NCBI GenBank assembly: GCA_018824405.1
Contig: JAHJGO010000006.1
Coordinates: forward strand, 124,001 to 188,000
DNA: 64,000 bases
Source: Gammaproteobacteria bacterium
GTDB taxonomy: Bacteria; Pseudomonadota; Gammaproteobacteria; Burkholderiales; Sulfuricellaceae
Direction of reading: 5' to 3'
Numbering within the stretch: position 1 is the first letter of the stretch; every line of letters starts with the position of its first letter. Below the pieces are notes generated by a model that was not told the DNA's origin, did no database searches, and was given only the letters and a program-made list of their open reading frames with translations. Of this stretch, positions 1 to 64,000 are shown in pieces. Made by a program: the position numbers and the translations under genes.

Positions 1-2
1 GC

Positions 3-104
3 ATCCCGACCCTGATGATTTTCAAGAACGGCAACGTGGAAGCCACCAAGGTGGGCGCCCTGTCGAAATCCCAGCTTACAGCTTTTATTGACAGTAACAT
101 TTAA
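3..104 (+). CDS. trxA: Thioredoxin, C-terminal end (partial)
   Basis: Only the last 33 codons and a TAA stop lie in the window; the start is off the left edge. The visible frame begins with [10 protein letters not shown], the cis-proline strand of thioredoxins, and ends in the usual C-terminal helix (SKSQLTAFI). Thioredoxin reduces protein disulfides in the cytoplasm using electrons from thioredoxin reductase. A trxA gene directly upstream of rho is a common proteobacterial arrangement, which supports the call. The active-site CGPC motif is outside the window and cannot be checked. Confidence 0.9.
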
Positions 105-222
105 AGCCGTTACGCTTCAGCCCTAGTTACCCTCATTCCACTGGCAAGCGCCTAAGCTTGCCAGCTCAGGCTTCACCAGCTCCGACCTTTCCCGCCATAC
201 TTCTTACAAGCGCTTCCTCTAC

Positions 223-1482
<1,260 letters not shown>

Positions 1483-1548
1483 ACTTTCAAGTCGCGGCTG
1501 CTATGCAGTCGCACGAGGCTCCGCGCTTCGCAGCCACACCGCTCAGTG

Positions 1549-1640
1549 ATGGAATTGACTCCTCGACAAAGTCAAAGCCACCAAGTTCTTCGACTCCCTG
1601 CACAAGGGATAAGCTCCCGGTCTGCGGCTGTTGCGAGGAT
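1549..1640 (+). repeat. Degenerate partial duplication of the rho 3' end
   Basis: Bases 1549-1612 repeat the last codons of rho (1407-1482). The shared blocks are CTCGACAAAGTCAA, GCCACCAAG and TTCTTCGACTCC, again closed by a stop codon (TAA here, TAG in rho). A nine-base stretch is missing in the copy. Bases after each stop also match (GTCGCGGCTGC at 1491 against GTCTGCGGCTG at 1620), so the duplicated unit ran past the gene. The copy has no start codon and is a relic, probably of a tandem duplication. The rest of the gap from 1483 to 1669 holds nothing else that I recognise. Confidence 0.75.
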
Positions 1641-1669
1641 TATTCAGCCCGGAAGTACTGCCTGACGAA

Positions 1670-3217
1670 TCAGTCGTACTTGGACTGAGCGCTGCGGTTT
1701 CCCAACAAGTCGAAATGCGTCCGCACCCATTCCTCTCCACTATCGACCACTTCGGTTAGACGAATGCGGAAAATATTGTTGCGGTAGTGCATGTCCAGCA
1801 GTCGTCCATCCCGATAGTCGGGTGTCTTGAGAATCAGGCTGCTGTCGATATCACGCTGATAAAGCTTGGGCAGGAAAACGGTTTTGATTGACCGAGCTTC
1901 ATTTTCCTCAACACAAGTCAGAGTGACCTGTTTGGGGTCATCGCTTAGCCGTTCGACACCCAGCGCAGGCAAGCCCGATTCGCCATCCCTTTTCCAGCGC
2001 ACAACGCCGATTTCCCAGTTGCCATCATGGCCAGTAGGTTTGACCAGGACCAGCTTGCCTTCCTGCGCACGCTCGGTGTGACGCGCTTCGACCAGGCCAT
2101 AACCGCCATCGCTCTCGTCCTGCACTGCCCAGTGCTCAAACGGAATTTTACTTCCGCAATGCTTGTCCGCAGGCTGCAGACAACTGTAGATGGCTCCAAC
2201 ACCGCACGCCATTTCTATCATTCTGTCTTCCACCGGCGCACGATGCAGGCGCCGCGCCGCCTCGGGCCGAATCCAGTAACGTGCCACATAATCCAGCAGT
2301 TCAATACAATCCGGCACGACGCAATCTTCTCCCAGCTCCACATGCTCGCTCCAGTCGCCTTCACTCAGGCCGGCACGCGATTTTCGAATCTGCAAATAGA
2401 GATCAGCCATGCTCCAGCAGCGCAGGGTGGAGCTATGCATTTCTTCCAGCAATTTTCGGGCACCGGCCCCGGTTGAGAGATCCACGCAATGCATATGCGT
2501 ATCCGGATTGCAGTCACGATCCAGTTCAACCAGATGCGCCCAGTGGTCAAGCCAGTGATCCACCATTTTCAGCTGGGATGGCTTGAGGGTCATGGGCTTG
2601 ATCATGTCGAGCAGCAGGATGTGCATATATTCGTTGCTGCAGTTGCTTACTCGCTTGCTGTCCAGGCTGACTTCAGTGCTGGCGAAATGACTTTCCTCGC
2701 ACATCTGGTAATACTTGTGGAGGCGCTTCCACATCACAGGTTGCACTGGCTCCTGGTGAAAATAACCCCATTTGATATGCAGCCCGTAGTAACGCAGCGC
2801 ACGTGCCGTTATGGTAGGCAAATAGCGGCTGAATTCTGTTTTGCCGCGTTGCGCCACGATTTCACGAATAAACAACTGGTAGGCGTGGGCGAACTGGGAA
2901 AACAGCGTGGTCATGCTTTTCCACAAGGCATCTTCTGCCCGTTTCAACTCAGCCTGATGATGGAAGTACGCCGAACCCAGCCTGTTCTGAAACACCTGAC
3001 TGGCTTCATCCAGATGCATCAATACCTTAAGGCGCTCCTTGGAAGGTGCTTCATGATTTTTGAGGAAGTCGGTCAAGCCCTCAATGATCTGTTTTTGCGC
3101 CTCATATTCATCCTCATGGTTCAGCGTCTGCAACCATTGATCAACGGCTTTCACATTAGCGAAAAAACCCGTTTGTTTTTTGTGGAACAAGGCCAATAAA
3201 TTGAACATAAAAACCAT
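1670..3217 (-). CDS. Conserved protein of unknown function, about 516 residues
   Basis: I do not recognise this family with certainty. The protein is soluble, with no signal peptide or membrane helix. The N-terminal two thirds look helical and hydrophilic, with many His, Trp and charged residues. The C-terminal about 120 residues look like a small beta-rich domain (VVRWKRDG, VFLPKLYQRD), which could be PilZ-like; that is inference only. The frame is open 57 bases further upstream, but I prefer the start MVFMFNLLALF at 3217; no clear ribosome-binding site decides it. It is convergent with rho and lies downstream of fliW, separated from it by a terminator. Confidence 0.7.
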   Translation of the reverse strand: MVFMFNLLALFHKKQTGFFANVKAVDQWLQTLNHEDEYEAQKQIIEGLTDFLKNHEAPSKERLKVLMHLDEASQVFQNRLGSAYFHHQAELKRAEDALWKSMTTLFSQFAHAYQLFIREIVAQRGKTEFSRYLPTITARALRYYGLHIKWGYFHQEPVQPVMWKRLHKYYQMCEESHFASTEVSLDSKRVSNCSNEYMHILLLDMIKPMTLKPSQLKMVDHWLDHWAHLVELDRDCNPDTHMHCVDLSTGAGARKLLEEMHSSTLRCWSMADLYLQIRKSRAGLSEGDWSEHVELGEDCVVPDCIELLDYVARYWIRPEAARRLHRAPVEDRMIEMACGVGAIYSCLQPADKHCGSKIPFEHWAVQDESDGGYGLVEARHTERAQEGKLVLVKPTGHDGNWEIGVVRWKRDGESGLPALGVERLSDDPKQVTLTCVEENEARSIKTVFLPKLYQRDIDSSLILKTPDYRDGRLLDMHYRNNIFRIRLTEVVDSGEEWVRTHFDLLGNRSAQSKYD

Positions 3218-3285
3218 GCCATGAATATAGCTTATCTGCCCAGCATATTTCATGCGGAAGCCCGACGCAAGCATTGATCCAGTAA

Positions 3286-3308
3286 CAAAAAAGGCGCCGA
3301 AGCGCCTA
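3286..3308 (-). terminator. Rho-independent terminator after fliW
   Basis: On the minus strand a stem AGGCGC/GCGCCT with a short TTCGG loop is followed by six T residues. It lies 28 bases beyond the fliW stop and before the next minus-strand gene, so it should end the hemN-fliW transcript. Confidence 0.8.
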
Positions 3309-3335
3309 TGGAAAATTTATCTGTGAGGATTAAAT

Positions 3336-3791
3336 TCAGGCGCCACCTGAATCCCGCAAGGTGATGTCATATTTCGGCCCCACCAGCACCTTTTGCATTC
3401 CCAGTTTCTTTTCCAGGTTCAATACCAGAGGGCCATTGATGTTGGCGCTGATACCCCCCTGAAAAACCACTTTTTCATCCGTATTCACAAGGGGTTTATA
3501 AACCATCAGTACCAGCGCGAGTTCCGCCGGGCTTCCTGCTTGCAACAGGGCCGCTTCTTCATCCGACAGGGTAAGTTCATAATTGAAACCGAACAATGCC
3601 GGGTCAACGATCGAAAACGCGACCGCCGGATCGTCCAGAGATTGCAGATAAAACACGACCGGCCCGGCCTTGTCTTCATGCAATAGCTGATATCGGTAAC
3701 AACCATCGAACCCGGGCAGTCCGCGCGGGAAAGTCAGGATTGCATCTGGATTGACTTCCAGTTCACCAAAGCGGGTGGTATCGATTTTCAT
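3336..3791 (-). CDS. fliW: Flagellar assembly factor FliW
   Basis: FliW binds flagellin and, in bacteria where it has been studied, antagonises the RNA-binding regulator CsrA, coupling flagellin supply to translation. The 151-residue protein fits the family. It opens with the typical ELEVNPDAILTFPRGLPGF segment and contains DPAVAFSIVDP in the middle. The ATG at 3791 is the only reasonable start. It lies 13 bases downstream of hemN on the same strand and is followed by a terminator. No other flagellar gene, and no csrA, is in the window, so its partners must be elsewhere. Confidence 0.93.
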   Translation of the reverse strand: MKIDTTRFGELEVNPDAILTFPRGLPGFDGCYRYQLLHEDKAGPVVFYLQSLDDPAVAFSIVDPALFGFNYELTLSDEEAALLQAGSPAELALVLMVYKPLVNTDEKVVFQGGISANINGPLVLNLEKKLGMQKVLVGPKYDITLRDSGGA

Positions 3792-3804
3792 CCGGGCTTC
3801 CTGT

Positions 3805-5178
3805 TTATAGGGTTTTGGAATAGCGTGGCTTTATTTCGGTTGTTTGCTGGCGCAGGTAGGCATCAAAGGGCATGGCAATGTTGCGCAGGAAGATGCGCCC
3901 GGTTTCCGTTACCCTGATAATCCCCGGCTCCAGTGCAATCAGTCCGTCTGCAGCAAGTTCCTTGAAATCGTTCAGTGCGTCGGCAAAGAAAACATCGAAA
4001 TCGATATCCCATTGCCGGCCAAATTTAGCCTTGTCCAGTTCCAGATCGCACATGATGCCACTGATCGCCTCGCGGCGGATCATGTCGTCGCGGGAAATGC
4101 GCAAACCGCGTTCCGTTGCCAACCCGCCTGACGCAATGCGGTTCTGGTATTCGGCCAGATTCTTGGCGTTCTGCACATACACTTCTGCGGTCTGGCTGAT
4201 GGCGGACACACCAAAGGCGTAGATATCGCAATCCTTGTGCGTGGTATAGCCCTGGAAGTTGCGGTACAACGTCTTGCTCTGCTGCGCCACCACGATCTCG
4301 TCGTCCGCCTTGGCAAAGTGATCCATGCCGATATAGACATAACCCGCGTCTGCCAGTCGCTCCATCATCAGTTTCTGCAATGCCATCTTGATCGGCAGAT
4401 CAGGCAAATCGCTTTCGATAATCAACTTCTGGTGTTTTTTCATCCACGGCACATGTGCGTAATTGAACACCGCCAGACGATCCGGCCCGAGAGCAATCAT
4501 TTTGTCCAGCGTCAAAGAAAAACTTTCCACGGTCTGATGCGGCAGGCCCACCATGAGATCGATATTGATGCTGCTGAAACCCGCCTCGCGCAGCCAGCCA
4601 TAGACTTGCTGGATCAATGCTTCCGACTGCACGCGATTGACCGCCTTCTGCACCTTTTCATCGAGATCCTGGACGCCCATGCTGACGCGATTGAAACCCG
4701 ATTCGGCCAGTGCGGCGATATGTTCCCGGCTCAACTCGCGCGGGTCCAGTTCACAACTGATTTCGGCATCCGGCGCAATTCTGAAGCGCGAGGCGAGATG
4801 CTGGAACAGGCGACGGATATCGGCCGGCTTCAGGAAAGTGGGCGTCCCGCCGCCCCAGTGCACCTGCCGTGCCATGCGCTCGGGCGAGGTCAGCGCGGCA
4901 ACCCGGTCAATTTCCTGAAACAGGTAGCCGAGGTAAGTGTCGGCCTTGCTGTAATCGTGGGTCGCAACCATGTTGCAACCGCAGTAATAGCACAGGGTAT
5001 CGCAAAACGGGATATGCACGTAAAGCGACATGTCCCGCCCGCTGGACTGGGCCTGGTGCAATTCTTCCAGCCACTCCTTTTCAGCGAACTGTTCCGTGAA
5101 ATAAGGCGCCGTGGGATAAGACGTGTAGCGTGGACCAGCCTTGCTGTATTTTTCGAGAAGAGAAGTTGCGAGTTCCAT
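3805..5178 (-). CDS. hemN: Oxygen-independent coproporphyrinogen III oxidase (radical SAM)
   Basis: HemN decarboxylates coproporphyrinogen III to protoporphyrinogen IX without oxygen, using a [4Fe-4S] cluster and S-adenosylmethionine. The 457-residue length is normal. The radical-SAM cysteines C59, C63 and C66 (CDTLCYYC) are present, followed by the HWGGGTPTFL segment that contacts SAM. The N-terminal GPRYTSYPTAPYF block is typical of true HemN rather than the HemW-like proteins. It is followed closely by fliW and is divergent from the kinase gene at 5300. It would support heme synthesis under low oxygen. Confidence 0.97.
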   Translation of the reverse strand: MELATSLLEKYSKAGPRYTSYPTAPYFTEQFAEKEWLEELHQAQSSGRDMSLYVHIPFCDTLCYYCGCNMVATHDYSKADTYLGYLFQEIDRVAALTSPERMARQVHWGGGTPTFLKPADIRRLFQHLASRFRIAPDAEISCELDPRELSREHIAALAESGFNRVSMGVQDLDEKVQKAVNRVQSEALIQQVYGWLREAGFSSINIDLMVGLPHQTVESFSLTLDKMIALGPDRLAVFNYAHVPWMKKHQKLIIESDLPDLPIKMALQKLMMERLADAGYVYIGMDHFAKADDEIVVAQQSKTLYRNFQGYTTHKDCDIYAFGVSAISQTAEVYVQNAKNLAEYQNRIASGGLATERGLRISRDDMIRREAISGIMCDLELDKAKFGRQWDIDFDVFFADALNDFKELAADGLIALEPGIIRVTETGRIFLRNIAMPFDAYLRQQTTEIKPRYSKTL

Positions 5179-5252
5179 GACTTGAGAGGCGCCAAATTAA
5201 AGTCCATGAATTATACCCTCCTGGCCGGTTTATGATAAAAAATTGACCATGC

Positions 5253-5283
5253 TTGAGTTAAACTTCGTCAGATCAACTATAAA
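5253..5283 (+). promoter_or_regulatory. Possible sigma-70 promoter for the kinase-HDOD gene
   Basis: TTGAGT at 5253-5258 and TATAAA at 5278-5283 are separated by 19 bases, slightly longer than ideal. The same hexamers occur before rpmB with 18-base spacing. If it is used, transcription would begin near 5290, just before the ATG at 5300. Confidence 0.35.
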
Positions 5284-5299
5284 TTCCAAACTCCCAGGC

Positions 5300-7708
5300 A
5301 TGAGCAATAAAAGCATCCCCACCACCATCGGTCGTTTCAAGGTTTTGCGTATTCTCGGCGAGGGCGCCCAGAGCGTGGTTTACCTGGCAGAGGACCCCCA
5401 TCTACAACGTGAAGTAGCCATCAAAACGGTACATCTTGCCGGCGGGGAAGATCACCTGGCGCGCACAAAGACACTGATTGATGAAGCGCGCACGGTCAGC
5501 AAACTGCAGCATCCCAATATTGTGCCGATATTCGAGGCAGGCGAGCATGAAGGCAACCCCTACCTGGTGTTTGAATTCGTCCAGGGCAACGATCTTTCTC
5601 ACCTGATCAGGCAGAAAGGCGCCCTGCCCCCGCAACGAGCGGCCAAGCTGACCATACAGATCCTTGATGCAGTCGCTTACGCGCACCAGCACAACATCAT
5701 TCACCGCGACCTCAAGCCCTCCAATATCCTGCTTAATGCCGAAGGGGTGCCGCGGGTCATGGATTTTGGCATTGCCACGCGGATCTCGGAAAAAGCCGGC
5801 GCGGAAAAAGTCCTGATGCTGTTCGGCACCCCCGGCTACATGGCGCCGGAGTACATCACCGGCAAGGAAATCAGTCCCAAGCTGGACATTTTCGCCAGCG
5901 GTATGATCCTGCACCAGATGCTTACCGGAAAACCGGCAGTCCAGGGCAGCGACCCGCGCGACACCTTGCGCCTGATTGTGCAGGAACCGATTGCCCCTCC
6001 CTCCAGCAGCAACAGCCAGGTGGACGAAAAACTCGACGACATCGTGCTCAAGGCACTGGCCAAAAATCCATCAAGCCGCTACGACTCGGCCCAGGACATG
6101 AAAGCAGCACTACAGGCCTACCTCACACCCGAATCAGAGCCCGTCAGCCCAAGCACCAACCAGGGTACGCTGGATTTCCTGCTGCGCCGCATGCGCCACA
6201 AGAGCGATTTCCCTGCCTTGTCGGAGTCCATCAGCACCATCAATCGCATTGCCTCCTCCGAGTCGGAGGGCGTCACCATGCTGTCCAACGCCATTCTCAA
6301 GGACGTGGCGCTCACCAGCAAATTGCTGAAAGTGGTTAATGCCGCCTATTACACCCAGTATGGCGGCGGCACCATCAGCACCGTTTCACGCGCGGTCGTG
6401 ATTCTGGGTTTTGACGCAGTACGTAATCTTGCACTGACACTGATGCTGTTCGACCACCTGCAGAATCAGGAACATGCTGCACAGCTCAAGGACGAGTTTG
6501 TGCGTTCTCTATATGGCGGCATCATTGCCAAGGGACTCGCCAGCAAAGTGGGCGTGCGTAACGGCGAGGAAGGCTTCATCTGTGCGCTGTTTCACAGCCT
6601 GGGTAAACTTTTGTGCATGTTTTACCTGATGGAAGAAGTGGAAGAAACCAACCGGATAATGCAGCAAAAAAGCATGAGCGAAGAGAACGCTTCCGTCTCG
6701 GTGCTGGGCATGTCTTACCACGAGATCGGCATCGGCGTCGCCAAGGCGTGGAACTTCCCGGACCAGATCAGCCACAGCATGCGCAGCCTGCCGGCAGACA
6801 AGATCAAGAAACCGGCCACCGATATGGAGCGGCTCAATGTCCTGTCTGCCTTTTCGCATGAAATCAGCCACATGGCCACCCAGGAAGCCGGACAGGAGAA
6901 GATCAAAGAACTGCTGCGCCTTACACAGCGTTTCGGTGCGCCACTGGATATCAACCAGAAAACCATCAGCAATGTGGCTGAAAATGCAGCCATCGAATTC
7001 GCCAAATTCACCAGCACGCTCCAACTCGATCTGCGCCAGAGCGAAGTAGCCAAACAGCTATTGAAATCCACCAGCCAGTCAGAGCGCACGACCACCCTGG
7101 CTACTGCCAGCGGCATGACGGATGCCATTTTGGGTGAAGGCATGTCTGATGAACAGACACGCATGATGGAACTGGGGTCGCCCGAAATTCATCGAAATGC
7201 GCAAGGCATCCTGACCCAGGGCATTCAGGACATCAGCAACTCTCTGGTGGAGGGCCGGGCGCTCAACGACATCATGCGCATGATCATGGAAACCATGTAC
7301 ACCAGCATCGGTTTTTCGCGCGTCATTCTGTGCCTGAAAGATGCGCGCCAGAACCTGATGGTGGCAAGATCAGGCTTCGGTCCCGATTCAAGCCAGATCG
7401 TCAAGGCGTTCAAATTCCCCATGGCGTTCGCGCCCGATGTCTTTCATGTCAGCCTCAAGAACAATGTGGACATCATCATCGAGGATATCGACGATCCAAA
7501 AATTGAGGCGCGCATTCCTGAGTGGTATCGTAAAGCCGTTCCCGCCCATACTTTCGTACTGTTTCCGGTGGTGCTCAAGAACAACCCGATCGCCCTGATT
7601 TATGCCGACAAACCCAAGGCGGGAGACATCAAATTGCCCGAGCAGGAGTTGAACCTGCTGCGCGTACTGCGCAACCAGGCGATACTTGCCATCAAAACCC
7701 AGGCGTAA
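5300..7708 (+). CDS. Serine/threonine protein kinase with HDOD and GAF domains
   Basis: About 802 residues, in three parts. An N-terminal Hanks-type kinase has the glycine loop (GEGAQS), the VAIK lysine, catalytic HRDLKPSN and DFG motifs and an APE-like MAPEY. A central HDOD domain (about 310-510) has KVVNAAYY and AVVILGF. A C-terminal GAF-like domain covers the last about 170 residues. HDOD domains are HD-fold relatives that usually lack catalysis and act as signalling platforms. No membrane helix is visible, so it should be cytoplasmic. I start at the ATG at 5300, just before IGRFKVLRILG; the frame is open from 5243. It is divergent from hemN. Its substrate and signal are unknown. Confidence 0.88.
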   Translation: MSNKSIPTTIGRFKVLRILGEGAQSVVYLAEDPHLQREVAIKTVHLAGGEDHLARTKTLIDEARTVSKLQHPNIVPIFEAGEHEGNPYLVFEFVQGNDLSHLIRQKGALPPQRAAKLTIQILDAVAYAHQHNIIHRDLKPSNILLNAEGVPRVMDFGIATRISEKAGAEKVLMLFGTPGYMAPEYITGKEISPKLDIFASGMILHQMLTGKPAVQGSDPRDTLRLIVQEPIAPPSSSNSQVDEKLDDIVLKALAKNPSSRYDSAQDMKAALQAYLTPESEPVSPSTNQGTLDFLLRRMRHKSDFPALSESISTINRIASSESEGVTMLSNAILKDVALTSKLLKVVNAAYYTQYGGGTISTVSRAVVILGFDAVRNLALTLMLFDHLQNQEHAAQLKDEFVRSLYGGIIAKGLASKVGVRNGEEGFICALFHSLGKLLCMFYLMEEVEETNRIMQQKSMSEENASVSVLGMSYHEIGIGVAKAWNFPDQISHSMRSLPADKIKKPATDMERLNVLSAFSHEISHMATQEAGQEKIKELLRLTQRFGAPLDINQKTISNVAENAAIEFAKFTSTLQLDLRQSEVAKQLLKSTSQSERTTTLATASGMTDAILGEGMSDEQTRMMELGSPEIHRNAQGILTQGIQDISNSLVEGRALNDIMRMIMETMYTSIGFSRVILCLKDARQNLMVARSGFGPDSSQIVKAFKFPMAFAPDVFHVSLKNNVDIIIEDIDDPKIEARIPEWYRKAVPAHTFVLFPVVLKNNPIALIYADKPKAGDIKLPEQELNLLRVLRNQAILAIKTQA

Positions 7709-7733
7709 AAAAAGGCGCCGCAGCGCCTTTTTC
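7707..7733. terminator. Bidirectional terminator between kinase gene and efp
   Basis: The stem AAAGGCGC/GCGCCTTT with a CGCA loop is flanked by A residues on one side and T residues on the other. It can therefore end both the plus-strand kinase transcript and the minus-strand efp transcript, whose stop is at 7749. Confidence 0.85.
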
Positions 7734-7748
7734 CTGGCTCGAGGATGC

Positions 7749-8309
7749 TTAGCCGGTAATGCGGCGCTTGTATTCCGCAGTACGGGTATCGATCTCGATC
7801 TTGTCGCCGATTTCAACGAAGGCCGCTACCGGCAGTTCAAAACCGGTACTGAGCTTAGCCGTCTTCATGACCTTGCCGGATGTGTCACCACGCGCCACAG
7901 GCTCGGTGTAGATCACTTCACGAACCACGGTGGTGGGCAGCTCGACAGAAATTGCCTTGCCATTGTAAAACACCACTTCGCACGTCATGCCATCTTCCAG
8001 ATAGTTGAGCGCGTCACCCATGTTTTCGCCTTCGACTTCAAACTGGTTGTACTCTGCGTCCATGAATACGTACATCGGATCGGCAAAATAGGAATAGGTC
8101 ACGTCCTTGCGTTCCAGCGACACTGTTTCGAATTTGTCGTCTGCCCTGAACACGCTCTCGCCGGGCGAACTGGTGAGCAGATTCTTGTATTTCATCTTGA
8201 CCACAGAGGCATTGCGGCCGGATTTGGTGTAATCGGCCTTCAGCACGACCATGGGGTCATTGCCGATCATGAAGACGTTGCCTGCGCGAAGTTCCTGTGC
8301 GGTTTTCAT
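7749..8309 (-). CDS. efp: Elongation factor P, Arg32 type
   Basis: EF-P binds between the P and E sites and relieves ribosome stalling at polyproline stretches. The 186-residue protein has the normal three-domain length. The tip of domain I reads [10 protein letters not shown], with arginine at position 32. This is the form modified by EarP with rhamnose, not the lysine form used by EpmA. The gene encoding that enzyme lies immediately upstream, which agrees with the motif. A bidirectional terminator follows its stop. Confidence 0.97.
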
Positions 8310-8355
8310 AATACTTTATGTCCTACGACTAAAAATGGCTGGAAAAAACGGGTCA

Positions 8356-9465
8356 TTATAATCTTTTATTGCAAAATTGCACCAGGTTTGCCGCCAGTCC
8401 GGGCTGGTTCAGCAAATCATCCGCCCACAACACCGCATACTGTTCCAGCACCGCGCGATGGCGCCAGAACTCTGGCCAGGCCTCGCCCGCACCACTCCCC
8501 TTGTTCCATGCTTCCCAGAAAGCACGTACACCTGACGCTGCTTCTGCCGGCAATCCGGCGCAATATCGGTCGAGAAATGCCTGCAGCTTCACCCAGTGGG
8601 CATCTTCCTGCTGTGGATAAATATGCCACACGAAGGGGCGCGCCGCCCATTGCGCCCGGACAAATGAATCCTCGCCTCGCACAAAATTGCAATCGCAGGC
8701 CCACAGAAATTCGTCATAGCGCACCTGATCCATGAAGGGCAGTACGCGCACAGTGAGGCTGCCGCGCACATGTTCACTGCCGCTACCCAGTTCACTCAGG
8801 CCAAGGAAATTCGCCACGCTCGGCACCAGTCGCCCCTCCGGCACCAGGCAAGTGATCGGGAGGGAGGAGTCACGCCATGCCGCCAGCAATCCTGGCAACG
8901 CTGGGTTTTCATAGCCGAACAGGGAAATCCGGCTTTCACCATCTTTGGGCGGTGACAGTCCGATGACCTGCCAGAAAGCCTGTCTGCGCTCCAGGCTGCC
9001 CTGAAATTCGCTGCGGCACTGCGCCAACCCGCTCTCGGCCAGCAAGCCGCCGGTTTCCGGCACAAATCCAGGAAAAAAGAAATATTTGAGTAAAGGTAGA
9101 CGGGGGTGCGGAGAACTCAGCCCGTGGTATTCGCTGACCCATTTTTCCGCGCTTAGGTATTCGAGATTGATCCACACCGGCTGACGGGGAAGTTCTGCCA
9201 TGGCATCGATATGGCTGGGAGGCAAGGCACAACCAAATGCCTCGATCACCACACCGGCGGGTTCAACTTGCGGAAAAGGCGATGACCAGTGCCACACCTC
9301 TACCCTATCAAATATTTGCTGCACTTCGAGGCCGGAAGAGATTTCGGGCAATATCCGTTGCAGGCTGGCAATATCATCGACCCACAACCGGACTTTAAGA
9401 CCGTGATCAAAAGCAAGCTGCCGGGCCAGCCGCCAACTCACGCCGATATCGCCGTAGTTGTCCAC
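8356..9465 (-). CDS. earP: EF-P arginine rhamnosyltransferase EarP
   Basis: EarP (formerly DUF2331) transfers rhamnose from dTDP-rhamnose to Arg32 of EF-P. Family marks are DNYGDIGVSWRLARQLA at the N-terminus and the C-terminal RGEDSFVRAQWAARPFVWHIYP block that binds the nucleotide sugar. The GTG at 9465 is the first ordinary start, but the frame stays open upstream and encodes WDIFCAVV, which belongs to the conserved N-terminus. Between that motif and the clpA stop there is no in-frame ATG or GTG. Candidates are a CTG overlapping the clpA stop (9516) or another non-standard codon near the AAGGAGG at about 9500. The protein is therefore probably longer than drawn. efp follows 46 bases downstream. 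Confidence 0.92.
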   Translation of the reverse strand: MDNYGDIGVSWRLARQLAFDHGLKVRLWVDDIASLQRILPEISSGLEVQQIFDRVEVWHWSSPFPQVEPAGVVIEAFGCALPPSHIDAMAELPRQPVWINLEYLSAEKWVSEYHGLSSPHPRLPLLKYFFFPGFVPETGGLLAESGLAQCRSEFQGSLERRQAFWQVIGLSPPKDGESRISLFGYENPALPGLLAAWRDSSLPITCLVPEGRLVPSVANFLGLSELGSGSEHVRGSLTVRVLPFMDQVRYDEFLWACDCNFVRGEDSFVRAQWAARPFVWHIYPQQEDAHWVKLQAFLDRYCAGLPAEAASGVRAFWEAWNKGSGAGEAWPEFWRHRAVLEQYAVLWADDLLNQPGLAANLVQFCNKRL

Positions 9466-9512
9466 GACGGCACAGAAAATATCCCAGCGCTGGCTGTGAG
9501 CCTCCTTAATCG

Positions 9513-11771
9513 TCAGACAGCCTTTTCCAGCTCGTTCTCGAAACTGAGGCGTACGGCATCGCCATCCATATCCACGGTGACGTGGCCGCCGTTGGCCAGG
9601 CGACCAAACAGCAATTCATCCGCCAGCGCACGCCGGATGGTGTCCTGGATCAACCTGGCCATGGGGCGTGCACCCATGAGGGGATCGAAGCCGTGTTTGG
9701 CAAGATAGTCTTTCAGCGCATCGGTAAAAGCGGCCTCCACTTTCTTTTCGTGCAGTTGCTCTTCGAGCTGAATCAGGAACTTGTCGACCACGCGCAAAAT
9801 AACTTCCTGATCCAGCGACTGGAATGAAATGGTGGCGTCCAGACGATTGCGGAACTCGGGCGTAAACAGGCGCTTGATCTCCGCCATCTCGTCCCCTGCC
9901 GTCTTGCTTTGCGAGAACCCGATGCTGCCCTTGCCGAGTTGCTCAGCACCGGCATTGGTCGTCATGATAATGATGACATTACGGAAATCTGCCTTGCGTC
10001 CATTATTGTCGGTCAGAGTGCCGTGATCCATGACCTGCAACAGGATATTGAAAATATCCGGGTGCGCTTTCTCAATCTCGTCCAGCAACAATACGCAATA
10101 GGGGTGCTTGGTGATCTGCTCGGTCATCAGCCCGCCCTGTTCGAAACCGACATAACCCGGCGGCGCGCCGATCAGGCGTGACACGGCGTGCCGCTCCATG
10201 TATTCGGACATATCGAAGCGAATCAGCTCGATTCCCAGAATATAGGCCAGTTGACGTGCGACTTCTGTCTTGCCGACACCGGTTGGACCGGAAAACAGGA
10301 AGGAACCAATCGGCTTCTGCGGGCTGCCCAAACCGCTGCGCGCCATCTTGATTGCCGACGAAAGCGCCTCGATGGCCTTGCCCTGGCCGAACACCACGGC
10401 CTTTAGGTCGCGCTCCAAGGTTTTCAGCGCCGAGCGGTCATCGCTGGAAACATTCTTGGGCGGAATACGCGCAATCTTGGCGATGATCTCCTCGATTTCC
10501 TTGATGGAAATGGTTTTTTTCTGCCGGGATTTCGGCAGGATGCGCTGCGCCGCCCCCGCTTCGTCAATCACATCGATCGCCTTGTCCGGCAGATGACGGT
10601 CATTGATATAGCGCGCCGAAAGCTCTGCTGCCAGGGTCAGGGCAGCAGCAGTGTATTTCACGCCGTGATGCGCTTCGAAACGCGACTTGAGGCCACGCAG
10701 AATCTCCACGGTTTCCTGTACTGAAGGTTCCGGTACATCGATTTTCTGGAAGCGTCGCGACAGGGCATGGTCCTTCTCGAAAATGCCGCGATATTCGTTG
10801 TAGGTCGTGGCACCGATACATTTCAATTGCCCCGAGCTCAACACCGGCTTGAGCAGATTGGAAGCATCGAGGGTGCCGCCTGAAGCAGCACCTGCACCGA
10901 TCAGGGTATGGATCTCGTCGATGAACAGGATTGCGTGGGCATCCTCGGACAACTGCTTCAATACCGCCTTGAGGCGCTGCTCAAAATCACCACGATACTT
11001 GGTGCCGGCCAAGAGCGCGCCCATATCGAGGGCATACACGGTGCTTTTTGCCAGCACATCCGGCACTTCGTTTTCCACGATGCGCCGCGCCAGGCCCTCG
11101 GCAATCGCCGTCTTGCCCACGCCCGCCTCGCCCACCAGAAGCGGATTATTCTTGCGCCGGCGGCACAGCGTCTGCACCACGCGCTCCAGTTCCAGATCAC
11201 GCCCGATGAGAGGGTCGATCTTGCCCGCCAGCGCCTGTGCGTTAAGATTCTGGGTATAACTATCCAGAGCGGATGCCGGCGGCGCTGCTTCCTGCTCGGC
11301 TTCGTGTTCCTGCTCCTGACGCGGCGCGGCACCTTCCTGCACCTTGCTGATGCCATGGGAAATAAAATTCACCACATCCAGCCGACTGATCCCCTGCTGC
11401 TGCAGAAAATACACTGCATGCGAATCTTTTTCGCCGAACATAGCCACCAGCACGTTGGCGCCCGTCACCTCCTTCTTGCCGGAAGACTGCACATGCAGGA
11501 TCGCGCGCTGAATCACGCGCTGGAAACCCAATGTTGGCTGGGTATCGACTTCTTCCGTGCCAGCCACAATTGGCGTGTGTTCGGCCACAAAATCGGTCAG
11601 TTGTCCGCGCAACTCCTCCAGATTCACCGCGCAGGCGCGCAGCACTTGGGCAGCGGTAGGATTGTCCAGCATGGCGAGCAGCAGATGCTCCACGGAAATG
11701 AATTCGTGACGCTTTTGCCGAGCTTCGATGAACGCCATATGCAGGGAAACTTCCAGTTCTTGCGCTATCAT
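9513..11771 (-). CDS. clpA: ATP-dependent Clp protease ATP-binding subunit ClpA
   Basis: ClpA unfolds substrates and feeds them to the ClpP protease. The 752-residue protein has an N-terminal Clp repeat domain (about 1-145) and two AAA+ modules. Walker A motifs are GEAGVGKT and GPTGVGKT, and Walker B motifs are ILFIDEIHT and VLLLDEIEK. The linker between domains is short, as in ClpA rather than ClpB. It starts one base after the clpS stop, and clpS encodes its adaptor. The stop overlaps the region where earP translation should begin. Confidence 0.97.
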   Translation of the reverse strand: MIAQELEVSLHMAFIEARQKRHEFISVEHLLLAMLDNPTAAQVLRACAVNLEELRGQLTDFVAEHTPIVAGTEEVDTQPTLGFQRVIQRAILHVQSSGKKEVTGANVLVAMFGEKDSHAVYFLQQQGISRLDVVNFISHGISKVQEGAAPRQEQEHEAEQEAAPPASALDSYTQNLNAQALAGKIDPLIGRDLELERVVQTLCRRRKNNPLLVGEAGVGKTAIAEGLARRIVENEVPDVLAKSTVYALDMGALLAGTKYRGDFEQRLKAVLKQLSEDAHAILFIDEIHTLIGAGAASGGTLDASNLLKPVLSSGQLKCIGATTYNEYRGIFEKDHALSRRFQKIDVPEPSVQETVEILRGLKSRFEAHHGVKYTAAALTLAAELSARYINDRHLPDKAIDVIDEAGAAQRILPKSRQKKTISIKEIEEIIAKIARIPPKNVSSDDRSALKTLERDLKAVVFGQGKAIEALSSAIKMARSGLGSPQKPIGSFLFSGPTGVGKTEVARQLAYILGIELIRFDMSEYMERHAVSRLIGAPPGYVGFEQGGLMTEQITKHPYCVLLLDEIEKAHPDIFNILLQVMDHGTLTDNNGRKADFRNVIIIMTTNAGAEQLGKGSIGFSQSKTAGDEMAEIKRLFTPEFRNRLDATISFQSLDQEVILRVVDKFLIQLEEQLHEKKVEAAFTDALKDYLAKHGFDPLMGARPMARLIQDTIRRALADELLFGRLANGGHVTVDMDGDAVRLSFENELEKAV

Positions 11772-11772
11772 T

Positions 11773-12087
11773 TCACGACTCCTCCATCACGCACTGCAGC
11801 GGATGCTGATGTTCATTGGCGAATGCCACCACCTGCTCCACTTTGGTTGCTGCAATATCCTTGGGATAGACGCCGCACACGCCGCGCCCGTCCCTGTGCA
11901 CTTTGAGCATGATTTCCGTCGCCTGTTCACGATTCTTGGAAAAAAACTGTTGCAGCACAATCACCACAAACTCCATCGGAGTGTAGTCGTCATTCAGCAA
12001 TATCACCCTGAACATCGGCGGCGGCTTGACCTTGCTTTGCTGCTTCTCGGCTACGGTGCTTTCTCGAAACTTGCCAAGCATATTCAT
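11773..12087 (-). CDS. clpS: ClpA adaptor protein ClpS
   Basis: ClpS delivers N-degron substrates to ClpAP. The about 104-residue protein has a disordered N-terminus, then the core [20 protein letters not shown], with the acidic pair that binds N-terminal residues, and the [12 protein letters not shown] segment. Consecutive GTG, ATG and ATG codons lie at 12090, 12087 and 12081; I use the ATG at 12087. clpA follows directly and the two are clearly one operon. Confidence 0.95.
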
Positions 12088-12174
12088 CACACATCACTCA
12101 ATGTAATCAATTGTGACGCTAATAAGGAATTTTTCAAGTGCAGGCAACGATATTTGCTTGGTATTCGAAAGTGC

Positions 12175-12203
12175 TTGACTTGCTGTCATATAGGACGTAA
12201 AAA
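12175..12203 (+). promoter_or_regulatory. Likely cspA promoter and start of a long leader
   Basis: TTGACT at 12175-12180 and TAAAAA at 12198-12203 are 17 bases apart. Transcription from here would give a 5' leader of roughly 100 bases before cspA. Long leaders that change fold with temperature are characteristic of cold-shock genes. The leader itself was not folded. Confidence 0.5.
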
Positions 12204-12313
12204 GACGACTGTGTTTGGTTTCAAGTTTTCTGCAGTACCAGCTTTGCCGGTTGCGGTCTTGAATTTCAAGCATGTTTTGGGTTTGAGCCCGTAATTTTTT
12301 AAGGAAGTATGCA

Positions 12314-12517
12314 ATGGCAACTGGTACCGTAAAATGGTTTAACGACGCTAAAGGTTTTGGCTTCATTACCCCCGATGATGGCAGCGAAGATCTGTTCGCG
12401 CATTTCTCCGCCATCCAGATGGGTGGTTTCAAGACCCTGAAAGAAGGCCAAAAGGTCCAATTCGAAGTGACCCAAGGTCCTAAGGGCAAGCAAGCCTCTA
12501 ACATTCAAGCTGCCTAA
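12314..12517 (+). CDS. Cold-shock protein, CspA family
   Basis: A 67-residue single cold-shock domain that binds single-stranded RNA and DNA as a chaperone. Both RNA-binding motifs are present: RNP1-like KGFGFITP and RNP2-like LFAHFS. The N-terminus [16 protein letters not shown] is nearly invariant in the family. An AAGGAAG ribosome-binding site precedes the ATG. It has a promoter with a long leader and a strong terminator, so it is a single-gene unit. Which Csp paralogue it matches cannot be told from sequence alone. Confidence 0.96.
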
Positions 12518-12534
12518 TTCAGCTACAGAATGCT

Positions 12535-12567
12535 AAAAGCCCGTGGTGAAAACCACGGGCTTTTTTT
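12535..12567 (+). terminator. Strong terminator after cspA
   Basis: A perfect 12-base stem (AGCCCGTGGT core with a GAAA loop) is followed by seven T residues, 18 bases after the cspA stop. Confidence 0.92.
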
Positions 12568-12609
12568 CGCCCCCCTGACTCGGGGGCTGGTTCAGGCAAA
12601 GTCAGCAGC

Positions 12610-13848
12610 TTACATTTTCTGAATCATCACATCGCCGAATGCGGAACAGGACACCTGCTTCGCACCATCCATCAAACGCGCGAAATCGTAGGTCACATCC
12701 TTGCTGGCAATTGCGCCGTCCATGCCCTTGATGATCAGGTCGGCCGCTTCAACCCAGCCCATGTGACGCAGCATCATTTCGGCCGAAAGAATGATCGATC
12801 CGGGGTTGACGTAATCCTTGCCTGCATATTTCGGTGCCGTGCCGTGCGTGGCCTCGAACATCGCGATCGAGTCCGACAGATTCGCCCCTGGCGCAATGCC
12901 GATGCCGCCCACTTCCGCCGCCAGCGCATCGGAAACATAATCGCCATTCAGATTCAGGGTGGCGATCACGTCATACTCTTCCGGACGCAACAGGATCTGC
13001 TGCAGGAAGGCGTCGGCAATCACATCCTTGATCACGATGCCGTTTGGTAGTTTCATCCACGGACCGCCATCGATCAATTCCGCGCCGAATTCGCGTGCAG
13101 CCAGTTCATAGCCCCACTTCTTGAAGCCACCTTCGGTGAACTTCATGATATTGCCCTTGTGCACCAGGGTGACCGATTTACGATTGTTATCGATCGCGTA
13201 CTGGATCGCGCGACGGATCAGGCGTTCGCTGCCTTCAATGGATACCGGTTTGATGCCGATGGAAGAGCTTTCCGGGAAACGGATCTTCTTCACACCCATT
13301 TCTTTTTGCAGGAATTCAATCACTTTCTTCACTTCAGCAGAACCGGCTTCCCACTCCACGCCGGCGTAGATGTCCTCGGTGTTCTCACGGAAAATCACCA
13401 TGTCCACGCGTTCCGGATGCTTGACCGGGCTGGGCACACCTTCGAAATAACGCACCGGACGCAGGCAGACGTACAGGTCGAGCATCTGGCGCAAAGCCAC
13501 ATTGAGCGAGCGGATGCCGCCGGACACCGGTGTGGTCAGCGGCCCCTTGATGGACACCACATATTCGCGCACTGCGGCGACCGTTTCTTCCGGCAACCAG
13601 GTATCCGCATCATAGACTTTGGTGGCTTTCTCGCCGGCAAACACTTCCATCCAGGCGATCTTGCGCTTGCCGCCATAGGCTTTCTCGACGGCGGCATTCA
13701 CCACCTTGATCATGACCGGGGTGATATCCACGCCGGTGCCGTCACCTTCGATAAAGGGGACGATAGGGCAATCCGGAACCTGCAGGGTAGAGTCGCTGTT
13801 GACCTGAATTTTTTCGCCTGTGGCAGGTACTTTGATGTGCTGATACAT
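12610..13848 (-). CDS. icd: NADP-dependent isocitrate dehydrogenase
   Basis: Icd converts isocitrate to 2-oxoglutarate and CO2 in the TCA cycle. The about 412-residue length matches the E. coli type. The substrate motif has the regulatory serine in [18 protein letters not shown] and GDYVSD blocks follow, and the cofactor region ([18 protein letters not shown]) is of the NADP type. I start at the ATG at 13848, which has GGAG nine bases upstream; the frame is open 18 bases further. It is transcribed alone, convergent with cspA. acnB, the preceding enzyme of the cycle, is 5 kb away. Confidence 0.97.
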
Positions 13849-13947
13849 ATTTTGCTCCCAAATCAATAAAAACAGACAGGATTAACGGGATGAACGCGGC
13901 AAGGCAATCACCCTTATAATCCTGTAAATCCTGTCCATTCTTTTTTT

Positions 13948-14532
13948 ATGCTTATCCTGTTCAACAAACCCTACGGCGTGATCTGCCAGTTCAGCAGCGA
14001 TGGCATGCACCCCACGCTCAAGGACTATTTGGCCATCCCCGGCATCTACCCTGCCGGACGGCTGGACACGGATAGCGAAGGACTGCTGATTTTAACCGAT
14101 GATGGCAAACTGCAACACAAAATCAGCCACCCTCGCCACAAGGAGGCCAAGACTTACTGGGCGCAGGTGGAGGGCACGCCCACTCAGGAAGCGCTGGGAC
14201 AGCTACGCAAGGGTGTCGATCTGGGCTATTTCGTCACGCAGCCGGCTATGGCAAAAATCATCCACGAACCGCCCGGTCTCTGGCCGCGCACGCCGCCCAT
14301 CCGATTTCGCAAGGACATCCCCACTAACTGGCTGGAAATCACCATCCACGAAGGCAAAAACCGCCAGGTGCGACGTATGACAGCCAAGGTGGGCTTTCCA
14401 ACCCTGCGCCTGATCCGCTGCCGGATCGGCGAATGGGAACTTGACGATCTGGCGCCAGGCCAATGGCGTGAAGTTATGGGGCAAAGCATAAACAAGCCAG
14501 GCAAATACCCAGCTTCAGGCAATATAAAATGA
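13948..14532 (+). CDS. rluE: 23S rRNA pseudouridine synthase, RluE type
   Basis: The 194-residue protein belongs to the RsuA/RluB/E/F family, which isomerises specific uridines in rRNA. The catalytic aspartate lies in [17 protein letters not shown], and [16 protein letters not shown] is the family C-terminal signature. It begins directly with the catalytic domain ([11 protein letters not shown]) and lacks the N-terminal S4 domain, as RluE does. By analogy it would modify U2457 of 23S rRNA. nudJ and mnmA, also RNA or nucleotide related, follow on the same strand. Confidence 0.9.
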
Positions 14533-14607
14533 GCGTGGCCAAATGGCCATGCCCTTTTCATTTATGGCATCATCGCTTTTCATGAATTTTCCATCGCACA
14601 AAAACAC

Positions 14608-15051
14608 ATGATCTGGAAACCCAACGTCACCGTCGCCGCCGTGATCGAGCAAAACGGCAAGTTTCTGCTGGTCGAAGAACAAACTGACCAGGGCCTGCTC
14701 TTCAATCAGCCAGCGGGCCACTGGGAGCCCGGAGAAACGCTGGAACAAGGCGTGATCCGCGAGGCCCGTGAAGAAACCGCCTACATCTTCACCCCGCAAT
14801 GGTTGCAGGGCATATACAGCTGGCGCCACCCGCGCAAGGAAATCACCTACCTGCGCTTCGCCTTTTCCGGACAAGTTGGTGCCCACGACCAGCAACAAGC
14901 GCTGGACGATGGCATCGTGCGCGCAGTCTGGCTCACCGTGGAGGAAATCCGGCAGTCCCAGTCACGCCACCGCAGCCCGCTGGTCCTGCAGTGCGTGGAA
15001 GACCACCTTACCGGCAAGCGCTTTCCGCTTGACCTGATTACCCATCGTTGA
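14608..15051 (+). CDS. nudJ: Nudix hydrolase, NudJ-like phosphatase
   Basis: A 147-residue single Nudix domain. The Nudix box is complete: G, then EPGETLEQG, then REAREETA, giving GX5EX7REXXEE. NudJ hydrolyses pyrophosphates such as HMP-PP and nucleotide di- and triphosphates. E. coli also has nudJ just upstream of mnmA, which supports the name. Here one secreted-protein gene sits between them, with its ATG overlapping the nudJ stop (TGATG). The start at 14608 is the first ATG before WKPNVTVAAVIE. Confidence 0.88.
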   Translation: MIWKPNVTVAAVIEQNGKFLLVEEQTDQGLLFNQPAGHWEPGETLEQGVIREAREETAYIFTPQWLQGIYSWRHPRKEITYLRFAFSGQVGAHDQQQALDDGIVRAVWLTVEEIRQSQSRHRSPLVLQCVEDHLTGKRFPLDLITHR

Positions 15052-15602
15052 TGCCGCGCACCGTTTTTCTCACCGCGCTGATGCTGTGGAGCGCGGCGTC
15101 CTGCGCTTATGCCGACAAAGTTTCCATCTGCTACAACTACGGCTGTGCCGCAAGTGCCGAAGTCAAGTTGCGGGGGGCAGAACTTTCGCGCATCAACCTG
15201 CTGTTTGCCTGGATTGATGGCGCAGCGGAAGAGCGTCAGGCCATTTCTCAGGCTATCGGCCTGTTCCAGACATTCGCCGGCCAGCAGACGCCCACCTTCC
15301 GCGACCGCGGACGCAACTTTCCGGATGATGGCGTTGATGGCCGCATGGACTGCATTGATCACGCCCACAATACCAGCGCCTACCTGCGCCTGATGGAGGA
15401 GCGCGGTTGGCTGCGCTTTCACCGCATTCTGGAACCGGTCAAACGCGCCCCCCTGATCTTCAATGAACACTGGTCGGCGCGCATTGCAGGAAAGGAAAGC
15501 GGTGCGGAATTCGTGGTAGATTCGTGGTTCTTCGACAACGGGCACCCAGCGGCCATATTCACGCTGGCAGAATGGATGAAGGGAGCAGAACCGGATGAGT
15601 AA
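15051..15602 (+). CDS. Secreted protein of unknown function
   Basis: I do not recognise a named family. The about 183-residue product begins with a clear signal peptide ([16 protein letters not shown], cleavage near AYA-DK), so it should be periplasmic. The mature part has several cysteines near its start (ICYNYGCAA) and a conserved-looking [17 protein letters not shown] segment. It overlaps nudJ by one base and mnmA by eight bases, so translation is probably coupled across all three. The TTG at 15048 is a less likely start than the ATG at 15051. Confidence 0.8.
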
Positions 15603-16656
15603 GGTAGTCGTCGGCATGTCAGGCGGAGTAGATTCTTCCGTTGCCGCCCTGCTCCTGAAACAGCAGGGGCATGAAGTCGTTGGCCTGTTCATGAAGAACT
15701 GGGAAGACGACGACGGCGAAGACGGCTACTGTCCTGCCAAGCAGGATTTCATGGACGTGCTGGCGGTGGCCGAAAAAATCGGCATCGAGGTGGAAGCTGT
15801 CAATTTCGCCAGGGAATACAAGGAGCGTGTCTTCAGCCTGTTCCTCGAGGAATACCAGGCGGGCCGGACGCCCAACCCGGACGTGCTGTGCAATTCTGAA
15901 ATCAAGTTCAAGGCCTTCCTCGACCATGCCCTGGCGCTGGGCGCGGAAAAAATCGCCACCGGTCACTATGCCCGGGTGCGCGAACGCTTCGGCTCGTTCG
16001 AATTAATGAAGGCGGAAGACGGCACCAAGGATCAGAGTTACTTCCTCTACCGCCTCAACCAGGCACAACTCTCGAAAACACTTTTTCCCCTGGGCGACCT
16101 GTACAAACGCGATGTACGGAAAATCGCTGAGCAAGCCGGTTTGCCGACCTTTGCCAAAAAAGACAGCACCGGCATCTGCTTCATCGGCGAACGGCCGTTC
16201 CGGGATTTCCTGCAGCGCTACCTGCCGCGCCAGCCCGGCCCGATGCAGACGCCGGAAGGCAAGGTGGTGGGAGAGCATCAGGGTTTGGCCTATTACACCC
16301 TCGGCCAGCGTCAGGGACTGGGCATCGGCGGCCAGGGCGAACCCTGGTTCGTGGCCGCGAAGAACATGGCCAGCAATATCCTCATCGTGGTACAAGGACA
16401 TGACCATCCCCTGCTGCTCAATGACCGCCTCACGGCAGCAGACCTCAACTGGATCAGCGGCGCCCAGCCCCACCCGCAATGGGTTTATGCCGCCAAGACA
16501 CGCTACCGCCAGAGCGATGCGCCCTGCAGCATCACGCATGTGGATGCTGACCGCTGCGAGGTGCAGTTCGCCACCCCGCAATGGGCCGTTACGCCGGGTC
16601 AATCGGTAGTGATCTATGAAAGCGAGGTTTGCCTGGGCGGCGGGATTATTCTGTAA
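15595..16656 (+). CDS. mnmA: tRNA-specific 2-thiouridylase MnmA
   Basis: MnmA adds sulfur to U34 of tRNAs for Glu, Gln and Lys, receiving it through a sulfur relay. The 353-residue protein has the PP-loop SGGVDSS at residues 9-15. The two catalytic cysteines lie in LCNSEIKFK and [12 protein letters not shown]. The DQSYFLYRL substrate segment is present. The start overlaps the previous gene by eight bases. Its 3' end overlaps the convergent CinA-like gene by 11 bases. Confidence 0.97.
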
Positions 16657-17401
16657 CGCGCCCGGCCTGCATTTTGTAGCCGCGCTGGGCAATACCCTCC
16701 TGCAGGAAGCCCAGCGCTTCGGCCACCTGCGCATGACGCCCCTTCAACCCGAACTCTATGCGACGCACCCCATCCGCACCTAGATGCGGCAGGCTGGAAA
16801 AGCGCACATCGGGGTAACGCGCCACGAATTCATTCATCAGGTCCAGCAGGAAACTTTCCGACACATCCAGGGCAGTAAAAATTTCCTCATGCTCGGGCGC
16901 CAGATCGCGCAAATTCGGATAGCGGGTGTCCAACACCCATTCCATCATCGGCCAGGCCATCTGGGGGAAACCCGGCATGAAATGATGATGGCGCAGGGAA
17001 AAACCTGGAACCCGGTTAACAGGGTTGGGAATGATCGCGCTGCCAGTCGGCAGATCGGCCATGAGAATTCGGCGTGGATAGGCCTCGGAGCCAAATTGCG
17101 TTTCGATCTCGCGCACGGCATCGGGGTGACGCAGCATGGGAACATCTGCAGCCTCGGCAGCACACTGGCGCGTATGGTCATCCGGAGTGGCTCCGATGCC
17201 GCCAAAACAAAATACCAGATCCCCAGAGGCATAAGTCTCGCGCAGATTCTGCACAATGCGCGCCGGCACATCTCCAAAGATGCGGCACCAGGCCAGTTCC
17301 AGGCCGCGCCTGGCAAGGACTTCAACGACGTGCGCAAAATGGCCATCCCTGCGCTTTCCGGAAAGAATCTCATCGCCGATGATCAGGATACCAATATTCA
17401 T
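16646..17401 (-). CDS. Molybdopterin-binding domain protein, CinA N-terminal-like
   Basis: About 251 residues containing a MoCF/MoaB-type domain: [13 protein letters not shown] at the start and [13 protein letters not shown] in the middle, the two signature loops of CinA and MogA proteins. It lacks the C-terminal nicotinamide-nucleotide amidase domain of full CinA. Its function is therefore uncertain; pyrophosphatase activity on nucleotide sugars or ADP-ribose is possible by family. I use the ATG at 17401 ([13 protein letters not shown]), since the upstream open frame overlaps the next gene and looks non-coding. It is convergent with mnmA. Confidence 0.85.
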
Positions 17402-17474
17402 TGAGCACACTCGAATTCCATGGGGCTCTGCCCGCGCAGGGCACAAAAAACAAACATAGCAAAGGCCATGGGGA

Positions 17475-17975
17475 CTACTTGCAGCGCCAGTCACCCGGCG
17501 CGCATCGCTGCGAGGGAAAGGGTTGTCGGGGTAGAGGCGCGAATTTCGGTGCAGAAGGATGCGCCGGGACTACAATGACATTGCGCGTTTGGGCTCCCTC
17601 TTCCGCCGCCCTCGCCTGGCGCTCTGCTGCCCGCGCCTGCTCTTCCGCTGCCTGGGCCTGGCGTTCCAGCGCCTGTACCCGCCGTTCCTCCAGTTCCTGC
17701 TGCTGCGCCTTCACCCTGGCGTCTTCCTCGGCCTTTTTCTTCGCTTCCAGACGCGCGCGTGTTTTTTCCGTCTCGCCCTTGACCCGCTCGGCCTCCTCTG
17801 CTGGCACCGCGGCTGGCGGCTCAATCTGCCCGCCATCCTTCAGATGGGTGCTGGCACAGGACTGAGATTGATAGACGACCCGGCCATTCCTGTCAAAACA
17901 CTTGTAAACAGTGTCTGCTCCCACGCCGCAAGGCACAAGCCACAGGCCAGCCAGCACGGCGCAGAAGACGCGCAT
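17475..17975 (-). CDS. DUF4124 secreted protein with coiled coil
   Basis: The 166-residue product has a signal peptide (VLAGLWLVPCGVGA). A short DUF4124 domain follows (VYKCFDRNGRVVYQSQSC), common in beta- and gammaproteobacterial envelope proteins. Residues about 58-130 are a long charged Ala/Glu/Arg coiled coil. It ends with RCAPGDWRCK, giving a second cysteine pair. Its function is unknown; it is probably a periplasmic structural or assembly factor. It starts three bases after the GST gene stop on the same strand. Confidence 0.85.
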   Translation of the reverse strand: MRVFCAVLAGLWLVPCGVGADTVYKCFDRNGRVVYQSQSCASTHLKDGGQIEPPAAVPAEEAERVKGETEKTRARLEAKKKAEEDARVKAQQQELEERRVQALERQAQAAEEQARAAERQARAAEEGAQTRNVIVVPAHPSAPKFAPLPRQPFPSQRCAPGDWRCK

Positions 17976-17977
17976 GT

Positions 17978-18586
17978 TCAGGCCACCGGAACTGTCTCGG
18001 CGAACGAAGTCCGCTGCGCCAGTTTATCTGCCAGCCTGGCCAGATTGGGATGCGCCTCGCGCCACTGGATATGCGGAAAGCGGAAATCCAGATAGCCCAG
18101 ACAGCAACCCACGGCGATATCAGCCAAGGTGAAGAAATCGCCGGTGCACCAGGTTTTCTCGCCCAGATCCTCAGACATCGCTTCCAGGCCGCGGAAAACC
18201 TGACCTTCCTGGCGCACGATCCATTCCGGGTCCTGACGGACTTCGGGCCTTTTCTGTTCGAGAAAGATCGTTGCTGCGGACTCCGTCACCCCATCCGCCA
18301 GGGCTTCCCAGCGCCGCACGGCGATGCGCGGGCGATTCTCCTTGGGCAGCAAGGGTGAAACCGGCGTCAGATTATCGAGATACTCGACAATGACGCGCGA
18401 ATCGAACAGGGTATTGCCATCGTCCATCACCAGAACCGGCACCTTGCCAAGCGGGTTGTATTCTGGGACGCGCGTGGTCGGCTCCCAGGGAATATCCACC
18501 ACGGCTTCGTAGTCGATGCGTTTTTCCGCCAGCACCACGCGCACCTTGCGCGCGAAAGGACTGGTCAGGGACAGAATCAGTTTCAT
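17978..18586 (-). CDS. Glutathione S-transferase family protein
   Basis: A 202-residue two-domain GST. The thioredoxin-like N-terminal domain has SPFARKVRVVLAEK, with the catalytic serine, the cis-proline GKVPVLVMDDG and the glutathione-binding FDSRVIVEYLD. The helical C-terminal domain carries FTLADIAVGCCLGYLD, the N-capping box. It probably conjugates glutathione or reduces small thiol adducts; the substrate cannot be inferred. It lies 12 bases downstream of acnB and just before the DUF4124 gene, probably as one unit. Confidence 0.93.
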   Translation of the reverse strand: MKLILSLTSPFARKVRVVLAEKRIDYEAVVDIPWEPTTRVPEYNPLGKVPVLVMDDGNTLFDSRVIVEYLDNLTPVSPLLPKENRPRIAVRRWEALADGVTESAATIFLEQKRPEVRQDPEWIVRQEGQVFRGLEAMSEDLGEKTWCTGDFFTLADIAVGCCLGYLDFRFPHIQWREAHPNLARLADKLAQRTSFAETVPVA

Positions 18587-18598
18587 GAATTTCTCTTT

Positions 18599-21160
18599 TT
18601 AAACCTGCACAACCGGAATCACCTTGCCTTTTACTGCATAAGCTTCCATCTGGTTGAAGTTGAGGTAGCGGTAGATATTATCCGCCAGCGGCGCGATCTT
18701 GTCCTGCACCAGGACAAGATATTCTTCGACACCGGGAATTCGACCCAACCGCGCACATACCGCAGCCAGTTCCGCCGAGCCGAGATAAACGCGCGCATCC
18801 TTGCCGAGTCGGTTGTCGAAATTGCGTGTGCTGGTGGAAAACACCGTGGCCTTGTCCGCCACACGTGCCTGATTGCCCATGCACAGCGAGCAGCCCGGCA
18901 TTTCCATGCGCGCGCCGGAGCGGCCGAGGATGCCGTACACGCCCTCTTCGCGCAATTGCGCCTCGTCCATGCGGGTCGGAGGCGCCACCCACAGCTTGGT
19001 CGAAAGCAGACCGGCATCCTCCAGAATCTTGGAAGCAGCGCGGTAATGGCCGATATTGGTCATGCAGCTGCCGATGAAAACCTCGTCGATCTTGTCTCCG
19101 GCAACGGCAGAGAGCGTCTTGACATCGTCCGGATCGTTGGGGCAGGCCAGCAGCGGCTCCTTGATTTCGTTCAGGTCGATTTCCAGCACGTAGGCGTATT
19201 CCGCGTCAGCATCCGGCTCCAGCAGTTCCGGCTTGGCCAGCCAGGCCTTCATGCCGTCGATGCGGCGCTGCAGCGTGCGTGCATCCTGGTAGCCGTTTTC
19301 TATCATGTTTTCCAGCAGCACCACGTTGGAATTCAGGTACTCGATCACCGGCTCCTTGTTGAGGCGCACGGTACAACCGTTGGCCGAGCGCTCGGCGGAC
19401 GCATCCGCCAGCTCGAACGCCTGTTCGACCTTGAGATTGGGCAAGCCTTCGATCTCCAGAATGCGGCCATTGAACACGTTTTTCTTGCCCTGCTTGCCGA
19501 CCGTCAGATCGCCTTTCTGGATTGCTGCATAGGGAATGGCGTTGACCAGATCGCGCAGGGTGATGCCTGGCTGCATCTCACCCTTGAAGCGCACCAGCAC
19601 GGATTCCGCCATATCCAGCGGCATCACGCCCATGGCGGCGGCAAAGGCCACCAGGCCGGAACCAGCCGGGAACGAAATACCGATCGGGAAGCGGGTATGC
19701 GAATCGCCGCCGGTACCGACGGTATCGGGCAGCAGCATGCGGTTGAGCCAGGAATGGATCACGCCATCGCCCGGCTTGAGCGACACGCCGCCGCGCGAGG
19801 TGATGAAATCCGGCAGGGAGTGCTGCAACTTGACATCCACCGGTTTGGGATAGGCCGCGGTATGGCAGAAGCTCTGCATCACCAGATCGGCGGAGAAGCC
19901 CAGGCAGGCCAGCTCCTTGAGTTCGTCGCGGGTCATCGCACCGGTGGTGTCCTGCGAACCTACCGTGGCCATTTTCGGCTCGCAATAAGCGCCGGGACGC
20001 ACGCCCGCCACGCCACAGGCACGGCCCACCATTTTCTGCGCCAGGGTGTAGCCCTTGCCGGTGTCCCTGGGGTTGAGCGGCTGGATGAACAGGTCGGACG
20101 GCGCCAGCCCCAGCGCTTCGCGCGCCTTGCTGGTCAGGCCGCGCCCGATGATCAGGGGAATGCGACCGCCGGCGCGCACCTCATCGGCCAGCGTGACCGG
20201 CTCAAGACTGAAAGTGGAAACCACCTTGCCGGCGGCGTCGTGAATTTCGCCCTTGAACGGGTAAATGGTGATCACGTCGCCCATTTTCAGCGCCGCCACA
20301 TCGCACTGGATCGGCAGCGCACCGGAATCCTCTGCTGTGTTGAAGAAAATCGGCGCGATCTTGCTGCCCAGCACGATGCCGCCGGTGCGCTTGCCGGGAA
20401 TGTGCGGGATGTCCGTACCCATGAACCACTGCACCGAGTTGATCGCGGACTTGCGCGAGGAACCGGTACCCACCACGTCGCCCACGTAAGCCAGCGGCAG
20501 GCCTTTTTCTTTCAGCGTGTCGATTGTTTTCAGGCCATCCGGCATCTTGGCGACCAGCATTTCGGTGGCATGCAGCGGAATATCCGGACGCGACCAGGCG
20601 GCTTGCGCGGGAGAAAGGTCGTCGGTATTGGTCTCGCCGTCCACCTTGAACACCACGCACTGGATGCTCTCGGCCAGCGCCAGCTTGCTGGTGAACCACT
20701 CGGCATTGGCCCAGGATTGCATCAGTTCCCGCGCATGGACATTACCGGCATTAACCTTCTCCGCCACATCGTGGAAGGCATCGAATACCAGCGTGGTGTG
20801 CGACAGCGCCTGCACCACATCCGGCGCCAGAGTGGCGTCGTCCAGCAGGGCAACCAGCGTGCCGACGTTATAGCCGCCAAGCATGGTGCCCAGCACCTGC
20901 ACCGCGTGCTGCCGGCAGATCAACGCCGTCTCGACCTTGCCATGCGCCACATCGGCAAGGAAGGCAGCCTTGACATAAGCCGCCTGATCCACCCCGGCCG
21001 GAACACGGTTCTCGAACAGGTCGAGGAGAAAATCTTCCTCGCCCTTGGGCGGGGATTTCAGCAACTCCACCAGTTCTGCAGTCTGTTCGGGGGAAAGGGG
21101 CAGGGGTGGCAGTCCTTGCGCAGCGCGCTCGGCCACGTGATCACGATAGGCTTGTAGCAT
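18599..21160 (-). CDS. acnB: Aconitate hydratase B
   Basis: AcnB interconverts citrate and isocitrate; it also dehydrates 2-methylisocitrate in some bacteria. The 853-residue protein shows the AcnB order: helical N-terminal HEAT-like domain, swivel domain, then the catalytic domains. Fe-S ligands are in [10 protein letters not shown] and [11 protein letters not shown], and the substrate loop [11 protein letters not shown] is present. The N-terminus ([18 protein letters not shown]) is the standard AcnB start. The gene is followed by a GST. An inverted repeat lies in the 119-base gap upstream of its start. Confidence 0.98.
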
Positions 21161-21196
21161 CTTGGTTATTCCAGTTGGTTTTAGTCAATTTACAAA

Positions 21197-21283
21197 TTCA
21201 ACCCCCCCTCAATCCCCCCTTGTCAGGGGGGAAGCCGCACACGCCTCCCCTGACAAGGGGAGGTCGGGAGGGGTTGGGGTTAA
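21197..21283. repeat. C-rich intergenic inverted repeat between acnB and dut
   Basis: Two hairpins (CCCCCCTTGTCAGGGGGG and CTCCCCTGACAAGGGGAG) are themselves arranged as arms of one larger inverted repeat that starts AACCCC and ends GGGGTT. It resembles REP- or MITE-like intergenic elements found in many copies in betaproteobacteria. No open reading frame lies inside. It overlaps the last codons of dut by about four bases. It may also act as a transcription barrier between dut and acnB, both on the minus strand. Confidence 0.7.
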
Positions 21284-21726
21284 TGTTTTCCGGTACTGCC
21301 GAAACCGCCCGCACCGCGCTCGCTGTCGGCGAATTCATCGACGATATTGAACTCGGCCTGGACCACCGGCACCACCACCAGTTGGGCGATGCGCTCCATG
21401 GGGTTGATGGTGAAGGCCGCCTGGCCGCGGTTCCAGCAGGACACGAATAACTGGCCCTGATAGTCCGAGTCGATCAGGCCCACCAGGTTGCCCAGCACGA
21501 TGCCGTGCTTGTGGCCGAGGCCCGAGCGCGGCAGGATCATGGCGGCATAGCCGGGGTCGGCCAGATGGATGGCGATACCGGTTGGAATCAGCTCGGTCTG
21601 ACCGGGGTTCAGCACCAGCGGCCCTTCCAGGCAGGCGCGCAAATCCAGCCCGGCCGCGCCGGGCGTGGCATAGGCCGGCAGCTGTTCGTGCATGCGCGGG
21701 TCGAGAATTCTTACGTCAATTTTCAT
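21280..21726 (-). CDS. dut: dUTP diphosphatase
   Basis: Dut hydrolyses dUTP to dUMP and pyrophosphate, keeping uracil out of DNA and supplying thymidylate synthesis. The 148-residue protein contains the five trimeric dUTPase motifs, including [31 protein letters not shown] and the C-terminal GAGGFGSTG. The start codon overlaps the coaBC stop (ATGA), as is usual for coaBC-dut operons. Confidence 0.97.
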
Positions 21727-22934
21727 GCGGATTTTCCGTCTTTCTGTATTTTCTGATAGAGCTTCGCGATATGGGCAATCAATTGCCGCGCCAGGGTTAT
21801 TTTCGGCGCCCTCGGCAAGGGATGATCGCCATCATCGTCGAACAGCACCAGTTCGTTGTCATCGCCGCCGATGGCTGTCTGCACCAGGTTGGCCGCCAGC
21901 AGCGGCAGGTTTTTGCGGCGGCGCTTCATCTCCGCATATTCGTGCAGATTCTCGCTTTCAGCCGCAAAACCGACGCAGAATGGCGGATTGGGCAAGTTCA
22001 CCACGTTCGACACGATATCGGGATTCGGCGCCAGTTCCAGAGTCAGGATGTGGGCGTCTTTCTTGATCTTCTGCTCGGAGGGGTTAAGCACGTAGTAGTC
22101 GGCCACTGCCGCCACGCTGATGAATATGTCCGCCCAGTTCACGCTTTCATTCACCGCCTTGAGCATCTGCTGGGCAGTGGTGACATTCACCACGCGCGCA
22201 CCGGCGGGCGGCTTGAGACAGGTCGGACCGCTGACCAGCGTGACTTCCGCGCCGGCTTCCATGGCGGCTCGCGCCACAGCGTAGCCCATCTTGCCCGAAC
22301 TGGAATTGGTAATGCCTCGCACCGCGTCGATGGCCTCGAAGGTCGGCCCGGCGGTAACCAGGACATGCCTGCCCTGCAGCAACTTGGGCTGGAAGAAGGC
22401 TTCAATCCCGGCCATCAGGTCTTCGGCCTCCAGCATCCGCCCCATGCCGGTTTCGCCACAGGCCTGAGCGCCGCTATCGGGGCCAAGAATAGTGATCCCA
22501 TCGGCACCAATCTGCGCAACATTACGCCGGGTCGCGGGGTTTTCCCACATCTGCCGGTTCATCGCAGGCGCCACCAGCAAGGGGCACATGCGTGCGAGAC
22601 AAAGGGTGGAGAGCAGGTCGTCCGCCAGACCGTGCGCCAGCTTGGCAATGAAATCGGCACTGGCTGGCGCCACCACGGCGACATCGATGTCGCGGGTAAA
22701 ATCAATATGGGCCATGCCGTTGTCGATGCGATTGTCCCACAGGTCGGTAAACACCGGTCGGCCGGAAAGCGCCTGCATGGTCACCGGTTTGATGAACTGG
22801 CATGCAGCCTGCGTCATCACCACCTGCACCTCGACATTCTGACGCACCAGCAAACGTACCAACTCCGCTGCCTTGTAAGCAGCCACGCCGCCGGTGATAC
22901 CCAGCAACAGGCGTTTTTTAGCCAGATTTATCAT
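21723..22934 (-). CDS. coaBC: Bifunctional phosphopantothenoylcysteine decarboxylase/synthetase
   Basis: CoaBC makes 4'-phosphopantetheine from 4'-phosphopantothenate and cysteine on the coenzyme A pathway. The N-terminal FMN-dependent CoaC half has [14 protein letters not shown] and the PAMNRQMW substrate clamp. The C-terminal CoaB half starts near [19 protein letters not shown] and contains KIKK. About 403 residues, normal length. I use the ATG at 22934, which has GGAGG at a correct distance; the frame is open 12 bases upstream. It overlaps dut. In many proteobacteria radC and rpmBG are the next genes, but here a 4.5-kb block intervenes. Confidence 0.97.
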
Positions 22935-23033
22935 AATGGCCTCCATTTTACGTGAAAAAGAAAGCCGATGGCGATAAGGGATTAGCCTGAATCCCAGTGT
23001 GCGTAAAGAACGATTGTTAAAACAGGGTGTTGT

Positions 23034-23067
23034 CAGCCGCTTGACGGGAAGCGGCTGATGTTTTTTT
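23034..23067 (+). terminator. Hairpin with T-run in the coaBC/kinase gap
   Basis: CAGCCGCTT and AAGCGGCTG pair around GACGGG and are followed by seven T residues on the plus strand. No plus-strand gene precedes it; the flanking genes run on the minus strand. It may block antisense transcription, or be a relic of a lost plus-strand gene. Confidence 0.5.
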
Positions 23068-23140
23068 CTGGGAATGGTGAAGTCGGGCTACGCAGCAGAG
23101 TACGACATCACAACTTTGCAATATTTCCACGCTGCCCCCT

Positions 23141-24400
23141 TCAGGTGAAACTGACTTTCACCGCAGTTCCCTGACCCTCACTGCTTTCAAGCCTCACCTG
23201 CCAGCCATAGCGGTCGCAGATACGCTTGACCAGGGACAGACCAATGCCCGCACCTTCACTCGCCATGTCACGAAAATGACGAATGAAAACCTGTTCGACA
23301 GCATGGCGCGGGATACCTTTTCCAGTATCGCTCACAGTCAGAGAATGCTCGTCCTGCAACACGAGCACCGTACCGGCCACCGTGTAGGAAAACGCGTTCC
23401 GGATTAGGTTGCTGACCAGAATTTCAACCAGGCCGGCATCCGCTGACAGGATCAGTTCCGGGCTGGTATGCACTTCCACCTCAATCGGCTTGCCGGAAAG
23501 CATATGACGCTGTTTTTCAACCACTTCCCGCACCACGTCGGCCAGCACGCAACCGCCTCCAGCAGCCAGGCTGTGTTCCTCGCGCGCCATGAACAGCAGG
23601 GCAGTGCCCAGCTCGGCCATATCGCGGGCAGCACGTTCGATGCGGCCTATACGGATTTTCTGCTTTGCGCTGAGGCTGTCATCGTCGAGCAGCACCTCGG
23701 ACGAACTCAGGATGACTGCCAGGGCGGTGCGCAGTTCATGGCTGATATCGGCGCTGAAAGCCCGCTCCCGCTCGATGAAGGCGCGCATGCGAATCAGGTG
23801 GCGGTCGAACACCCGCGCCAGTTCGCCCACCTCGCCGACAGGAAAATCGTCGGCCAGCGGGTGCTCCCATTCATCCGGGCTGCGATGACGTACCTTAGCC
23901 GCCAGATCGGCCACGGGCGCAACCACGGCACGCGACAACCAGACGCCGCACAGCGCCGACAGCAAGGTGATGGCAACGGTCATCAGTCCGAGCATCCAGG
24001 CAAAACGATTTTCACGCCGGGCCTGCAGCGAGGTGTCGTAAAGCAGGTAATAGTGCGTGCCGCCGCGCTCGAGTATGGCAACCCGGTAGCTCAGTGTGCC
24101 CAGATGAATATCATGGCGCCCGGGTGACAACGCCGCCAGGTAATCCGGAACGTCGCCCTCTCCGTCGCCACCGCGCACGTAGCCCTGGAGGATAACGGTA
24201 GACGGCGGCAGGGATGCCGGGTTACGCTCGCGCCGGGCAATGTAATCGTCCAGTTCCGCCGACAGGGTTTCGTCGATAAGCCGCTGGCCCAGATCATGGG
24301 CACCCTGATACAGCACCACGGCCATGACCAGGCTGATCAGGGCGCCAAAGCCCGCGAAGACCAGGGCAACACGCCCGCGCAGGTCAGATGGCAGGTGCAT
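23141..24400 (-). CDS. Sensor histidine kinase
   Basis: A 419-residue inner-membrane sensor. Transmembrane helices lie at about 10-33 and 132-155, bounding a periplasmic loop of roughly 100 residues. A HAMP-like region follows, then the phosphoacceptor His in FSADISHELRTALAVI, an N-box (LIRNAFSYT), and G-boxes DTGKGIP and GAGIGLSLV. The HAMP to H-box spacing is ordinary. It overlaps the response-regulator gene upstream by 17 bases, so the two are a cognate pair. The signal is unknown; neighbours are a stress protein and an anion transporter. Confidence 0.93.
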   Translation of the reverse strand: MHLPSDLRGRVALVFAGFGALISLVMAVVLYQGAHDLGQRLIDETLSAELDDYIARRERNPASLPPSTVILQGYVRGGDGEGDVPDYLAALSPGRHDIHLGTLSYRVAILERGGTHYYLLYDTSLQARRENRFAWMLGLMTVAITLLSALCGVWLSRAVVAPVADLAAKVRHRSPDEWEHPLADDFPVGEVGELARVFDRHLIRMRAFIERERAFSADISHELRTALAVILSSSEVLLDDDSLSAKQKIRIGRIERAARDMAELGTALLFMAREEHSLAAGGGCVLADVVREVVEKQRHMLSGKPIEVEVHTSPELILSADAGLVEILVSNLIRNAFSYTVAGTVLVLQDEHSLTVSDTGKGIPRHAVEQVFIRHFRDMASEGAGIGLSLVKRICDRYGWQVRLESSEGQGTAVKVSFT

Positions 24401-25091
24401 CCGGATCTTTCAGCTGGTAGCCGACGCCACGCACAGTGTGCAGCAAGGGGGGAAGGCCCGGCGGATCGATGGCCGAGCGCAGGGTATGCATGTGTACGCG
24501 CAGGGAATCGCTGTCCGGCGGTGAATCGCCCCACACCGCCCGTTCGATATCGCGCCGCCAGACCACGCTGGGTGTGCGCTTCATCAGCAGCTCCAGGATC
24601 TTGAGCGGCAGCACCGGCAGGCTGACGGCCTGTCCGGCGCGCTGTACGGAGAGCGTATCGAGATCGAAAACCAGATCGGCCACCTTGAGGCGATTCAGGG
24701 TTTCGCTGCTGCGCGCGCGCCGTGCCAGGGCGCGCAGGCGCAAATCCAGTTCGCGCAACTCGAAGGGTTTGACCATGTAATCGTCGGCGCCTTCGCCGAA
24801 ACCGGCGGCCTTGTCGTCCAGCGTATCGCGCGCCGTCAGCATCAGGATCGGCACGGCGGACTTTGCGTCCTGGCGCAGGCGCCGGCACAGGGTCAGGCCA
24901 TCGATGCCCGGTAGCATGAGATCGAGGACGATCACGTCATGCGGCTGGGTGACGGCCAGATGCAAGCCCGTGACGCCATCCATGGCCACATCGACCAGAT
25001 AGCCCTTGGCTTCGAGATAGTCGGCGATGTTCGCCGCCAGATCCTGGCTGTCTTCAACAATGAGTACGGAAATAGGTTCTGAATCTTGCAT
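24384..25091 (-). CDS. OmpR-family response regulator
   Basis: The 235-residue protein has a receiver domain with the acidic pair in VEDSQD, phospho-acceptor Asp in VIVLDLMLPG, Thr in MLTARD and Lys in YMVKPFE. A C-terminal winged-helix DNA-binding domain follows (LPLKILELLMKR, WGDSPPDSDSLRVHMHTLRSAI). It resembles the QseB/PmrA group, which activates transcription from direct repeats. It is transcribed just ahead of its kinase. No target gene can be named from this window. Confidence 0.95.
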   Translation of the reverse strand: MQDSEPISVLIVEDSQDLAANIADYLEAKGYLVDVAMDGVTGLHLAVTQPHDVIVLDLMLPGIDGLTLCRRLRQDAKSAVPILMLTARDTLDDKAAGFGEGADDYMVKPFELRELDLRLRALARRARSSETLNRLKVADLVFDLDTLSVQRAGQAVSLPVLPLKILELLMKRTPSVVWRRDIERAVWGDSPPDSDSLRVHMHTLRSAIDPPGLPPLLHTVRGVGYQLKDPDAPAI

Positions 25092-25186
25092 GGACGGGTG
25101 GCAGCGCGGAAAAATCGACTGGTAAAGGTTTTACCCCAATCACATCATTGCGTCCAGCCTATCTTGCGGGAAAATTCCAGAGCCAG

Positions 25187-25639
25187 TCATGCATGCTGAA
25201 GCGTGGGTTGGCGCCAGATTCCAGCCAAACGCCTGAACAGGCTGGTGCAACTCACAGTCAGGATATCCGCGCCTTGTGCAATCCCTTGAGACACATGCCC
25301 ATAACAAGCAACAACGACATCCGGTTTCCAGGCGCGAATCACTTCGGCCAGCATGGCCTGCGGCTCGCCCCACACCACTTTGGCCTCTGCCCAGCTTAGA
25401 TTATTGCGTGCCAGTTGCAGATCCAGGCGCTTTCTTGCCTCCGGCACGCGCCTTGCAGCCACCTCTCCCGGCAAAATGCCTGCCGGGCCATCGGACTCGA
25501 AGCCGCTACGCGTGTCAATCACCTGCACCACCAGCATTTGCACGCGCTGGGATTGAGCAAGCTCGGCTGCGCGATGCAGCAGGACATCACCTTGACCGCC
25601 CACAGGGATGCGCACCAGAATGCGTTGATAGTTACTCAT
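25187..25639 (-). CDS. Universal stress protein family protein
   Basis: A 150-residue UspA-fold protein: strand YQRILVRIPV, then a helix and a second strand MLVVQVIDT, and DVVVACYGHVSQG near the end. The C-terminal ATP-binding signature (GX2GX9GS) is not intact, so it may not bind ATP. Its start codon overlaps the SulP stop (ATGA), so it is translationally coupled to that transporter. Small Usp or Usp-like partners are often encoded next to transporters, which suggests a regulatory role; that is inference. Confidence 0.85.
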   Translation of the reverse strand: MSNYQRILVRIPVGGQGDVLLHRAAELAQSQRVQMLVVQVIDTRSGFESDGPAGILPGEVAARRVPEARKRLDLQLARNNLSWAEAKVVWGEPQAMLAEVIRAWKPDVVVACYGHVSQGIAQGADILTVSCTSLFRRLAGIWRQPTLQHA

Positions 25640-27468
25640 GATAATGCTCCTTGAATAAGGGTCTGTTGGTGTGCGTTTTCAGATGTTCTGGCTACGTCCT
25701 GGCAGGCACGGAACACTCGCTTCGTGCAGCCTTCACAGACGCTTTTATCCAGATTCTGGAATAGTGCGTCGGCAGGGCGAGATCTGGCTGGGTAAAGATT
25801 CTGCTCTCCAATGTCCTTAAGAAATCCACCTTTGCGCAGGGTCTCGGCGACACTTTCCTTCATTCGGTAAAAACTCAGGCTGCCGCCGGCACGCGCATAG
25901 CGCCGGGCTGTTTCAGCCAGAAACTCGGCCCCGGCCAAATCGATAAAGTTAATTCCACTGGCCATCAGCAACAGATGCTTATGCGCCGGCTCGCGCTTCT
26001 CTACCTCCTGAATTTGTTGCTGAAGGTGAGATATTGCGCCGAAGAAAATAGAGCCGTTCTGCCGCATCATCTTGATCTGTGGGCATTCCGGGCGGCCTTC
26101 AGAAGGTACGAAGTGATAACTGTCCAGGTCATGATCCGGCACCACGGGCTCCAGTGTCGGCCGTGAGGTGCGGTAGAGATAGAGCACCAGAGACAAGGCT
26201 ATACCGAAGAAAATGCCTTTTTCCAGATCAATCAGGGTGCCGATCAGCGTGACCCACAGCACCACGGTTTCCTGACGGCTGATGCGTGGAAGCAGGAGGA
26301 TGTGGTGCTTATCAATCAAACCCCACGCCACCAGAAACAGGATGCCGGCCATGGCGGCAGTAGGCAGATAAGCTGCCATGGGCGCCACCAGCAGCAGGAT
26401 CACCAGCAGGATGGCAGAGGCAAATACCGCAGCCAGCGGTGTTTTTGCGCCCGCGGCATAGTTGACGCCGCTACGATTGAAAGACCCGGAAGCGGCATAG
26501 CCTGAAAAGAAGCCGCCGACGATATTGGAAAGTCCCTGGCCGATGAACTCCTGATTGCCATCAATATGCTGGCCAGAACGCGTGGCAATAGCGCGCGAAA
26601 TCGAGACGGCCTCGGTCAGAGCCAGCATGGTGATAATCAGCGCCGGGAACATCATCTGCGAAATGCCATGGAATGAAAAATCCGGCAGGGACAGCGGCGG
26701 CAAGCCGGATGGCAGCGCACCAACCGTGTGGACTTGAGTCGTCACCACACCGAAGTAATCATTAATTCCCGCGGCGAACAGGCTGCCGACCACCATCGCG
26801 ACAATCATATAGGGCAGCTTGGGCGCGTAGCGCTTGATCAGAATTCCAACAACCAGCGTTGTCAGGCTCACTGCCAGTACATAGAAATTGATGCTGCCAA
26901 TTTGCAACACGAACAGTTCCAGCGTTTTGAAAAAAGGCGTTCCGCGCGGGATATCCATGCCAAAGAAATTTTTGATCTGACTGCCGGCGATGAGCAGTGC
27001 CGCACCAGCGGTAAAACCGATCACCACGGTATGCGAAATGAAGTTCACCAGAACCCCCATGCGAGCCAGCCCAAGAGCCAGCTGGAACACGCCAGTCAGG
27101 AAGGTCAGAGTCAGCACCAGATGGATGAACTCAGGCGACCCCGGGGCGGCATAGGGGCTCACCGAGGCGAATACAGCAATGGATATGGCAGTCGTCGGGC
27201 CGGAAACCAGGTGCCAGCTCGATCCAAATAGCGCAGCGACAACAGCTGGCATCATCGCCGCATACAGGCCATACTCCGGCGGCAGGCCGGCGATCGTGGC
27301 AAAGGCCACGGCCTGAGGCAGCACGATCAACGCCCCTGTCAGACCGGACATGGCATCGTCACGCAGGTTGTTACGGGTAATCCTGTCGCGCCACAGGAGG
27401 AATGGGAACAGCCGCGACCAATCGAATGAAAAACGCAAACTGCGAGCGCGGGAAAGCGTGGCATGCAT
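25636..27468 (-). CDS. SulP-family anion transporter with STAS domain
   Basis: The 610-residue protein has about 10-12 membrane helices in the SulP pattern: GALIVLPQAVAFATIAGLPPEYGLYAA, VSGPTTAISIAVF and FNRSGVNYAAGAKTPLAAVFA. A cytoplasmic STAS domain follows (HLLLMASGINFIDLAGAEFL). The last about 60 residues hold cysteines in VCEGCTKRVFRAC, an extension not usual for the family. SulP proteins carry sulfate, bicarbonate or other anions; the substrate cannot be told here. Bicarbonate for an autotroph or sulfate for a sulfur oxidiser would both fit. GGAG precedes the ATG at 27468. It is coupled to the Usp gene. Confidence 0.92.
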   Translation of the reverse strand: MHATLSRARSLRFSFDWSRLFPFLLWRDRITRNNLRDDAMSGLTGALIVLPQAVAFATIAGLPPEYGLYAAMMPAVVAALFGSSWHLVSGPTTAISIAVFASVSPYAAPGSPEFIHLVLTLTFLTGVFQLALGLARMGVLVNFISHTVVIGFTAGAALLIAGSQIKNFFGMDIPRGTPFFKTLELFVLQIGSINFYVLAVSLTTLVVGILIKRYAPKLPYMIVAMVVGSLFAAGINDYFGVVTTQVHTVGALPSGLPPLSLPDFSFHGISQMMFPALIITMLALTEAVSISRAIATRSGQHIDGNQEFIGQGLSNIVGGFFSGYAASGSFNRSGVNYAAGAKTPLAAVFASAILLVILLLVAPMAAYLPTAAMAGILFLVAWGLIDKHHILLLPRISRQETVVLWVTLIGTLIDLEKGIFFGIALSLVLYLYRTSRPTLEPVVPDHDLDSYHFVPSEGRPECPQIKMMRQNGSIFFGAISHLQQQIQEVEKREPAHKHLLLMASGINFIDLAGAEFLAETARRYARAGGSLSFYRMKESVAETLRKGGFLKDIGEQNLYPARSRPADALFQNLDKSVCEGCTKRVFRACQDVARTSENAHQQTLIQGALS

Positions 27469-27683
27469 GGCAATACTCCAACCTGAACAATGGTTGAAGC
27501 ATGAAGGAAGTCGCGTTAAATGCAGGTTAAGCGCAGGTCAAGAGCGGGTTATGATTAACGTTCAGCGACACCTGATCCGCCGCCTTGTGAACATCAACAT
27601 AAACAAGAGACTCGGCAACAGGCGTTTTCTCACCAGATCGTTCATAATACGCTCCCGTCTTATGTAAAAGTCCAGACCTAAAA

Positions 27684-28134
27684 ATGGCGATTACCGATTG
27701 GCCCGAGGACGAGCGCCCCAGGGAACGCCTGCTGAAACAAGGCGCCGCCAGCCTGTCCGATGCGGAACTGCTGGCCATATTCCTGCGCATGGGCATTACT
27801 GGGAAAAGTGCGGTAGATCTGGCGCGCGAATTACTCAATCATTTTGGCAGCCTGACATCACTGTTTTACGCCAGCCAGACTGAGTTCTGCGCCATCCCCG
27901 GACTTGGACCTGCCAAATATGCACAACTGCAGGCCGTGCTGGAAATGTCGCGGCGCGCCCTGCAGGAAGAAATGATCCGGGGCGGCAATGTGCTGAACTC
28001 CCCCCAGGCGGTAAAAAATTATTTACGACTGGCGCTGGGCGGACATGAACATGAAGTATTTTATGCACTTTTCCTCAACGCCCAGAACGGCCTCATTGCC
28101 AGTGAAGAGCTTTTTCGCGGCAGCCTGACCCAGA
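27684..28134 (+). pseudogene. radC: radC, 5' part, split by the mobile element
   Basis: Residues 1-150 of RadC (helix-hairpin-helix [11 protein letters not shown] and the start of the JAB/MPN domain, [22 protein letters not shown]). After the CAG at 28131-28133 the frame runs into element DNA and stops at 28148 after four foreign codons (MSVA). The rest of the gene resumes at 35201. Joining the two restores a 225-residue RadC, the normal length. The severed part lacks the HxH metal motif, so this fragment cannot be an intact JAB protein. Confidence 0.93.
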
Positions 28135-28180
28135 TGAGTGTTGCCTAATTGCGGTGTTAGCTATTATCAAGTTCACATGA
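28121..28180. other. attL, left recombination junction
   Basis: radC sequence up to CCAGA (28130-28134) is joined to element DNA. The element-side arm contains ATGAGTGT (28134-28141), TAATTGCGGT (28146-28155) and GTTCAC (28171-28176). Each has its inverse at the other end of the element (see attR), showing that the uninserted attP was an imperfect palindrome around the core. The stretch from 28181 to 28361 holds no gene that I can support. Confidence 0.85.
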
Positions 28181-28361
28181 ATGTCTCGAACGTGCCAATT
28201 GCATCCGGTCAAGGTTAAAAACACGAGACCATAAAGCTGATGTTCGACGCCTTACCGGGGATGGCGACCAGCAAGCTTAGGGGTAACAACAAGGGTAAGG
28301 AACCGCCGCTTTTTGGTGGTCCCAGCGACCGTAGGGAGCGACCCTGACCCACTTATTATGC

Positions 28362-28682
28362 CTAAGGTAATGAAGGATTATCTTCAAGGATTGCCTCCCT
28401 AATGAATGTTTCTTTTACTTCAGCAAGCAAGTACCCTGCTTCATTTATGAGGCCTGCTTTAACTAGCACATTTATAATAGAGTGCCTTCCTGCGCCTGCA
28501 TAGAAAGGGTCACTCAAGCCAGAAAGCAAGTTTTTACATTTTTTAATTAGTTTATCGAATTCTTCCTTATGATAATCATCATCAAGCTCTCCTATATGGT
28601 GCTCGCACGCTTGGCACCAAACACCAATTTCGTAAACAGCCTTTCCTTGTTTTTCATTTTCTTCCTGAGTCAAATCATCCAT
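28362..28682 (-). CDS. Integron cassette gene, unknown 106-residue protein
   Basis: I do not recognise the family. The 106-residue product is acidic and mostly helical, with a cysteine pair in VWCQACEHH and a hydrophobic second half (HSIINVLVKAGLINEAGYLLAEV). It has no signal peptide or membrane helix. Base composition is clearly more AT-rich than flanking chromosomal genes, a sign of transfer. It starts 18 bases after an attC-like site with a good ribosome-binding site (AAAGAGAAA), the normal layout of an integron cassette. A matching attC after its stop is not evident, so the array may be truncated by attL. Confidence 0.7.
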   Translation of the reverse strand: MDDLTQEENEKQGKAVYEIGVWCQACEHHIGELDDDYHKEEFDKLIKKCKNLLSGLSDPFYAGAGRHSIINVLVKAGLINEAGYLLAEVKETFIREAILEDNPSLP

Positions 28683-28699
28683 AGAAATTTTCTCTTTGA

Positions 28700-28770
28700 G
28701 GCATAACGTAAAAGAAACCGGTGCTGCGCGGCTTTATCGCGCAGCGTCTGGTGGAAGGATGGGTTAAAGC
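28700..28770 (-). other. attC-like site between the two cassettes
   Basis: Read on the minus strand it begins TTTAACCC and ends ACGTTATGCC, so it carries the AAC...GTT ends of an attC. Its arms form a strong stem: CTGCGCG/CGCGCAG around a 7-base loop, with further pairing outside (ACCGG with CTGGT, interrupted). Length is about 70 bases, within the attC range. It sits exactly between two short minus-strand genes, as expected. The outer simple sites are degenerate against the RYYYAAC/GTTRRRY consensus. Confidence 0.65.
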
Positions 28771-28788
28771 ACACTTGCACGTCATTAG

Positions 28789-29379
28789 CTAGTGGCCGAG
28801 AGGTGTACGCAAAACAAGAAACTGGACGAGGATGATAGTCAAATATATTGCAGCCGCAATACCTAGTGCTATAAGGAATTGTTCCGTACGGCGGACGGCA
28901 TTGCTCACCACTGGCTGAGGATACATGTTGATATTTTGTGCAACGCACTCTGCGCTCCGCACCGTTACTAGATTCGGAAGGTCAGAGTTGACAGAGAGGA
29001 CTTCGACTCCAAGAATTTCGTCGGGTGCGAGGCTATCAAATATAAGCACGTAACGCCGATCTGGTTCGGTGTGTTCTTCGTAATGCCGTACCGGCCACAG
29101 GTTTACGCACATGGGCTGCCAGTTAAAAACCAACTCAAGTTTTGTCGCGGATTCTCGGCCTGCGTTGCGAATGATGAAGGAATTTGTTTTTACGGTTTGA
29201 GTGGGTGAAATCTGAGTACCACTGGAATCTATCAGTGGTTGTTGAACCAAAAACGTGAATTGATGAGGAAGCGCCACAAATAGCTTGGCTTTGGCTTTGA
29301 AAATGCTATTGAGTACCCAGGCAATGAAGGGCACGATCAACGCTACGATCTCTTTTCCATATGATTCAATGAATGACAT
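28789..29379 (-). CDS. Integron cassette gene, membrane protein of unknown function
   Basis: The 196-residue product has a hydrophobic N-terminal segment (IVALIVPFIAWVLNSIF) and a C-terminal membrane helix (FLIALGIAAAIYLTIILVQFLV). The central about 120 residues are beta-rich (NSFIIRNAGRESATKLELVFNW), resembling an Ig-like or stress-sensing domain, and would face one side of the membrane. I do not recognise a named family. A ribosome-binding site (AAGGAA) precedes the ATG. It lies between two attC-like sites and reads in the same direction as the 106-residue gene, so it is the first cassette of the array. Confidence 0.72.
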   Translation of the reverse strand: MSFIESYGKEIVALIVPFIAWVLNSIFKAKAKLFVALPHQFTFLVQQPLIDSSGTQISPTQTVKTNSFIIRNAGRESATKLELVFNWQPMCVNLWPVRHYEEHTEPDRRYVLIFDSLAPDEILGVEVLSVNSDLPNLVTVRSAECVAQNINMYPQPVVSNAVRRTEQFLIALGIAAAIYLTIILVQFLVLRTPLGH

Positions 29380-29408
29380 ACAAGTTCCTTGGCTAAATCG
29401 GCTTCATG

Positions 29409-29480
29409 CGCTCTAACGTTTGATGTGAGGGGCCACCGGAGCAGCAAAGCTGGGGCTGGCGGACCCTCTCGACCGAGTTG
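29409..29480 (-). other. attC-like site beside the broken integrase
   Basis: On the minus strand it runs from CCCTAACAACTC to TCAAACGTTAGAGC. The ends CTAAC/GTTAG pair, and GAGAGGG pairs with CCCCTC. The inner part folds as an imperfect hairpin around AGCTTTGCT. TCAAACGTTAG is a familiar attC 3' end. It touches the N-terminal side of the intI relic, where an attI site would normally lie, suggesting attI and the integrase start were lost by deletion or recombination. Confidence 0.68.
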
Positions 29481-29498
29481 TTAGGGAACGACATTTTT

Positions 29499-29741
29499 CC
29501 AAGCTCACGGACAGAGCTGTCTTATGCACATTAGATTAAACGATATATTCTTTTTTGTGGCAAGCGTCACCCCAAGGATATGAGCGCTCCGGAAATAGAA
29601 TCCTTTCTTTCTGCATTGGCTACCGACCGCAATGTTTCTGCCAGCACCCAAAATCTTGCACTATCCTCTATATTGTTCTTGTACAAGGAAGTTTTGCTGA
29701 TTGACCTGCCCTGGCTGGATAATATTGTCTGCGCTAAGAAG
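29499..29741 (+). pseudogene. intI: Integron integrase fragment (intI)
   Basis: One frame encodes about 81 codons matching the N-terminal SAM-like domain of integron tyrosine recombinases: RTELSYAH, stop, IKRYILFCGKRHP, then EIESFLSALATDRNVSAST and LFLYKEVLLIDLPWLD. The TAG at 29532-29534 stands where integron integrases have Trp. Both the first about 20 residues and the whole catalytic domain (RHRY residues) are missing; after AKK at 29741 the frame is unrelated. The orientation, reading away from the cassettes, is that of a true integron. The remaining open frame to 29924 is not considered real. Confidence 0.8.
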
Positions 29742-29869
29742 CTACATGCCATAAAGCTGCAAGTCGTCAGAGGCCGCACCGGGTCGGATGCAGGCACCCA
29801 GACAGTGGTTATCATGCAAATTGAAATTGGCTTCCCAATGATTCGGGGGCGCCATTGCCTAGACAAGTG

Positions 29870-30391
29870 TTACCTAACAAGTCCGGCGCGGAATGTAATC
29901 GGTGCGCGCGGTGGTGTGGGTTGAATGAAGGCATCACCTGGGGCAGCTGGTGCAACTGGTGGCGCGACTGGTTGTGTGTCGGGTTGTGCGACTGAAAGTG
30001 TGTCGGGTTGTGCGACTGGTTGTGTGCAAAATAGCGTGCGTAAAACTGCGACAAGTTCGCCACGCGGTACGTCGCTGGCGCGGTTTACAATTAAGCGTAA
30101 CTCATCGTGACGGGCTATAAGCGCTTCAAAGTGCTGGCCAAGGTTAGCTAGCCTGCGTGTTTCCGGTGGTACTGCTGCCGGTACAGTCGGCGCGGGTGCG
30201 GGTGTGCTGGGTGCCGCAATGCTGGTTATGCTTTCGCCGGCGCGTGCGCGTGCTGCTAAATTTTTGAAGAAATCGGCGGAACCGGACGGCACGGTTGCGC
30301 GAACCTCAACAAACCCGGCGGCTTCGCGCTTTGCCCGAAACCGCGCATTTCTCGCGGCGATGCTCGCCTGTATTTGCTCTAGGGTTTTCAT
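29870..30391 (-). CDS. Element protein with Pro/Ala/Thr-rich tail (paralogue 1)
   Basis: About 173 residues, family unknown. The N-terminal about 60 residues (MKTLEQIQ, IAARNARFRAKREAAGFVEVR, FFKNLAARAR) match the start of the next gene closely and could be a small DNA-binding fold: one strand then helices, as in ribbon-helix-helix proteins. That is inference. The rest is low-complexity, with a VAQPDTxxVAQPDTQPVA repeat mirrored by tandem DNA repeats at about 29985-30030. I start at the ATG at 30391, preceded by AGGAGC; the frame is open 117 bases upstream but without a better site. An ACCTAAC at 29872-29878 at its stop resembles a lone integron core site. Confidence 0.65.
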   Translation of the reverse strand: MKTLEQIQASIAARNARFRAKREAAGFVEVRATVPSGSADFFKNLAARARAGESITSIAAPSTPAPAPTVPAAVPPETRRLANLGQHFEALIARHDELRLIVNRASDVPRGELVAVLRTLFCTQPVAQPDTLSVAQPDTQPVAPPVAPAAPGDAFIQPTPPRAPITFRAGLVR

Positions 30392-30514
30392 ACTTGCTCC
30401 TGTTTTTGTGGGTATGCAACATATAGCGAACGGCAACGCGCGAACGCTCGCAAGCCACAAGCAAACATCGCGCAAACTACTCGCAAGTATTGTGCAAACT
30501 ACTTGCAAGCCGAA

Positions 30515-30940
30515 TTAACCTGCATTTTGTGCTGCTGCGGCTGCGGCTGCGGCGGCGGCTGCTTCGGCTTCGGCTTTTACGGCTCTTTCTGCTCCCGCCC
30601 GCACTGTTGACATCCACGCCGGTTCACCCGGCACTGCTGTCATCCAGGCCGGCTTGCCACTGGCGGGTGCTGCTGGTGCTGCTGGTGCTGCTGGTGGCAG
30701 TGGCGCCGGTGCTGGCGCTGGCTGCGGTGCTTGCGGTACGTTAAGCATGCGCGCCAGGGTAACGTCCAGTGCTGCTGCGCCGGGCTCCCGCAAGCGTGCA
30801 ACAAGTTCTTTTATGAACGCTGCTGCTTCGAGGGTCGGGGCGGTCACCCTTACGTCCACAAAGCCCTTGCTCGCCTGCTTGGCCCGGCTTCGTGCTTTTC
30901 TCGCCGCTGCTGTTTCCCGCATTTGCTCTGCTGTTTTCAT
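30515..30940 (-). CDS. Element protein with Pro/Ala-rich tail (paralogue 2)
   Basis: About 141 residues. The N-terminus (MKTAEQMRETAAARKARSRAKQ, then GFVDVRVTAP and AAFIKELVARLR) aligns without gaps to paralogue 1 downstream, indicating duplication within the element. The middle is PAPAPAPLPPAAPAAPAAP, and the end is a run of alanines (12 in a row) before QNAG. Such tails suggest a flexible linker rather than a catalytic domain. GGAGC precedes the ATG at 30940. It is transcribed from beyond the structured segment, toward paralogue 1. Function is unknown; a DNA-binding regulator or accessory replication protein is possible. Confidence 0.62.
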   Translation of the reverse strand: MKTAEQMRETAAARKARSRAKQASKGFVDVRVTAPTLEAAAFIKELVARLREPGAAALDVTLARMLNVPQAPQPAPAPAPLPPAAPAAPAAPASGKPAWMTAVPGEPAWMSTVRAGAERAVKAEAEAAAAAAAAAAAQNAG

Positions 30941-31017
30941 AAAAGTTTGCTCCGACAGTTGATATACACGTATAGCAACCACACCCTAACGAAGCCCCGC
31001 GCATTACCCCGCGCATC

Positions 31018-31050
31018 GTGACGCACCGGGACGCACAACATGACGCACCA
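31018..31050 (+). repeat. Short GACGCAC direct repeats
   Basis: GACGCAC occurs at 31020-31026, 31030-31036 and 31042-31048, about one DNA turn apart. It lies about 80 bases upstream of the paralogue 2 start, so it could be an operator or a small iteron set. Confidence 0.4.
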
Positions 31051-31076
31051 CGGGGCGGCGAAGTGTGTTTTTGCCC

Positions 31077-31211
31077 TTAAAGGCTTATTCCGCGGGGTTT
31101 GCGAAGCGAAAACCCGGAATAAGGCCCACGCCCGGCAGGGCGTGTGCGGTCGGAGGCGATAGCCGACGATGCGGGCCGGTTGCGAAGCAAGCCGGCTGCA
31201 AGCGCCTTTAA
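31077..31211. other. Four-hairpin structured segment closed by an outer stem
   Basis: TTAAAGGC (31077-31084) pairs perfectly with GCCTTTAA (31204-31211) and encloses four hairpins. They are CTTATTCCG with CGGAATAAG (31084-31123), CACGCCC with GGGCGTG (31127-31144), GTCGG with CCGAC (31149-31167), and GCCGGTTGC with GCAAGCCGGC (31175-31196). Two of the loops read GCGAAGC, known as an exceptionally stable DNA mini-hairpin. No open frame covers it. It could be a structured RNA of either strand, or a single-strand DNA structure such as a replication start. The rest of the 30941-31361 gap holds the GACGCAC repeats and one C-rich repeat. Confidence 0.7.
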
Positions 31212-31283
31212 AAGCTTTTGAACTTGGCTTTTGACGTTAAAGGAGGTGATGCCAAGCAGGTACGCCTGGCACGCCGGATTTGA

Positions 31284-31320
31284 ATTACACACCCCCCCGA
31301 TTGGGGATTTAAGGGCAAAG
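31284..31320 (+). repeat. C-rich dispersed repeat, copy A
   Basis: ACACACCCCCCCGATTGGGG followed by ATTTAAGGGCAAAG. It is related to copy B at 33157-33189 (same strand) and to inverted copies C (33330-33366) and D (33373-33404). Copies A and B/C/D lie on opposite sides of the helicase gene. Each can form a small C/G stem. Confidence 0.65.
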
Positions 31321-31361
31321 AAAAGGCGGCTCGCTGGCCGCCGTTGGTGCAGGCTGGGATG

Positions 31362-32687
31362 TCAAATAAGTGGTTTTTGTGGGTCGGGTTCTCGAGGGAT
31401 AATTCCCGCAGCCAGATTGCATACATACACCCGCGCAGCCCCGATGTGAGCACGGCCAATAGTGACGTCCGGATGCTCAGTTTGCACACGCGGCCAGAAC
31501 CGGGGCATAGCTAGCGGACTCATACCATTGTCGCGGCACCACGCGACGTACTCGGCGTAAACATCAGCTTTGGGCATTTTCATATCAGGCACAACGGCCA
31601 TATCAGCATCTTTGAACCATGCAGCAACTGAGTTGCTTTCCAGCTGGCCAGCTTGCTTCGCTGCCAGCACAGACTCTGGCACTTCTCGGTCGAAATAACC
31701 ACGAGTCAGCAATCCCAGCAGACCCGCAAGCGCCCAATTCAAGATACCATGCAGCTCTTCGGCGATAAGAATGTCAGCAAGGCCAGCGATGCTTTCAGAC
31801 TGCGCGATAGTCGTGTCGAAGGGTATTACATCCCAGCGCCGCCAGAATCCATGGGACTGGTCTGCGATGGCGGGAATGTGGTTAGCCAGCACAATCCATT
31901 TTCCCTGGATACGCACACTTAATGGGTCGCGATATTTCCGGTCAATCTGAATGGTTTCACCAGCAATAAGTGTTTTAATCGCTTGCTCATCTATCCCCCG
32001 CTTTGGCGCTTCATCACAATATATGAGGGAAGCACCGACCATGCCGGACAGTGCAAAGCCCTCCAGGCGGTCAAGTTGAACCGCTGCAACTTTACTGTGC
32101 AAAGCTTGAACGACGTTAGCCAAAACACCCTTTCCATTCATCCCGCCGCCGATCCACAACTGCGCGAGCTGGTGTCGGGCGTCATGAATGAGAGAATAAC
32201 CGACGTACTCTTGTACGCGTTTCTGGACGGCTTTGTCCGGCAGGATTTTGTCCAGGAATTTCTGAAACTGTACGGGGTCCGACGCATCTGGCATGTAGTC
32301 ACATTTAATGCAGTGCTGCAGGCCTTCTGCGGGGTCGTGGGGGGTCAGTACGGGGTAGCCCGTACCGTCTAAGCGCAGGTATCCATTCTGCAGTGGTAAA
32401 ATTACGCGGTCGCGACGGGGCTCAACTAGTTTGTTCGCCCACAGCACTGCAGCACGATGTGCTGATTTAGCGTTTGCAGGCGTCGCATGGTTTGAATCAT
32501 GTCGCACAAGCCACTTTAGCGCGTTAGCTTCGCCCTGGTTATCCTCAACCGGTGCCCAGTGCGTCCCAGTCCATGACCACAAGACACTCAAGTCGCTGGC
32601 GTGTTTTGCGGGGTCAGCAAACCCGGCAGCGTATTCCATCGGACGAAACGGCTTGGCTTTTTCTTTTACGGTCGCGATTTCGCTCAT
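31362..32687 (-). CDS. D5/P4-type replicative helicase (phage/plasmid primase family)
   Basis: The 441-residue protein matches the superfamily-3 helicases encoded by phage P4-like and plasmid elements. Marks: the D5_N-like region (LQHCIKCDYMPDASDP, then FQKFLDKILPD and QEYVGYSLIHD), Walker A in WIGGGMNGKGVLANVV, Walker B-like SLIYCDEAPKRG, and the sensor segment KWIVLANHIPAI with an arginine in WRRWDVIPFD. The primase or zinc-finger half of longer relatives is absent. It should unwind the element origin after excision. Its ATG overlaps the stop of the upstream ribbon-helix-helix gene (ATGA), so the two are translated together. Confidence 0.85.
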   Translation of the reverse strand: MSEIATVKEKAKPFRPMEYAAGFADPAKHASDLSVLWSWTGTHWAPVEDNQGEANALKWLVRHDSNHATPANAKSAHRAAVLWANKLVEPRRDRVILPLQNGYLRLDGTGYPVLTPHDPAEGLQHCIKCDYMPDASDPVQFQKFLDKILPDKAVQKRVQEYVGYSLIHDARHQLAQLWIGGGMNGKGVLANVVQALHSKVAAVQLDRLEGFALSGMVGASLIYCDEAPKRGIDEQAIKTLIAGETIQIDRKYRDPLSVRIQGKWIVLANHIPAIADQSHGFWRRWDVIPFDTTIAQSESIAGLADILIAEELHGILNWALAGLLGLLTRGYFDREVPESVLAAKQAGQLESNSVAAWFKDADMAVVPDMKMPKADVYAEYVAWCRDNGMSPLAMPRFWPRVQTEHPDVTIGRAHIGAARVYVCNLAAGIIPREPDPQKPLI

Positions 32688-32848
32688 TTTGCACCTCGCG
32701 CAGCGGTGATAACATAATCACGGATGGCGGCGCGAAGCACCAAGCTAGCGGTCTGTGCGTTTTGCGCTAGCGCTAGGTTAAACTGGGCTAGCAGTTCCGG
32801 GGGGAGCCGCAGTATGAGAGTAGCGGTCATGGTTTTTTTGCGAGGCAT
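32684..32848 (-). CDS. Small ribbon-helix-helix (CopG/Arc-like) protein
   Basis: A 54-residue protein, MPRKKTMTATLILRLPPELL and onward, with the ribbon-helix-helix pattern: basic start, a beta strand (TATLILRLP), then two helices (ELLAQFNLALAQN and TASLVLRAAIRDYVI). Such proteins bind operators as dimers and control plasmid copy number. The stop overlaps the helicase start by four bases (ATGA). It lies next to the repeat-rich region at 32849-33492, a likely place for its operator. It is too short for most automatic gene calls. Confidence 0.75.
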   Translation of the reverse strand: MPRKKTMTATLILRLPPELLAQFNLALAQNAQTASLVLRAAIRDYVITAARGAK

Positions 32849-33492
32849 CGTCAGCACCTTTTTACGTTTCGATACTACGTATAGCTAGTGCTATGCGACG
32901 AAGGCCGGTTTATTTGCATAAAACAAGCAAAAAAAGTTACCGGTTGCTGGAGACGATGTGCAAAATATGTACTTGGGCTGGGCAAATGGGCTGAGCTCCA
33001 GGATTAGCTGGCCCGCGGGAAGCCAGCAACGACGGGGCCCGGCCTGGGTGGCCTGGGTGGCCTGGGCTATTTCGTAAAACAATTTTTTCTGTTGTTGATA
33101 CGGCTTCTGTTTTATTTACTACTATCGCGCGCGAAAGTAGGTATATATCTATACAAGTGCACACCCCCCCGAATGGGTGTTTAAAGACATTTCACTACTA
33201 AAACCGTGGAGTCAAAAAAAGAGTTTTGGTTTTTACCCAGGACACCCAGGCCGCCCAGTCACTGCAAGCACTGGCGCGGCTCTCCGATTGCCTAGTCTGT
33301 CACTTGCCCAGCCCACTTGCCCAGCCCACTTGCCGTTAAATCCCCCTCTGGGGGGTGGTGCAATTGTTTTACTCTCCCCTTACCGGGGGGGGTGTGCAAT
33401 TTTATTTTTCCAAGGGGGGGTGGTGTCTCGACAAAGTGCGGGCGTGCGTAATCCGCTAGATTTAGGGTTTGTGATTTCGTAACGTCATTACG
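32849..33492. other. Repeat-rich non-coding region, candidate origin and control region
   Basis: No convincing gene lies here. It holds GGCCTGGGTG tandem repeats (33049-33068); CCCACTTGCCCAG repeats (about 33297-33335); CCCAGG-type inverses of the first set (33237-33262); an AT-rich stretch with TATATATCTATAC (33142-33155); and C-rich repeats B (33157-33189), C (33330-33366, inverted), D (33373-33404, inverted) and a partial E (33407-33428). It separates the helicase operon from the recombinase, both minus strand. Iteron-like repeats beside a D5 helicase are typical of plasmid and satellite origins; origin function is inference. Confidence 0.6.
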
Positions 33493-35148
33493 TTACGCGT
33501 TCGATTTATGCAGGGGTGTGCGTAGCGGTGGCATGTCCGCCAGGCCGGGTTGTAGCAGTTTATTACTGCCATCCGTCTGTGTTTGCACAAATCGTGATTT
33601 ATCCCCGGTGCGCTTTGGAGGGAGATGTACGGTCACTGCTTCGTTGTGGCCTCTGAACTGAATCACCGCCGCTTCGTAGGGAAATAACCAAATGGCTTGT
33701 ACTGCTTGCCGCAGTCGCGCGTTAAAATCCGCCCTAACTCGCGCAGCGTCTTCGCCCCGCTCATACAGTACGGTTAGCACTTTATCCGCCATAGCGTCGT
33801 TCAGGGGATTAAACGCTGTTGCCGCCGCTCGATGCTCTAGCGCATCCGCTTCAGCCGCTACAGCTTTGCGCTGTTCCGCCAGCTCCTGACTTTTTTTGAT
33901 AAACGCGGGCATTGCACCGCCAGTAGCCGTGACAATATCGGCTATTCGTTCCGCCGCCGCATCAAGCTCTGCCAGTCGGTTTCTCGCCACTAAAAGCGCG
34001 CTACCCGCCGCCGCTGTTTCGTCGGACATGTGGGATGCTGCAAGCATACATACAGTGGACACAATCGGGGCATCAGCGCTACGCACCGCACAACTTGGGC
34101 AGCGGGTTTTACCAGGCAAAGCATCCCCGCAAATCAGCGAACCCGATACACGCTCACCCCTTGCCTCAACTTTGCGCTGCATTGACGCCCCGCAATGCCC
34201 ACAAAACAAGCGCCCGGCAAAAATGTTGTAATACCAGCGGTCACGCCGCCCTGGGGACGTTCTACGCTCTGTAACCGCAGCTCTGGCTCTGTGCCATAGT
34301 TCATCATCGACAATGCGCGGGTAGTAGTCCGGGATTGCGTCACCTACCAGCTCACCCTCCCAATGATTTGAGTGCTGCTCGTGCCCTCGTCGTCGGTGTG
34401 TATGCTCGCCTAATACCTGCCGACTCCTAAGCAGCTGTCCGGGTAGGCGTGAGTGCCAGCCTTTTGACTGCTCCGCAATACGGGTAGGTACGGGCCATTT
34501 CTCTGAGTTCGCTATACGTGCAATTTGTTTTGAACCATGTCCGCTCGCAGCAAGCTCAAATACTTTAACAACAACTGCGGCCAGCTCCGGGATAACAATC
34601 CAAGCTGATGTTTTGTTTTCACGCCTCAACCATCCGGGTGCACTACCAAAGATTTTAGAACTGCCTATTTTCCTGTGTTCTTCGAACACTTCACGGACGC
34701 GCTTAGCTTTTGCTTCACTTTCTTCATTAGCGCGTGAAAACGTTAAAACCGATGAAATAAATTGCCGACTGTCTTTAATTGTTTCTTGTGACCAGCGCTG
34801 TCTATCTTGAAGCGTAACTATTTCAACACCAGCTGCGAGCAAATCCAGCATCAGCGGTATCGCGAAGGTTAAGCCGCCCCGCGAAAGCCTGTCGAGGTTT
34901 TCGATTAACAATACGGTGCCCGCGGGTAGCACTCGCTCCCGCGCCATGTGTAGCAACTTGCTTAGCGCGCCGACCCGAGCGTTTCTACCCGTCCACCCGC
35001 TAACACCCGCATCGTGCAAGTGCAGTGAATTGTCCAGTGTTGTGCCATTTTGAACACACCATTTCTCGGCAGCTTCTAGCTGCCGCCGCAGGGAATCACC
35101 GTGCGCTTGTTTGCCCGTTGAAAACCGAGTGTAAGATATTACAAACAT
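33493..35148 (-). CDS. Large serine recombinase (element integrase)
   Basis: The 551-residue protein inserts and excises the element. The resolvase domain starts MFVISYTRFSTGKQ, with catalytic Ser10 in the Y-x-R-x-S motif; ENLDRLSRG carries active-site arginines. A recombinase domain follows (about 160-270), then a zinc ribbon with four cysteines (FCGHCG and RCPSC), then a coiled coil (about 390-450) of the type that controls directionality. I use the ATG at 35148, because the longer open frame crosses attR into antisense radC and cannot have existed in the free element. The gene starts 48 bases from the crossover core. Confidence 0.93.
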   Translation of the reverse strand: MFVISYTRFSTGKQAHGDSLRRQLEAAEKWCVQNGTTLDNSLHLHDAGVSGWTGRNARVGALSKLLHMARERVLPAGTVLLIENLDRLSRGGLTFAIPLMLDLLAAGVEIVTLQDRQRWSQETIKDSRQFISSVLTFSRANEESEAKAKRVREVFEEHRKIGSSKIFGSAPGWLRRENKTSAWIVIPELAAVVVKVFELAASGHGSKQIARIANSEKWPVPTRIAEQSKGWHSRLPGQLLRSRQVLGEHTHRRRGHEQHSNHWEGELVGDAIPDYYPRIVDDELWHRARAAVTERRTSPGRRDRWYYNIFAGRLFCGHCGASMQRKVEARGERVSGSLICGDALPGKTRCPSCAVRSADAPIVSTVCMLAASHMSDETAAAGSALLVARNRLAELDAAAERIADIVTATGGAMPAFIKKSQELAEQRKAVAAEADALEHRAAATAFNPLNDAMADKVLTVLYERGEDAARVRADFNARLRQAVQAIWLFPYEAAVIQFRGHNEAVTVHLPPKRTGDKSRFVQTQTDGSNKLLQPGLADMPPLRTPLHKSNA

Positions 35149-35154
35149 ATTTAA

Positions 35155-35215
35155 TTTAGGGTGAACATGATATACCGCAATTATGGCACACTCATCCAGA
35201 CCAGCGTCTATCCGC
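35155..35215. other. attR, right recombination junction
   Basis: Element DNA ends with GTGAAC (35161-35166), ACCGCAATTA (35174-35183) and ACACTCAT (35188-35195), then the shared CCAGA (35196-35200), then radC. The three blocks are inverses of GTTCAC, TAATTGCGGT and ATGAGTGT at attL. A reconstructed attP is therefore a roughly 80-base imperfect palindrome; spacing of the outermost blocks differs (7 against 15 bases). Confidence 0.85.
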
Positions 35216-35427
35216 GTGAAATTCTGAAGCGGGCGTTGCACCACAATGCGGCGGGAGTTATTTTCGCCCATAACCATCCATCAGGCGTGGCCGAGCCAAG
35301 CAACGCCGACCAGATTCTCACCCAGACCTTGAAAAACGCCTTATCGATCATAGATACACGCGTTATGGATCATTTTATTATCGGTAGCGGCACGGTGTTG
35401 TCGTTCGCTGAACGAGGTTTATTGTGA
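35201..35427 (+). pseudogene. radC: radC, 3' part, downstream of the mobile element
   Basis: Encodes the last 75 residues of RadC, from [19 protein letters not shown] through the JAMM metal motif [14 protein letters not shown] to the normal C-terminus FAERGLL. The frame stays open leftwards into the element, where GTG at 35161 or ATG at 35167 could serve as a start, giving an 86-88-residue hybrid. Whether it is translated is unknown. Its stop overlaps the GTG of the quinone reductase gene (GTGA), so in the unsplit state the two genes were coupled. Confidence 0.92.
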
Positions 35428-35999
35428 GAGTTTTGATCGTCACCGCCCACCCACAACGAGACAGTTTCACGCAGGCGCTGACCGAACAGTTTATTGCAGG
35501 CGTAGCCTCAAGCGGCCATGAGGCAGAAATTGCCGATCTGTATGGGGAGGGGTTCAACCCGTTGGTATCCATCCCGGAAATGAATGGCTGGCAAAAAGGC
35601 CTGGTTTTACCAGAAATCCATGCCGAACAGGAACGCATCAGAAGTTGCGACGGACTGGTGTTGTCCTACCCGGTATGGTGGAGTACCCCACCTGCCATCC
35701 TCACCGGCTGGTTGCAACGGGTGCTGACCCAGGGATTCGCTTTCATGCACGTGGACGGCCGCACCGAGGGACAACTCAAGCTGCGCGCGCAGATGCTGGT
35801 CAACATCGGCAGCCGTCAGCGCCAGGATATTGATCTGGCCACCCTGTATCTCGAACCGATACTTGGTGTACTCCGCTACTGCGGCATGGACATTCTGCCC
35901 ACCCAGGCCAATTGGGGCGTGTATCCACAGGCCGATCGCGCCGCGCTGCAATCCTATGTCGAGCAGGCATTCGAGAACGGAAAACGATTTTTTGCTTGA
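35424..35999 (+). CDS. NAD(P)H quinone oxidoreductase, NQO1-like flavodoxin fold
   Basis: A 191-residue flavodoxin-like protein of the NQO1/MdaB/KefF family: [19 protein letters not shown] (nucleotide loop), [22 protein letters not shown] (FMN/FAD segment) and [12 protein letters not shown]. It reduces quinones by two electrons, protecting against redox cycling; the real acceptor is unknown. The GTG start overlaps the radC stop. The gene's transcription may have been cut from its original promoter by the element in radC, so it may depend on a promoter in the element or near attR. Confidence 0.88.
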
Positions 36000-36025
36000 G
36001 TCTCTCGACCGAAATATGGTATAAA
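35996..36025 (+). promoter_or_regulatory. Promoter of rpmB-rpmG
   Basis: TTGAGT (35996-36001) and TATAAA (36020-36025) are 18 bases apart and lie at the end of the quinone reductase gene. This puts the transcription start about 35 bases before rpmB. Confidence 0.6.
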
Positions 36026-36069
36026 TTGCGTTTTTCGAATTCAAGATACAAATTTTAGGAGTCACCTCA

Positions 36070-36306
36070 ATGGCACGCGTATGTAAAGTCACCGGCAAGC
36101 GCCCGATGACGGGAAATAATGTTTCCCACGCCAACAACAGGACTAAGCGCCGCTTCCTGCCCAATCTGCAATCCCGCCGTTTCTGGGTTGAAAGTGAAAA
36201 CCGCTGGGTACGTCTGCGTGTGAGCTGCTCGGCTCTGCGCACCATTGACAAAAAAGGCATTGATGCCGTGCTGGCCGATCTGCGCGCCAGCGGTGAAGCA
36301 GTTTAA
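36070..36306 (+). CDS. rpmB: 50S ribosomal protein L28
   Basis: The 78-residue protein is full length and has the family start [29 protein letters not shown], with the conserved basic segment [15 protein letters not shown]. It binds 23S rRNA in the large subunit. A TAGGAG ribosome-binding site precedes the ATG. rpmG follows after ten bases; the pair is the standard rpmB-rpmG operon, normally close to radC. It has no CxxC zinc motifs, so it is a zinc-independent form. Confidence 0.98.
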
Positions 36307-36316
36307 GGAGTAGATC

Positions 36317-36484
36317 ATGGCTAAAGGCGGACGCGAAAAAATCAAGCTGGAATCCTCTGCGGGTACCGGACACTTCTATACCACGACCAAGAACAAGCGC
36401 ACCATGCCGGAAAAAATGGCGATCATGAAATATGATCCCAAGGTACGCAAGCACGTGGAATACAAGGAAATCAAACTGAAGTAA
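36317..36484 (+). CDS. rpmG: 50S ribosomal protein L33
   Basis: A 55-residue protein, [20 protein letters not shown] and onward, ending in YKEIKLK. This is the usual proteobacterial L33 without the zinc-binding cysteines found in C+ paralogues. AAGGAG lies eight bases before the ATG. It closes the rpmB operon and is followed by a terminator. It was found by direct translation, because it falls below common ORF length limits. Confidence 0.97.
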
Positions 36485-36526
36485 GGGAAGTGATGCCGGT
36501 TACCAGCCAGGCAAAGCAACCAGAAC

Positions 36527-36560
36527 AAACCCCGGCGCCACAAGCGTGCGGGGTTTTTTT
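36527..36560 (+). terminator. Terminator after rpmG
   Basis: CCCCGGCGC and GCGTGCGGGG form a stem with one mismatch, followed by seven T residues, about 45 bases after the rpmG stop. Confidence 0.85.
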
Positions 36561-36577
36561 AATTTCAGGGGAAACTC

Positions 36578-37114
36578 ATGAAAAAACGATTCCTTCTTCT
36601 TTGTATGCTACCTGTCACATCCCTGGCCGCGGGGTTTGACCAATCAAGCTGGGGCAAATTCGAACATGATTTCGAGGAAAAGCCCTGGGTGGAAATGGCA
36701 GCGCAACTGCCACTTGCACCAAAAGCGGAAAACCTCCTGCCTTTCTATGTCAGCGCGACCACAGACAACCGCTTTTTCATAGACAGTGCGTCAGTGACGC
36801 TTGGTGAAGATAAGGTGGTGCGATACACGCTCGTGATCGAATCCGCCACTGGTGCAAACAATATCAGCTACGAGGGCATGCGTTGCAGTTCGGGCGAATT
36901 TAAACGCTATGCATTCGGCCGCAACGATGGCAGCTGGAGCAAAGCACGTAACACAAAGTGGGAGCAGATCAGTTACAAGGACGTTAACCGGCATCACCAC
37001 ATGCTGCAAGATGACTTTTTTTGCCCGAACGGCACAGCTGTCACCAGCCGTGAAGAAGCCATCAAGACACTCAAGGCAGGAGCGCGCCTCAGTGCTGGGG
37101 GGACTGCCTGGTAA
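36578..37114 (+). CDS. CNP1-like secreted protein
   Basis: A 178-residue protein with a signal peptide (MKKRFLLLCMLPVTSLAAG, cut near SLA-AG). The mature part has the CNP1-like pattern: FEEKPWVEMAAQLP, FYVSATTDNRFFIDSASVTLG, RYTLVIESATGANNISYEGMRC and GRNDGSW. It should be periplasmic or on the outer membrane. The biochemical role of the family is not established. GGGGAAAC precedes the ATG. It is a single gene, convergent with the Yip1 gene after a 134-base gap without features. Confidence 0.82.
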   Translation: MKKRFLLLCMLPVTSLAAGFDQSSWGKFEHDFEEKPWVEMAAQLPLAPKAENLLPFYVSATTDNRFFIDSASVTLGEDKVVRYTLVIESATGANNISYEGMRCSSGEFKRYAFGRNDGSWSKARNTKWEQISYKDVNRHHHMLQDDFFCPNGTAVTSREEAIKTLKAGARLSAGGTAW

Positions 37115-37248
37115 ACCCCCCCTCACTCCCATTCCGCCGCTGAAGCTATAGCCGCCGTAGATGATCCTGCATATTGAATTCGGCACGAACAGTCGAGACG
37201 ATCTTCAGGAAAGGCAACAAGATCAGATTTCTATTCATGAAACACTCC

Positions 37249-37854
37249 TTAGCGAGGAGCAAAATCAGGTACCGGCATGTTCGGTGCTGGCATGAACAGA
37301 CCGCTAACGGCGCCAATCACCATCATCACGACAATAGCCACCACCACGACCACCGCCGTATAGCCGATCGCCTTCTCCTGTGGCGCCTTCATCAACATGG
37401 GCAGGCCCAGATAAAGTAGATACAGGCCGTACAGTGCCGCCAGCAAGGCAATAAACCCCAGCATGGGCAGTATCATCACAATTCCCGCCACCCAACTCGG
37501 GGTCGAGGCATAGGTCGCAACCTTAAGCGCCTGCGCCTGGCTTTTTTCCCCACCGAAAGTGGGCGCCAAGGCGTCGATGATGAGCGCGATGATGAATACG
37601 CCCACCAGAGTCAAAACATAGCTGGTCACGGCATGTGCAATGGAACTGCTGATCGGCACCCGGAATGTGCCCACAAACGGCAGGCTAATGCCGATCAAAG
37701 ACATGCCTATGATCGAGGCTGCCGGGCCAATGGCCGCCAACGGGATAATATAGCTTTTATATAGATCACCTGCAGACGTGGATTCAGTGGAAATTGTCAC
37801 CCATTCCGCCTTAGGTTGCAGCAGGATATTCTTGACGCGTTCGATCATGTTCAT
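37249..37854 (-). CDS. Yip1-domain integral membrane protein
   Basis: A 201-residue inner-membrane protein with about five helices (YIIPLAAIGPAASIIGMSL, VTSYVLTLVGVFIIALIIDAL, WVAGIVMILPMLGFIALLAAL and others). The cytoplasmic N-terminus MIERVKNILLQPKAEWVTIS is typical of bacterial Yip1/YIPF proteins. Function in bacteria is unclear. I start at the ATG at 37854; the open frame extends 792 bases further, but that part is antisense to moxR. It is divergent from moxR. Confidence 0.85.
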   Translation of the reverse strand: MNMIERVKNILLQPKAEWVTISTESTSAGDLYKSYIIPLAAIGPAASIIGMSLIGISLPFVGTFRVPISSSIAHAVTSYVLTLVGVFIIALIIDALAPTFGGEKSQAQALKVATYASTPSWVAGIVMILPMLGFIALLAALYGLYLLYLGLPMLMKAPQEKAIGYTAVVVVVAIVVMMVIGAVSGLFMPAPNMPVPDFAPR

Positions 37855-37962
37855 TGCAGCCCCTCCCCTTGATTGGTTATTGTTGCAGTTGCCGCAGTAG
37901 CAGCAAGTTACAATAAACCTGTTGCAGAACAACCGCAAGCAACCTTCACACCGGGGAAACGA

Positions 37963-38883
37963 ATGGCGCAAAAACTCATCCAGCATGTAATCGATCAGGC
38001 ATCTCAAGTCATTCTCGGCAAGGATATGCAGATACGCCTTGCTCTCACCTGCCTGCTGGCGCGCGGCCATTTGCTGATCGAAGATCTGCCGGGCGTGGGC
38101 AAAACCACCCTGGCCCATGTCCTGGCCAAAATGCTCGGCCTTGATTTTCAACGCATCCAGTTCACCAGTGACCTGCTGCCAGCGGATATTCTCGGTGTTT
38201 CTGTGTATGACCGCGACAGTGCCAGTTTCAAATTTCATCCCGGCCCGATATTCGCTCAGATGATTCTCGCCGACGAAATCAATCGCGCCACCCCCAAGGC
38301 ACAAAGCGCACTGCTGGAAGCCATGGAAGAACACCAGGTGACGGCGGAAGGCGTCACCCGGCAACTGCCCGAGCCGTTCTTCGTCATCGCTACGCAGAAT
38401 CCGTCCTACCAGATCGGCACCTTCCCCTTGCCGGAATCTCAACTGGACCGCTTCCTGATGCGCATCGAACTGGGTTACCCGGATGCCAAAGCCGAGCGCG
38501 CCCTGCTGCAAGGCAAGGATAGACGCGAATTGCTGGCACAGTTGCAGCCCAGCCTTGCCCCCCAGGAACTTGCCGCCCTGCAGCAGGATGCCATGCAAGT
38601 GTTCGTGTCGGATGCCTTGCTTGACTATATTCAGGCACTGGTCCATTTTACGCGCCAGTCACCACGTTTCCAGAATGGACTTTCACCACGCGCCGGACTG
38701 GCTCTGCTACACGCCGCCCAGGCCTGGGCATTCAGCGATGGGCGCAAGGAGGTTCTGCCGGAAGACGTACAGGCCATTCTGCCCAGCGTGGCCGGGCACC
38801 GTCTGCGACCCGGCACAGAGTTCACTGGCGAAAGTGGCACCGCACTGGCGCAATATCTGCTGACATCTGTCTCCGTACCCTGA
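37963..38883 (+). CDS. MoxR-family AAA+ ATPase
   Basis: About 306 residues. Walker A is EDLPGVGKTT, Walker B is MILADEINRATPKAQSALLEAMEE, sensor 1 is FFVIATQNP and an arginine finger lies in FPLPESQLDRF. MoxR proteins act as chaperones that mature envelope or metal-dependent complexes. The next two genes (DUF58 and a transglutaminase-like protein) form the classic moxR-DUF58-tgpA cluster. I use the ATG at 37963, preceded by GGGGAAA; the open frame starts 90 bases upstream without support. Confidence 0.94.
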   Translation: MAQKLIQHVIDQASQVILGKDMQIRLALTCLLARGHLLIEDLPGVGKTTLAHVLAKMLGLDFQRIQFTSDLLPADILGVSVYDRDSASFKFHPGPIFAQMILADEINRATPKAQSALLEAMEEHQVTAEGVTRQLPEPFFVIATQNPSYQIGTFPLPESQLDRFLMRIELGYPDAKAERALLQGKDRRELLAQLQPSLAPQELAALQQDAMQVFVSDALLDYIQALVHFTRQSPRFQNGLSPRAGLALLHAAQAWAFSDGRKEVLPEDVQAILPSVAGHRLRPGTEFTGESGTALAQYLLTSVSVP

Positions 38884-38888
38884 ACGCA

Positions 38889-39857
38889 ATGGCATTGTTC
38901 GATATGGCAAAGCTGCCTCGCCCCGCGTTTCTGGAGCGCGTGCTTCACCCCGCAAAGGAGGCCGGACCAGTCACATTGACCCAGCGGCGGCTGTACATCC
39001 TGCCCACCCATCACGGGCTGATTTTTGCGCTGATGCTGCTGGTCATGCTGCTCGGCTCCATCAATTACGCCAACAGCATGGGTTTTGTGCTGACTTTTCT
39101 GCTTGCCAGCCTTGCTGTGGTATCGATTCTCCATACTTACCGCAACCTGGCGCAACTCAGGATCTGCACAGGAAAATCCGAGCCGGTATTTGCCGGACAG
39201 GAAGCGCATTTTCACCTTCGGCTTGACAACCCATCCTCACAACCACGCTTTGCCATCGGCCTGAGCCGTGGAGCAGACCCCATCGCTTACTGCGACATTG
39301 CAGCCGGGCTTTCCGCCAGCCTCGTCTTCCATGTTTCAGCCACACAGCGCGGAATGCTGCATCCCGGCAGTTTCAGTCTGCTTTCCACTTTCCCCCTTGG
39401 CCTGTTACGGGTCTGGTGCCATCTCAATCTGGACATGGGCTGCCTGGTTTACCCCCGCCCGGCCACTGAAACGATGCCGCTGCCTGTAAGGGCTGCAGAA
39501 GCGCAGCAGGGGCTGTCACATGACGAAGGGCAGGAAGATTTCAGCGGGCTGCGCAATTATCGCCCGGGCGATGGATTGCGCCATGTCGCGTGGAAGGCAG
39601 TGGCGCAGGAACGAGGTATGCTGACCAAGCAGTTTTCCGGCGAAGCAGCACAGGAAATCTGGCTGGACTGGGATAGCCTGCCCGGCATGGATGTGGAAGC
39701 CAGACTGTCCCGGCTCACGCGCTGGGTACTGGATGCAGATCGAGCCGGTCTAAGTTATGGCCTCAAACTTCCGGGCCAACAGCACCCCCCTGCACATGGG
39801 CAGGAGCATATGCACGACTGCCTGCAGGCACTGGCTCTGTTCGGGAAGACGCCATGA
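38889..39857 (+). CDS. DUF58 membrane protein
   Basis: A 322-residue protein with two adjacent membrane helices near the N-terminus (LIFALMLLVMLLGSINYANS and FVLTFLLASLAVVSILH) and a large soluble part. The DUF58 signature GLRNYRPGDGLRHVAWKA is clear. DUF58 proteins work with MoxR ATPases and often have a von Willebrand-like fold. It starts five bases after the moxR stop and overlaps the next start by four bases (ATGA), so all three are translated together. Confidence 0.92.
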   Translation: MALFDMAKLPRPAFLERVLHPAKEAGPVTLTQRRLYILPTHHGLIFALMLLVMLLGSINYANSMGFVLTFLLASLAVVSILHTYRNLAQLRICTGKSEPVFAGQEAHFHLRLDNPSSQPRFAIGLSRGADPIAYCDIAAGLSASLVFHVSATQRGMLHPGSFSLLSTFPLGLLRVWCHLNLDMGCLVYPRPATETMPLPVRAAEAQQGLSHDEGQEDFSGLRNYRPGDGLRHVAWKAVAQERGMLTKQFSGEAAQEIWLDWDSLPGMDVEARLSRLTRWVLDADRAGLSYGLKLPGQQHPPAHGQEHMHDCLQALALFGKTP

Positions 39858-41776
39858 CCAACCTGGTCTGGCTACTACTCTCGCTGGCGCTTGCCACTGC
39901 GCCTCATCTGGGACGCCTGCCATTATGGGTTGGACCAATCTGCCTGGTCATGGGGTTATGGCGCCTGGGCATTATGCGTTCAAACGGCACCTTGCCGCGA
40001 AAGTGGCTGCTGATATTGATTGCTTTCGCTGCTATTGCAGGCATATTCGCCCATTACCACACCCTGTTGGGGCGTGATGCGGGAGTTGCCCTGCTGGTGG
40101 TCATGATCGCGCTCAAACTGATGGAGATGAAAACTCTGCGCGACACCATGGTGGTGATCTTCCTGAGTTATTTTTTGGTGATCACCCATTTCTTTTATTC
40201 GCAGAGCATTCCCACAGCGCTCTATCTGCTGCTGGTGGTGCTGCTTACCACTGCCACCATGATCGGCTATAGCTACCCGCAGGAGCGTTTTCCTTCCCGG
40301 CCCAGACTGCGCCTTGCCGGCACCATGCTGCTCCAGGCCATTCCGCTGATGCTGGTGCTGTTTGTTTTTTTTCCCCGCGTCGGCCCATTGTGGGGACTGC
40401 CCAAGGATGCCTATTCCGGTACGACCGGGCTTTCTGACAGCATGAGTCCCGGTGCCATCAGCCAGTTGATCCGCTCCGATGCGGTGGCTTTTCGCGTCAG
40501 ATTCGATGACACGCCACCAGACAACTCGCAGCGTTACTGGCGTGGACCGGTATTGTGGGACTACGACGGCAGAACCTGGTCAACCCAGCGCAAACCACCT
40601 TCTGGCAAAGCTCAGTTCCTCCCTCTGGGCCAGTCATTCAGCTATACGATCACACTGGAGCCACACAACCAGCGCTGGCTGTTCGCGCTCGACCTGCCGG
40701 CCGAATTCCCGCCTGGCAGCAGTGCTTCTGCCGATTTCCAGATATTGGCGTTACGCCCGCTGCACCAGCGCATACGTTACAGCCTGACTTCCTATCCTGC
40801 CTATCGTCTCGGGGATAATCTTAGCGATGAAACATGGGAGCGCGCCCTGCACCTGCCCGATGGCAACCCCAGGACAATGCAGCTTGCTGCACAATGGCGC
40901 ACCAGCCTTGACTCACCGCGCACCATCGCATTGCAGGCATTAAAGATGTTCCGCGAGGAGAAGTTTTTTTATACCCTCAATCCGCCCTTGCTCGGTGAGC
41001 AGGCGGTAGATGATTTTCTTTTTGGCTCGCGGCGCGGGTTTTGCGAACACTACGCCAGCTCTTTTGTATTTCTGATGCGGGCGGCGGGCATTCCGGCCCG
41101 GGTGGTGACCGGCTACCAGGGCGGCGATCCCAATCCCATGAGCGATTACATGATTGTGCGCCAGTCCGATGCCCACGCATGGGCCGAAATATGGCTCGAT
41201 GGAGAAGGATGGGTCCGGATAGACCCAACTGCAGCAGTGTCGCCAAGCCGCATCGAGAGCGGCATCGCCAGCGCCCTGCCCGCTGCCGAACTACCCCCCG
41301 CGCTGGTGCAACTGGATGCGGAATGGCTGATGCGCATGCGGCTTTCCTGGGACCTGTTCAATAACAACTGGAACCAATGGGTGCTTGGTTACGATCAGGA
41401 ACGGCAAAAGCGCTTTCTGTCCGGATTTCATCATGGGCTGGGTTCCTGGCAAAACATGTCCATCGCGATGATCGGCAGCATCACCATGCTGCTGTCCGGA
41501 ATCGCCATCTGGATGTTTTGGCGCACATCCCGCCAGGGCATCGACCCGGTGCTGGCAATTTATCTAAGATTCTGCACTAAACTGGCGAGCAAAGGCATCG
41601 TGCGCGCCCCAGGCGAAGGCCCTGTGGACTTTGCAGTCAGGGCATCACGCTTTAGACCTGATCTGGCACGGCAGATCAGCCTTATCACCCGTCTTTATGT
41701 CTCGCTGCGCTATGGGCAACGTCATTCCGCCCGGCTCCCCAGGTTCAGGAAAGCGGTACAACATTTTAAAACCTGA
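39854..41776 (+). CDS. TgpA-like transglutaminase, DUF3488 membrane protein
   Basis: A 640-residue protein. The first about 175 residues hold six membrane helices (DUF3488 region). A periplasmic transglutaminase core follows, with catalytic Cys in SRRGFCEHYASSFVFLMR, His in QSDAHAWAEIW and Asp in WVRIDPTA. A further membrane helix (IAMIGSITMLLSGIAIWMFW) precedes a C-terminal cytoplasmic tail (DUF4129-like). It resembles Pseudomonas aeruginosa TgpA. The substrate is unknown. It is the third gene of the moxR cluster. Confidence 0.92.
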   Translation: MTNLVWLLLSLALATAPHLGRLPLWVGPICLVMGLWRLGIMRSNGTLPRKWLLILIAFAAIAGIFAHYHTLLGRDAGVALLVVMIALKLMEMKTLRDTMVVIFLSYFLVITHFFYSQSIPTALYLLLVVLLTTATMIGYSYPQERFPSRPRLRLAGTMLLQAIPLMLVLFVFFPRVGPLWGLPKDAYSGTTGLSDSMSPGAISQLIRSDAVAFRVRFDDTPPDNSQRYWRGPVLWDYDGRTWSTQRKPPSGKAQFLPLGQSFSYTITLEPHNQRWLFALDLPAEFPPGSSASADFQILALRPLHQRIRYSLTSYPAYRLGDNLSDETWERALHLPDGNPRTMQLAAQWRTSLDSPRTIALQALKMFREEKFFYTLNPPLLGEQAVDDFLFGSRRGFCEHYASSFVFLMRAAGIPARVVTGYQGGDPNPMSDYMIVRQSDAHAWAEIWLDGEGWVRIDPTAAVSPSRIESGIASALPAAELPPALVQLDAEWLMRMRLSWDLFNNNWNQWVLGYDQERQKRFLSGFHHGLGSWQNMSIAMIGSITMLLSGIAIWMFWRTSRQGIDPVLAIYLRFCTKLASKGIVRAPGEGPVDFAVRASRFRPDLARQISLITRLYVSLRYGQRHSARLPRFRKAVQHFKT

Positions 41777-41850
41777 AGTGCCATTGACGCCCTATCCTGC
41801 ATGGCAATTTTTTGGTAAGTTCCACGAATGACATTTTTATACTCAAGCCC

Positions 41851-42435
41851 ATGAACTACTGCAGCCACTGCGGCGCCAGGGTCAGCCTGCGTATCCCTGA
41901 AGGCGACAGCCTGCCGCGTTATGTTTGTGACAGTTGCCATACCATTCACTACCAGAACCCAAAAATGGTAATCGGTTGCATTCCGCAATGGGAAGACAAG
42001 ATTCTCCTCTGCCGCCGCGCTATCGAGCCGCGTCATGGCTTCTGGACGCTGCCTGCGGGCTTCATGGAAAACAGCGAAACCACAACCCAGGCTGCCGCAC
42101 GGGAAACGCTTGAGGAAGCTCAGGCCATGGTCGAAATCGGCGCACTATATTGCCTTTTCAATGTACCCCACATCAGCCAGGTGCATTTGTTCTTCCAGGC
42201 ACGCATGCTGCAACCACATTTTGGCGCAGGCGTGGAAAGCCTGGAAGTGAAATTATTTACGGAACAGAACCTGCCCTGGGATGAAATCGCCTTTGCAACC
42301 GTACGCCGGACACTGCAACTTTTTGTCACAGAACGGCAAAGCGGAACATTTGGTTTTCACATGGGCGATATTCACCCCGCAGCTAACCAGCAGAAACTCT
42401 ACAGCTCAACGCCACCGAACAACTTTATCCCCTGA
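41851..42435 (+). CDS. Nudix hydrolase with N-terminal zinc ribbon
   Basis: About 194 residues. A zinc ribbon begins the protein (YCSHCG, then CDSCHTIHYQNPKMVIG), followed by a Nudix fold with box GFMENSETTTQAAARETLEEAQA. The pattern is similar to NudC/YpfG-like enzymes, though shorter than NAD-capping NudC. The substrate is unknown, with NADH or ADP-sugars possible. I prefer the ATG at 41851; the open frame starts at 41812. It stands 74 bases after tgpA and 54 before the phosphomannomutase gene, all on the plus strand. Confidence 0.88.
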   Translation: MNYCSHCGARVSLRIPEGDSLPRYVCDSCHTIHYQNPKMVIGCIPQWEDKILLCRRAIEPRHGFWTLPAGFMENSETTTQAAARETLEEAQAMVEIGALYCLFNVPHISQVHLFFQARMLQPHFGAGVESLEVKLFTEQNLPWDEIAFATVRRTLQLFVTERQSGTFGFHMGDIHPAANQQKLYSSTPPNNFIP

Positions 42436-42489
42436 AACAGCCCAAAAAACGCTTTTGACAGCAGCAGATTCAGGTTAGTGGAACCCACC

Positions 42490-43866
42490 ATGACGTCACT
42501 CCCGGCAGAGATTTTCAAGGCCTACGACATTCGCGGCATTGTCGGGAAATCGCTCACGCCGGAAATCGTCGAGGCCATAGGCCACGCCATCGGCTCTGAA
42601 GCCATCGCCCGCCAGCAAAGCGAAATCGTGATTGGGCGCGATGGGCGCCTTTCTGGACCAGACCTGACAGCCGCTCTGGCGCGTGGCATTCAGAAAAGCG
42701 GCATCAGCGTGATCGACCTCGGTATGGTGGCAACACCGATGGCTTATTACGGCGCATATCAGCTGCACGCAAACTCGGCCGTGATGGTCACCGGCAGCCA
42801 CAACCCGTCAGACTACAATGGGCTGAAAATAGTGCTGGGAGGTGAAACGCTTTCCGGAGACAGCATCCAGAATCTGAAGATGCGAATCGAGAAAGTCGAT
42901 TTATTCCAGGGCCACGGCAGCTACCGCCAACATGCCATTGCCGACGAGTACATCCAGCGCATCACCAGCGACATAAAACTGGCTCGTCCGATGAAGATCA
43001 TCGTGGACTGTGGCAATGGAGTGGCGGGCGCTTTCGCACCCGCGCTCTACTGCGCTCTGGGCTGTGAAGTCGAGGAAATGTACTGTGAAGTTGACGGCAA
43101 CTTTCCCAACCACCATCCTGATCCCTCTGTCCCCAAGAACCTGCAGGATCTGATCGCGCGGCTCAAGACTTCAGGCGCCGAAATCGGTCTCGCTTTTGAC
43201 GGCGATGGCGATCGTCTGGGCGTGGTCACCAAGGACGGTCAGATCATTTTTCCAGACCGCCAGTTGATGCTGTACGCAGATGACGTGCTTTCCCGCAATC
43301 CTGGTGCGGAAATCATTTTTGATGTCAAATCCACGCGCAGGCTGTTTACCTGGATACGCGAACGAGGTGGCAAGCCGACGCTGTGGAAAACGGGTCATTC
43401 CCTGATCAAGGCAAAAATGAAGGAAACCGGCGCCCTGCTGGCGGGTGAAATGAGCGGGCATGTATTCTTCAAGGATCGCTGGTACGGCTTCGACGACGGC
43501 CTCTATACGGGCGCCCGCCTGCTCGAATACCTGTCGCGTCAAAGCGACATTAACGCCACCCTGCAAGGCCTACCGGACACTGTCAATACCCCGGAATTAC
43601 AGATATGGATGAAGGAAGGTGAGCATTACGCACTTATAGAAAAATTTCGAGAAAACGCCCGCTTCCCCAGTTCTCTCGAAACCATCACGCTCGATGGCCT
43701 GCGTGTTGAATACCAGGATGGCTTCGGCCTGATGCGTGCTTCCAATACCACACCGGCAATTGTATTGCGTTTTGAGGGCGACAATGAGTGCGCGCTGAAG
43801 CGCATCCAGGAGGAATTCCGCCAAGCATTGCGGGCGGCAGACCCTGGACTGGATCTGCCGTTCTAA
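42490..43866 (+). CDS. Phosphomannomutase/phosphoglucomutase (AlgC type)
   Basis: About 458 residues in four domains. It interconverts the 6- and 1-phosphates of mannose or glucose for polysaccharide and lipopolysaccharide synthesis. The phosphoserine loop is VTGSHNPSDYNG, the metal loop is FDGDGDRLG, the sugar-specificity loop is GEMSGHVFF, and the phosphate loop is RASNTTP. GEMSGH is the loop of dual PMM/PGM enzymes. I use the ATG at 42490; a GTG at 42478 is in frame. It converges with the small gene at 43870. Confidence 0.93.
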   Translation: MTSLPAEIFKAYDIRGIVGKSLTPEIVEAIGHAIGSEAIARQQSEIVIGRDGRLSGPDLTAALARGIQKSGISVIDLGMVATPMAYYGAYQLHANSAVMVTGSHNPSDYNGLKIVLGGETLSGDSIQNLKMRIEKVDLFQGHGSYRQHAIADEYIQRITSDIKLARPMKIIVDCGNGVAGAFAPALYCALGCEVEEMYCEVDGNFPNHHPDPSVPKNLQDLIARLKTSGAEIGLAFDGDGDRLGVVTKDGQIIFPDRQLMLYADDVLSRNPGAEIIFDVKSTRRLFTWIRERGGKPTLWKTGHSLIKAKMKETGALLAGEMSGHVFFKDRWYGFDDGLYTGARLLEYLSRQSDINATLQGLPDTVNTPELQIWMKEGEHYALIEKFRENARFPSSLETITLDGLRVEYQDGFGLMRASNTTPAIVLRFEGDNECALKRIQEEFRQALRAADPGLDLPF

Positions 43867-43869
43867 CGA

Positions 43870-44193
43870 TTATTTGTTATTCACATCCAGACCAAAACGG
43901 TGGGTCTCGTCTATTACCTTGAGCAAGTTGCCAAAAGGCAGACGCGGGCCAAGGCGACGCACCACTTCCATGAAAGGTAGTTCAGGGCCATTGGGATCGA
44001 ACTTGTATGCGCCACTCAGCATGTCATCGTACATCTTGCGCAACTGGGTATCGAGCAGATTGATGTAGGGGCTGAAAGGGGCAAAATCATCCGAATCCTC
44101 GTCCATAATGGAACGGATTTCATCCACCTCGTACACCGCCTGGTGCATCAGATCAATATATTCATCAGCTGTTTTAGGGCGTTTCATTGGCAA
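43870..44193 (-). CDS. Unknown acidic protein downstream of the qmo/hdr operon
   Basis: A 107-residue acidic, mainly helical protein (MKRPKTADEYIDLMHQAVYEVDEI, LDTQLRKMYDDMLSGAYKF). It has no cysteines, signal peptide or membrane helix. I do not recognise the family. The gene is on the same strand as hdrB and lies 94 bases downstream, but the terminator at 44241-44275 separates them, so it probably has its own promoter. Any role with the Qmo complex is only suggested by position. Confidence 0.7.
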   Translation of the reverse strand: MPMKRPKTADEYIDLMHQAVYEVDEIRSIMDEDSDDFAPFSPYINLLDTQLRKMYDDMLSGAYKFDPNGPELPFMEVVRRLGPRLPFGNLLKVIDETHRFGLDVNNK

Positions 44194-44240
44194 CTCCTGA
44201 AAATTCTTAAAGTATTCCTAAAAATGGTGATAAAGGTACA

Positions 44241-44275
44241 AAAAAGAAGGGGGCGCCAAGCGCCCCCTTCTTTTT
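44241..44275 (-). terminator. Terminator after hdrB
   Basis: A perfect GC-rich stem (GAAGGGGGCGC with GCGCCCCCTTC, three-base loop) is followed on the minus strand by a T-run. It ends the qmoA-qmoB-hdrC-hdrB transcript. Confidence 0.9.
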
Positions 44276-44287
44276 CATCTGCAGAGA

Positions 44288-45190
44288 TTACTTGTTAGCA
44301 ATTTCTTCCAGCCTGGTGGCACGGATGATCTGGCCATCCAGAGCTGCATCCTTGCTGCTACCGCCATAGGCAACAGTAATCAGCTGGCTGTAGTAGGTCA
44401 CCGGGATATTGAACTTCTTGCCGTAGCGCTTGTTCACTTCCCCCTGGTAAATTTCCACGTTGGCCTGGCACAATGGGCAAGGCGTAACGATCATGTCCGC
44501 ACCATGATCATAGGCGGATTCGATGATGTCATGAATCTGCTTCTGGCTCTTTTCTGGCTCGGAGAAAGCCAGTGCGCCACCGCAGCAAGTCACTTTCTGA
44601 TCGTAGTTGGTGATGGCTTCGCCACCCATGGACTCGACCATGCGATCCAGATACATGGGATTCTCGAAGGATTCACCGTCGATACCGAAAGGACGGTTGG
44701 TCTGGCAGCCGACGTAACCGGCAAACTTGATGCCTTCCAATGGTTTTTTCACGCCGCTCTTCAGGGTTTCGTAGCCGATATCTTCTATCAGCACTTCAAC
44801 CATGTGACGTGCAGGAGGCGCTTCATTTTTGAATACGAGACCCGCTTCCTTGAGTGCTTCATTGGTTTCAGCCAGCAATGTGGCGCTGTGATCCAGACGT
44901 TCCTTGGCTTCACGCGTTGCCAGCCAGCAGGCGGCACAGGTAGCAACCACTTCCTGACCGGGGTTGTGCTGCTCGGACAAAGCCAGATTACGTGCCGACA
45001 AAGCGACGCGCGGCAATTCGCCACCACCGGCGTAGCCGATGGATGCGCCGCAACAGTTCCAGTCCGGAATTTCATTCAAAGCCACATCCAGCAGATTAAC
45101 CATGGACTGGGTCGAAGTCAGATAGTTGCTGGATGATGCTCCGGACTGCGATGAACAGCCGGGATAAAAAGAATATTGTTTCTTAGCCAT
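44288..45190 (-). CDS. hdrB: Heterodisulfide reductase subunit B-like protein of the Qmo complex
   Basis: A 300-residue protein with two CCG domains. In the first, C12, C46-C47 and C85xxC88 follow the expected spacing; the second has GCQTN, VTCCGGAL and PCPLCQ. In HdrB these bind non-cubane [4Fe-4S] clusters. No membrane helix is present. In several sulfur oxidisers and Gram-positive sulfate reducers, soluble HdrC and HdrB replace the membrane subunit QmoC; this operon shows that arrangement. It lies 12 bases downstream of hdrC and is last in the operon. Confidence 0.92.
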   Translation of the reverse strand: MAKKQYSFYPGCSSQSGASSSNYLTSTQSMVNLLDVALNEIPDWNCCGASIGYAGGGELPRVALSARNLALSEQHNPGQEVVATCAACWLATREAKERLDHSATLLAETNEALKEAGLVFKNEAPPARHMVEVLIEDIGYETLKSGVKKPLEGIKFAGYVGCQTNRPFGIDGESFENPMYLDRMVESMGGEAITNYDQKVTCCGGALAFSEPEKSQKQIHDIIESAYDHGADMIVTPCPLCQANVEIYQGEVNKRYGKKFNIPVTYYSQLITVAYGGSSKDAALDGQIIRATRLEEIANK

Positions 45191-45202
45191 GTATCTCGCT
45201 CC

Positions 45203-45805
45203 TTACGCCAGTTTCCTGCGGCTATCCTCAAGTTCCCGCGCCTTTTTCAGCATGGCATGGAATCCGCTCTTGTCCTTGATGCCGTGGCCGCCCATAATTT
45301 CCATCGGGTTCAGACGCTTGGCTTTCATCATTCCCAGACCGACGCTTTGCATCGCCATGGCATTCTTGATGCCCTGGCTGAAACCGTCCTTGAAGTACAT
45401 GCCCAGGCTCAGCTTCAGTTCGTTGACGCGACCCGTCTTGACCAGATTATCCCAGAACAACTGACCAAACTGCGCAGTCGGTTGATTCTTCGGCACCAGC
45501 CCTTCACGTTTGGCCAGATAGGCCAGCCCGTGCATGATATGCGTAATTGGCAGCTTACGCGGACAGCGCACGATGCACTGGTAGCAGGAAGTACACATCC
45601 ACATGGAATCGGACGACAGCACTTCTTCGCGCTTGCCAGCCCGGATCATCATGAAAATTTTCTGCGGGGTATGCTCCCAGTGCGCGCCCAGAGGGCAAGA
45701 GCCGGCACAAACGCCGCACTGCATGCACATCTTGACCCAGTGGCCTTCCTCGACGCGTTCTTCCACTTCCTTGAGGAAGCTTCTGGTGTATTTTTCGATG
45801 CTCAT
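45203..45805 (-). CDS. hdrC: Heterodisulfide reductase subunit C-like ferredoxin protein of the Qmo complex
   Basis: A 200-residue iron-sulfur protein with two [4Fe-4S] motifs: CMQCGVCAGSCPLG (about 23-36) and CTSCYQCIVRCPRK (about 72-85). The rest is helical with no membrane segment, unlike QmoC, whose C-terminal half carries membrane-bound heme b. It should pass electrons between QmoAB and HdrB. It starts 11 bases after qmoB; a GGAGG-type site precedes the ATG. Confidence 0.92.
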   Translation of the reverse strand: MSIEKYTRSFLKEVEERVEEGHWVKMCMQCGVCAGSCPLGAHWEHTPQKIFMMIRAGKREEVLSSDSMWMCTSCYQCIVRCPRKLPITHIMHGLAYLAKREGLVPKNQPTAQFGQLFWDNLVKTGRVNELKLSLGMYFKDGFSQGIKNAMAMQSVGLGMMKAKRLNPMEIMGGHGIKDKSGFHAMLKKARELEDSRRKLA

Positions 45806-45816
45806 TCTGTCTCCTC

Positions 45817-48087
45817 CTAGAAGCCTTTGAACGGGCTGGGCGGCAATGCAGAAATTGCGTCTGCATATTCGTTGATCAATTTTGGCAACCGCTCAATATC
45901 GGTAATTGCCGCCTCAAAAGTTTGCACGCGCTCTGGTTCCAGACCCATGCCCTGGAGCGTGTCACCCACCTTGCTCATACGATAACTGGCGAGCTCGGAG
46001 CCTTTGACAAAGTGGCACTGATAATCGTCACCGTGCTTGCAGCCCATCATCATCACACCATCGTAGCCGCTATTGAGTGCATCGGTAATCCATATGGTGT
46101 TAACCGAACCGAGGCAACGCACCGGGATTACACGTACCCAGGCAGAATAGACCTGCTTGTTCATGGCCGCCATGTCGAGTGCAGGATAAGCATCATTTTC
46201 GCATGCCAGAATCAGAATACGCGGCTTTTCCGAAAACTCGTCCGGCACATCCACTGCCTTGATCTGCGAACCCACTGTATCCACCGAATAGTTCTCGAAG
46301 GAAATCACGCGCACCGGGCAGGCGCCCATGCACGTGCCGCAGCGGCGGCAGCGACTTTCATTGAACAGCGGGTAGCGTTTCTCATCCTCGTCAATGGCGC
46401 CAAATGGGCACTCCACTGTACAGCGCTTGCACTGGGTACAGCCTTCAATACGAACGATGGGGTAAGACAGATCACCGGAACGCGGATGCGCAGCACGACC
46501 CACGGCAGCATTTTCCACCGCCTGAATTGCTTTCATCGCTGCGCCGGTCGCATCCTCTGTGGCCTGGACGATGTCCATTGGGCGACGTACTGGTCCGGCA
46601 GAGTAAATACCCGTGCGACGCGTTTCGTAAGGGAAGCAGATGAAGTGCGAATCGGTGAAACCGTATTTCAGTTGCGGTACGTCTGGCCCCTGACGGTAAG
46701 TCAGGTTGAGCACGGAAATCGGCTTGACGGCACCTTCAGCCTGAGCCGCATTCCAGGCATTCAGAAGCGTTTCATCGCCAGCTGCAGCGGCGATATCCGC
46801 CTTGAGCTTGGCATCCACGTCCACACCGGAGTTGGCAACCTGACCGGTAGCCAGCACAACGATGTCAGCATTTTCGATCGCGGTCTGCTCGTTCAGGATC
46901 AGATCCTGGAAATTCACCTTGCAGGTATTGCCAGTGGCTTCAACCGTGGAGACCTTGCCTTTGGTAAACGTCACACCCTTGGTCTGTCCGCTGCGGTAGA
47001 AATCCTCACCGTTGCCAGGCATACGCAAGTCGGTATATACCACTACCGTGTCGATATCAGGATTATTGTCCTTGAAATACATCGCCTGCTTGACCGAAGT
47101 CAGGCAACAGGAGCCAGAACAGTACGGCAAATGCTTGCCGGTCTCATCACGCTGTCCGGCACACTGCACGAACACCACGGACTTAACCTCACCGCCATCC
47201 GATGGGCGTTTGATCGGGCCGCCGTTGGCTGCTTTGGCCAATGCTTCCAGACCAGCCTGATCCATCACATTGGGAGATTTTCCATAGCCCAGTTCCGGCA
47301 GGTTGTTGGCATCATAAAGCGTGAAGCCGGTGGCCTGGATAATCGAACCCACCTCCTCGGTAACCGTGGCGCCGCTTTCCTGGCTGACATCGATCTTGAA
47401 ACGGCCTGGAGCACCTTCTGTCTTGCTGGTAATGGAATTCGTGTAGACCGTGATGTTGCTGTCAGCGTTGATAGCCGCAATCATCTCATCCACACCGGTA
47501 TCCTGTGGATCAGCATAAGGGCTGCGGGACGGGGAGCGCTTGTACAATTTGGCGGCCCAACCACCCAGAGCGGCACCTTTCTCGACCAGCACCACCTGAT
47601 AACCAGCTTTTGAAGCCTCAATCGCTGCGGTCATGCCAGAGACACCGCCACCCACGACCAGTACACGGCGGTTGGTTGCCGTTTCAGGGTTGCCGGCCGG
47701 CAATTTCATTTTCTTGACTTCGGCGCAGCCCATACGTACATAGTCGGCAGCCATTTCCTGCGTGGTTTCACGCGACTCCTCGTCGTCCGGGCGCACCCAG
47801 ATAACGCCTTCGCGCAGATTGGCGCGAGACAACGCGACGTCCGTAAAGCCAAAAGCCTCTGTCTTGGCGCGTCGAGAACAGGCAGCAACCATCACATGAG
47901 TGACCGCTTCGTTGTCGATATCACTGCGAATCATCGCAACACCTTCCGCGTTACACAGGAAAGGGTGTTCTTTCACAATCGCCGCCTTGCCTTCCTTCTG
48001 AGCCACCTTGGCCAGATCGGCGGTATCGAGCCGCTCACCCAGTCCACAGCCCTGACAAATGTAGGCCGCTACTTTCATGTCCGCCAT
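45817..48087 (-). CDS. qmoB: Quinone-interacting membrane-bound oxidoreductase subunit QmoB
   Basis: A 756-residue HdrA-like flavoprotein fused to an MvhD/FlpD domain. The order is an N-terminal segment with YICQGCGLGERLD and HVMVAACSRRAKTEAF; an FAD site (VLVVGGGVSGMTAAIEA); paired ferredoxin motifs (CTQCKRCTVECP and CRRCGTCMGACP); and a C-terminal MvhD-like domain (ILILACENDAYPALD, MMMGCKHGDDYQCH). This is QmoB rather than QmoA. In sulfur oxidation Qmo takes electrons from AMP-dependent sulfite oxidation by APS reductase to quinone. It starts three bases after the qmoA stop. Confidence 0.93.
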   Translation of the reverse strand: MADMKVAAYICQGCGLGERLDTADLAKVAQKEGKAAIVKEHPFLCNAEGVAMIRSDIDNEAVTHVMVAACSRRAKTEAFGFTDVALSRANLREGVIWVRPDDEESRETTQEMAADYVRMGCAEVKKMKLPAGNPETATNRRVLVVGGGVSGMTAAIEASKAGYQVVLVEKGAALGGWAAKLYKRSPSRSPYADPQDTGVDEMIAAINADSNITVYTNSITSKTEGAPGRFKIDVSQESGATVTEEVGSIIQATGFTLYDANNLPELGYGKSPNVMDQAGLEALAKAANGGPIKRPSDGGEVKSVVFVQCAGQRDETGKHLPYCSGSCCLTSVKQAMYFKDNNPDIDTVVVYTDLRMPGNGEDFYRSGQTKGVTFTKGKVSTVEATGNTCKVNFQDLILNEQTAIENADIVVLATGQVANSGVDVDAKLKADIAAAAGDETLLNAWNAAQAEGAVKPISVLNLTYRQGPDVPQLKYGFTDSHFICFPYETRRTGIYSAGPVRRPMDIVQATEDATGAAMKAIQAVENAAVGRAAHPRSGDLSYPIVRIEGCTQCKRCTVECPFGAIDEDEKRYPLFNESRCRRCGTCMGACPVRVISFENYSVDTVGSQIKAVDVPDEFSEKPRILILACENDAYPALDMAAMNKQVYSAWVRVIPVRCLGSVNTIWITDALNSGYDGVMMMGCKHGDDYQCHFVKGSELASYRMSKVGDTLQGMGLEPERVQTFEAAITDIERLPKLINEYADAISALPPSPFKGF

Positions 48088-48090
48088 TGT

Positions 48091-49374
48091 TTAACCCTCC
48101 GCTCTGGCAACACGGTTAATCACTTGAATCGCACGCAATGCACTCGCCGTGGCGCTCTGCACCGACCGGTTCACATCCAGCGGATTTGCAGCGCAGCCAG
48201 CGCCGAAGATGGCACCGTTAGCCTGATCCTGCTCGATAAACCCACTCGAATCACTGACGATTTCGGCCGGAATATTGGCCGCACTGACGGAAGGCTCCAT
48301 GCCCACTGCCAGCACCACCAGATCATGCGGCGTCGCGTAGCGATGATAACCCTCGGTATCCACACCATGCAGCACCGGGTTGCCATCCTTGTCCTCAAGA
48401 ATCCGCGCCACCTTGGATTTGACGAACTTCACATTTGGATCAGCCTGAACCTTCTGGTAGAAATCCTCGAAGCGGTCGATCGCACGAATATCAATGTAAT
48501 AGATCGTGGACTTGCCTTCATCACCGAAGGCTTCACGCATATAGTTGGTCTGCTTCAGTGATGCCATGCAGCAAATACGCGAGCAGTGGCGCAGATGGTT
48601 CTCGTCGCGGGAACCGGCGCACTGGATAAAAGCCACATTCTTGGCTTCCTTGCCGTCGGAAGGACGCAGAATCTTGCCACCAGTCGGGCCATGAGGATCG
48701 GAAAGACGCTCGAACTCGACGCTAGTGATGACGTTATCAAAACGGTCGTAGCCGTAAGGCTGGATCTTGTTGGCGTCATACGGCTTCCAGCCTGTCGCCC
48801 ATACCACGGCGCCGGCCTTGACCTGCACAGTCTCTTCCTGCATGGACAGATCTACTGCATCATACTTGCACGCTGCCTTGATCTTGTCTGCTTCAGGCGT
48901 TCCGATTACGGATGGGTCAACGACGTAACGCTGGGGATAAGACATCCGGCTGGGCAGGAATGCCGCCTTGACCTTGCCCAGATTGTAGTTGAACGCGTCA
49001 TCTATCATGGTTTCTGCGGCATCGCCGCAGTCACCGCAGGCAGTACAGTTTTCGTTCACGTAACGTGGCGCTATCTTGACACTGGCGGTGTAGTCGCCTG
49101 GGGAACCGGTGATACCGGTCACCTCTGCCATGGTCAGAATGCGAATGCGCTTGTTCTGCTTGACACGACGCTGGTTGATTTCCAGACCGCAGGTCGGATG
49201 ACACAGCTTGGGAAAATAACGGTAGAGCTGGGACACGCGCCCGCCCAAAACCGGATTCTTTTCGATCAGCACCACTTCCTTGCCGCACTCAGCGGCTTCA
49301 AGCGCCGCTGTCATGCCGCTGATGCCACCGCCTACGACCAGAATGGTCTGGTTGGTTGCAACGACTTCCGTCAT
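48091..49374 (-). CDS. qmoA: Quinone-interacting oxidoreductase subunit QmoA
   Basis: About 427 residues, an HdrA-like FAD protein: ILVVGGGISGMTAALEAAECG at the start, then VSQLYRYFPKLCHPTCGLEI, a cysteine cluster ENCTACGDCGDAAE and FIQCAGSRDENHLRHCSRICC. I start at the ATG at 49374, which has GGAGGGG upstream; the open frame extends 87 bases further. It is the first gene of qmoA-qmoB-hdrC-hdrB. No aprB or aprA lies upstream; the next gene is a phosphodiesterase. A leader of up to about 250 bases precedes it, with TTGACT near 49600 as a weak promoter candidate. Confidence 0.93.
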   Translation of the reverse strand: MTEVVATNQTILVVGGGISGMTAALEAAECGKEVVLIEKNPVLGGRVSQLYRYFPKLCHPTCGLEINQRRVKQNKRIRILTMAEVTGITGSPGDYTASVKIAPRYVNENCTACGDCGDAAETMIDDAFNYNLGKVKAAFLPSRMSYPQRYVVDPSVIGTPEADKIKAACKYDAVDLSMQEETVQVKAGAVVWATGWKPYDANKIQPYGYDRFDNVITSVEFERLSDPHGPTGGKILRPSDGKEAKNVAFIQCAGSRDENHLRHCSRICCMASLKQTNYMREAFGDEGKSTIYYIDIRAIDRFEDFYQKVQADPNVKFVKSKVARILEDKDGNPVLHGVDTEGYHRYATPHDLVVLAVGMEPSVSAANIPAEIVSDSSGFIEQDQANGAIFGAGCAANPLDVNRSVQSATASALRAIQVINRVARAEG

Positions 49375-49636
49375 CAGATCCCCTCCATCACGGATTATAG
49401 TGCCCCGCCGATTCATGACCAGGGCGGGAACACCGGCTTGCATTTGCCGAAAAACCGGCATACCTAAAAAACTGTGCTTTGATTTTGTTCAGAAAAACCA
49501 GCGATGCTGGCCCTTTCCAATCCTTCTGCATCTTACCACTCAAATGAAGCTGCAATCCACACAGATAAGCTCTCAAGACAATCGAATCTTCTTATTTACA
49601 GATAGAGTCAATATATACAATTGCATTACTCGGGTA

Positions 49637-50161
49637 TTAGACAGCCTCAAGCAAGGGTACGTCGTAAATACTGAATTCCATCGTTTTCAGGTCACCCAGA
49701 ATATAGGTTGCGGGAGCGCCGACCCCACCGACAGTGCCCGGATTGATATACCAGGTATGGCCGCCTTTGATGTTTTGTACGCTCTGGATCGACGCCTTGT
49801 GATCATGACCGCAGCATACGATATCCCAGTCTCCTGTCGTGGCCAGGGCACGCGCATAATGCGGATAATGCACAATAAAAATGTTGCGTCCCTGAAGATT
49901 GATACCGGCATCCTGTCCATAGAACCTGATCACGCTGCCAGATTCGGTAGCCAGTTTGGAAAGGGAAAAAAGATCGCCAGTGTTATTGCCGTAAATCACG
50001 TGCACCGGCAAACCAAATTTTTGCAGCGCCTTTAGCGTAGTCGGTGCAACCACGTCTCCACAATGGATCACTTCCTCAGCACCTTGGGCTATTGCAGCCT
50101 CTACCGCTGCGCTCATGAGCTGACGATTGTCGTGGCTGTCTGAAATAATGCAGATTTTCAT
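49637..50161 (-). CDS. YfcE/MJ0936-type metallophosphoesterase
   Basis: A 174-residue calcineurin-like phosphodiesterase with all metal motifs: ISDSHDN at the start, HCGDVV, GNNTG and GHDHKA. The family hydrolyses phosphodiesters, with 2',3'-cAMP reported for some members; the physiological substrate is unknown. It is on the same strand as qmoA, about 260 bases upstream of it. The relation to the qmo operon is probably only positional. Confidence 0.9.
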   Translation of the reverse strand: MKICIISDSHDNRQLMSAAVEAAIAQGAEEVIHCGDVVAPTTLKALQKFGLPVHVIYGNNTGDLFSLSKLATESGSVIRFYGQDAGINLQGRNIFIVHYPHYARALATTGDWDIVCCGHDHKASIQSVQNIKGGHTWYINPGTVGGVGAPATYILGDLKTMEFSIYDVPLLEAV

Positions 50162-50273
50162 TGCAGATCATAAGGAGTCAGAAGCAGTGCTATTCACAAA
50201 ATTCACTTCTTTCTTACGCCCCATGCCTCCTTAAATTTAGAACATCGGTTTATCGGGGCGTTCTGGTAACTAC

Positions 50274-50432
50274 TTACTCCTGCCAGAATTTCCTGTTTGC
50301 ATCTTCAGCAACGACCCAGCATTGCACTTTTACCCGTTCACCGACCTTCATGGCCCATGTAATGGCCGAAGAAGTGGTGATCTGGTGGCAATCCTTGCAA
50401 ATCGAGTGGTGGCTCCAGGTTGCGGCACACAT
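50274..50432 (-). CDS. Possible small cysteine-rich protein, 52 residues
   Basis: A frame from ATG to TAA encoding MCAATWSHHSICKDCHQITT and onward, ending in KVQCWVVAEDANRKFWQE. The composition (four Cys, three His and four Trp in 52 residues; CKDCH) looks protein-like, perhaps zinc-binding, rather than random. A stop codon immediately precedes the ATG in frame, and there is no ribosome-binding site, so it could be a decayed gene. The remainder of the 50162-50596 gap holds only the hppA terminator. Confidence 0.3.
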   Translation of the reverse strand: MCAATWSHHSICKDCHQITTSSAITWAMKVGERVKVQCWVVAEDANRKFWQE

Positions 50433-50548
50433 TCATCGATGATAAAGCTGACATCACAGGCAATATCGGACCCGGAGGCGACTCGGCCAAGTCCCGCAGA
50501 TCAAGCTTTCGTAAAATTGCAGGCATTATAGCTGCAACTCGCTGGAAA

Positions 50549-50577
50549 CAAAAAAGGGCGGGAAAACCCGCCCTTTG
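50549..50577 (-). terminator. Terminator after hppA
   Basis: A perfect stem GGGCGGG/CCCGCCC with a four-base loop is followed by TTTTTTGTTT on the minus strand, 20 bases after the hppA stop. Confidence 0.92.
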
Positions 50578-50596
50578 ACCCTTGAACAATACGATC

Positions 50597-52663
50597 CTAT
50601 ATCAACGGCACAATCATCAGCGCCACGATATTGATAATCTTGATCAGCGGATTCACTGCAGGACCAGCCGTATCCTTGTAGGGATCGCCGACGGTATCAC
50701 CGGTCACAGCCGCTTTGTGGGCTTCGGAACCCTTGCCACCGTAATTGCCTTCTTCGATGTATTTCTTGGCATTATCCCAGGCACCGCCACCAGTGGTCAT
50801 GGAAATCGCCACGAAAATACCGGTGATGATGGTACCGATCAGCACACCACCCAGAGCTTGCGCACCCAGGGTCAGGCCGACGATGAGTGGAACTGCCACT
50901 GGCAGCAGAGAAGGAACAATCATTTCCTTAATCGCAGCTTTGGTCAGCATATCCACGCAGGTACCATATTCCGGCTTGGCCGTGCCTTCCATAATGCCGG
51001 GAATTTCCTTGAACTGACGACGCACTTCAACCACCACGGAACCCGCAGCACGGCCCACTGCTTCCATACCCATGGCAGCGAACAGGTAAGGCACCATGCC
51101 ACCGATGAACAGGCCGATGATGACCATGTGGTTGGACAGATCGAAGGTCATGGCTATCGCATTGGCATCAAGCCCGGTTGCTTTTGCACCCAGGGCATGA
51201 GTATAGTCGGCGAACAGCACCAGCGCGGCCAGGCCGGCGGAACCGATAGCGTAACCCTTGGTCACAGCTTTGGTGGTGTTGCCAACGGCATCCAGCGGAT
51301 CGGTAATGTTGCGGATTTCATCCGGCAAACCGGCCATTTCCGCGATACCACCAGCGTTATCAGTAATCGGACCGTATGCGTCAAGCGCCACGATGATACC
51401 TGCCATGGACAGCATGGAAGTCGCGGCAATGGCGATACCATAGAGACCACCCAGGGCGTAGGCACCACCAATGGCGGCACAGACAGCCAGTACAGGAGCG
51501 GCGGTCGACTTCATGGAAACACCCAGCCCCGCGATCACGTTGGTACCGTGACCAGTGGTGGAAGCTTCAGCAATGTGGCGCACCGGGCTGAACTCAGTGG
51601 CGGTGTAGTATTCAGTAATCCACACCAGCGCTGCAGTCAATCCCAGACCGATCAGGGAAGCCAGATACAGATTCATCGACGTAACCAGCTTGCCGTCAAT
51701 CATCACACCATCACCCAGAACCATGGTAGTCACTGGATAGAATGCAATCACTGCCAGCACGCCGGACACGATCAGGCCCTTGTACAGCGCGTTCATGATC
51801 TTGGCGCCTGGCTGTGTCTTGACGAAGAAAGTACCTACAATGGATGCAATGATTGAAACGCCACCAAGAACCAGCGGGTAGATCACTGCCTCAGGGGAGC
51901 CGGTAATCATCAGACCGCCCAGCACCATGGTAGCGATAATGGTTACAGCATAGGTTTCAAACAGGTCGGCTGCCATACCAGCACAGTCACCCACGTTATC
52001 GCCTACGTTATCGGCAATCACCGCAGGATTGCGCGGGTCATCTTCTGGAATGCCGGCTTCGACCTTGCCAACCAGGTCGGCGCCAACGTCAGCACCCTTG
52101 GTGAAGATACCGCCGCCAAGACGCGCAAAGATGGAGATCAGCGAGCTACCGAAAGCCAGACCGACCAGTGCATGCGTTGCCTCAGAAGCGCTGGCGCCCA
52201 TGTTGAGGGTCAGGAAAGCATAGTAACCCGCCACACCCAGCAGACCCAGACCGACCACCAGCAAGCCCGTGATCGCACCGCCCTTGAAAGCCACGTTCAG
52301 CGCGGCATTAATGCCGTCCTTGGCAGCTTCAGCAGTACGCACGTTGGCACGCACCGAGACGTTCATGCCGATATAACCGGTCAAGCCCGAAAGAATAGCA
52401 CCAAGAGCAAAGCCGACCGCAGTCTGCCATCCCAGGGCCGCAAAAATGGCCACCAGAAGAATCACACCGACAATACCGATCGTGGTGTACTGCCGATTCA
52501 GATACGCTGACGCACCTTCCTGCACCGCCGCTGCAATTTCTCGCATACGGTCATTGCCGGTTGGCAACCCCAGAATCCATTTGATTGACACTGCACCGTA
52601 CAAAATTGCGATGACGGCACAGACTAACGCGAACATTAAGCCTGCTGACATGATGACATCCAT
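50597..52663 (-). CDS. hppA: Membrane-bound proton-pumping pyrophosphatase, K+-independent type
   Basis: A 688-residue protein with about 16 membrane helices. It couples hydrolysis of pyrophosphate to H+ export. The PPi site is visible: [20 protein letters not shown] and [20 protein letters not shown]; the second acidic cluster is [18 protein letters not shown]. The segment [16 protein letters not shown] has lysine where K+-dependent enzymes have alanine, which marks the K+-independent H+-pumping class. The pfp gene, which makes or uses PPi, lies upstream with one small gene between them. A terminator follows. Confidence 0.96.
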
Positions 52664-52801
52664 CCCTTCTAGTGTGGTTACTTTAGGCCATTCGGGCTGG
52701 CCCTACGCCCCCGCTGAAACCCCCCGGCCTGTTCCGCCGCGGTCAAACCGTGCTTTTATTATTGGCAAGTGATGCGTTCAATATTCTGACAACTAATTAT
52801 T

Positions 52802-53014
52802 TCAATTTTTAATCGCGAGCCCGTTTTCAAAATGGGTGCCAGGTTCAAAACCAAAAACCTGCTCCAGATTCATCTCGCGAATCAGTTGATCCACGACTGC
52901 CTGACCGTGCTCTTTCTGCACCTCGGAGAGAACAAGTTTGGCTGAATTGGCATTGTAGCCACTACCAAAATTGACCTGAATCGCGAGGAGCTGACGGGCC
53001 CGGTCAGGCGTCAT
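52802..53014 (-). CDS. Small protein of unknown function between pfp and hppA
   Basis: About 70 residues (MTPDRARQLLAIQVNFGSGYNANSAK... ending in NGLAIKN when read in parts). It is a helical soluble protein of no family I can name. It starts nine bases after the pfp stop, so it is probably cotranscribed and may be coupled. The longer TTG start at 53020 is less likely. The 138-base gap to hppA holds no terminator that I can see. Confidence 0.65.
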   Translation of the reverse strand: MTPDRARQLLAIQVNFGSGYNANSAKLVLSEVQKEHGQAVVDQLIREMNLEQVFGFEPGTHFENGLAIKN

Positions 53015-53023
53015 GAACAACCA

Positions 53024-54277
53024 TTACAGCTTGAACTCCGGTAATTTCTTGGCTACGGCCACGTTTTTCAGGGTCACATACACCGGCAGGCCATCCTTGT
53101 AGGACGGATAATCTTCCCCCTGAATCAACGGCGAAAGATAACGTTTGCACTTCTCGGTAATCCCGAAGCCATCCTTGGTAATGAAATCCTTGGGCATGAA
53201 TTTCTCGACGTTCGCCACATCCTTCAGATCAGCCACGCCAATCTTGTATTTGTAAGGCGTGTCCGAGAGGCGATGCACCGTCGGCATGACCGAATTGCGA
53301 CCCTTGACCGCCAGTTCCACGGCCGCCTTGCCCAGCTGGTAGGCCTGCTTGACGTCCGTCTTGGAAGCCACGTGGCGCGCTGCGCGCTGCAGGTAGTCAG
53401 CCACCGCCCAGTGAAACTTGTGCCCCAGCGCTTCCTTGACCATGTTCGCCACCACAGGAGCAGCACCGCCCAGTTGGGCATGACCGAAGGCATCACGAGA
53501 ACCCTGTTCGGCCAGGAATTTGCCATCCGGGTAGTGACAGCCTTCCGACACCACAACGGTACAGAAACCATGCTTCTTGACGTTTTCGTCCACTTTGGCA
53601 AGGAATTTCTTCTGATCGAATTCAACTTCCGGGAACAGAATCACCACCGGAATGCCATGATCTTCCACCAGGCCGCCTGCAGCTGCGATCCAGCCAGCGT
53701 GACGACCCATCACCTCAATGACGAACACCTTGGTGGACGTCTTGGCCATGGAGCGTACGTCAAAAGAAGCTTCCAGCGTGGAAACCGCGATGTATTTGGC
53801 TACCGAGCCAAAACCGGGACAGCAGTCCGTAATTGGCAGGTCGTTGTCCACGGTTTTTGGCACGTGAATCGCCTGGATCGGATAGCCCATGGCTTCTGAA
53901 AGTTGTGAAATTTTAAAGCAGGTATCGGCGGAATCGCCGCCACCGTTATAGAAGAAGTAACCAATGTTATGCGCCTTGAAAACCTCGATCAGGCGCTCGT
54001 ATTCGCGCTTGTTGGCTTCCAGGCTCTTGAGCTTGAAGCGGCAGGAACCAAAAGCACCAGAAGGCGTTTGACGCAGAGCAGCAATCGCTTCCGCAGACTC
54101 CTTTGAGGTATCGATCAGATCTTCCGTCAGCGCACCGATAATTCCGTTGCGGCCAGCATACACCTTGCCAATGACATCCTTGTGCTTGCGGGCAGTTTCA
54201 ATCACGCCACAGGCGGAAGCATTGATGACGGCTGTCACACCGCCAGACTGAGCATAAAACGCATTCTTTTTTGCCAT
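53024..54277 (-). CDS. pfp: Pyrophosphate-dependent 6-phosphofructokinase
   Basis: About 417 residues. It interconverts fructose 6-phosphate and fructose 1,6-bisphosphate with PPi as phosphoryl donor, reversibly. PPi specificity is indicated by FYNGGGDSADT, with aspartate in place of the ATP-type glycine, and PKTVDNDLP, with lysine replacing the glycine of ATP enzymes. The start at 54277 has GGAGG at proper spacing. Together with hppA it suggests a pyrophosphate-saving central metabolism, as known in methanotrophs and some ammonia and sulfur oxidisers. Confidence 0.95.
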   Translation of the reverse strand: MAKKNAFYAQSGGVTAVINASACGVIETARKHKDVIGKVYAGRNGIIGALTEDLIDTSKESAEAIAALRQTPSGAFGSCRFKLKSLEANKREYERLIEVFKAHNIGYFFYNGGGDSADTCFKISQLSEAMGYPIQAIHVPKTVDNDLPITDCCPGFGSVAKYIAVSTLEASFDVRSMAKTSTKVFVIEVMGRHAGWIAAAGGLVEDHGIPVVILFPEVEFDQKKFLAKVDENVKKHGFCTVVVSEGCHYPDGKFLAEQGSRDAFGHAQLGGAAPVVANMVKEALGHKFHWAVADYLQRAARHVASKTDVKQAYQLGKAAVELAVKGRNSVMPTVHRLSDTPYKYKIGVADLKDVANVEKFMPKDFITKDGFGITEKCKRYLSPLIQGEDYPSYKDGLPVYVTLKNVAVAKKLPEFKL

Positions 54278-54300
54278 TCCATCCTCCAACTATTTTCGTT

Positions 54301-54651
54301 CTAGGCGGCCCGGATACTGCGCTGGTCCGCCTCCATTTTCAGCAACAGAGACACGCACTCCGCGAGATCATCGTATTCGCGGCGGCCGGTGCCATACTGT
54401 TCTCTTTTTGAATAGAAAAACTGGCTGCGATAAAGGCCGTCCCCAACCTTGAAAATGACAAAGTGTGCAATGCCATCGGTCCAGTACAGCGTAGGACAGG
54501 AAGTCATTTCACGATCGGCAGGATCAAGGCGGATATCGGAATCCGCCACCTGCACCTCGATCACACCCGCACCAAAACGTTCCTTGACCGCGGTTTCCAC
54601 CACCCACAGCTGGGTACTGGTGATATCCGGGACGCTTGCTCTTTTCTTCAT
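54301..54651 (-). CDS. Conserved protein of unknown function
   Basis: A 116-residue soluble protein (VWVVETAVKERFG-like start, then TLYWTDGIAHFVIFKVGDGLYRS). Alternating strands and helices suggest a small alpha/beta fold. It has no signal peptide or known catalytic motif. It sits between adk and pfp on the same strand with short gaps (13 and 23 bases), so it is probably in one transcription unit with them. Function cannot be assigned. Confidence 0.75.
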   Translation of the reverse strand: MKKRASVPDITSTQLWVVETAVKERFGAGVIEVQVADSDIRLDPADREMTSCPTLYWTDGIAHFVIFKVGDGLYRSQFFYSKREQYGTGRREYDDLAECVSLLLKMEADQRSIRAA

Positions 54652-54664
54652 CGCCGCCAGATTC

Positions 54665-55321
<657 letters not shown>

Positions 55322-55467
55322 CTACCTCCTGAAATTTATTGAACTGCCCATACAATTGTGGATAAGAATATCTTGTTTTCCTAACTTGCAACAAGGGTAT
55401 TGCAATTAGCTTACGCTGCACATTTAATTTTTTTTATAAAGAGATAAGCCCATTCTCTTTAATTTTA

Positions 55468-56226
55468 TCAATCTCTGAACAGGCCGCGCACGCGCTCCAG
55501 ATCTTCTGCCGTGTCCACCCCCGCAAATGGGGAAATACGGGTCACGGCAACACTGATTTTGTATCCATGCCACATGGCACGCAATTGCTCCAGCGCTTCA
55601 AACTGTTCTATCGCGGCCGGGGCCAAGCTGCCATAGGTTTTGAGAAATTCTGTACGGTAAGCATAGATACCGATATGGCGGTATACCGGGAGCTCCGCTG
55701 GAAACTCGCCAGCAGCAAACGCATCCCGCGCATAGGGTATTGGTGCACGACTAAAATACAGCGCATGATTATCCCGGTCCAGCACCACTTTCACCACATT
55801 GGGATTGAGCATCTCTTCACGCTCATGAATACGGTAGCAGGCAGTCGAAACTGCAGCCAACGGATGATCGTGCAGATGCTGAGCCACAGCATCGATCAAG
55901 CCAGGTTCAATCAGCGGCTCATCCCCCTGTACATTGACAACCAAATCATGTTCGTCCCAGCCGCGCAATGCCGTCACCTCGGCGATGCGATCCGTGCCGG
56001 ATGCATGATCCGGCGAAGTCATGCACACATTAAAACCGTGAGCACGCACCGCATCAGCGACACCTTCATGGTCAGTGGCAACCCACACCTCATTGGCCCC
56101 GCTTTGCAGCGCCCGCTCTGCCACTCTCACCACCATCGGTTTTCCGCCAATATCCGCCAGCGGCTTGCCGGGCAGGCGAGTAGACGCATAACGAGCGGGA
56201 ATAACAACCTTGAAGCCTGGGCCCAT
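55468..56226 (-). CDS. kdsB: CMP-KDO synthetase (3-deoxy-manno-octulosonate cytidylyltransferase)
   Basis: KdsB activates KDO with CTP for lipid A-core assembly. About 252 residues. Signature parts are [25 protein letters not shown] with the CTP loop (quoted in part), VATDHEGV, and [10 protein letters not shown] use the ATG at 56226; the TTG one codon upstream is also in frame. The ATG overlaps the stop of the Trm112-like gene (TGATG). The 149-base gap upstream of adk is AT-rich and contains a perfect DnaA-box sequence at 55357-55365. Confidence 0.96.
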
Positions 56227-56405
56227 CAAACCTCCTCATCAGCCGGCAATTTGCGTGCCTCTTCCTCCAGCATCACCGGAATATCATCCTTGACAGGGTA
56301 AGCAAGACGGCAGGGTTTGCAGATCAGTTCCTGTGCAGCCTTCTTGTACACGAGCGGCCCCTTGCACAGGGGGCACACCAGAATTTCAAGCAGTTTTGCG
56401 TCCAT
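56226..56405 (-). CDS. ycaR: Trm112/YcaR-family small zinc-binding protein
   Basis: A 59-residue protein starting [18 protein letters not shown], with a second cysteine pair in [20 protein letters not shown]. The four cysteines form a zinc ribbon of the Trm112/UPF0434 family. It is always found between lpxK and kdsB in many proteobacteria, though its exact role is unclear. It overlaps lpxK by 20 bases and kdsB by one base. It was found by direct translation because of its small size. Confidence 0.93.
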
Positions 56406-57420
56406 CGTGTTCCCTCAGAATATCCAACATTTTTTGTCCTAATCGCGGATCCACTTCCGCCTGCACGGGAAGAGCCCAATAGCGCTCATCGGCAAATGCT
56501 GCGCATTTCACGCCATCCTTCTCAGTCATCAACAGCGCATCAGCATCGGGCCAATCCAGGTCACTTGTCCGGTAAGCATGGTGATCCGGAAAAACATGTT
56601 CCGTAAAATCCAGACCCAAAGCATGCAAGTGGTCAAAAAACCGCTGCGGATGGCCAATTCCAGCCAGGGCATGCAGTCTCAGAGCCTTCAGCTCCACTGC
56701 CAGACGCTTCTCGCCCGTACGCAGGTTGGTCAGCAAGGCGCCGTTCAAATGCATCCCATATTGCGCCGCCTGTGTTTCAAGGGGCGCTCCGCCATTCACC
56801 ACCACGGCATCCACCAGATTCAGGCGCCACAAGCCTTCGCGCAAAGGCCCGGCCGGCAACAGCTGGCCATTGCCGAATCGGCGCTGACCGTCCACCACAG
56901 CAATTTCGAGATCACGCCGCAGGCGGTAATGCTGCAAACCGTCATCGCATAGAATCACATTACAATCCGGGCAGGCCGCCAGCAAGGCGCGCCCCACCGC
57001 CGCACGGTCGCGTCCAATCCAGACAGGGCAAGCGGATTTGCGCGCCAGCAGAACAGGCTCATCCCCACTTAACGCGGGGTCATCAGCCGGACCAACCGGA
57101 CACGCCCCCACGGCACTGCTGCCATAGCCACGACTCACAATACCCGGCCGATAGCCCTGTTGCCGCAAATACTGCGCCATCCAGAGCACCAGCGGCGTCT
57201 TGCCGCTGCCGCCAACTGTGATATTGCCCACCACGATCACAGGCACCGGCAATCGCTCCGTAGCCAGCCAGCCTTGCTTATACGCCACCCGGCGCAAGGC
57301 TGAAAGCAGCCGGAACAACATGCTGAACGGCAACAGCACGAACTGCCACAGACTATGGCGGTACCACTGTTTTTCCAGCCACAGACCAGACCCGAAAGCC
57401 GGATCAGACCCGGCGGTCAC
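56386..57420 (-). CDS. lpxK: Tetraacyldisaccharide 4'-kinase
   Basis: LpxK phosphorylates the lipid A disaccharide precursor at the inner membrane. 344 residues with an N-terminal membrane-associated helix ([19 protein letters not shown]), P-loop [28 protein letters not shown] and [10 protein letters not shown]. The start is a GTG overlapping the exbD stop (GTGA), so translation is coupled. The order exbB-exbD-lpxK-Trm112-kdsB is conserved in betaproteobacteria. Confidence 0.95.
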
Positions 57421-57839
57421 TTGCCGTTCTTCGCCTGAGTGGCAAAACTGATGCGGCTGTAGCCCGCCAGACGCGATGCTTCCATGATGTTGATCACGGA
57501 CTGATGTGTGGCCCCGGCATCGGCATTGATCACAATCACCGGATCAGCGCGATCTCCGGCCGCGCGGCGCAGCGCCTCGCTCAAGGTGTCCACGCCGGGA
57601 TTGGCCAGTGGGGCGCGATTGATGACGTAATGGCCGGAAGCATCGACGGCAACGGTGATTTCGTTCGTCTTCTCCGCCTGCTTCTCGGCATCTGCGGTTG
57701 GCAAATTGATCTGCAATTCGGCAATCTGGGAGAAGGTGGTAGTCACCATGAGGAAAATCAGGATCACCAGCAACACGTCGATCATTGCAATCAGGTTGAT
57801 CTCGGGGTCTTCCTTCAATCTGCCACGCTGGAAATTCAT
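57417..57839 (-). CDS. exbD: ExbD/TolR-family biopolymer transport protein
   Basis: About 140 residues with one N-terminal membrane helix (MIDVLLVILIFLMVTTTF) whose aspartate is the conserved proton-path residue, and a periplasmic domain. With ExbB it forms a proton-driven motor that energises TonB or a Tol-type system. I use the ATG at 57839 (MNFQRGRLKEDPEINLI), as the longer frame lies within exbB. No tonB is in the window, so the partner is unknown. Confidence 0.93.
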   Translation of the reverse strand: MNFQRGRLKEDPEINLIAMIDVLLVILIFLMVTTTFSQIAELQINLPTADAEKQAEKTNEITVAVDASGHYVINRAPLANPGVDTLSEALRRAAGDRADPVIVINADAGATHQSVINIMEASRLAGYSRISFATQAKNGK

Positions 57840-57849
57840 GTGGCGTGCC

Positions 57850-58455
57850 CTATTTCCGTTCACCGTGAACCATGTCCACCAGCTTGATCGACTGCTGCTC
57901 CATTTCCATCACCAGGGCATCCACCTTGCCACGAAAATAGCGGTAAAAAATCATGCTGGGGATCGCCACGATCAGGCCCATTGCCGTGTTATACAGCGCC
58001 ACTGAAATACCGTGAGCCAGTTGGGCGGGGCTGCCGCCAGTCGGGGTAAGCGCGCCGAATATTTCCACCATGCCGATCACGGTACCGAGCAGACCCAGGA
58101 GCGGACTGATTGAAGCAATCGTACCCAGCGTTGTGAGAAAACGTTCCAGCTCATGAGTGACGGCACGCCCCGAATCTTCGATAGCCTGCTTCATCATTTC
58201 GCGCGAGCTGCTGACATTGCGCAACCCCGCCGCAAATATGCGTCCGAGAGGAGAGTGCCGCTCCAGATTGGCAACCATCTCATCGTTAACGCCATCCTGC
58301 TGCAGCCATTCACGCACTTTGGGCAACAGGCTCTTGGGCGCCACCAAGCCGCCATACAGTGACCACGAGCGCTCGCCGATAATCGCCAGCGAAATCACCG
58401 ACGCAATAATCAGCGGCCAGATTGGCCAACCCGCAGCTTGAATGATGGATAACAC
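57850..58455 (-). CDS. exbB: ExbB/TolQ-family proton channel protein
   Basis: About 201 residues with three membrane helices: WPLIIASVISLAIIGERSW near the start, then ISPLLGLLGTVIGMVEIFGAL and MGLIVAIPSMIFYRYF. The LLGLLGTVIGMV block is the MotA/TolQ/ExbB signature. I choose the GTG at 58455, because GGGAGG lies at the correct distance upstream; the frame is open for nine more codons. exbD follows ten bases downstream. Confidence 0.92.
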   Translation of the reverse strand: MLSIIQAAGWPIWPLIIASVISLAIIGERSWSLYGGLVAPKSLLPKVREWLQQDGVNDEMVANLERHSPLGRIFAAGLRNVSSSREMMKQAIEDSGRAVTHELERFLTTLGTIASISPLLGLLGTVIGMVEIFGALTPTGGSPAQLAHGISVALYNTAMGLIVAIPSMIFYRYFRGKVDALVMEMEQQSIKLVDMVHGERK

Positions 58456-58482
58456 GCCCGTCCTCCCACGATTTTTAAGCAC

Positions 58483-58780
58483 GTAACTTTAGCCTTCAAC
58501 TCCATTTTCAGCAAGGGCAGAAGTTTTAATTGTCATAAACATATGCTACTTAAAGGGTTTTTCAGCTTGTCCACAGAATCTGTGGATAACTTTGTGTATG
58601 GTTTGCATATAAACCCCTTAACCCTTGCCCACATAACAGTTTTTTTACAATGGGCAAAATTTGAGCTTATTATATTATCGTTTATATACAATTACTTAAG
58701 CAAATCCTAATAAATGGCTACCACGGCGCATACCACTATGAAAGATTTTTTACAACTGTGGATTAGTTTAGAATCCATCC
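58483..58780. promoter_or_regulatory. AT-rich divergent promoter region with DnaA-box-like sites
   Basis: This 300-base gap between divergent exbB and xseA is strikingly AT-rich for this genome. It has TTGTCCACA (58567-58575) facing TGTGGATAA (58581-58589), the latter a perfect DnaA box in reverse, and a one-mismatch box TGTGGATTA at 58757-58765. Between them lies TTATTATATTATCG. It must hold promoters for both genes. A DnaA-regulated promoter or titration site is possible; oriC is less likely without dnaA or gidA nearby. Confidence 0.5.
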
Positions 58781-60124
58781 ATGCCCTCTCCCTTTTCAAA
58801 TGCATCGCAGGTCATTACTGTCAGCGAACTCAATCGGCATGCCAAAACCGTCCTTGAGCAGACATTTCCCCTGCTCTGGGTGGCGGGCGAAATATCCAAC
58901 TTCACCCGTGCGACTTCCGGGCACTGGTATTTCACGCTCAAGGATGGGCAGGCGCAGGTACGCTGCGCCATGTTCCGGCACAAGAGTCAGTACACGGATT
59001 TCAAGCCGGATAACGGCATGCAGGTGGAAATCCGCGCCCTGGTGACACTCTATGAAGCGCGCGGTGAATTTCAGCTAGGCGTCGAATCCATGCGCCGTGC
59101 CGGACTGGGCGTGCTGTTCGAAGCATTCGAGAAACTGAAATCCAGATTAAGCCTGGAAGGACTGTTCGACCAGGAGCACAAGCAGGCCCTGCCCACCTTT
59201 CCGCAACGTATCGGCATCATCACCTCCCCTGCCGCAGCTGCCCTGCGCGATGTACTCACCACCCTGCGAAGGCGCATGCCGAATATCCCGGCGCTCATCT
59301 ACCCGGTTCCCGTGCAGGGCGAAGGTGCAGCGCAAAAAATTGCTGCAGCCATTCAATTGGCCGGACAGCGCAAGGAATGCGACGTGCTGATCCTGTGCCG
59401 GGGCGGCGGCAGCATCGAGGATTTATGGGCGTTCAACGAGGAAGTCGTGGCACGCGCCATCGCCGCAAGCAAAATTCCCATTATCTGCGGAGTGGGACAC
59501 GAAACCGACGTCACCATTGCCGACTTCGTCGCCGACCGGCGCGCGCCCACCCCGACCGCAGCAGCGGAACTTGCCACGCCGCACCGGGCTGAGCTGCTGC
59601 AGCGCCTCGCCGTGCTGCAGGCAAGCCTGAGTCGCCAGACCCTGCACAGCCTGGAGCAGCGCATGCAGCAGGTTGATTATCTGGCGCGCCGCCTGCTCCA
59701 CCCCGGCACACGCATCCGCAATCAGCAGCAACATCTGGGTCATCTGGCGCAACGCCTGAAACAGGGTGCCCCACGCCTGCTGGAACAGCAGGAATGGCGC
59801 GTGCAGAACCTTGCCAGCCGGCTCGCGACAGCGGCACCCGCGACGCAATCGCTCGAATCCCGGCTGCTGCAACTGCGGCAGAACCTGGGCCGTGCCATGG
59901 AATTCAAACTGCAACGCCATCAGACCAGTCTGCAGCGCCTAGCCGCCAATCTGCAGCATCTCAACCCCGAAGCAGTGCTGGAACGCGGATTCAGCATGGT
60001 ACGCACGGCCAGCGGCAAAATTGTGCGCAGCAGTACCGAAATATCCCTGGATGAGGAAGTGTCAATGATCTTTGCCCAGGGCAGCGCCACGGCTCGGGTA
60101 ACGCGCAAAGAGGAAACGCAATGA
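58781..60124 (+). CDS. xseA: Exodeoxyribonuclease VII large subunit
   Basis: XseA with XseB degrades single-stranded DNA in repair. 447 residues: an N-terminal OB fold (VITVSELNRHAKTVLEQTFP, WVAGEISNFTRATSGHWYFTLKD), a catalytic domain with GRGGGSIEDLWAFNEE-type motif (CRGGGSIEDLW) and GVGHETDVTIADFVADRRAPTPTAAAE, then a long coiled coil. The length is normal. The stop overlaps the next gene start (ATGA). The divergent region upstream contains DnaA-box-like sites. Confidence 0.97.
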   Translation: MPSPFSNASQVITVSELNRHAKTVLEQTFPLLWVAGEISNFTRATSGHWYFTLKDGQAQVRCAMFRHKSQYTDFKPDNGMQVEIRALVTLYEARGEFQLGVESMRRAGLGVLFEAFEKLKSRLSLEGLFDQEHKQALPTFPQRIGIITSPAAAALRDVLTTLRRRMPNIPALIYPVPVQGEGAAQKIAAAIQLAGQRKECDVLILCRGGGSIEDLWAFNEEVVARAIAASKIPIICGVGHETDVTIADFVADRRAPTPTAAAELATPHRAELLQRLAVLQASLSRQTLHSLEQRMQQVDYLARRLLHPGTRIRNQQQHLGHLAQRLKQGAPRLLEQQEWRVQNLASRLATAAPATQSLESRLLQLRQNLGRAMEFKLQRHQTSLQRLAANLQHLNPEAVLERGFSMVRTASGKIVRSSTEISLDEEVSMIFAQGSATARVTRKEETQ

Positions 60125-60867
60125 ACCTGATGTTCTGGAAGAAAAAACCCAAAAACGGGGATGATGCTGACGCGCCACAGGAAGAGGAGAGTGACAAGAC
60201 TGTGGCAATGGAAGCACCCGTTCTCGACGCGCCAGCCAAACCCGGACCTTTCACCCGTATAAAAACAGGGCTTTCAGAACTTGTCCAGCGCTTCAAAAAA
60301 TCTCCCGTATCGCCGCCGGATAGCAACGAGGAGAGTCAGGCACCAATTTCGCACGACACTCCGGCCATTCAGTCGATGCGCACAAAAAAACGCCTGATCA
60401 TTGGCGGCGCGGCGGGCCTGCTGTTTTTATTGCTTGTAGGGATTGGTTTTGCGACCTGGAAATTCTTCCTGTCATCTCCAGAGCAAGGCGGCGACGCTCA
60501 TCCGGCAACACCCGCAGCCGACGCTTCCCACAGCAGCCAGCCGGTTGAACATGCCTCAGCAGAACCAGCAGAATCGCCCAGGACTGAAACGACCCAGGCC
60601 GATACGCCCCAGGCCGAGATCGACGCTCTCAGAAAACAGAACGAAGAACTTCAGGCGCAAATCGAGGCACTCAAAAAGGAAAAGCCACAAGAGCAATCTT
60701 CAATTTCAACCGCTGGGGCCGCGGGGGAAAAGTCAGACTCAAATTCCAGCCCGGGTGAAATGACGATCAGCAACACGGACCCCAAAGCCGCTGCCCAGTC
60801 GCTTAAGGAAGCGATCGAGGCGATGAACGCGAGCTCAGGCGGTTCTGCCAGAAAACCCGCAAAATAA
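60121..60867 (+). CDS. Single-pass membrane protein with coiled coil, unknown function
   Basis: A 248-residue protein: a charged cytoplasmic N-terminal part of about 95 residues, one membrane helix (IIGGAAGLLFLLLVGIGFATW), and a periplasmic part rich in Ala, Pro, Ser and Glu with a coiled coil (EIDALRKQNEELQAQIEALKKE). I do not recognise a named family; the architecture resembles envelope scaffolds. It overlaps the xseA stop by four bases, so it is cotranslated. A terminator follows. Confidence 0.78.
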   Translation: MNLMFWKKKPKNGDDADAPQEEESDKTVAMEAPVLDAPAKPGPFTRIKTGLSELVQRFKKSPVSPPDSNEESQAPISHDTPAIQSMRTKKRLIIGGAAGLLFLLLVGIGFATWKFFLSSPEQGGDAHPATPAADASHSSQPVEHASAEPAESPRTETTQADTPQAEIDALRKQNEELQAQIEALKKEKPQEQSSISTAGAAGEKSDSNSSPGEMTISNTDPKAAAQSLKEAIEAMNASSGGSARKPAK

Positions 60868-60897
60868 AAGCCCCCATGTTGTGAAATGGGGGCTTTT
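60866..60897. terminator. Bidirectional terminator
   Basis: AAAAGCCCCCAT and ATGGGGGCTTTT form a perfect 12-base stem with an eight-base loop, ending in T residues in both directions. It serves the coiled-coil gene on the plus strand and the glycine-rich gene on the minus strand. Confidence 0.9.
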
Positions 60898-60941
60898 ACT
60901 CCCAGCCAGAGCCGGGGCTTGATTCAGGGGTTCCCCAGGCC

Positions 60942-61223
60942 TTACTGCTCCTGACGAATCTGAACCTGATCACGGGTCTGCTGGCGGGCCTGGGTAGCGT
61001 CGCCCTCTTGCTGGGTGCGAACGCGGTTCTCCTCCCTGATTTTTTCCTGCTCCTGCCGGGCGCCGGAAGGCGCCTGAGCACCCTGGGAAGACATATTCTG
61101 GCCGCCGCCCATCATGCCAGAGCCACCGCCCATCCCGCCACCACCGCCTCCACGAGCGAAAACAACCGTGCTGGAACCCAGTGAAACTACCAGAACCATA
61201 AGCATCCATGAAGATTTGCGCAT
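60942..61223 (-). CDS. Small secreted glycine-rich protein
   Basis: About 93 residues with a signal peptide (WMLMVLVVSLGSSTVVFA). The mature part has a glycine run (RGGGGGGMGGGSGMMGGG) and a Gln/Glu/Arg-rich tail (RQEQEKIREENRVRTQQ) that is probably helical. AAGGAGC precedes the ATG at 61223; the open frame extends upstream but overlaps the next gene. Function is unknown. It is the smaller relative of the following protein and probably shares its transcript. Confidence 0.72.
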   Translation of the reverse strand: MRKSSWMLMVLVVSLGSSTVVFARGGGGGGMGGGSGMMGGGQNMSSQGAQAPSGARQEQEKIREENRVRTQQEGDATQARQQTRDQVQIRQEQ

Positions 61224-61257
61224 TTTCAGCTCCTTAAAAAATACCAAGCATTCAAAA

Positions 61258-61710
61258 TTAACGGCCTCTGCCGCCGCCTCCACCACCGCCTCCGCGTCCA
61301 CCCATTCCCGGGCCGGTGCCGGCGCCACTCATGGACGAACCACCGGAAGCGGCCGGATTCTCCTGCATCTGCCGGGACTCATAGCCGCGGCCAAAACGGC
61401 TGCCTTCCATCCCGCGACCCTGCACGTTCTGGACGGCATTCTCCGCTTCCAGACGTTGCTGCCCGTTGACGCTCAAATCATTCATCAACGCGCGCTCTTC
61501 CTGACTCATGGAACGCATGCGCATCTGTACCCGACTCCGAAAAGCATCCGGATCAACTTCGCCCTTCTGGTCTGCCTGCTGCTGTGCCTGCTGTTTTTCC
61601 TGCCGCGTTTGCACCAGGCGCTCCTGTGCCAGCGCGCTGCTTGCATCCAGAAGCCCCAGGCTGATCGCGCTGATGCGTAAGAATTGTTTGCTTGTCATTT
61701 GCTTTCTCAT
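61258..61710 (-). CDS. Secreted glycine-rich protein
   Basis: About 150 residues. A signal peptide (FLRISAISLGLLDASSALA) precedes a Gln-rich helical region (QTRQEKQQAQQQADQ), a segment RMRSMSQEERALMNDLS and a C-terminal glycine run closing with GRGR. I do not recognise the family. The helical middle followed by a Gly tail resembles periplasmic metal-stress or biofilm proteins, but that is only a resemblance. Divergent from the response regulator at 61883, which may control it. A similar C-terminus appears at the right edge of the window. Confidence 0.72.
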   Translation of the reverse strand: MRKQMTSKQFLRISAISLGLLDASSALAQERLVQTRQEKQQAQQQADQKGEVDPDAFRSRVQMRMRSMSQEERALMNDLSVNGQQRLEAENAVQNVQGRGMEGSRFGRGYESRQMQENPAASGGSSMSGAGTGPGMGGRGGGGGGGGRGR

Positions 61711-61882
61711 GATTAAATTACCTGGCACAGACGGAATTTAACTCAAGTCGCGCATTGCATGGTGTGCATCATGAACGCCCGCCGTTTCAAAAACATTTCG
61801 CGCCGACATGGAAATGTAACAGTGTGTTACAGAGCACCACAGACGCATGGCGTAGCCCACCTTGATTTTGTATAGTGCAGAC

Positions 61883-62602
61883 ATGGAAAATAATAAAGAA
61901 CACATTCTGGTTGTGGATGACGACCCCGGCCTGCGCGAACTGCTGCAGCAATACCTGACGGAACAGGGCTACGAAGTTGTCGCCGTCAACGATGGCGGTG
62001 CGATGGAGCAGCATCTGGCGCAACAGCCTGCGGACCTGGTCATTCTGGACCTGATGCTGCCGGGAGAAGACGGGCTGACCCTGGCGCGCAAGCTGAGAGC
62101 ACAAAGTGCGCAACCCATCATCATGCTGTCGGCACGCGGCGAGGATATCGACCGCATTATCGGGCTGGAAGTGGGCGCGGATGATTATCTCGCCAAGCCC
62201 TTCAACCCGCGCGAGCTGCTGGCCCGCATCCGTGCCGTGCTGCGGCGCAAGGAAAATGCAAAACCCGAGACCGAAGAGCCTGCCAGCGGCATTTTCAGCT
62301 TCGGTCCCTGGCGACTGGACGTCAACGCCCACCAACTGGCGCATGACAGCAAGGAAATCCCACTTACTGCCGGGGAATTCAACCTGCTGCGAATTTTTGT
62401 CGAGCACCCCAACCGCGTCCTCAGCCGGGATCTGCTGATGGACCTGATCAAGGGCTACGAGCGCACGCCCTTCGACCGCAGTATCGATGTCCGGGTGACC
62501 CGGCTACGGCGCAAAATCGAGGACGACCCGACGGCCCCGGTCTATATCCGCACGGTCTGGGGAGAGGGTTATCTGTTTGCCACGCAGGGCAAGGTTTCCT
62601 GA
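61883..62602 (+). CDS. ompR: OmpR-family response regulator
   Basis: About 239 residues. Receiver domain: VVDDDPG, phospho-acceptor in LVILDLMLPGEDG, IMLSARGED and YLAKPFNPREL. The C-terminal winged helix has LTAGEFNLLRIFVEHPNRVLSRD and RSIDVRVTRLRRKIE, and GEGY near the end. The fit to OmpR is better than to PhoB-type regulators. I use the ATG at 61883; the frame opens seven codons earlier. It overlaps the kinase start (TGATG), forming an ompR-envZ-like pair. Glycine-rich secreted protein genes lie on both sides. Confidence 0.93.
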   Translation: MENNKEHILVVDDDPGLRELLQQYLTEQGYEVVAVNDGGAMEQHLAQQPADLVILDLMLPGEDGLTLARKLRAQSAQPIIMLSARGEDIDRIIGLEVGADDYLAKPFNPRELLARIRAVLRRKENAKPETEEPASGIFSFGPWRLDVNAHQLAHDSKEIPLTAGEFNLLRIFVEHPNRVLSRDLLMDLIKGYERTPFDRSIDVRVTRLRRKIEDDPTAPVYIRTVWGEGYLFATQGKVS

Positions 62603-63915
62603 TGCCCATAGGCATCGGGCGGCATACCCTGTTTCGCAGCACGGCCGCCACCGTGGCTGCTGCACTGATCATATTCCAGCTCATCTCCCTGGCCGTGGCC
62701 TCGTATTACGTCATGCTGCCCATCGCCAAACGATCCTCGGACGATCTGGCCTCGCTCATGGTGCTATCTGCCCAGACCTGGGTAGAGCTGCCGCCGCAGA
62801 CACGCGAGGATTTTGAAATCGAGCTGGCCCAGCGCCACAATCTCTGGCTCTTTCGCGCCACCACCCCTCTGCCGGAAGCCGGGCATGATTTCCTGCCCTA
62901 CCTGGCTTTGCTGGAAAGTGCACTACAGGCCCATATCGGCGAGCCCATCCAGGTCAAAACCACGCATTGGGACCAGACATGGTTCTGGGTCGAGATCCCC
63001 AGCGGGGGCTACCTGATCCGAATCGGCTTTCCCAAGGAACACCTCGGCATTCGCCCGCCACCGGCGCTACTGCTGATGCTGGCTGCCACCATTACGCTCA
63101 CCCTGATCACTGCCGTCATCCTGGCACGGCGCATTACCCGCCCGCTGGCGCGTCTCTCCGAGGCAGCCACGCGCATCGGCCAGGGCAACACACCGGAAAG
63201 CCTGCCGGAAACCGGGCCTGACGAGCTTGCCTGTCTGGCCCGAACTTTCAATCGCATGGCATTCCAGGTCAAGGAACTGCTGGCCAACCGCACCACCCTG
63301 CTGGCCGGCGTCTCCCATGACCTGCGCACGCCACTGGCACGCATGCGCCTGGCGCTGGAAATGCTGCCGCAGGAGAGCGACCCGAAAAACATCGAACGGC
63401 TGCGCCGCGACATGGAGGAAATGAATCGCCTCATCGGCGAATTCCTGGCGCTCAGCCGTGGCCTGGAAAAGGAAACTGAACAGGAAATCGATCTCAGCCA
63501 GCTGCTGCAGGAGCTGGCTGATCACGCCAGAAACGAAGGCGCCGAAGTGGCATGGCAAACACAGTCGCCATGTCTGGTATCGGCCGGCCCCATGGCCCTG
63601 CGCCGCATCCTCGGCAACCTGATCGGCAATGCCGTGCGCTACGGCGCCGGAAAGCCATTGACCCTCGACTGTGAATGCTCGCCCGAGGCGAGTGTGATTC
63701 AAATACTCGACCATGGGCCGGGTATCCCGCCCGATCAGCTGGAAAGTGTATTCCGGCCCTTCTACCGTCTGGAATCCTCGCGCAGTGTCACCACCGGTGG
63801 CAGCGGTCTGGGCCTCGCCATTGCCCGCCAGCTGGCGGATGCCAATGGCTGGAAAATCGAGCTGCTACCGCGTGAAGGCGGCGGCACTGCAGCACGCCTG
63901 ACGCTCACACGATGA
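62602..63915 (+). CDS. envZ: EnvZ-like sensor histidine kinase
   Basis: A 437-residue inner-membrane kinase. Membrane helices are at about 15-35 and 155-175, with a periplasmic loop of about 115 residues. A HAMP domain follows (RRITRPLARLSEAATRIGQG). The H-box is LAGVSHDLRTPLARMRLALEM, as in EnvZ; the N-box is LIGNAVRYG and the G-boxes are DHGPGIP and GSGLGLAIA. It is cotranslated with the regulator. The stimulus is unknown; EnvZ relatives sense osmolarity, acid or metals. Confidence 0.93.
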   Translation: MPIGIGRHTLFRSTAATVAAALIIFQLISLAVASYYVMLPIAKRSSDDLASLMVLSAQTWVELPPQTREDFEIELAQRHNLWLFRATTPLPEAGHDFLPYLALLESALQAHIGEPIQVKTTHWDQTWFWVEIPSGGYLIRIGFPKEHLGIRPPPALLLMLAATITLTLITAVILARRITRPLARLSEAATRIGQGNTPESLPETGPDELACLARTFNRMAFQVKELLANRTTLLAGVSHDLRTPLARMRLALEMLPQESDPKNIERLRRDMEEMNRLIGEFLALSRGLEKETEQEIDLSQLLQELADHARNEGAEVAWQTQSPCLVSAGPMALRRILGNLIGNAVRYGAGKPLTLDCECSPEASVIQILDHGPGIPPDQLESVFRPFYRLESSRSVTTGGSGLGLAIARQLADANGWKIELLPREGGGTAARLTLTR

Positions 63916-63921
63916 AAATAA

Positions 63922-63952
63922 CGAAGGACTCCCCAGTGGCGGGGAGCCCTTC
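63922..63952 (-). terminator. Terminator-like hairpin after the envZ-like gene
   Basis: CTCCCC and GGGGAG pair around AGTGG, extended by GAAGG/CTTC with a mismatch. On the minus strand it is followed by GTTATTTT, so it can end the transcript of the glycine-rich gene entering from the right edge. Confidence 0.65.
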
Positions 63953-63970
63953 AGACCAAAGACCTTTTAA

Positions 63971-64000
63971 TTAGCGTCGGCCTCGCCCGCCACCCTGCCC
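63971..64000 (-). CDS. C-terminal end of a glycine/arginine-rich protein (partial)
   Basis: The last nine codons on the minus strand read GQGGGRGRR and end in TAA at 63971-63973. The composition matches the end of the glycine-rich protein at 61258-61710, so it is probably a third member of that group. The rest is outside the window, so length and signal peptide cannot be checked. Confidence 0.45.
   Translation of the reverse strand, partial: GQGGGRGRR

Follow-up and report, generated by a model that had tools for sequence, protein, structure and literature searches.

What is the DNA that splits radC in this genome, how did it come to lie there, and could it leave again? Taken as a whole, it is in our view highly likely to be an element that was integrated into radC by a large serine recombinase (LSR), that could probably be excised as a circle and replicated with its own helicase, and that carries integron-derived cargo. 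Positions below are those of the window, the whole 64-kb stretch of DNA that was analyzed.

An insert with short shared cores interrupts radC

The two parts of radC and the cores at which they meet the insert are as follows.
27684 to 28134, + strand: 5' part of radC including the left core; UPF0758_N and part of the RadC domain; in-frame rejoining
28130 to 28134, + strand: left core CCAGA (attL)
35196 to 35200, + strand: right core CCAGA (attR)
35196 to 35427, + strand: 3' part of radC; RadC domain positions 42 to 121; in-frame rejoining

The first-pass annotation of this DNA described a 7.07-kb insert flanked by CCAGA and an in-frame RadC of 225 residues formed by the outer flanks. Both descriptions were reproduced: the cores bound an insert of 7,066 bp, and rejoining the outer flanks yields the 225-amino-acid protein in frame. 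In the rejoined gene, the insertion point is nucleotide 447, corresponding to RadC residues 149-150, and the interrupted 5' frame continues into the element as far as 28148. Because radC is split upstream of the sequence encoding the HNHPSG motif, the protein presumably lacks activity as long as the element stays in place.

The attP site and its recombinase

Joining the inner flanks of the insert reconstitutes a candidate attP from two half-sites, next to which lies the recombinase gene.
28132 to 28156, + strand: left attP half-site; 20/25 pairs with the right half-site
35173 to 35197, + strand: right attP half-site; pairs with the left half-site
33493 to 35148, − strand: LSR, 551 amino acids; domains over cut-off; phrog_95, E value of 2e-55

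The rejoined flanks form a quasi-palindrome with 21 of 30 (20 of 25) positions paired around the CA of CCAG. When the attP site was subjected to 1,000 mononucleotide shuffles and all tested centres were counted, the maximum was 20/30 and the mean 14.3, and the highest score across 63,940 centres in the window was 17/25, versus 20/25 at attP. Two motif pairs are in register on both sides of the centre, ATGAGTGT/ACACTCAT at 2.5 to 9.5 bases and TAATTGCGGT/ACCGCAATTA at 14.5 to 23.5 bases. A third pair that had been read as part of the same palindrome, GTTCAC/GTGAAC, is out of register (39.5 to 44.5 versus 31.5 to 36.5 bases from the centre). The palindromic attP stands with its first two motif pairs, and the third is wrong as a palindrome arm, since its distances to the centre differ on the two sides. 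The radC attB has no such symmetry (6/25 pairs), a point against LSR integration at this site. In its quasi-symmetry, length of about 50 bp, and central dinucleotide CA, attP fits the LSR pattern. Its symmetry extends about 24 bases from the centre, a reach similar to that of the A118 and Bxb1 attP sites as given in the available portions of the reports on them (PMC3783163, PMC3642061).

The LSR is divergent. Its Resolvase, Recombinase, and Zn_ribbon_recom domains all score over their cut-offs, and 47 bases separate its ATG (35148) from the right core; the proposal of a recombinase gene at this end was borne out, with the distance corrected from 48. A search of the PDB by sequence gave no match for it, and among 14 pattern stretches in genome_contigs no close relative was confirmed. 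One relative, 25% identical, was found in viral_contigs, and the matches in plasmids (34 records) and phages (84 records) are all below 60% identity. Among genomes of the order, 16 of 399 have a match at E values of ≤1e-10, and among those of the class, 2 of 369 have one at ≤1e-50, with its own genome included in both counts; the best long match is 36% identical. Across 17 loci with distant LSR relatives, comM is interrupted in three and comEC in one, and at two of them (L047 and L048) both halves of the split comM were found. The idea that integration severs the LSR promoter was dropped, as the region contains 3 promoter-like sites versus 5.9 expected.

Empty radC sites in relatives

In all 20 relatives' loci inspected, radC runs uninterrupted across the insertion site, and the closest relative's gene is 91% identical with the same CCAGA. 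The core reads CCAGA in 16 of the 20, CCAAA in 3, and GCAAA in 1, with the central CA kept in all. In a second collection, near full-length RadC matches were present in 80 of the 80 loci listed (the best 80 of 438). Within these 20 loci and the best 80 of 438, the insertion is seen in this genome only. The first-pass annotation had staked its proposal on an empty radC at this exact CCAGA and on the absence of related recombinases at other boundaries. With all 20 genes uninterrupted and CCAGA in 16, the objection that empty sites are lacking fails. Recombinases at other boundaries were found only among distant LSRs, 25 to 36% identical; such distant LSRs usually occupy other boundaries in this class.

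Its picture of an LSR, a short shared core, and a quasi-symmetric att site was verified in the protein domains, the CCAGA, the attP symmetry, and the intact empty sites. The insert can very probably be classed as an integrative element driven by its LSR, whose attB lies within radC. The LSR would have joined the quasi-palindromic attP of the circular element to the radC site, with strand exchange at the central CA of the common core CCAGA. If attL then recombined with attR, presumably with the aid of a directionality factor, the circle would be released and radC restored.

Integron-derived left third

The left third of the element is integron-derived cargo; it and the two small proteins beyond it comprise the following features.
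28362 to 28682, − strand: 106-amino-acid open reading frame (ORF) in a cassette-like position, without a known family
28701 to 28768, − strand: attC-like site between the 196- and 106-amino-acid ORFs; z of −2.7 and −2.9
28789 to 29379, − strand: 196-amino-acid ORF without a known family; homologues in other genomes
29412 to 29484, − strand: attC-like site upstream of the 196-amino-acid ORF
29502 to 29747, + strand: intI (integron integrase) remnant with one in-frame stop; TIGR02249 positions 15 to 96 of 315
29870 to 30391, − strand: 173-amino-acid protein; paralogue of the 141-amino-acid protein, 50% identical over 84 amino acids
30515 to 30940, − strand: 141-amino-acid protein; weak phage transcription-regulator match (phrog_536, E value of 0.016)

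A complete integron integrase gene is absent from the left third, which holds the broken piece alone. The attC-like site at 28701 to 28768 folds better than shuffles and that at 29412 to 29484 no better; for both, the pattern was composed after the site had been seen. Our own attC scorer returned zero sites anywhere, these two included, and so carries no weight either way. The attC core pattern has two hits in the whole genome, the sole exact one being this element's site. An origin by copying from the host's own integron was rejected, since the remnant is only 57% identical over 79 amino acids to the host's complete IntI (contig C7) and at the DNA level the best match covers 42 bases at 79%. 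The 196-amino-acid ORF was likewise discarded as a marker of integron arrays, as the ORFs listed for two loci with homologues (L164 and L165) include no integron integrase.

No family match was found for the 173-amino-acid protein, PADLOC gave no hit to defence cargo among 6 proteins, and the two RNA family matches are both below gathering score. Relaxase, conjugation or transfer, and virion genes were not recognized among the ORFs scanned, so transfer of the element would need help.

The broken intI piece raises the prospect that the element can no longer leave. It is possible, though we doubt it, that the LSR placed here an element that lacks a working directionality factor and cannot get out, leaving radC permanently broken. 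A directionality factor was not recognized in the element, and the insertion is confined to this genome in the comparison above, as would be expected of such a relic. However, both the LSR and the helicase have uninterrupted reading frames of full length, what has decayed is cargo from another source, and the attP symmetry and radC frame are undamaged, which suggests a recent insertion. We favor an element that remains excisable.

Helicase and possible origin

The central part of the element contains a helicase gene and a region rich in repeats.
31283 to 31317, + strand: C-run hairpin motif, first copy (family D3, pairs I1 and I14)
31362 to 32687, − strand: P4-type primase C-terminal/D5-like helicase, 441 amino acids; DUF5906 and D5_N over cut-off
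32684 to 32857, − strand: 57-amino-acid possible ribbon-helix-helix protein; weak match, under cut-off
32974 to 33328, no strand, centre 33151: large imperfect inverted repeat, origin-like; 86/180 pairs
33155 to 33405: more C-run hairpin motifs, at 33155-33189 (forward), 33330-33365 and 33386-33405 (both inverted)

The helicase matches TIGR01613 (152 bits versus a cut-off of 108.7) and, in the PDB by sequence, the DNA primase 7ola; it corresponds to only the C-terminal (helicase) part of a P4-type primase. The pairing in the inverted repeat is the maximum in the window (mean of 45.6, standard deviation of 6.3). A comparable repeat adjoins the helicase in one of five other helicase loci (present in L156, absent from L157 to L160), and in L157 a gapless scan found equally strong repeats distant from the helicase. 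The repeat region is possibly an origin, a tentative reading. Together, the helicase and this adjoining region would probably permit replication of the circle.

Helicase matches at E values of ≤1e-15 occur in 28 of the order's 399 genomes; its own genome is one of these, and the best match elsewhere is 57% identical. At ≤1e-60, 1 of 369 genomes of the class has a match, its own, and viral_contigs yielded no close relative of the helicase. None of the seven helicase loci fetched (L156 to L162) has an LSR match, and none of nine LSR loci (L041 to L049) has a helicase match; the pairing of the two is seen only in this element. The islands L159 and L160 carry a tyrosine integrase beside helicases 43% and 39% identical to this one. 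The first-pass annotation did not recognize the element family and made no mention of the helicase gene, the inverted repeat next to it, the two small paralogous proteins, or the integron relic. The family is now recognized in part: the integration module is of a known kind, the helicase is common to loci without an LSR, and the left third is integron-derived.

The helicase also raises the question of whether this is a temperate-phage satellite or remnant, replicated by the helicase and packaged by a helper phage, and not a plasmid-like element. Both the LSR and the helicase match phage protein families, and P4-type primases are known from phages as well as satellites (967 matching phage records, all <60% identity). 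We consider this unlikely: no capsid, packaging, or lysis family was found among the proteins scanned, the viral collections yielded no close relative, and the helicase family occurs in plasmids too (393 records). P4-like satellites, with which this element shares part of the P4-type primase/helicase, have a tyrosine integrase at a tRNA gene and helper-hijacking genes. Here, an LSR lies in radC, and no helper-hijacking family was found among the proteins scanned. That assembly or binning produced an artefactual join of foreign DNA to radC is scarcely credible even for a draft genome of 29 contigs, as the window lies within a single 245,535-base contig and a misjoin would not yield an exact core, an in-frame rejoining, and a junction palindrome.

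Relation to known elements

Published work already describes both LSR elements that interrupt competence genes and insertions of mobile elements into radC. The combination of modules in this LSR-integrated element is seen only here. We take the integrase of one Listeria monocytogenes prophage to be an A118-type LSR. The available part of a report on Enterococcus faecalis RMC65 describes a prophage in radC whose integrase is orthologous to that of the Listeria prophage (PMC4774983), a likeness to the present element at the level of the gene, although that element is a prophage in a Firmicute. A similar-sized element also occupies radC in the case of Tn554-like transposons. The main recombinases encoded by their tnpABC transposition genes are of the tyrosine class. 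One such transposon, Tn6188, lies between bp 540 and 541 of Listeria radC and carries tnpABC in place of an LSR, according to the accessible text (PMC3788773). The present insertion, at nucleotide 447, occupies another point of the gene.

The catalogue of LSRs by Durrant et al. (2022), in the portion available, reports that competence genes are enriched among targets and that ComM-like magnesium chelatase genes are targeted by 12.4% of site-specific integrases; its elements share with this one an LSR, a short shared centre, and an attB in a conserved gene (PMC10083194). In its main text, supplementary tables aside, radC is not mentioned. The radC of a sulfur-oxidizing betaproteobacterial lineage joins comM and comEC as genes interrupted by LSR elements, so that a conflict between mobile elements and transformation becomes a testable idea in this lineage. 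One speculation, which we think improbable, is that small LSR mini-replicons of the Burkholderiales that lack transfer genes maintain themselves by inserting into the transformation-related genes comM, comEC, and, in this case, radC. The host would then be hampered in removing them through natural transformation, and excision would return the gene. If this were true, radC would have a putative role in transformation in these bacteria.

The element also documents the acquisition of integron-derived DNA by an LSR element. The comM elements of the Burkholderiales loci L047 and L048 likewise have a terminal LSR gene, sizes of about 7 and 6 kb, and a split host gene, but their LSRs are 28 to 32% identical to this one and their target, core, and gene content are different. 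Their candidate att sites are less symmetric, at 14 to 16 of 25 pairs versus 20 of 25 here; the base-exact attP/attB pair, divergent LSR, and unusually symmetric attP of the radC element make it a possible integration tool.

An interrupted radC gene with exact ends

The window sits inside a contig of 245,535 bases in a host genome of 29 contigs. The first-pass annotation had described an insert bounded by CCAGA whose outer flanks rejoin into an in-frame RadC, and this was borne out. CCAGA copies are present in the sequence at 28130 and 35196, and radC reads in frame over 225 codons once one copy and the intervening 7,061 bases are removed.

Features of the element
28130 and 35196: CCAGA copies at the two ends
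29502-29747: piece of an integron integrase gene
31362-32687, minus strand: helicase
33151: centre of the long inverted repeat
33493-35148, minus strand: large serine recombinase (LSR)

Empty radC sites in relatives had been set beforehand as a test of the insertion. A RadC match was found in 36 of the 41 genomes searched, host included, and radC was unbroken across the site in all 20 loci inspected from this search, with CCAGA present in 16 and its central CA in every one. The closest relative was G002, with 91% RadC identity. Of 438 relatives in a second collection, the best 80 all matched from residue 1 to at least residue 221 of 225. The insertion is private to the host genome among the genomes searched. 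With the core at residue 149 and the HNHPSG motif only after it, at residue 174, RadC is presumably inactive as long as the element stays inserted.

The radC gene has been described as a landing site for a prophage in Enterococcus faecalis (PMC4774983), for Tn554-like transposons at a different position (PMC3788773), and for ICEs and IMEs listed in Mesorhizobium, in an account that does not state the integrase class at that point (PMC8627217). No LSR element inside a proteobacterial radC was reported among the matches listed from the open-licence literature. The radC gene is already known as a landing site, and the combination of modules was observed only in this element.

The recombinase and its attachment site

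The predicted LSR holds up as a protein of 551 aa with all three LSR domains above cut-off, and it matches the phage integrase family phrog_95. The inner flanks, rejoined as attP, are complementary at 20/25 and 21/30 positions around the CA of CCAG. The maximum in 1,000 mononucleotide shuffles was 20/30 over the centres tested, and no centre among 63,940 in the window exceeded 17/25. The palindrome had been proposed from three motif pairs; two are in register within this symmetry, but the remaining pair is displaced by 8 bases. By the same pairing test, the radC attB is without symmetry (6/25 pairs). The element attP resembles the pseudo-palindromic attP of A118, with half-sites of 25 bp (PMC3783163), and the Bxb1 sites, for which an attP of 48 bp, an attB of 38 bp, and a polarity set by the central dinucleotide alone are described (PMC3642061).

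Targets of related recombinases

Relatives of the recombinase are distant; a search of 399 genomes of the order gave 18 matches at E <= 1e-10, spread over 16 genomes with the host counted in. The gene adjoining the LSR 5' end was surveyed in the 17 matches other than the element's own (25-36% identity to the element recombinase) and was named in 8. In two genomes, comM is split, with both halves flanking an element whose gene content differs from that of the radC element and whose best att candidates reach only 14-16/25 pairs.

comM-splitting LSR elements elsewhere in the order
L047 3797-10953: ~7 kb; a second, smaller resolvase gene identified by eye
L048 9404-15200: ~6 kb; a second, smaller resolvase gene identified by eye

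Only the first 36 residues of comM were found in L042. In L044, comEC is cut at about residue 264 (numbering of the host ComEC), and its second half was absent from the 15 kb fetched. At L044 4056-6685, the LSR gene immediately follows the truncated comEC; this genome is of the same family as the host. The neighbour in L045 is a DUF455 gene without its N-terminal part. An LSR start adjoining an apparently whole rimO, named by eye, recurs in three genomes (L031, L033, and L035). On contig C18, the host carries a second LSR (L046, about 10080-11718) with 35% identity, located a short way downstream from a thioredoxin gene (by eye).

Transformation-related targets thus make up 4 of the 17 loci (comM in L042, L047, and L048; comEC in L044), a fraction whose weight rests on the published enrichment of competence genes among LSR targets (PMC10083194) because it has no control for random-gene frequency. 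Interruption of comM by mobile elements has been discussed as a brake on transformation (PMC4774983, PMC11472951). The host itself encodes a 795-aa ComEC-family frame, above cut-off. According to one of these accounts, RadC rises in competence and is apparently not always essential for transformation (PMC4774983), which argues against the speculative reading that LSR mini-replicons land in transformation-related genes, here radC, to hinder transformation-mediated deletion.

A possible replication module

The element encodes a P4-type primase C-terminal/D5 helicase of 441 aa, whose best relatives are 57-39% identical and lie in five genomes. No LSR match was found at the helicase-relative loci; a tyrosine integrase adjoins the helicase in L159 and L160. 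Of the long inverted repeats in the window, the strongest falls between helicase and recombinase (86/180 pairs versus a mean of 45.6, sd 6.3), accompanied by C-run hairpin motifs in both orientations. We infer that the helicase and this repeat region form a replication module.

At L156 9228-13121, the neighbours of the 57%-identical helicase are a gene for a RepB-type primase, a 31-nt inverted repeat (94%), and paired C-run motifs; the locus may represent a related replicon. Nothing comparable to that repeat was found by the helicase in L157 to L160. In a gapless scan, L156 was not outstanding near its helicase, and L157 had equally strong repeats elsewhere, away from the helicase.

In the most likely scheme, the recombinase integrates a circular element at radC and, with a putative additional factor, may remove it again; replication of the circle would fall to the helicase and repeat region. 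Genes for autonomous transfer were not recognised in the element. Its 141-aa and 173-aa proteins are paralogous to each other, with 50% identity over 84 aa; neither was found in the family's 21 other genomes.

An integron relic

The integrase gene piece covers profile positions 15-96 with one stop and scores 83 bits, below the 265-bit cut-off, as expected of a piece. Because the same profile search gives sub-cut-off matches in 14/14 control genomes, its naming rests on integron integrase being the ORF's top NCBIfam match and on 57% identity to the complete IntI of the host (E 9e-25). It is followed on the opposite strand by an attC-like site, a 196-aa ORF, a second attC-like site, and a 106-aa ORF, beyond which no attC-like site was recognised. 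The patterns for both sites were composed after the sites had been seen, and folding supports only the second. The complete integrase gene of the host's integron, whose cassette array was probably lost at the contig break, encodes 332 aa (489 bits) and lies at L055 805-1803, near the end of contig C7 in the assembly.
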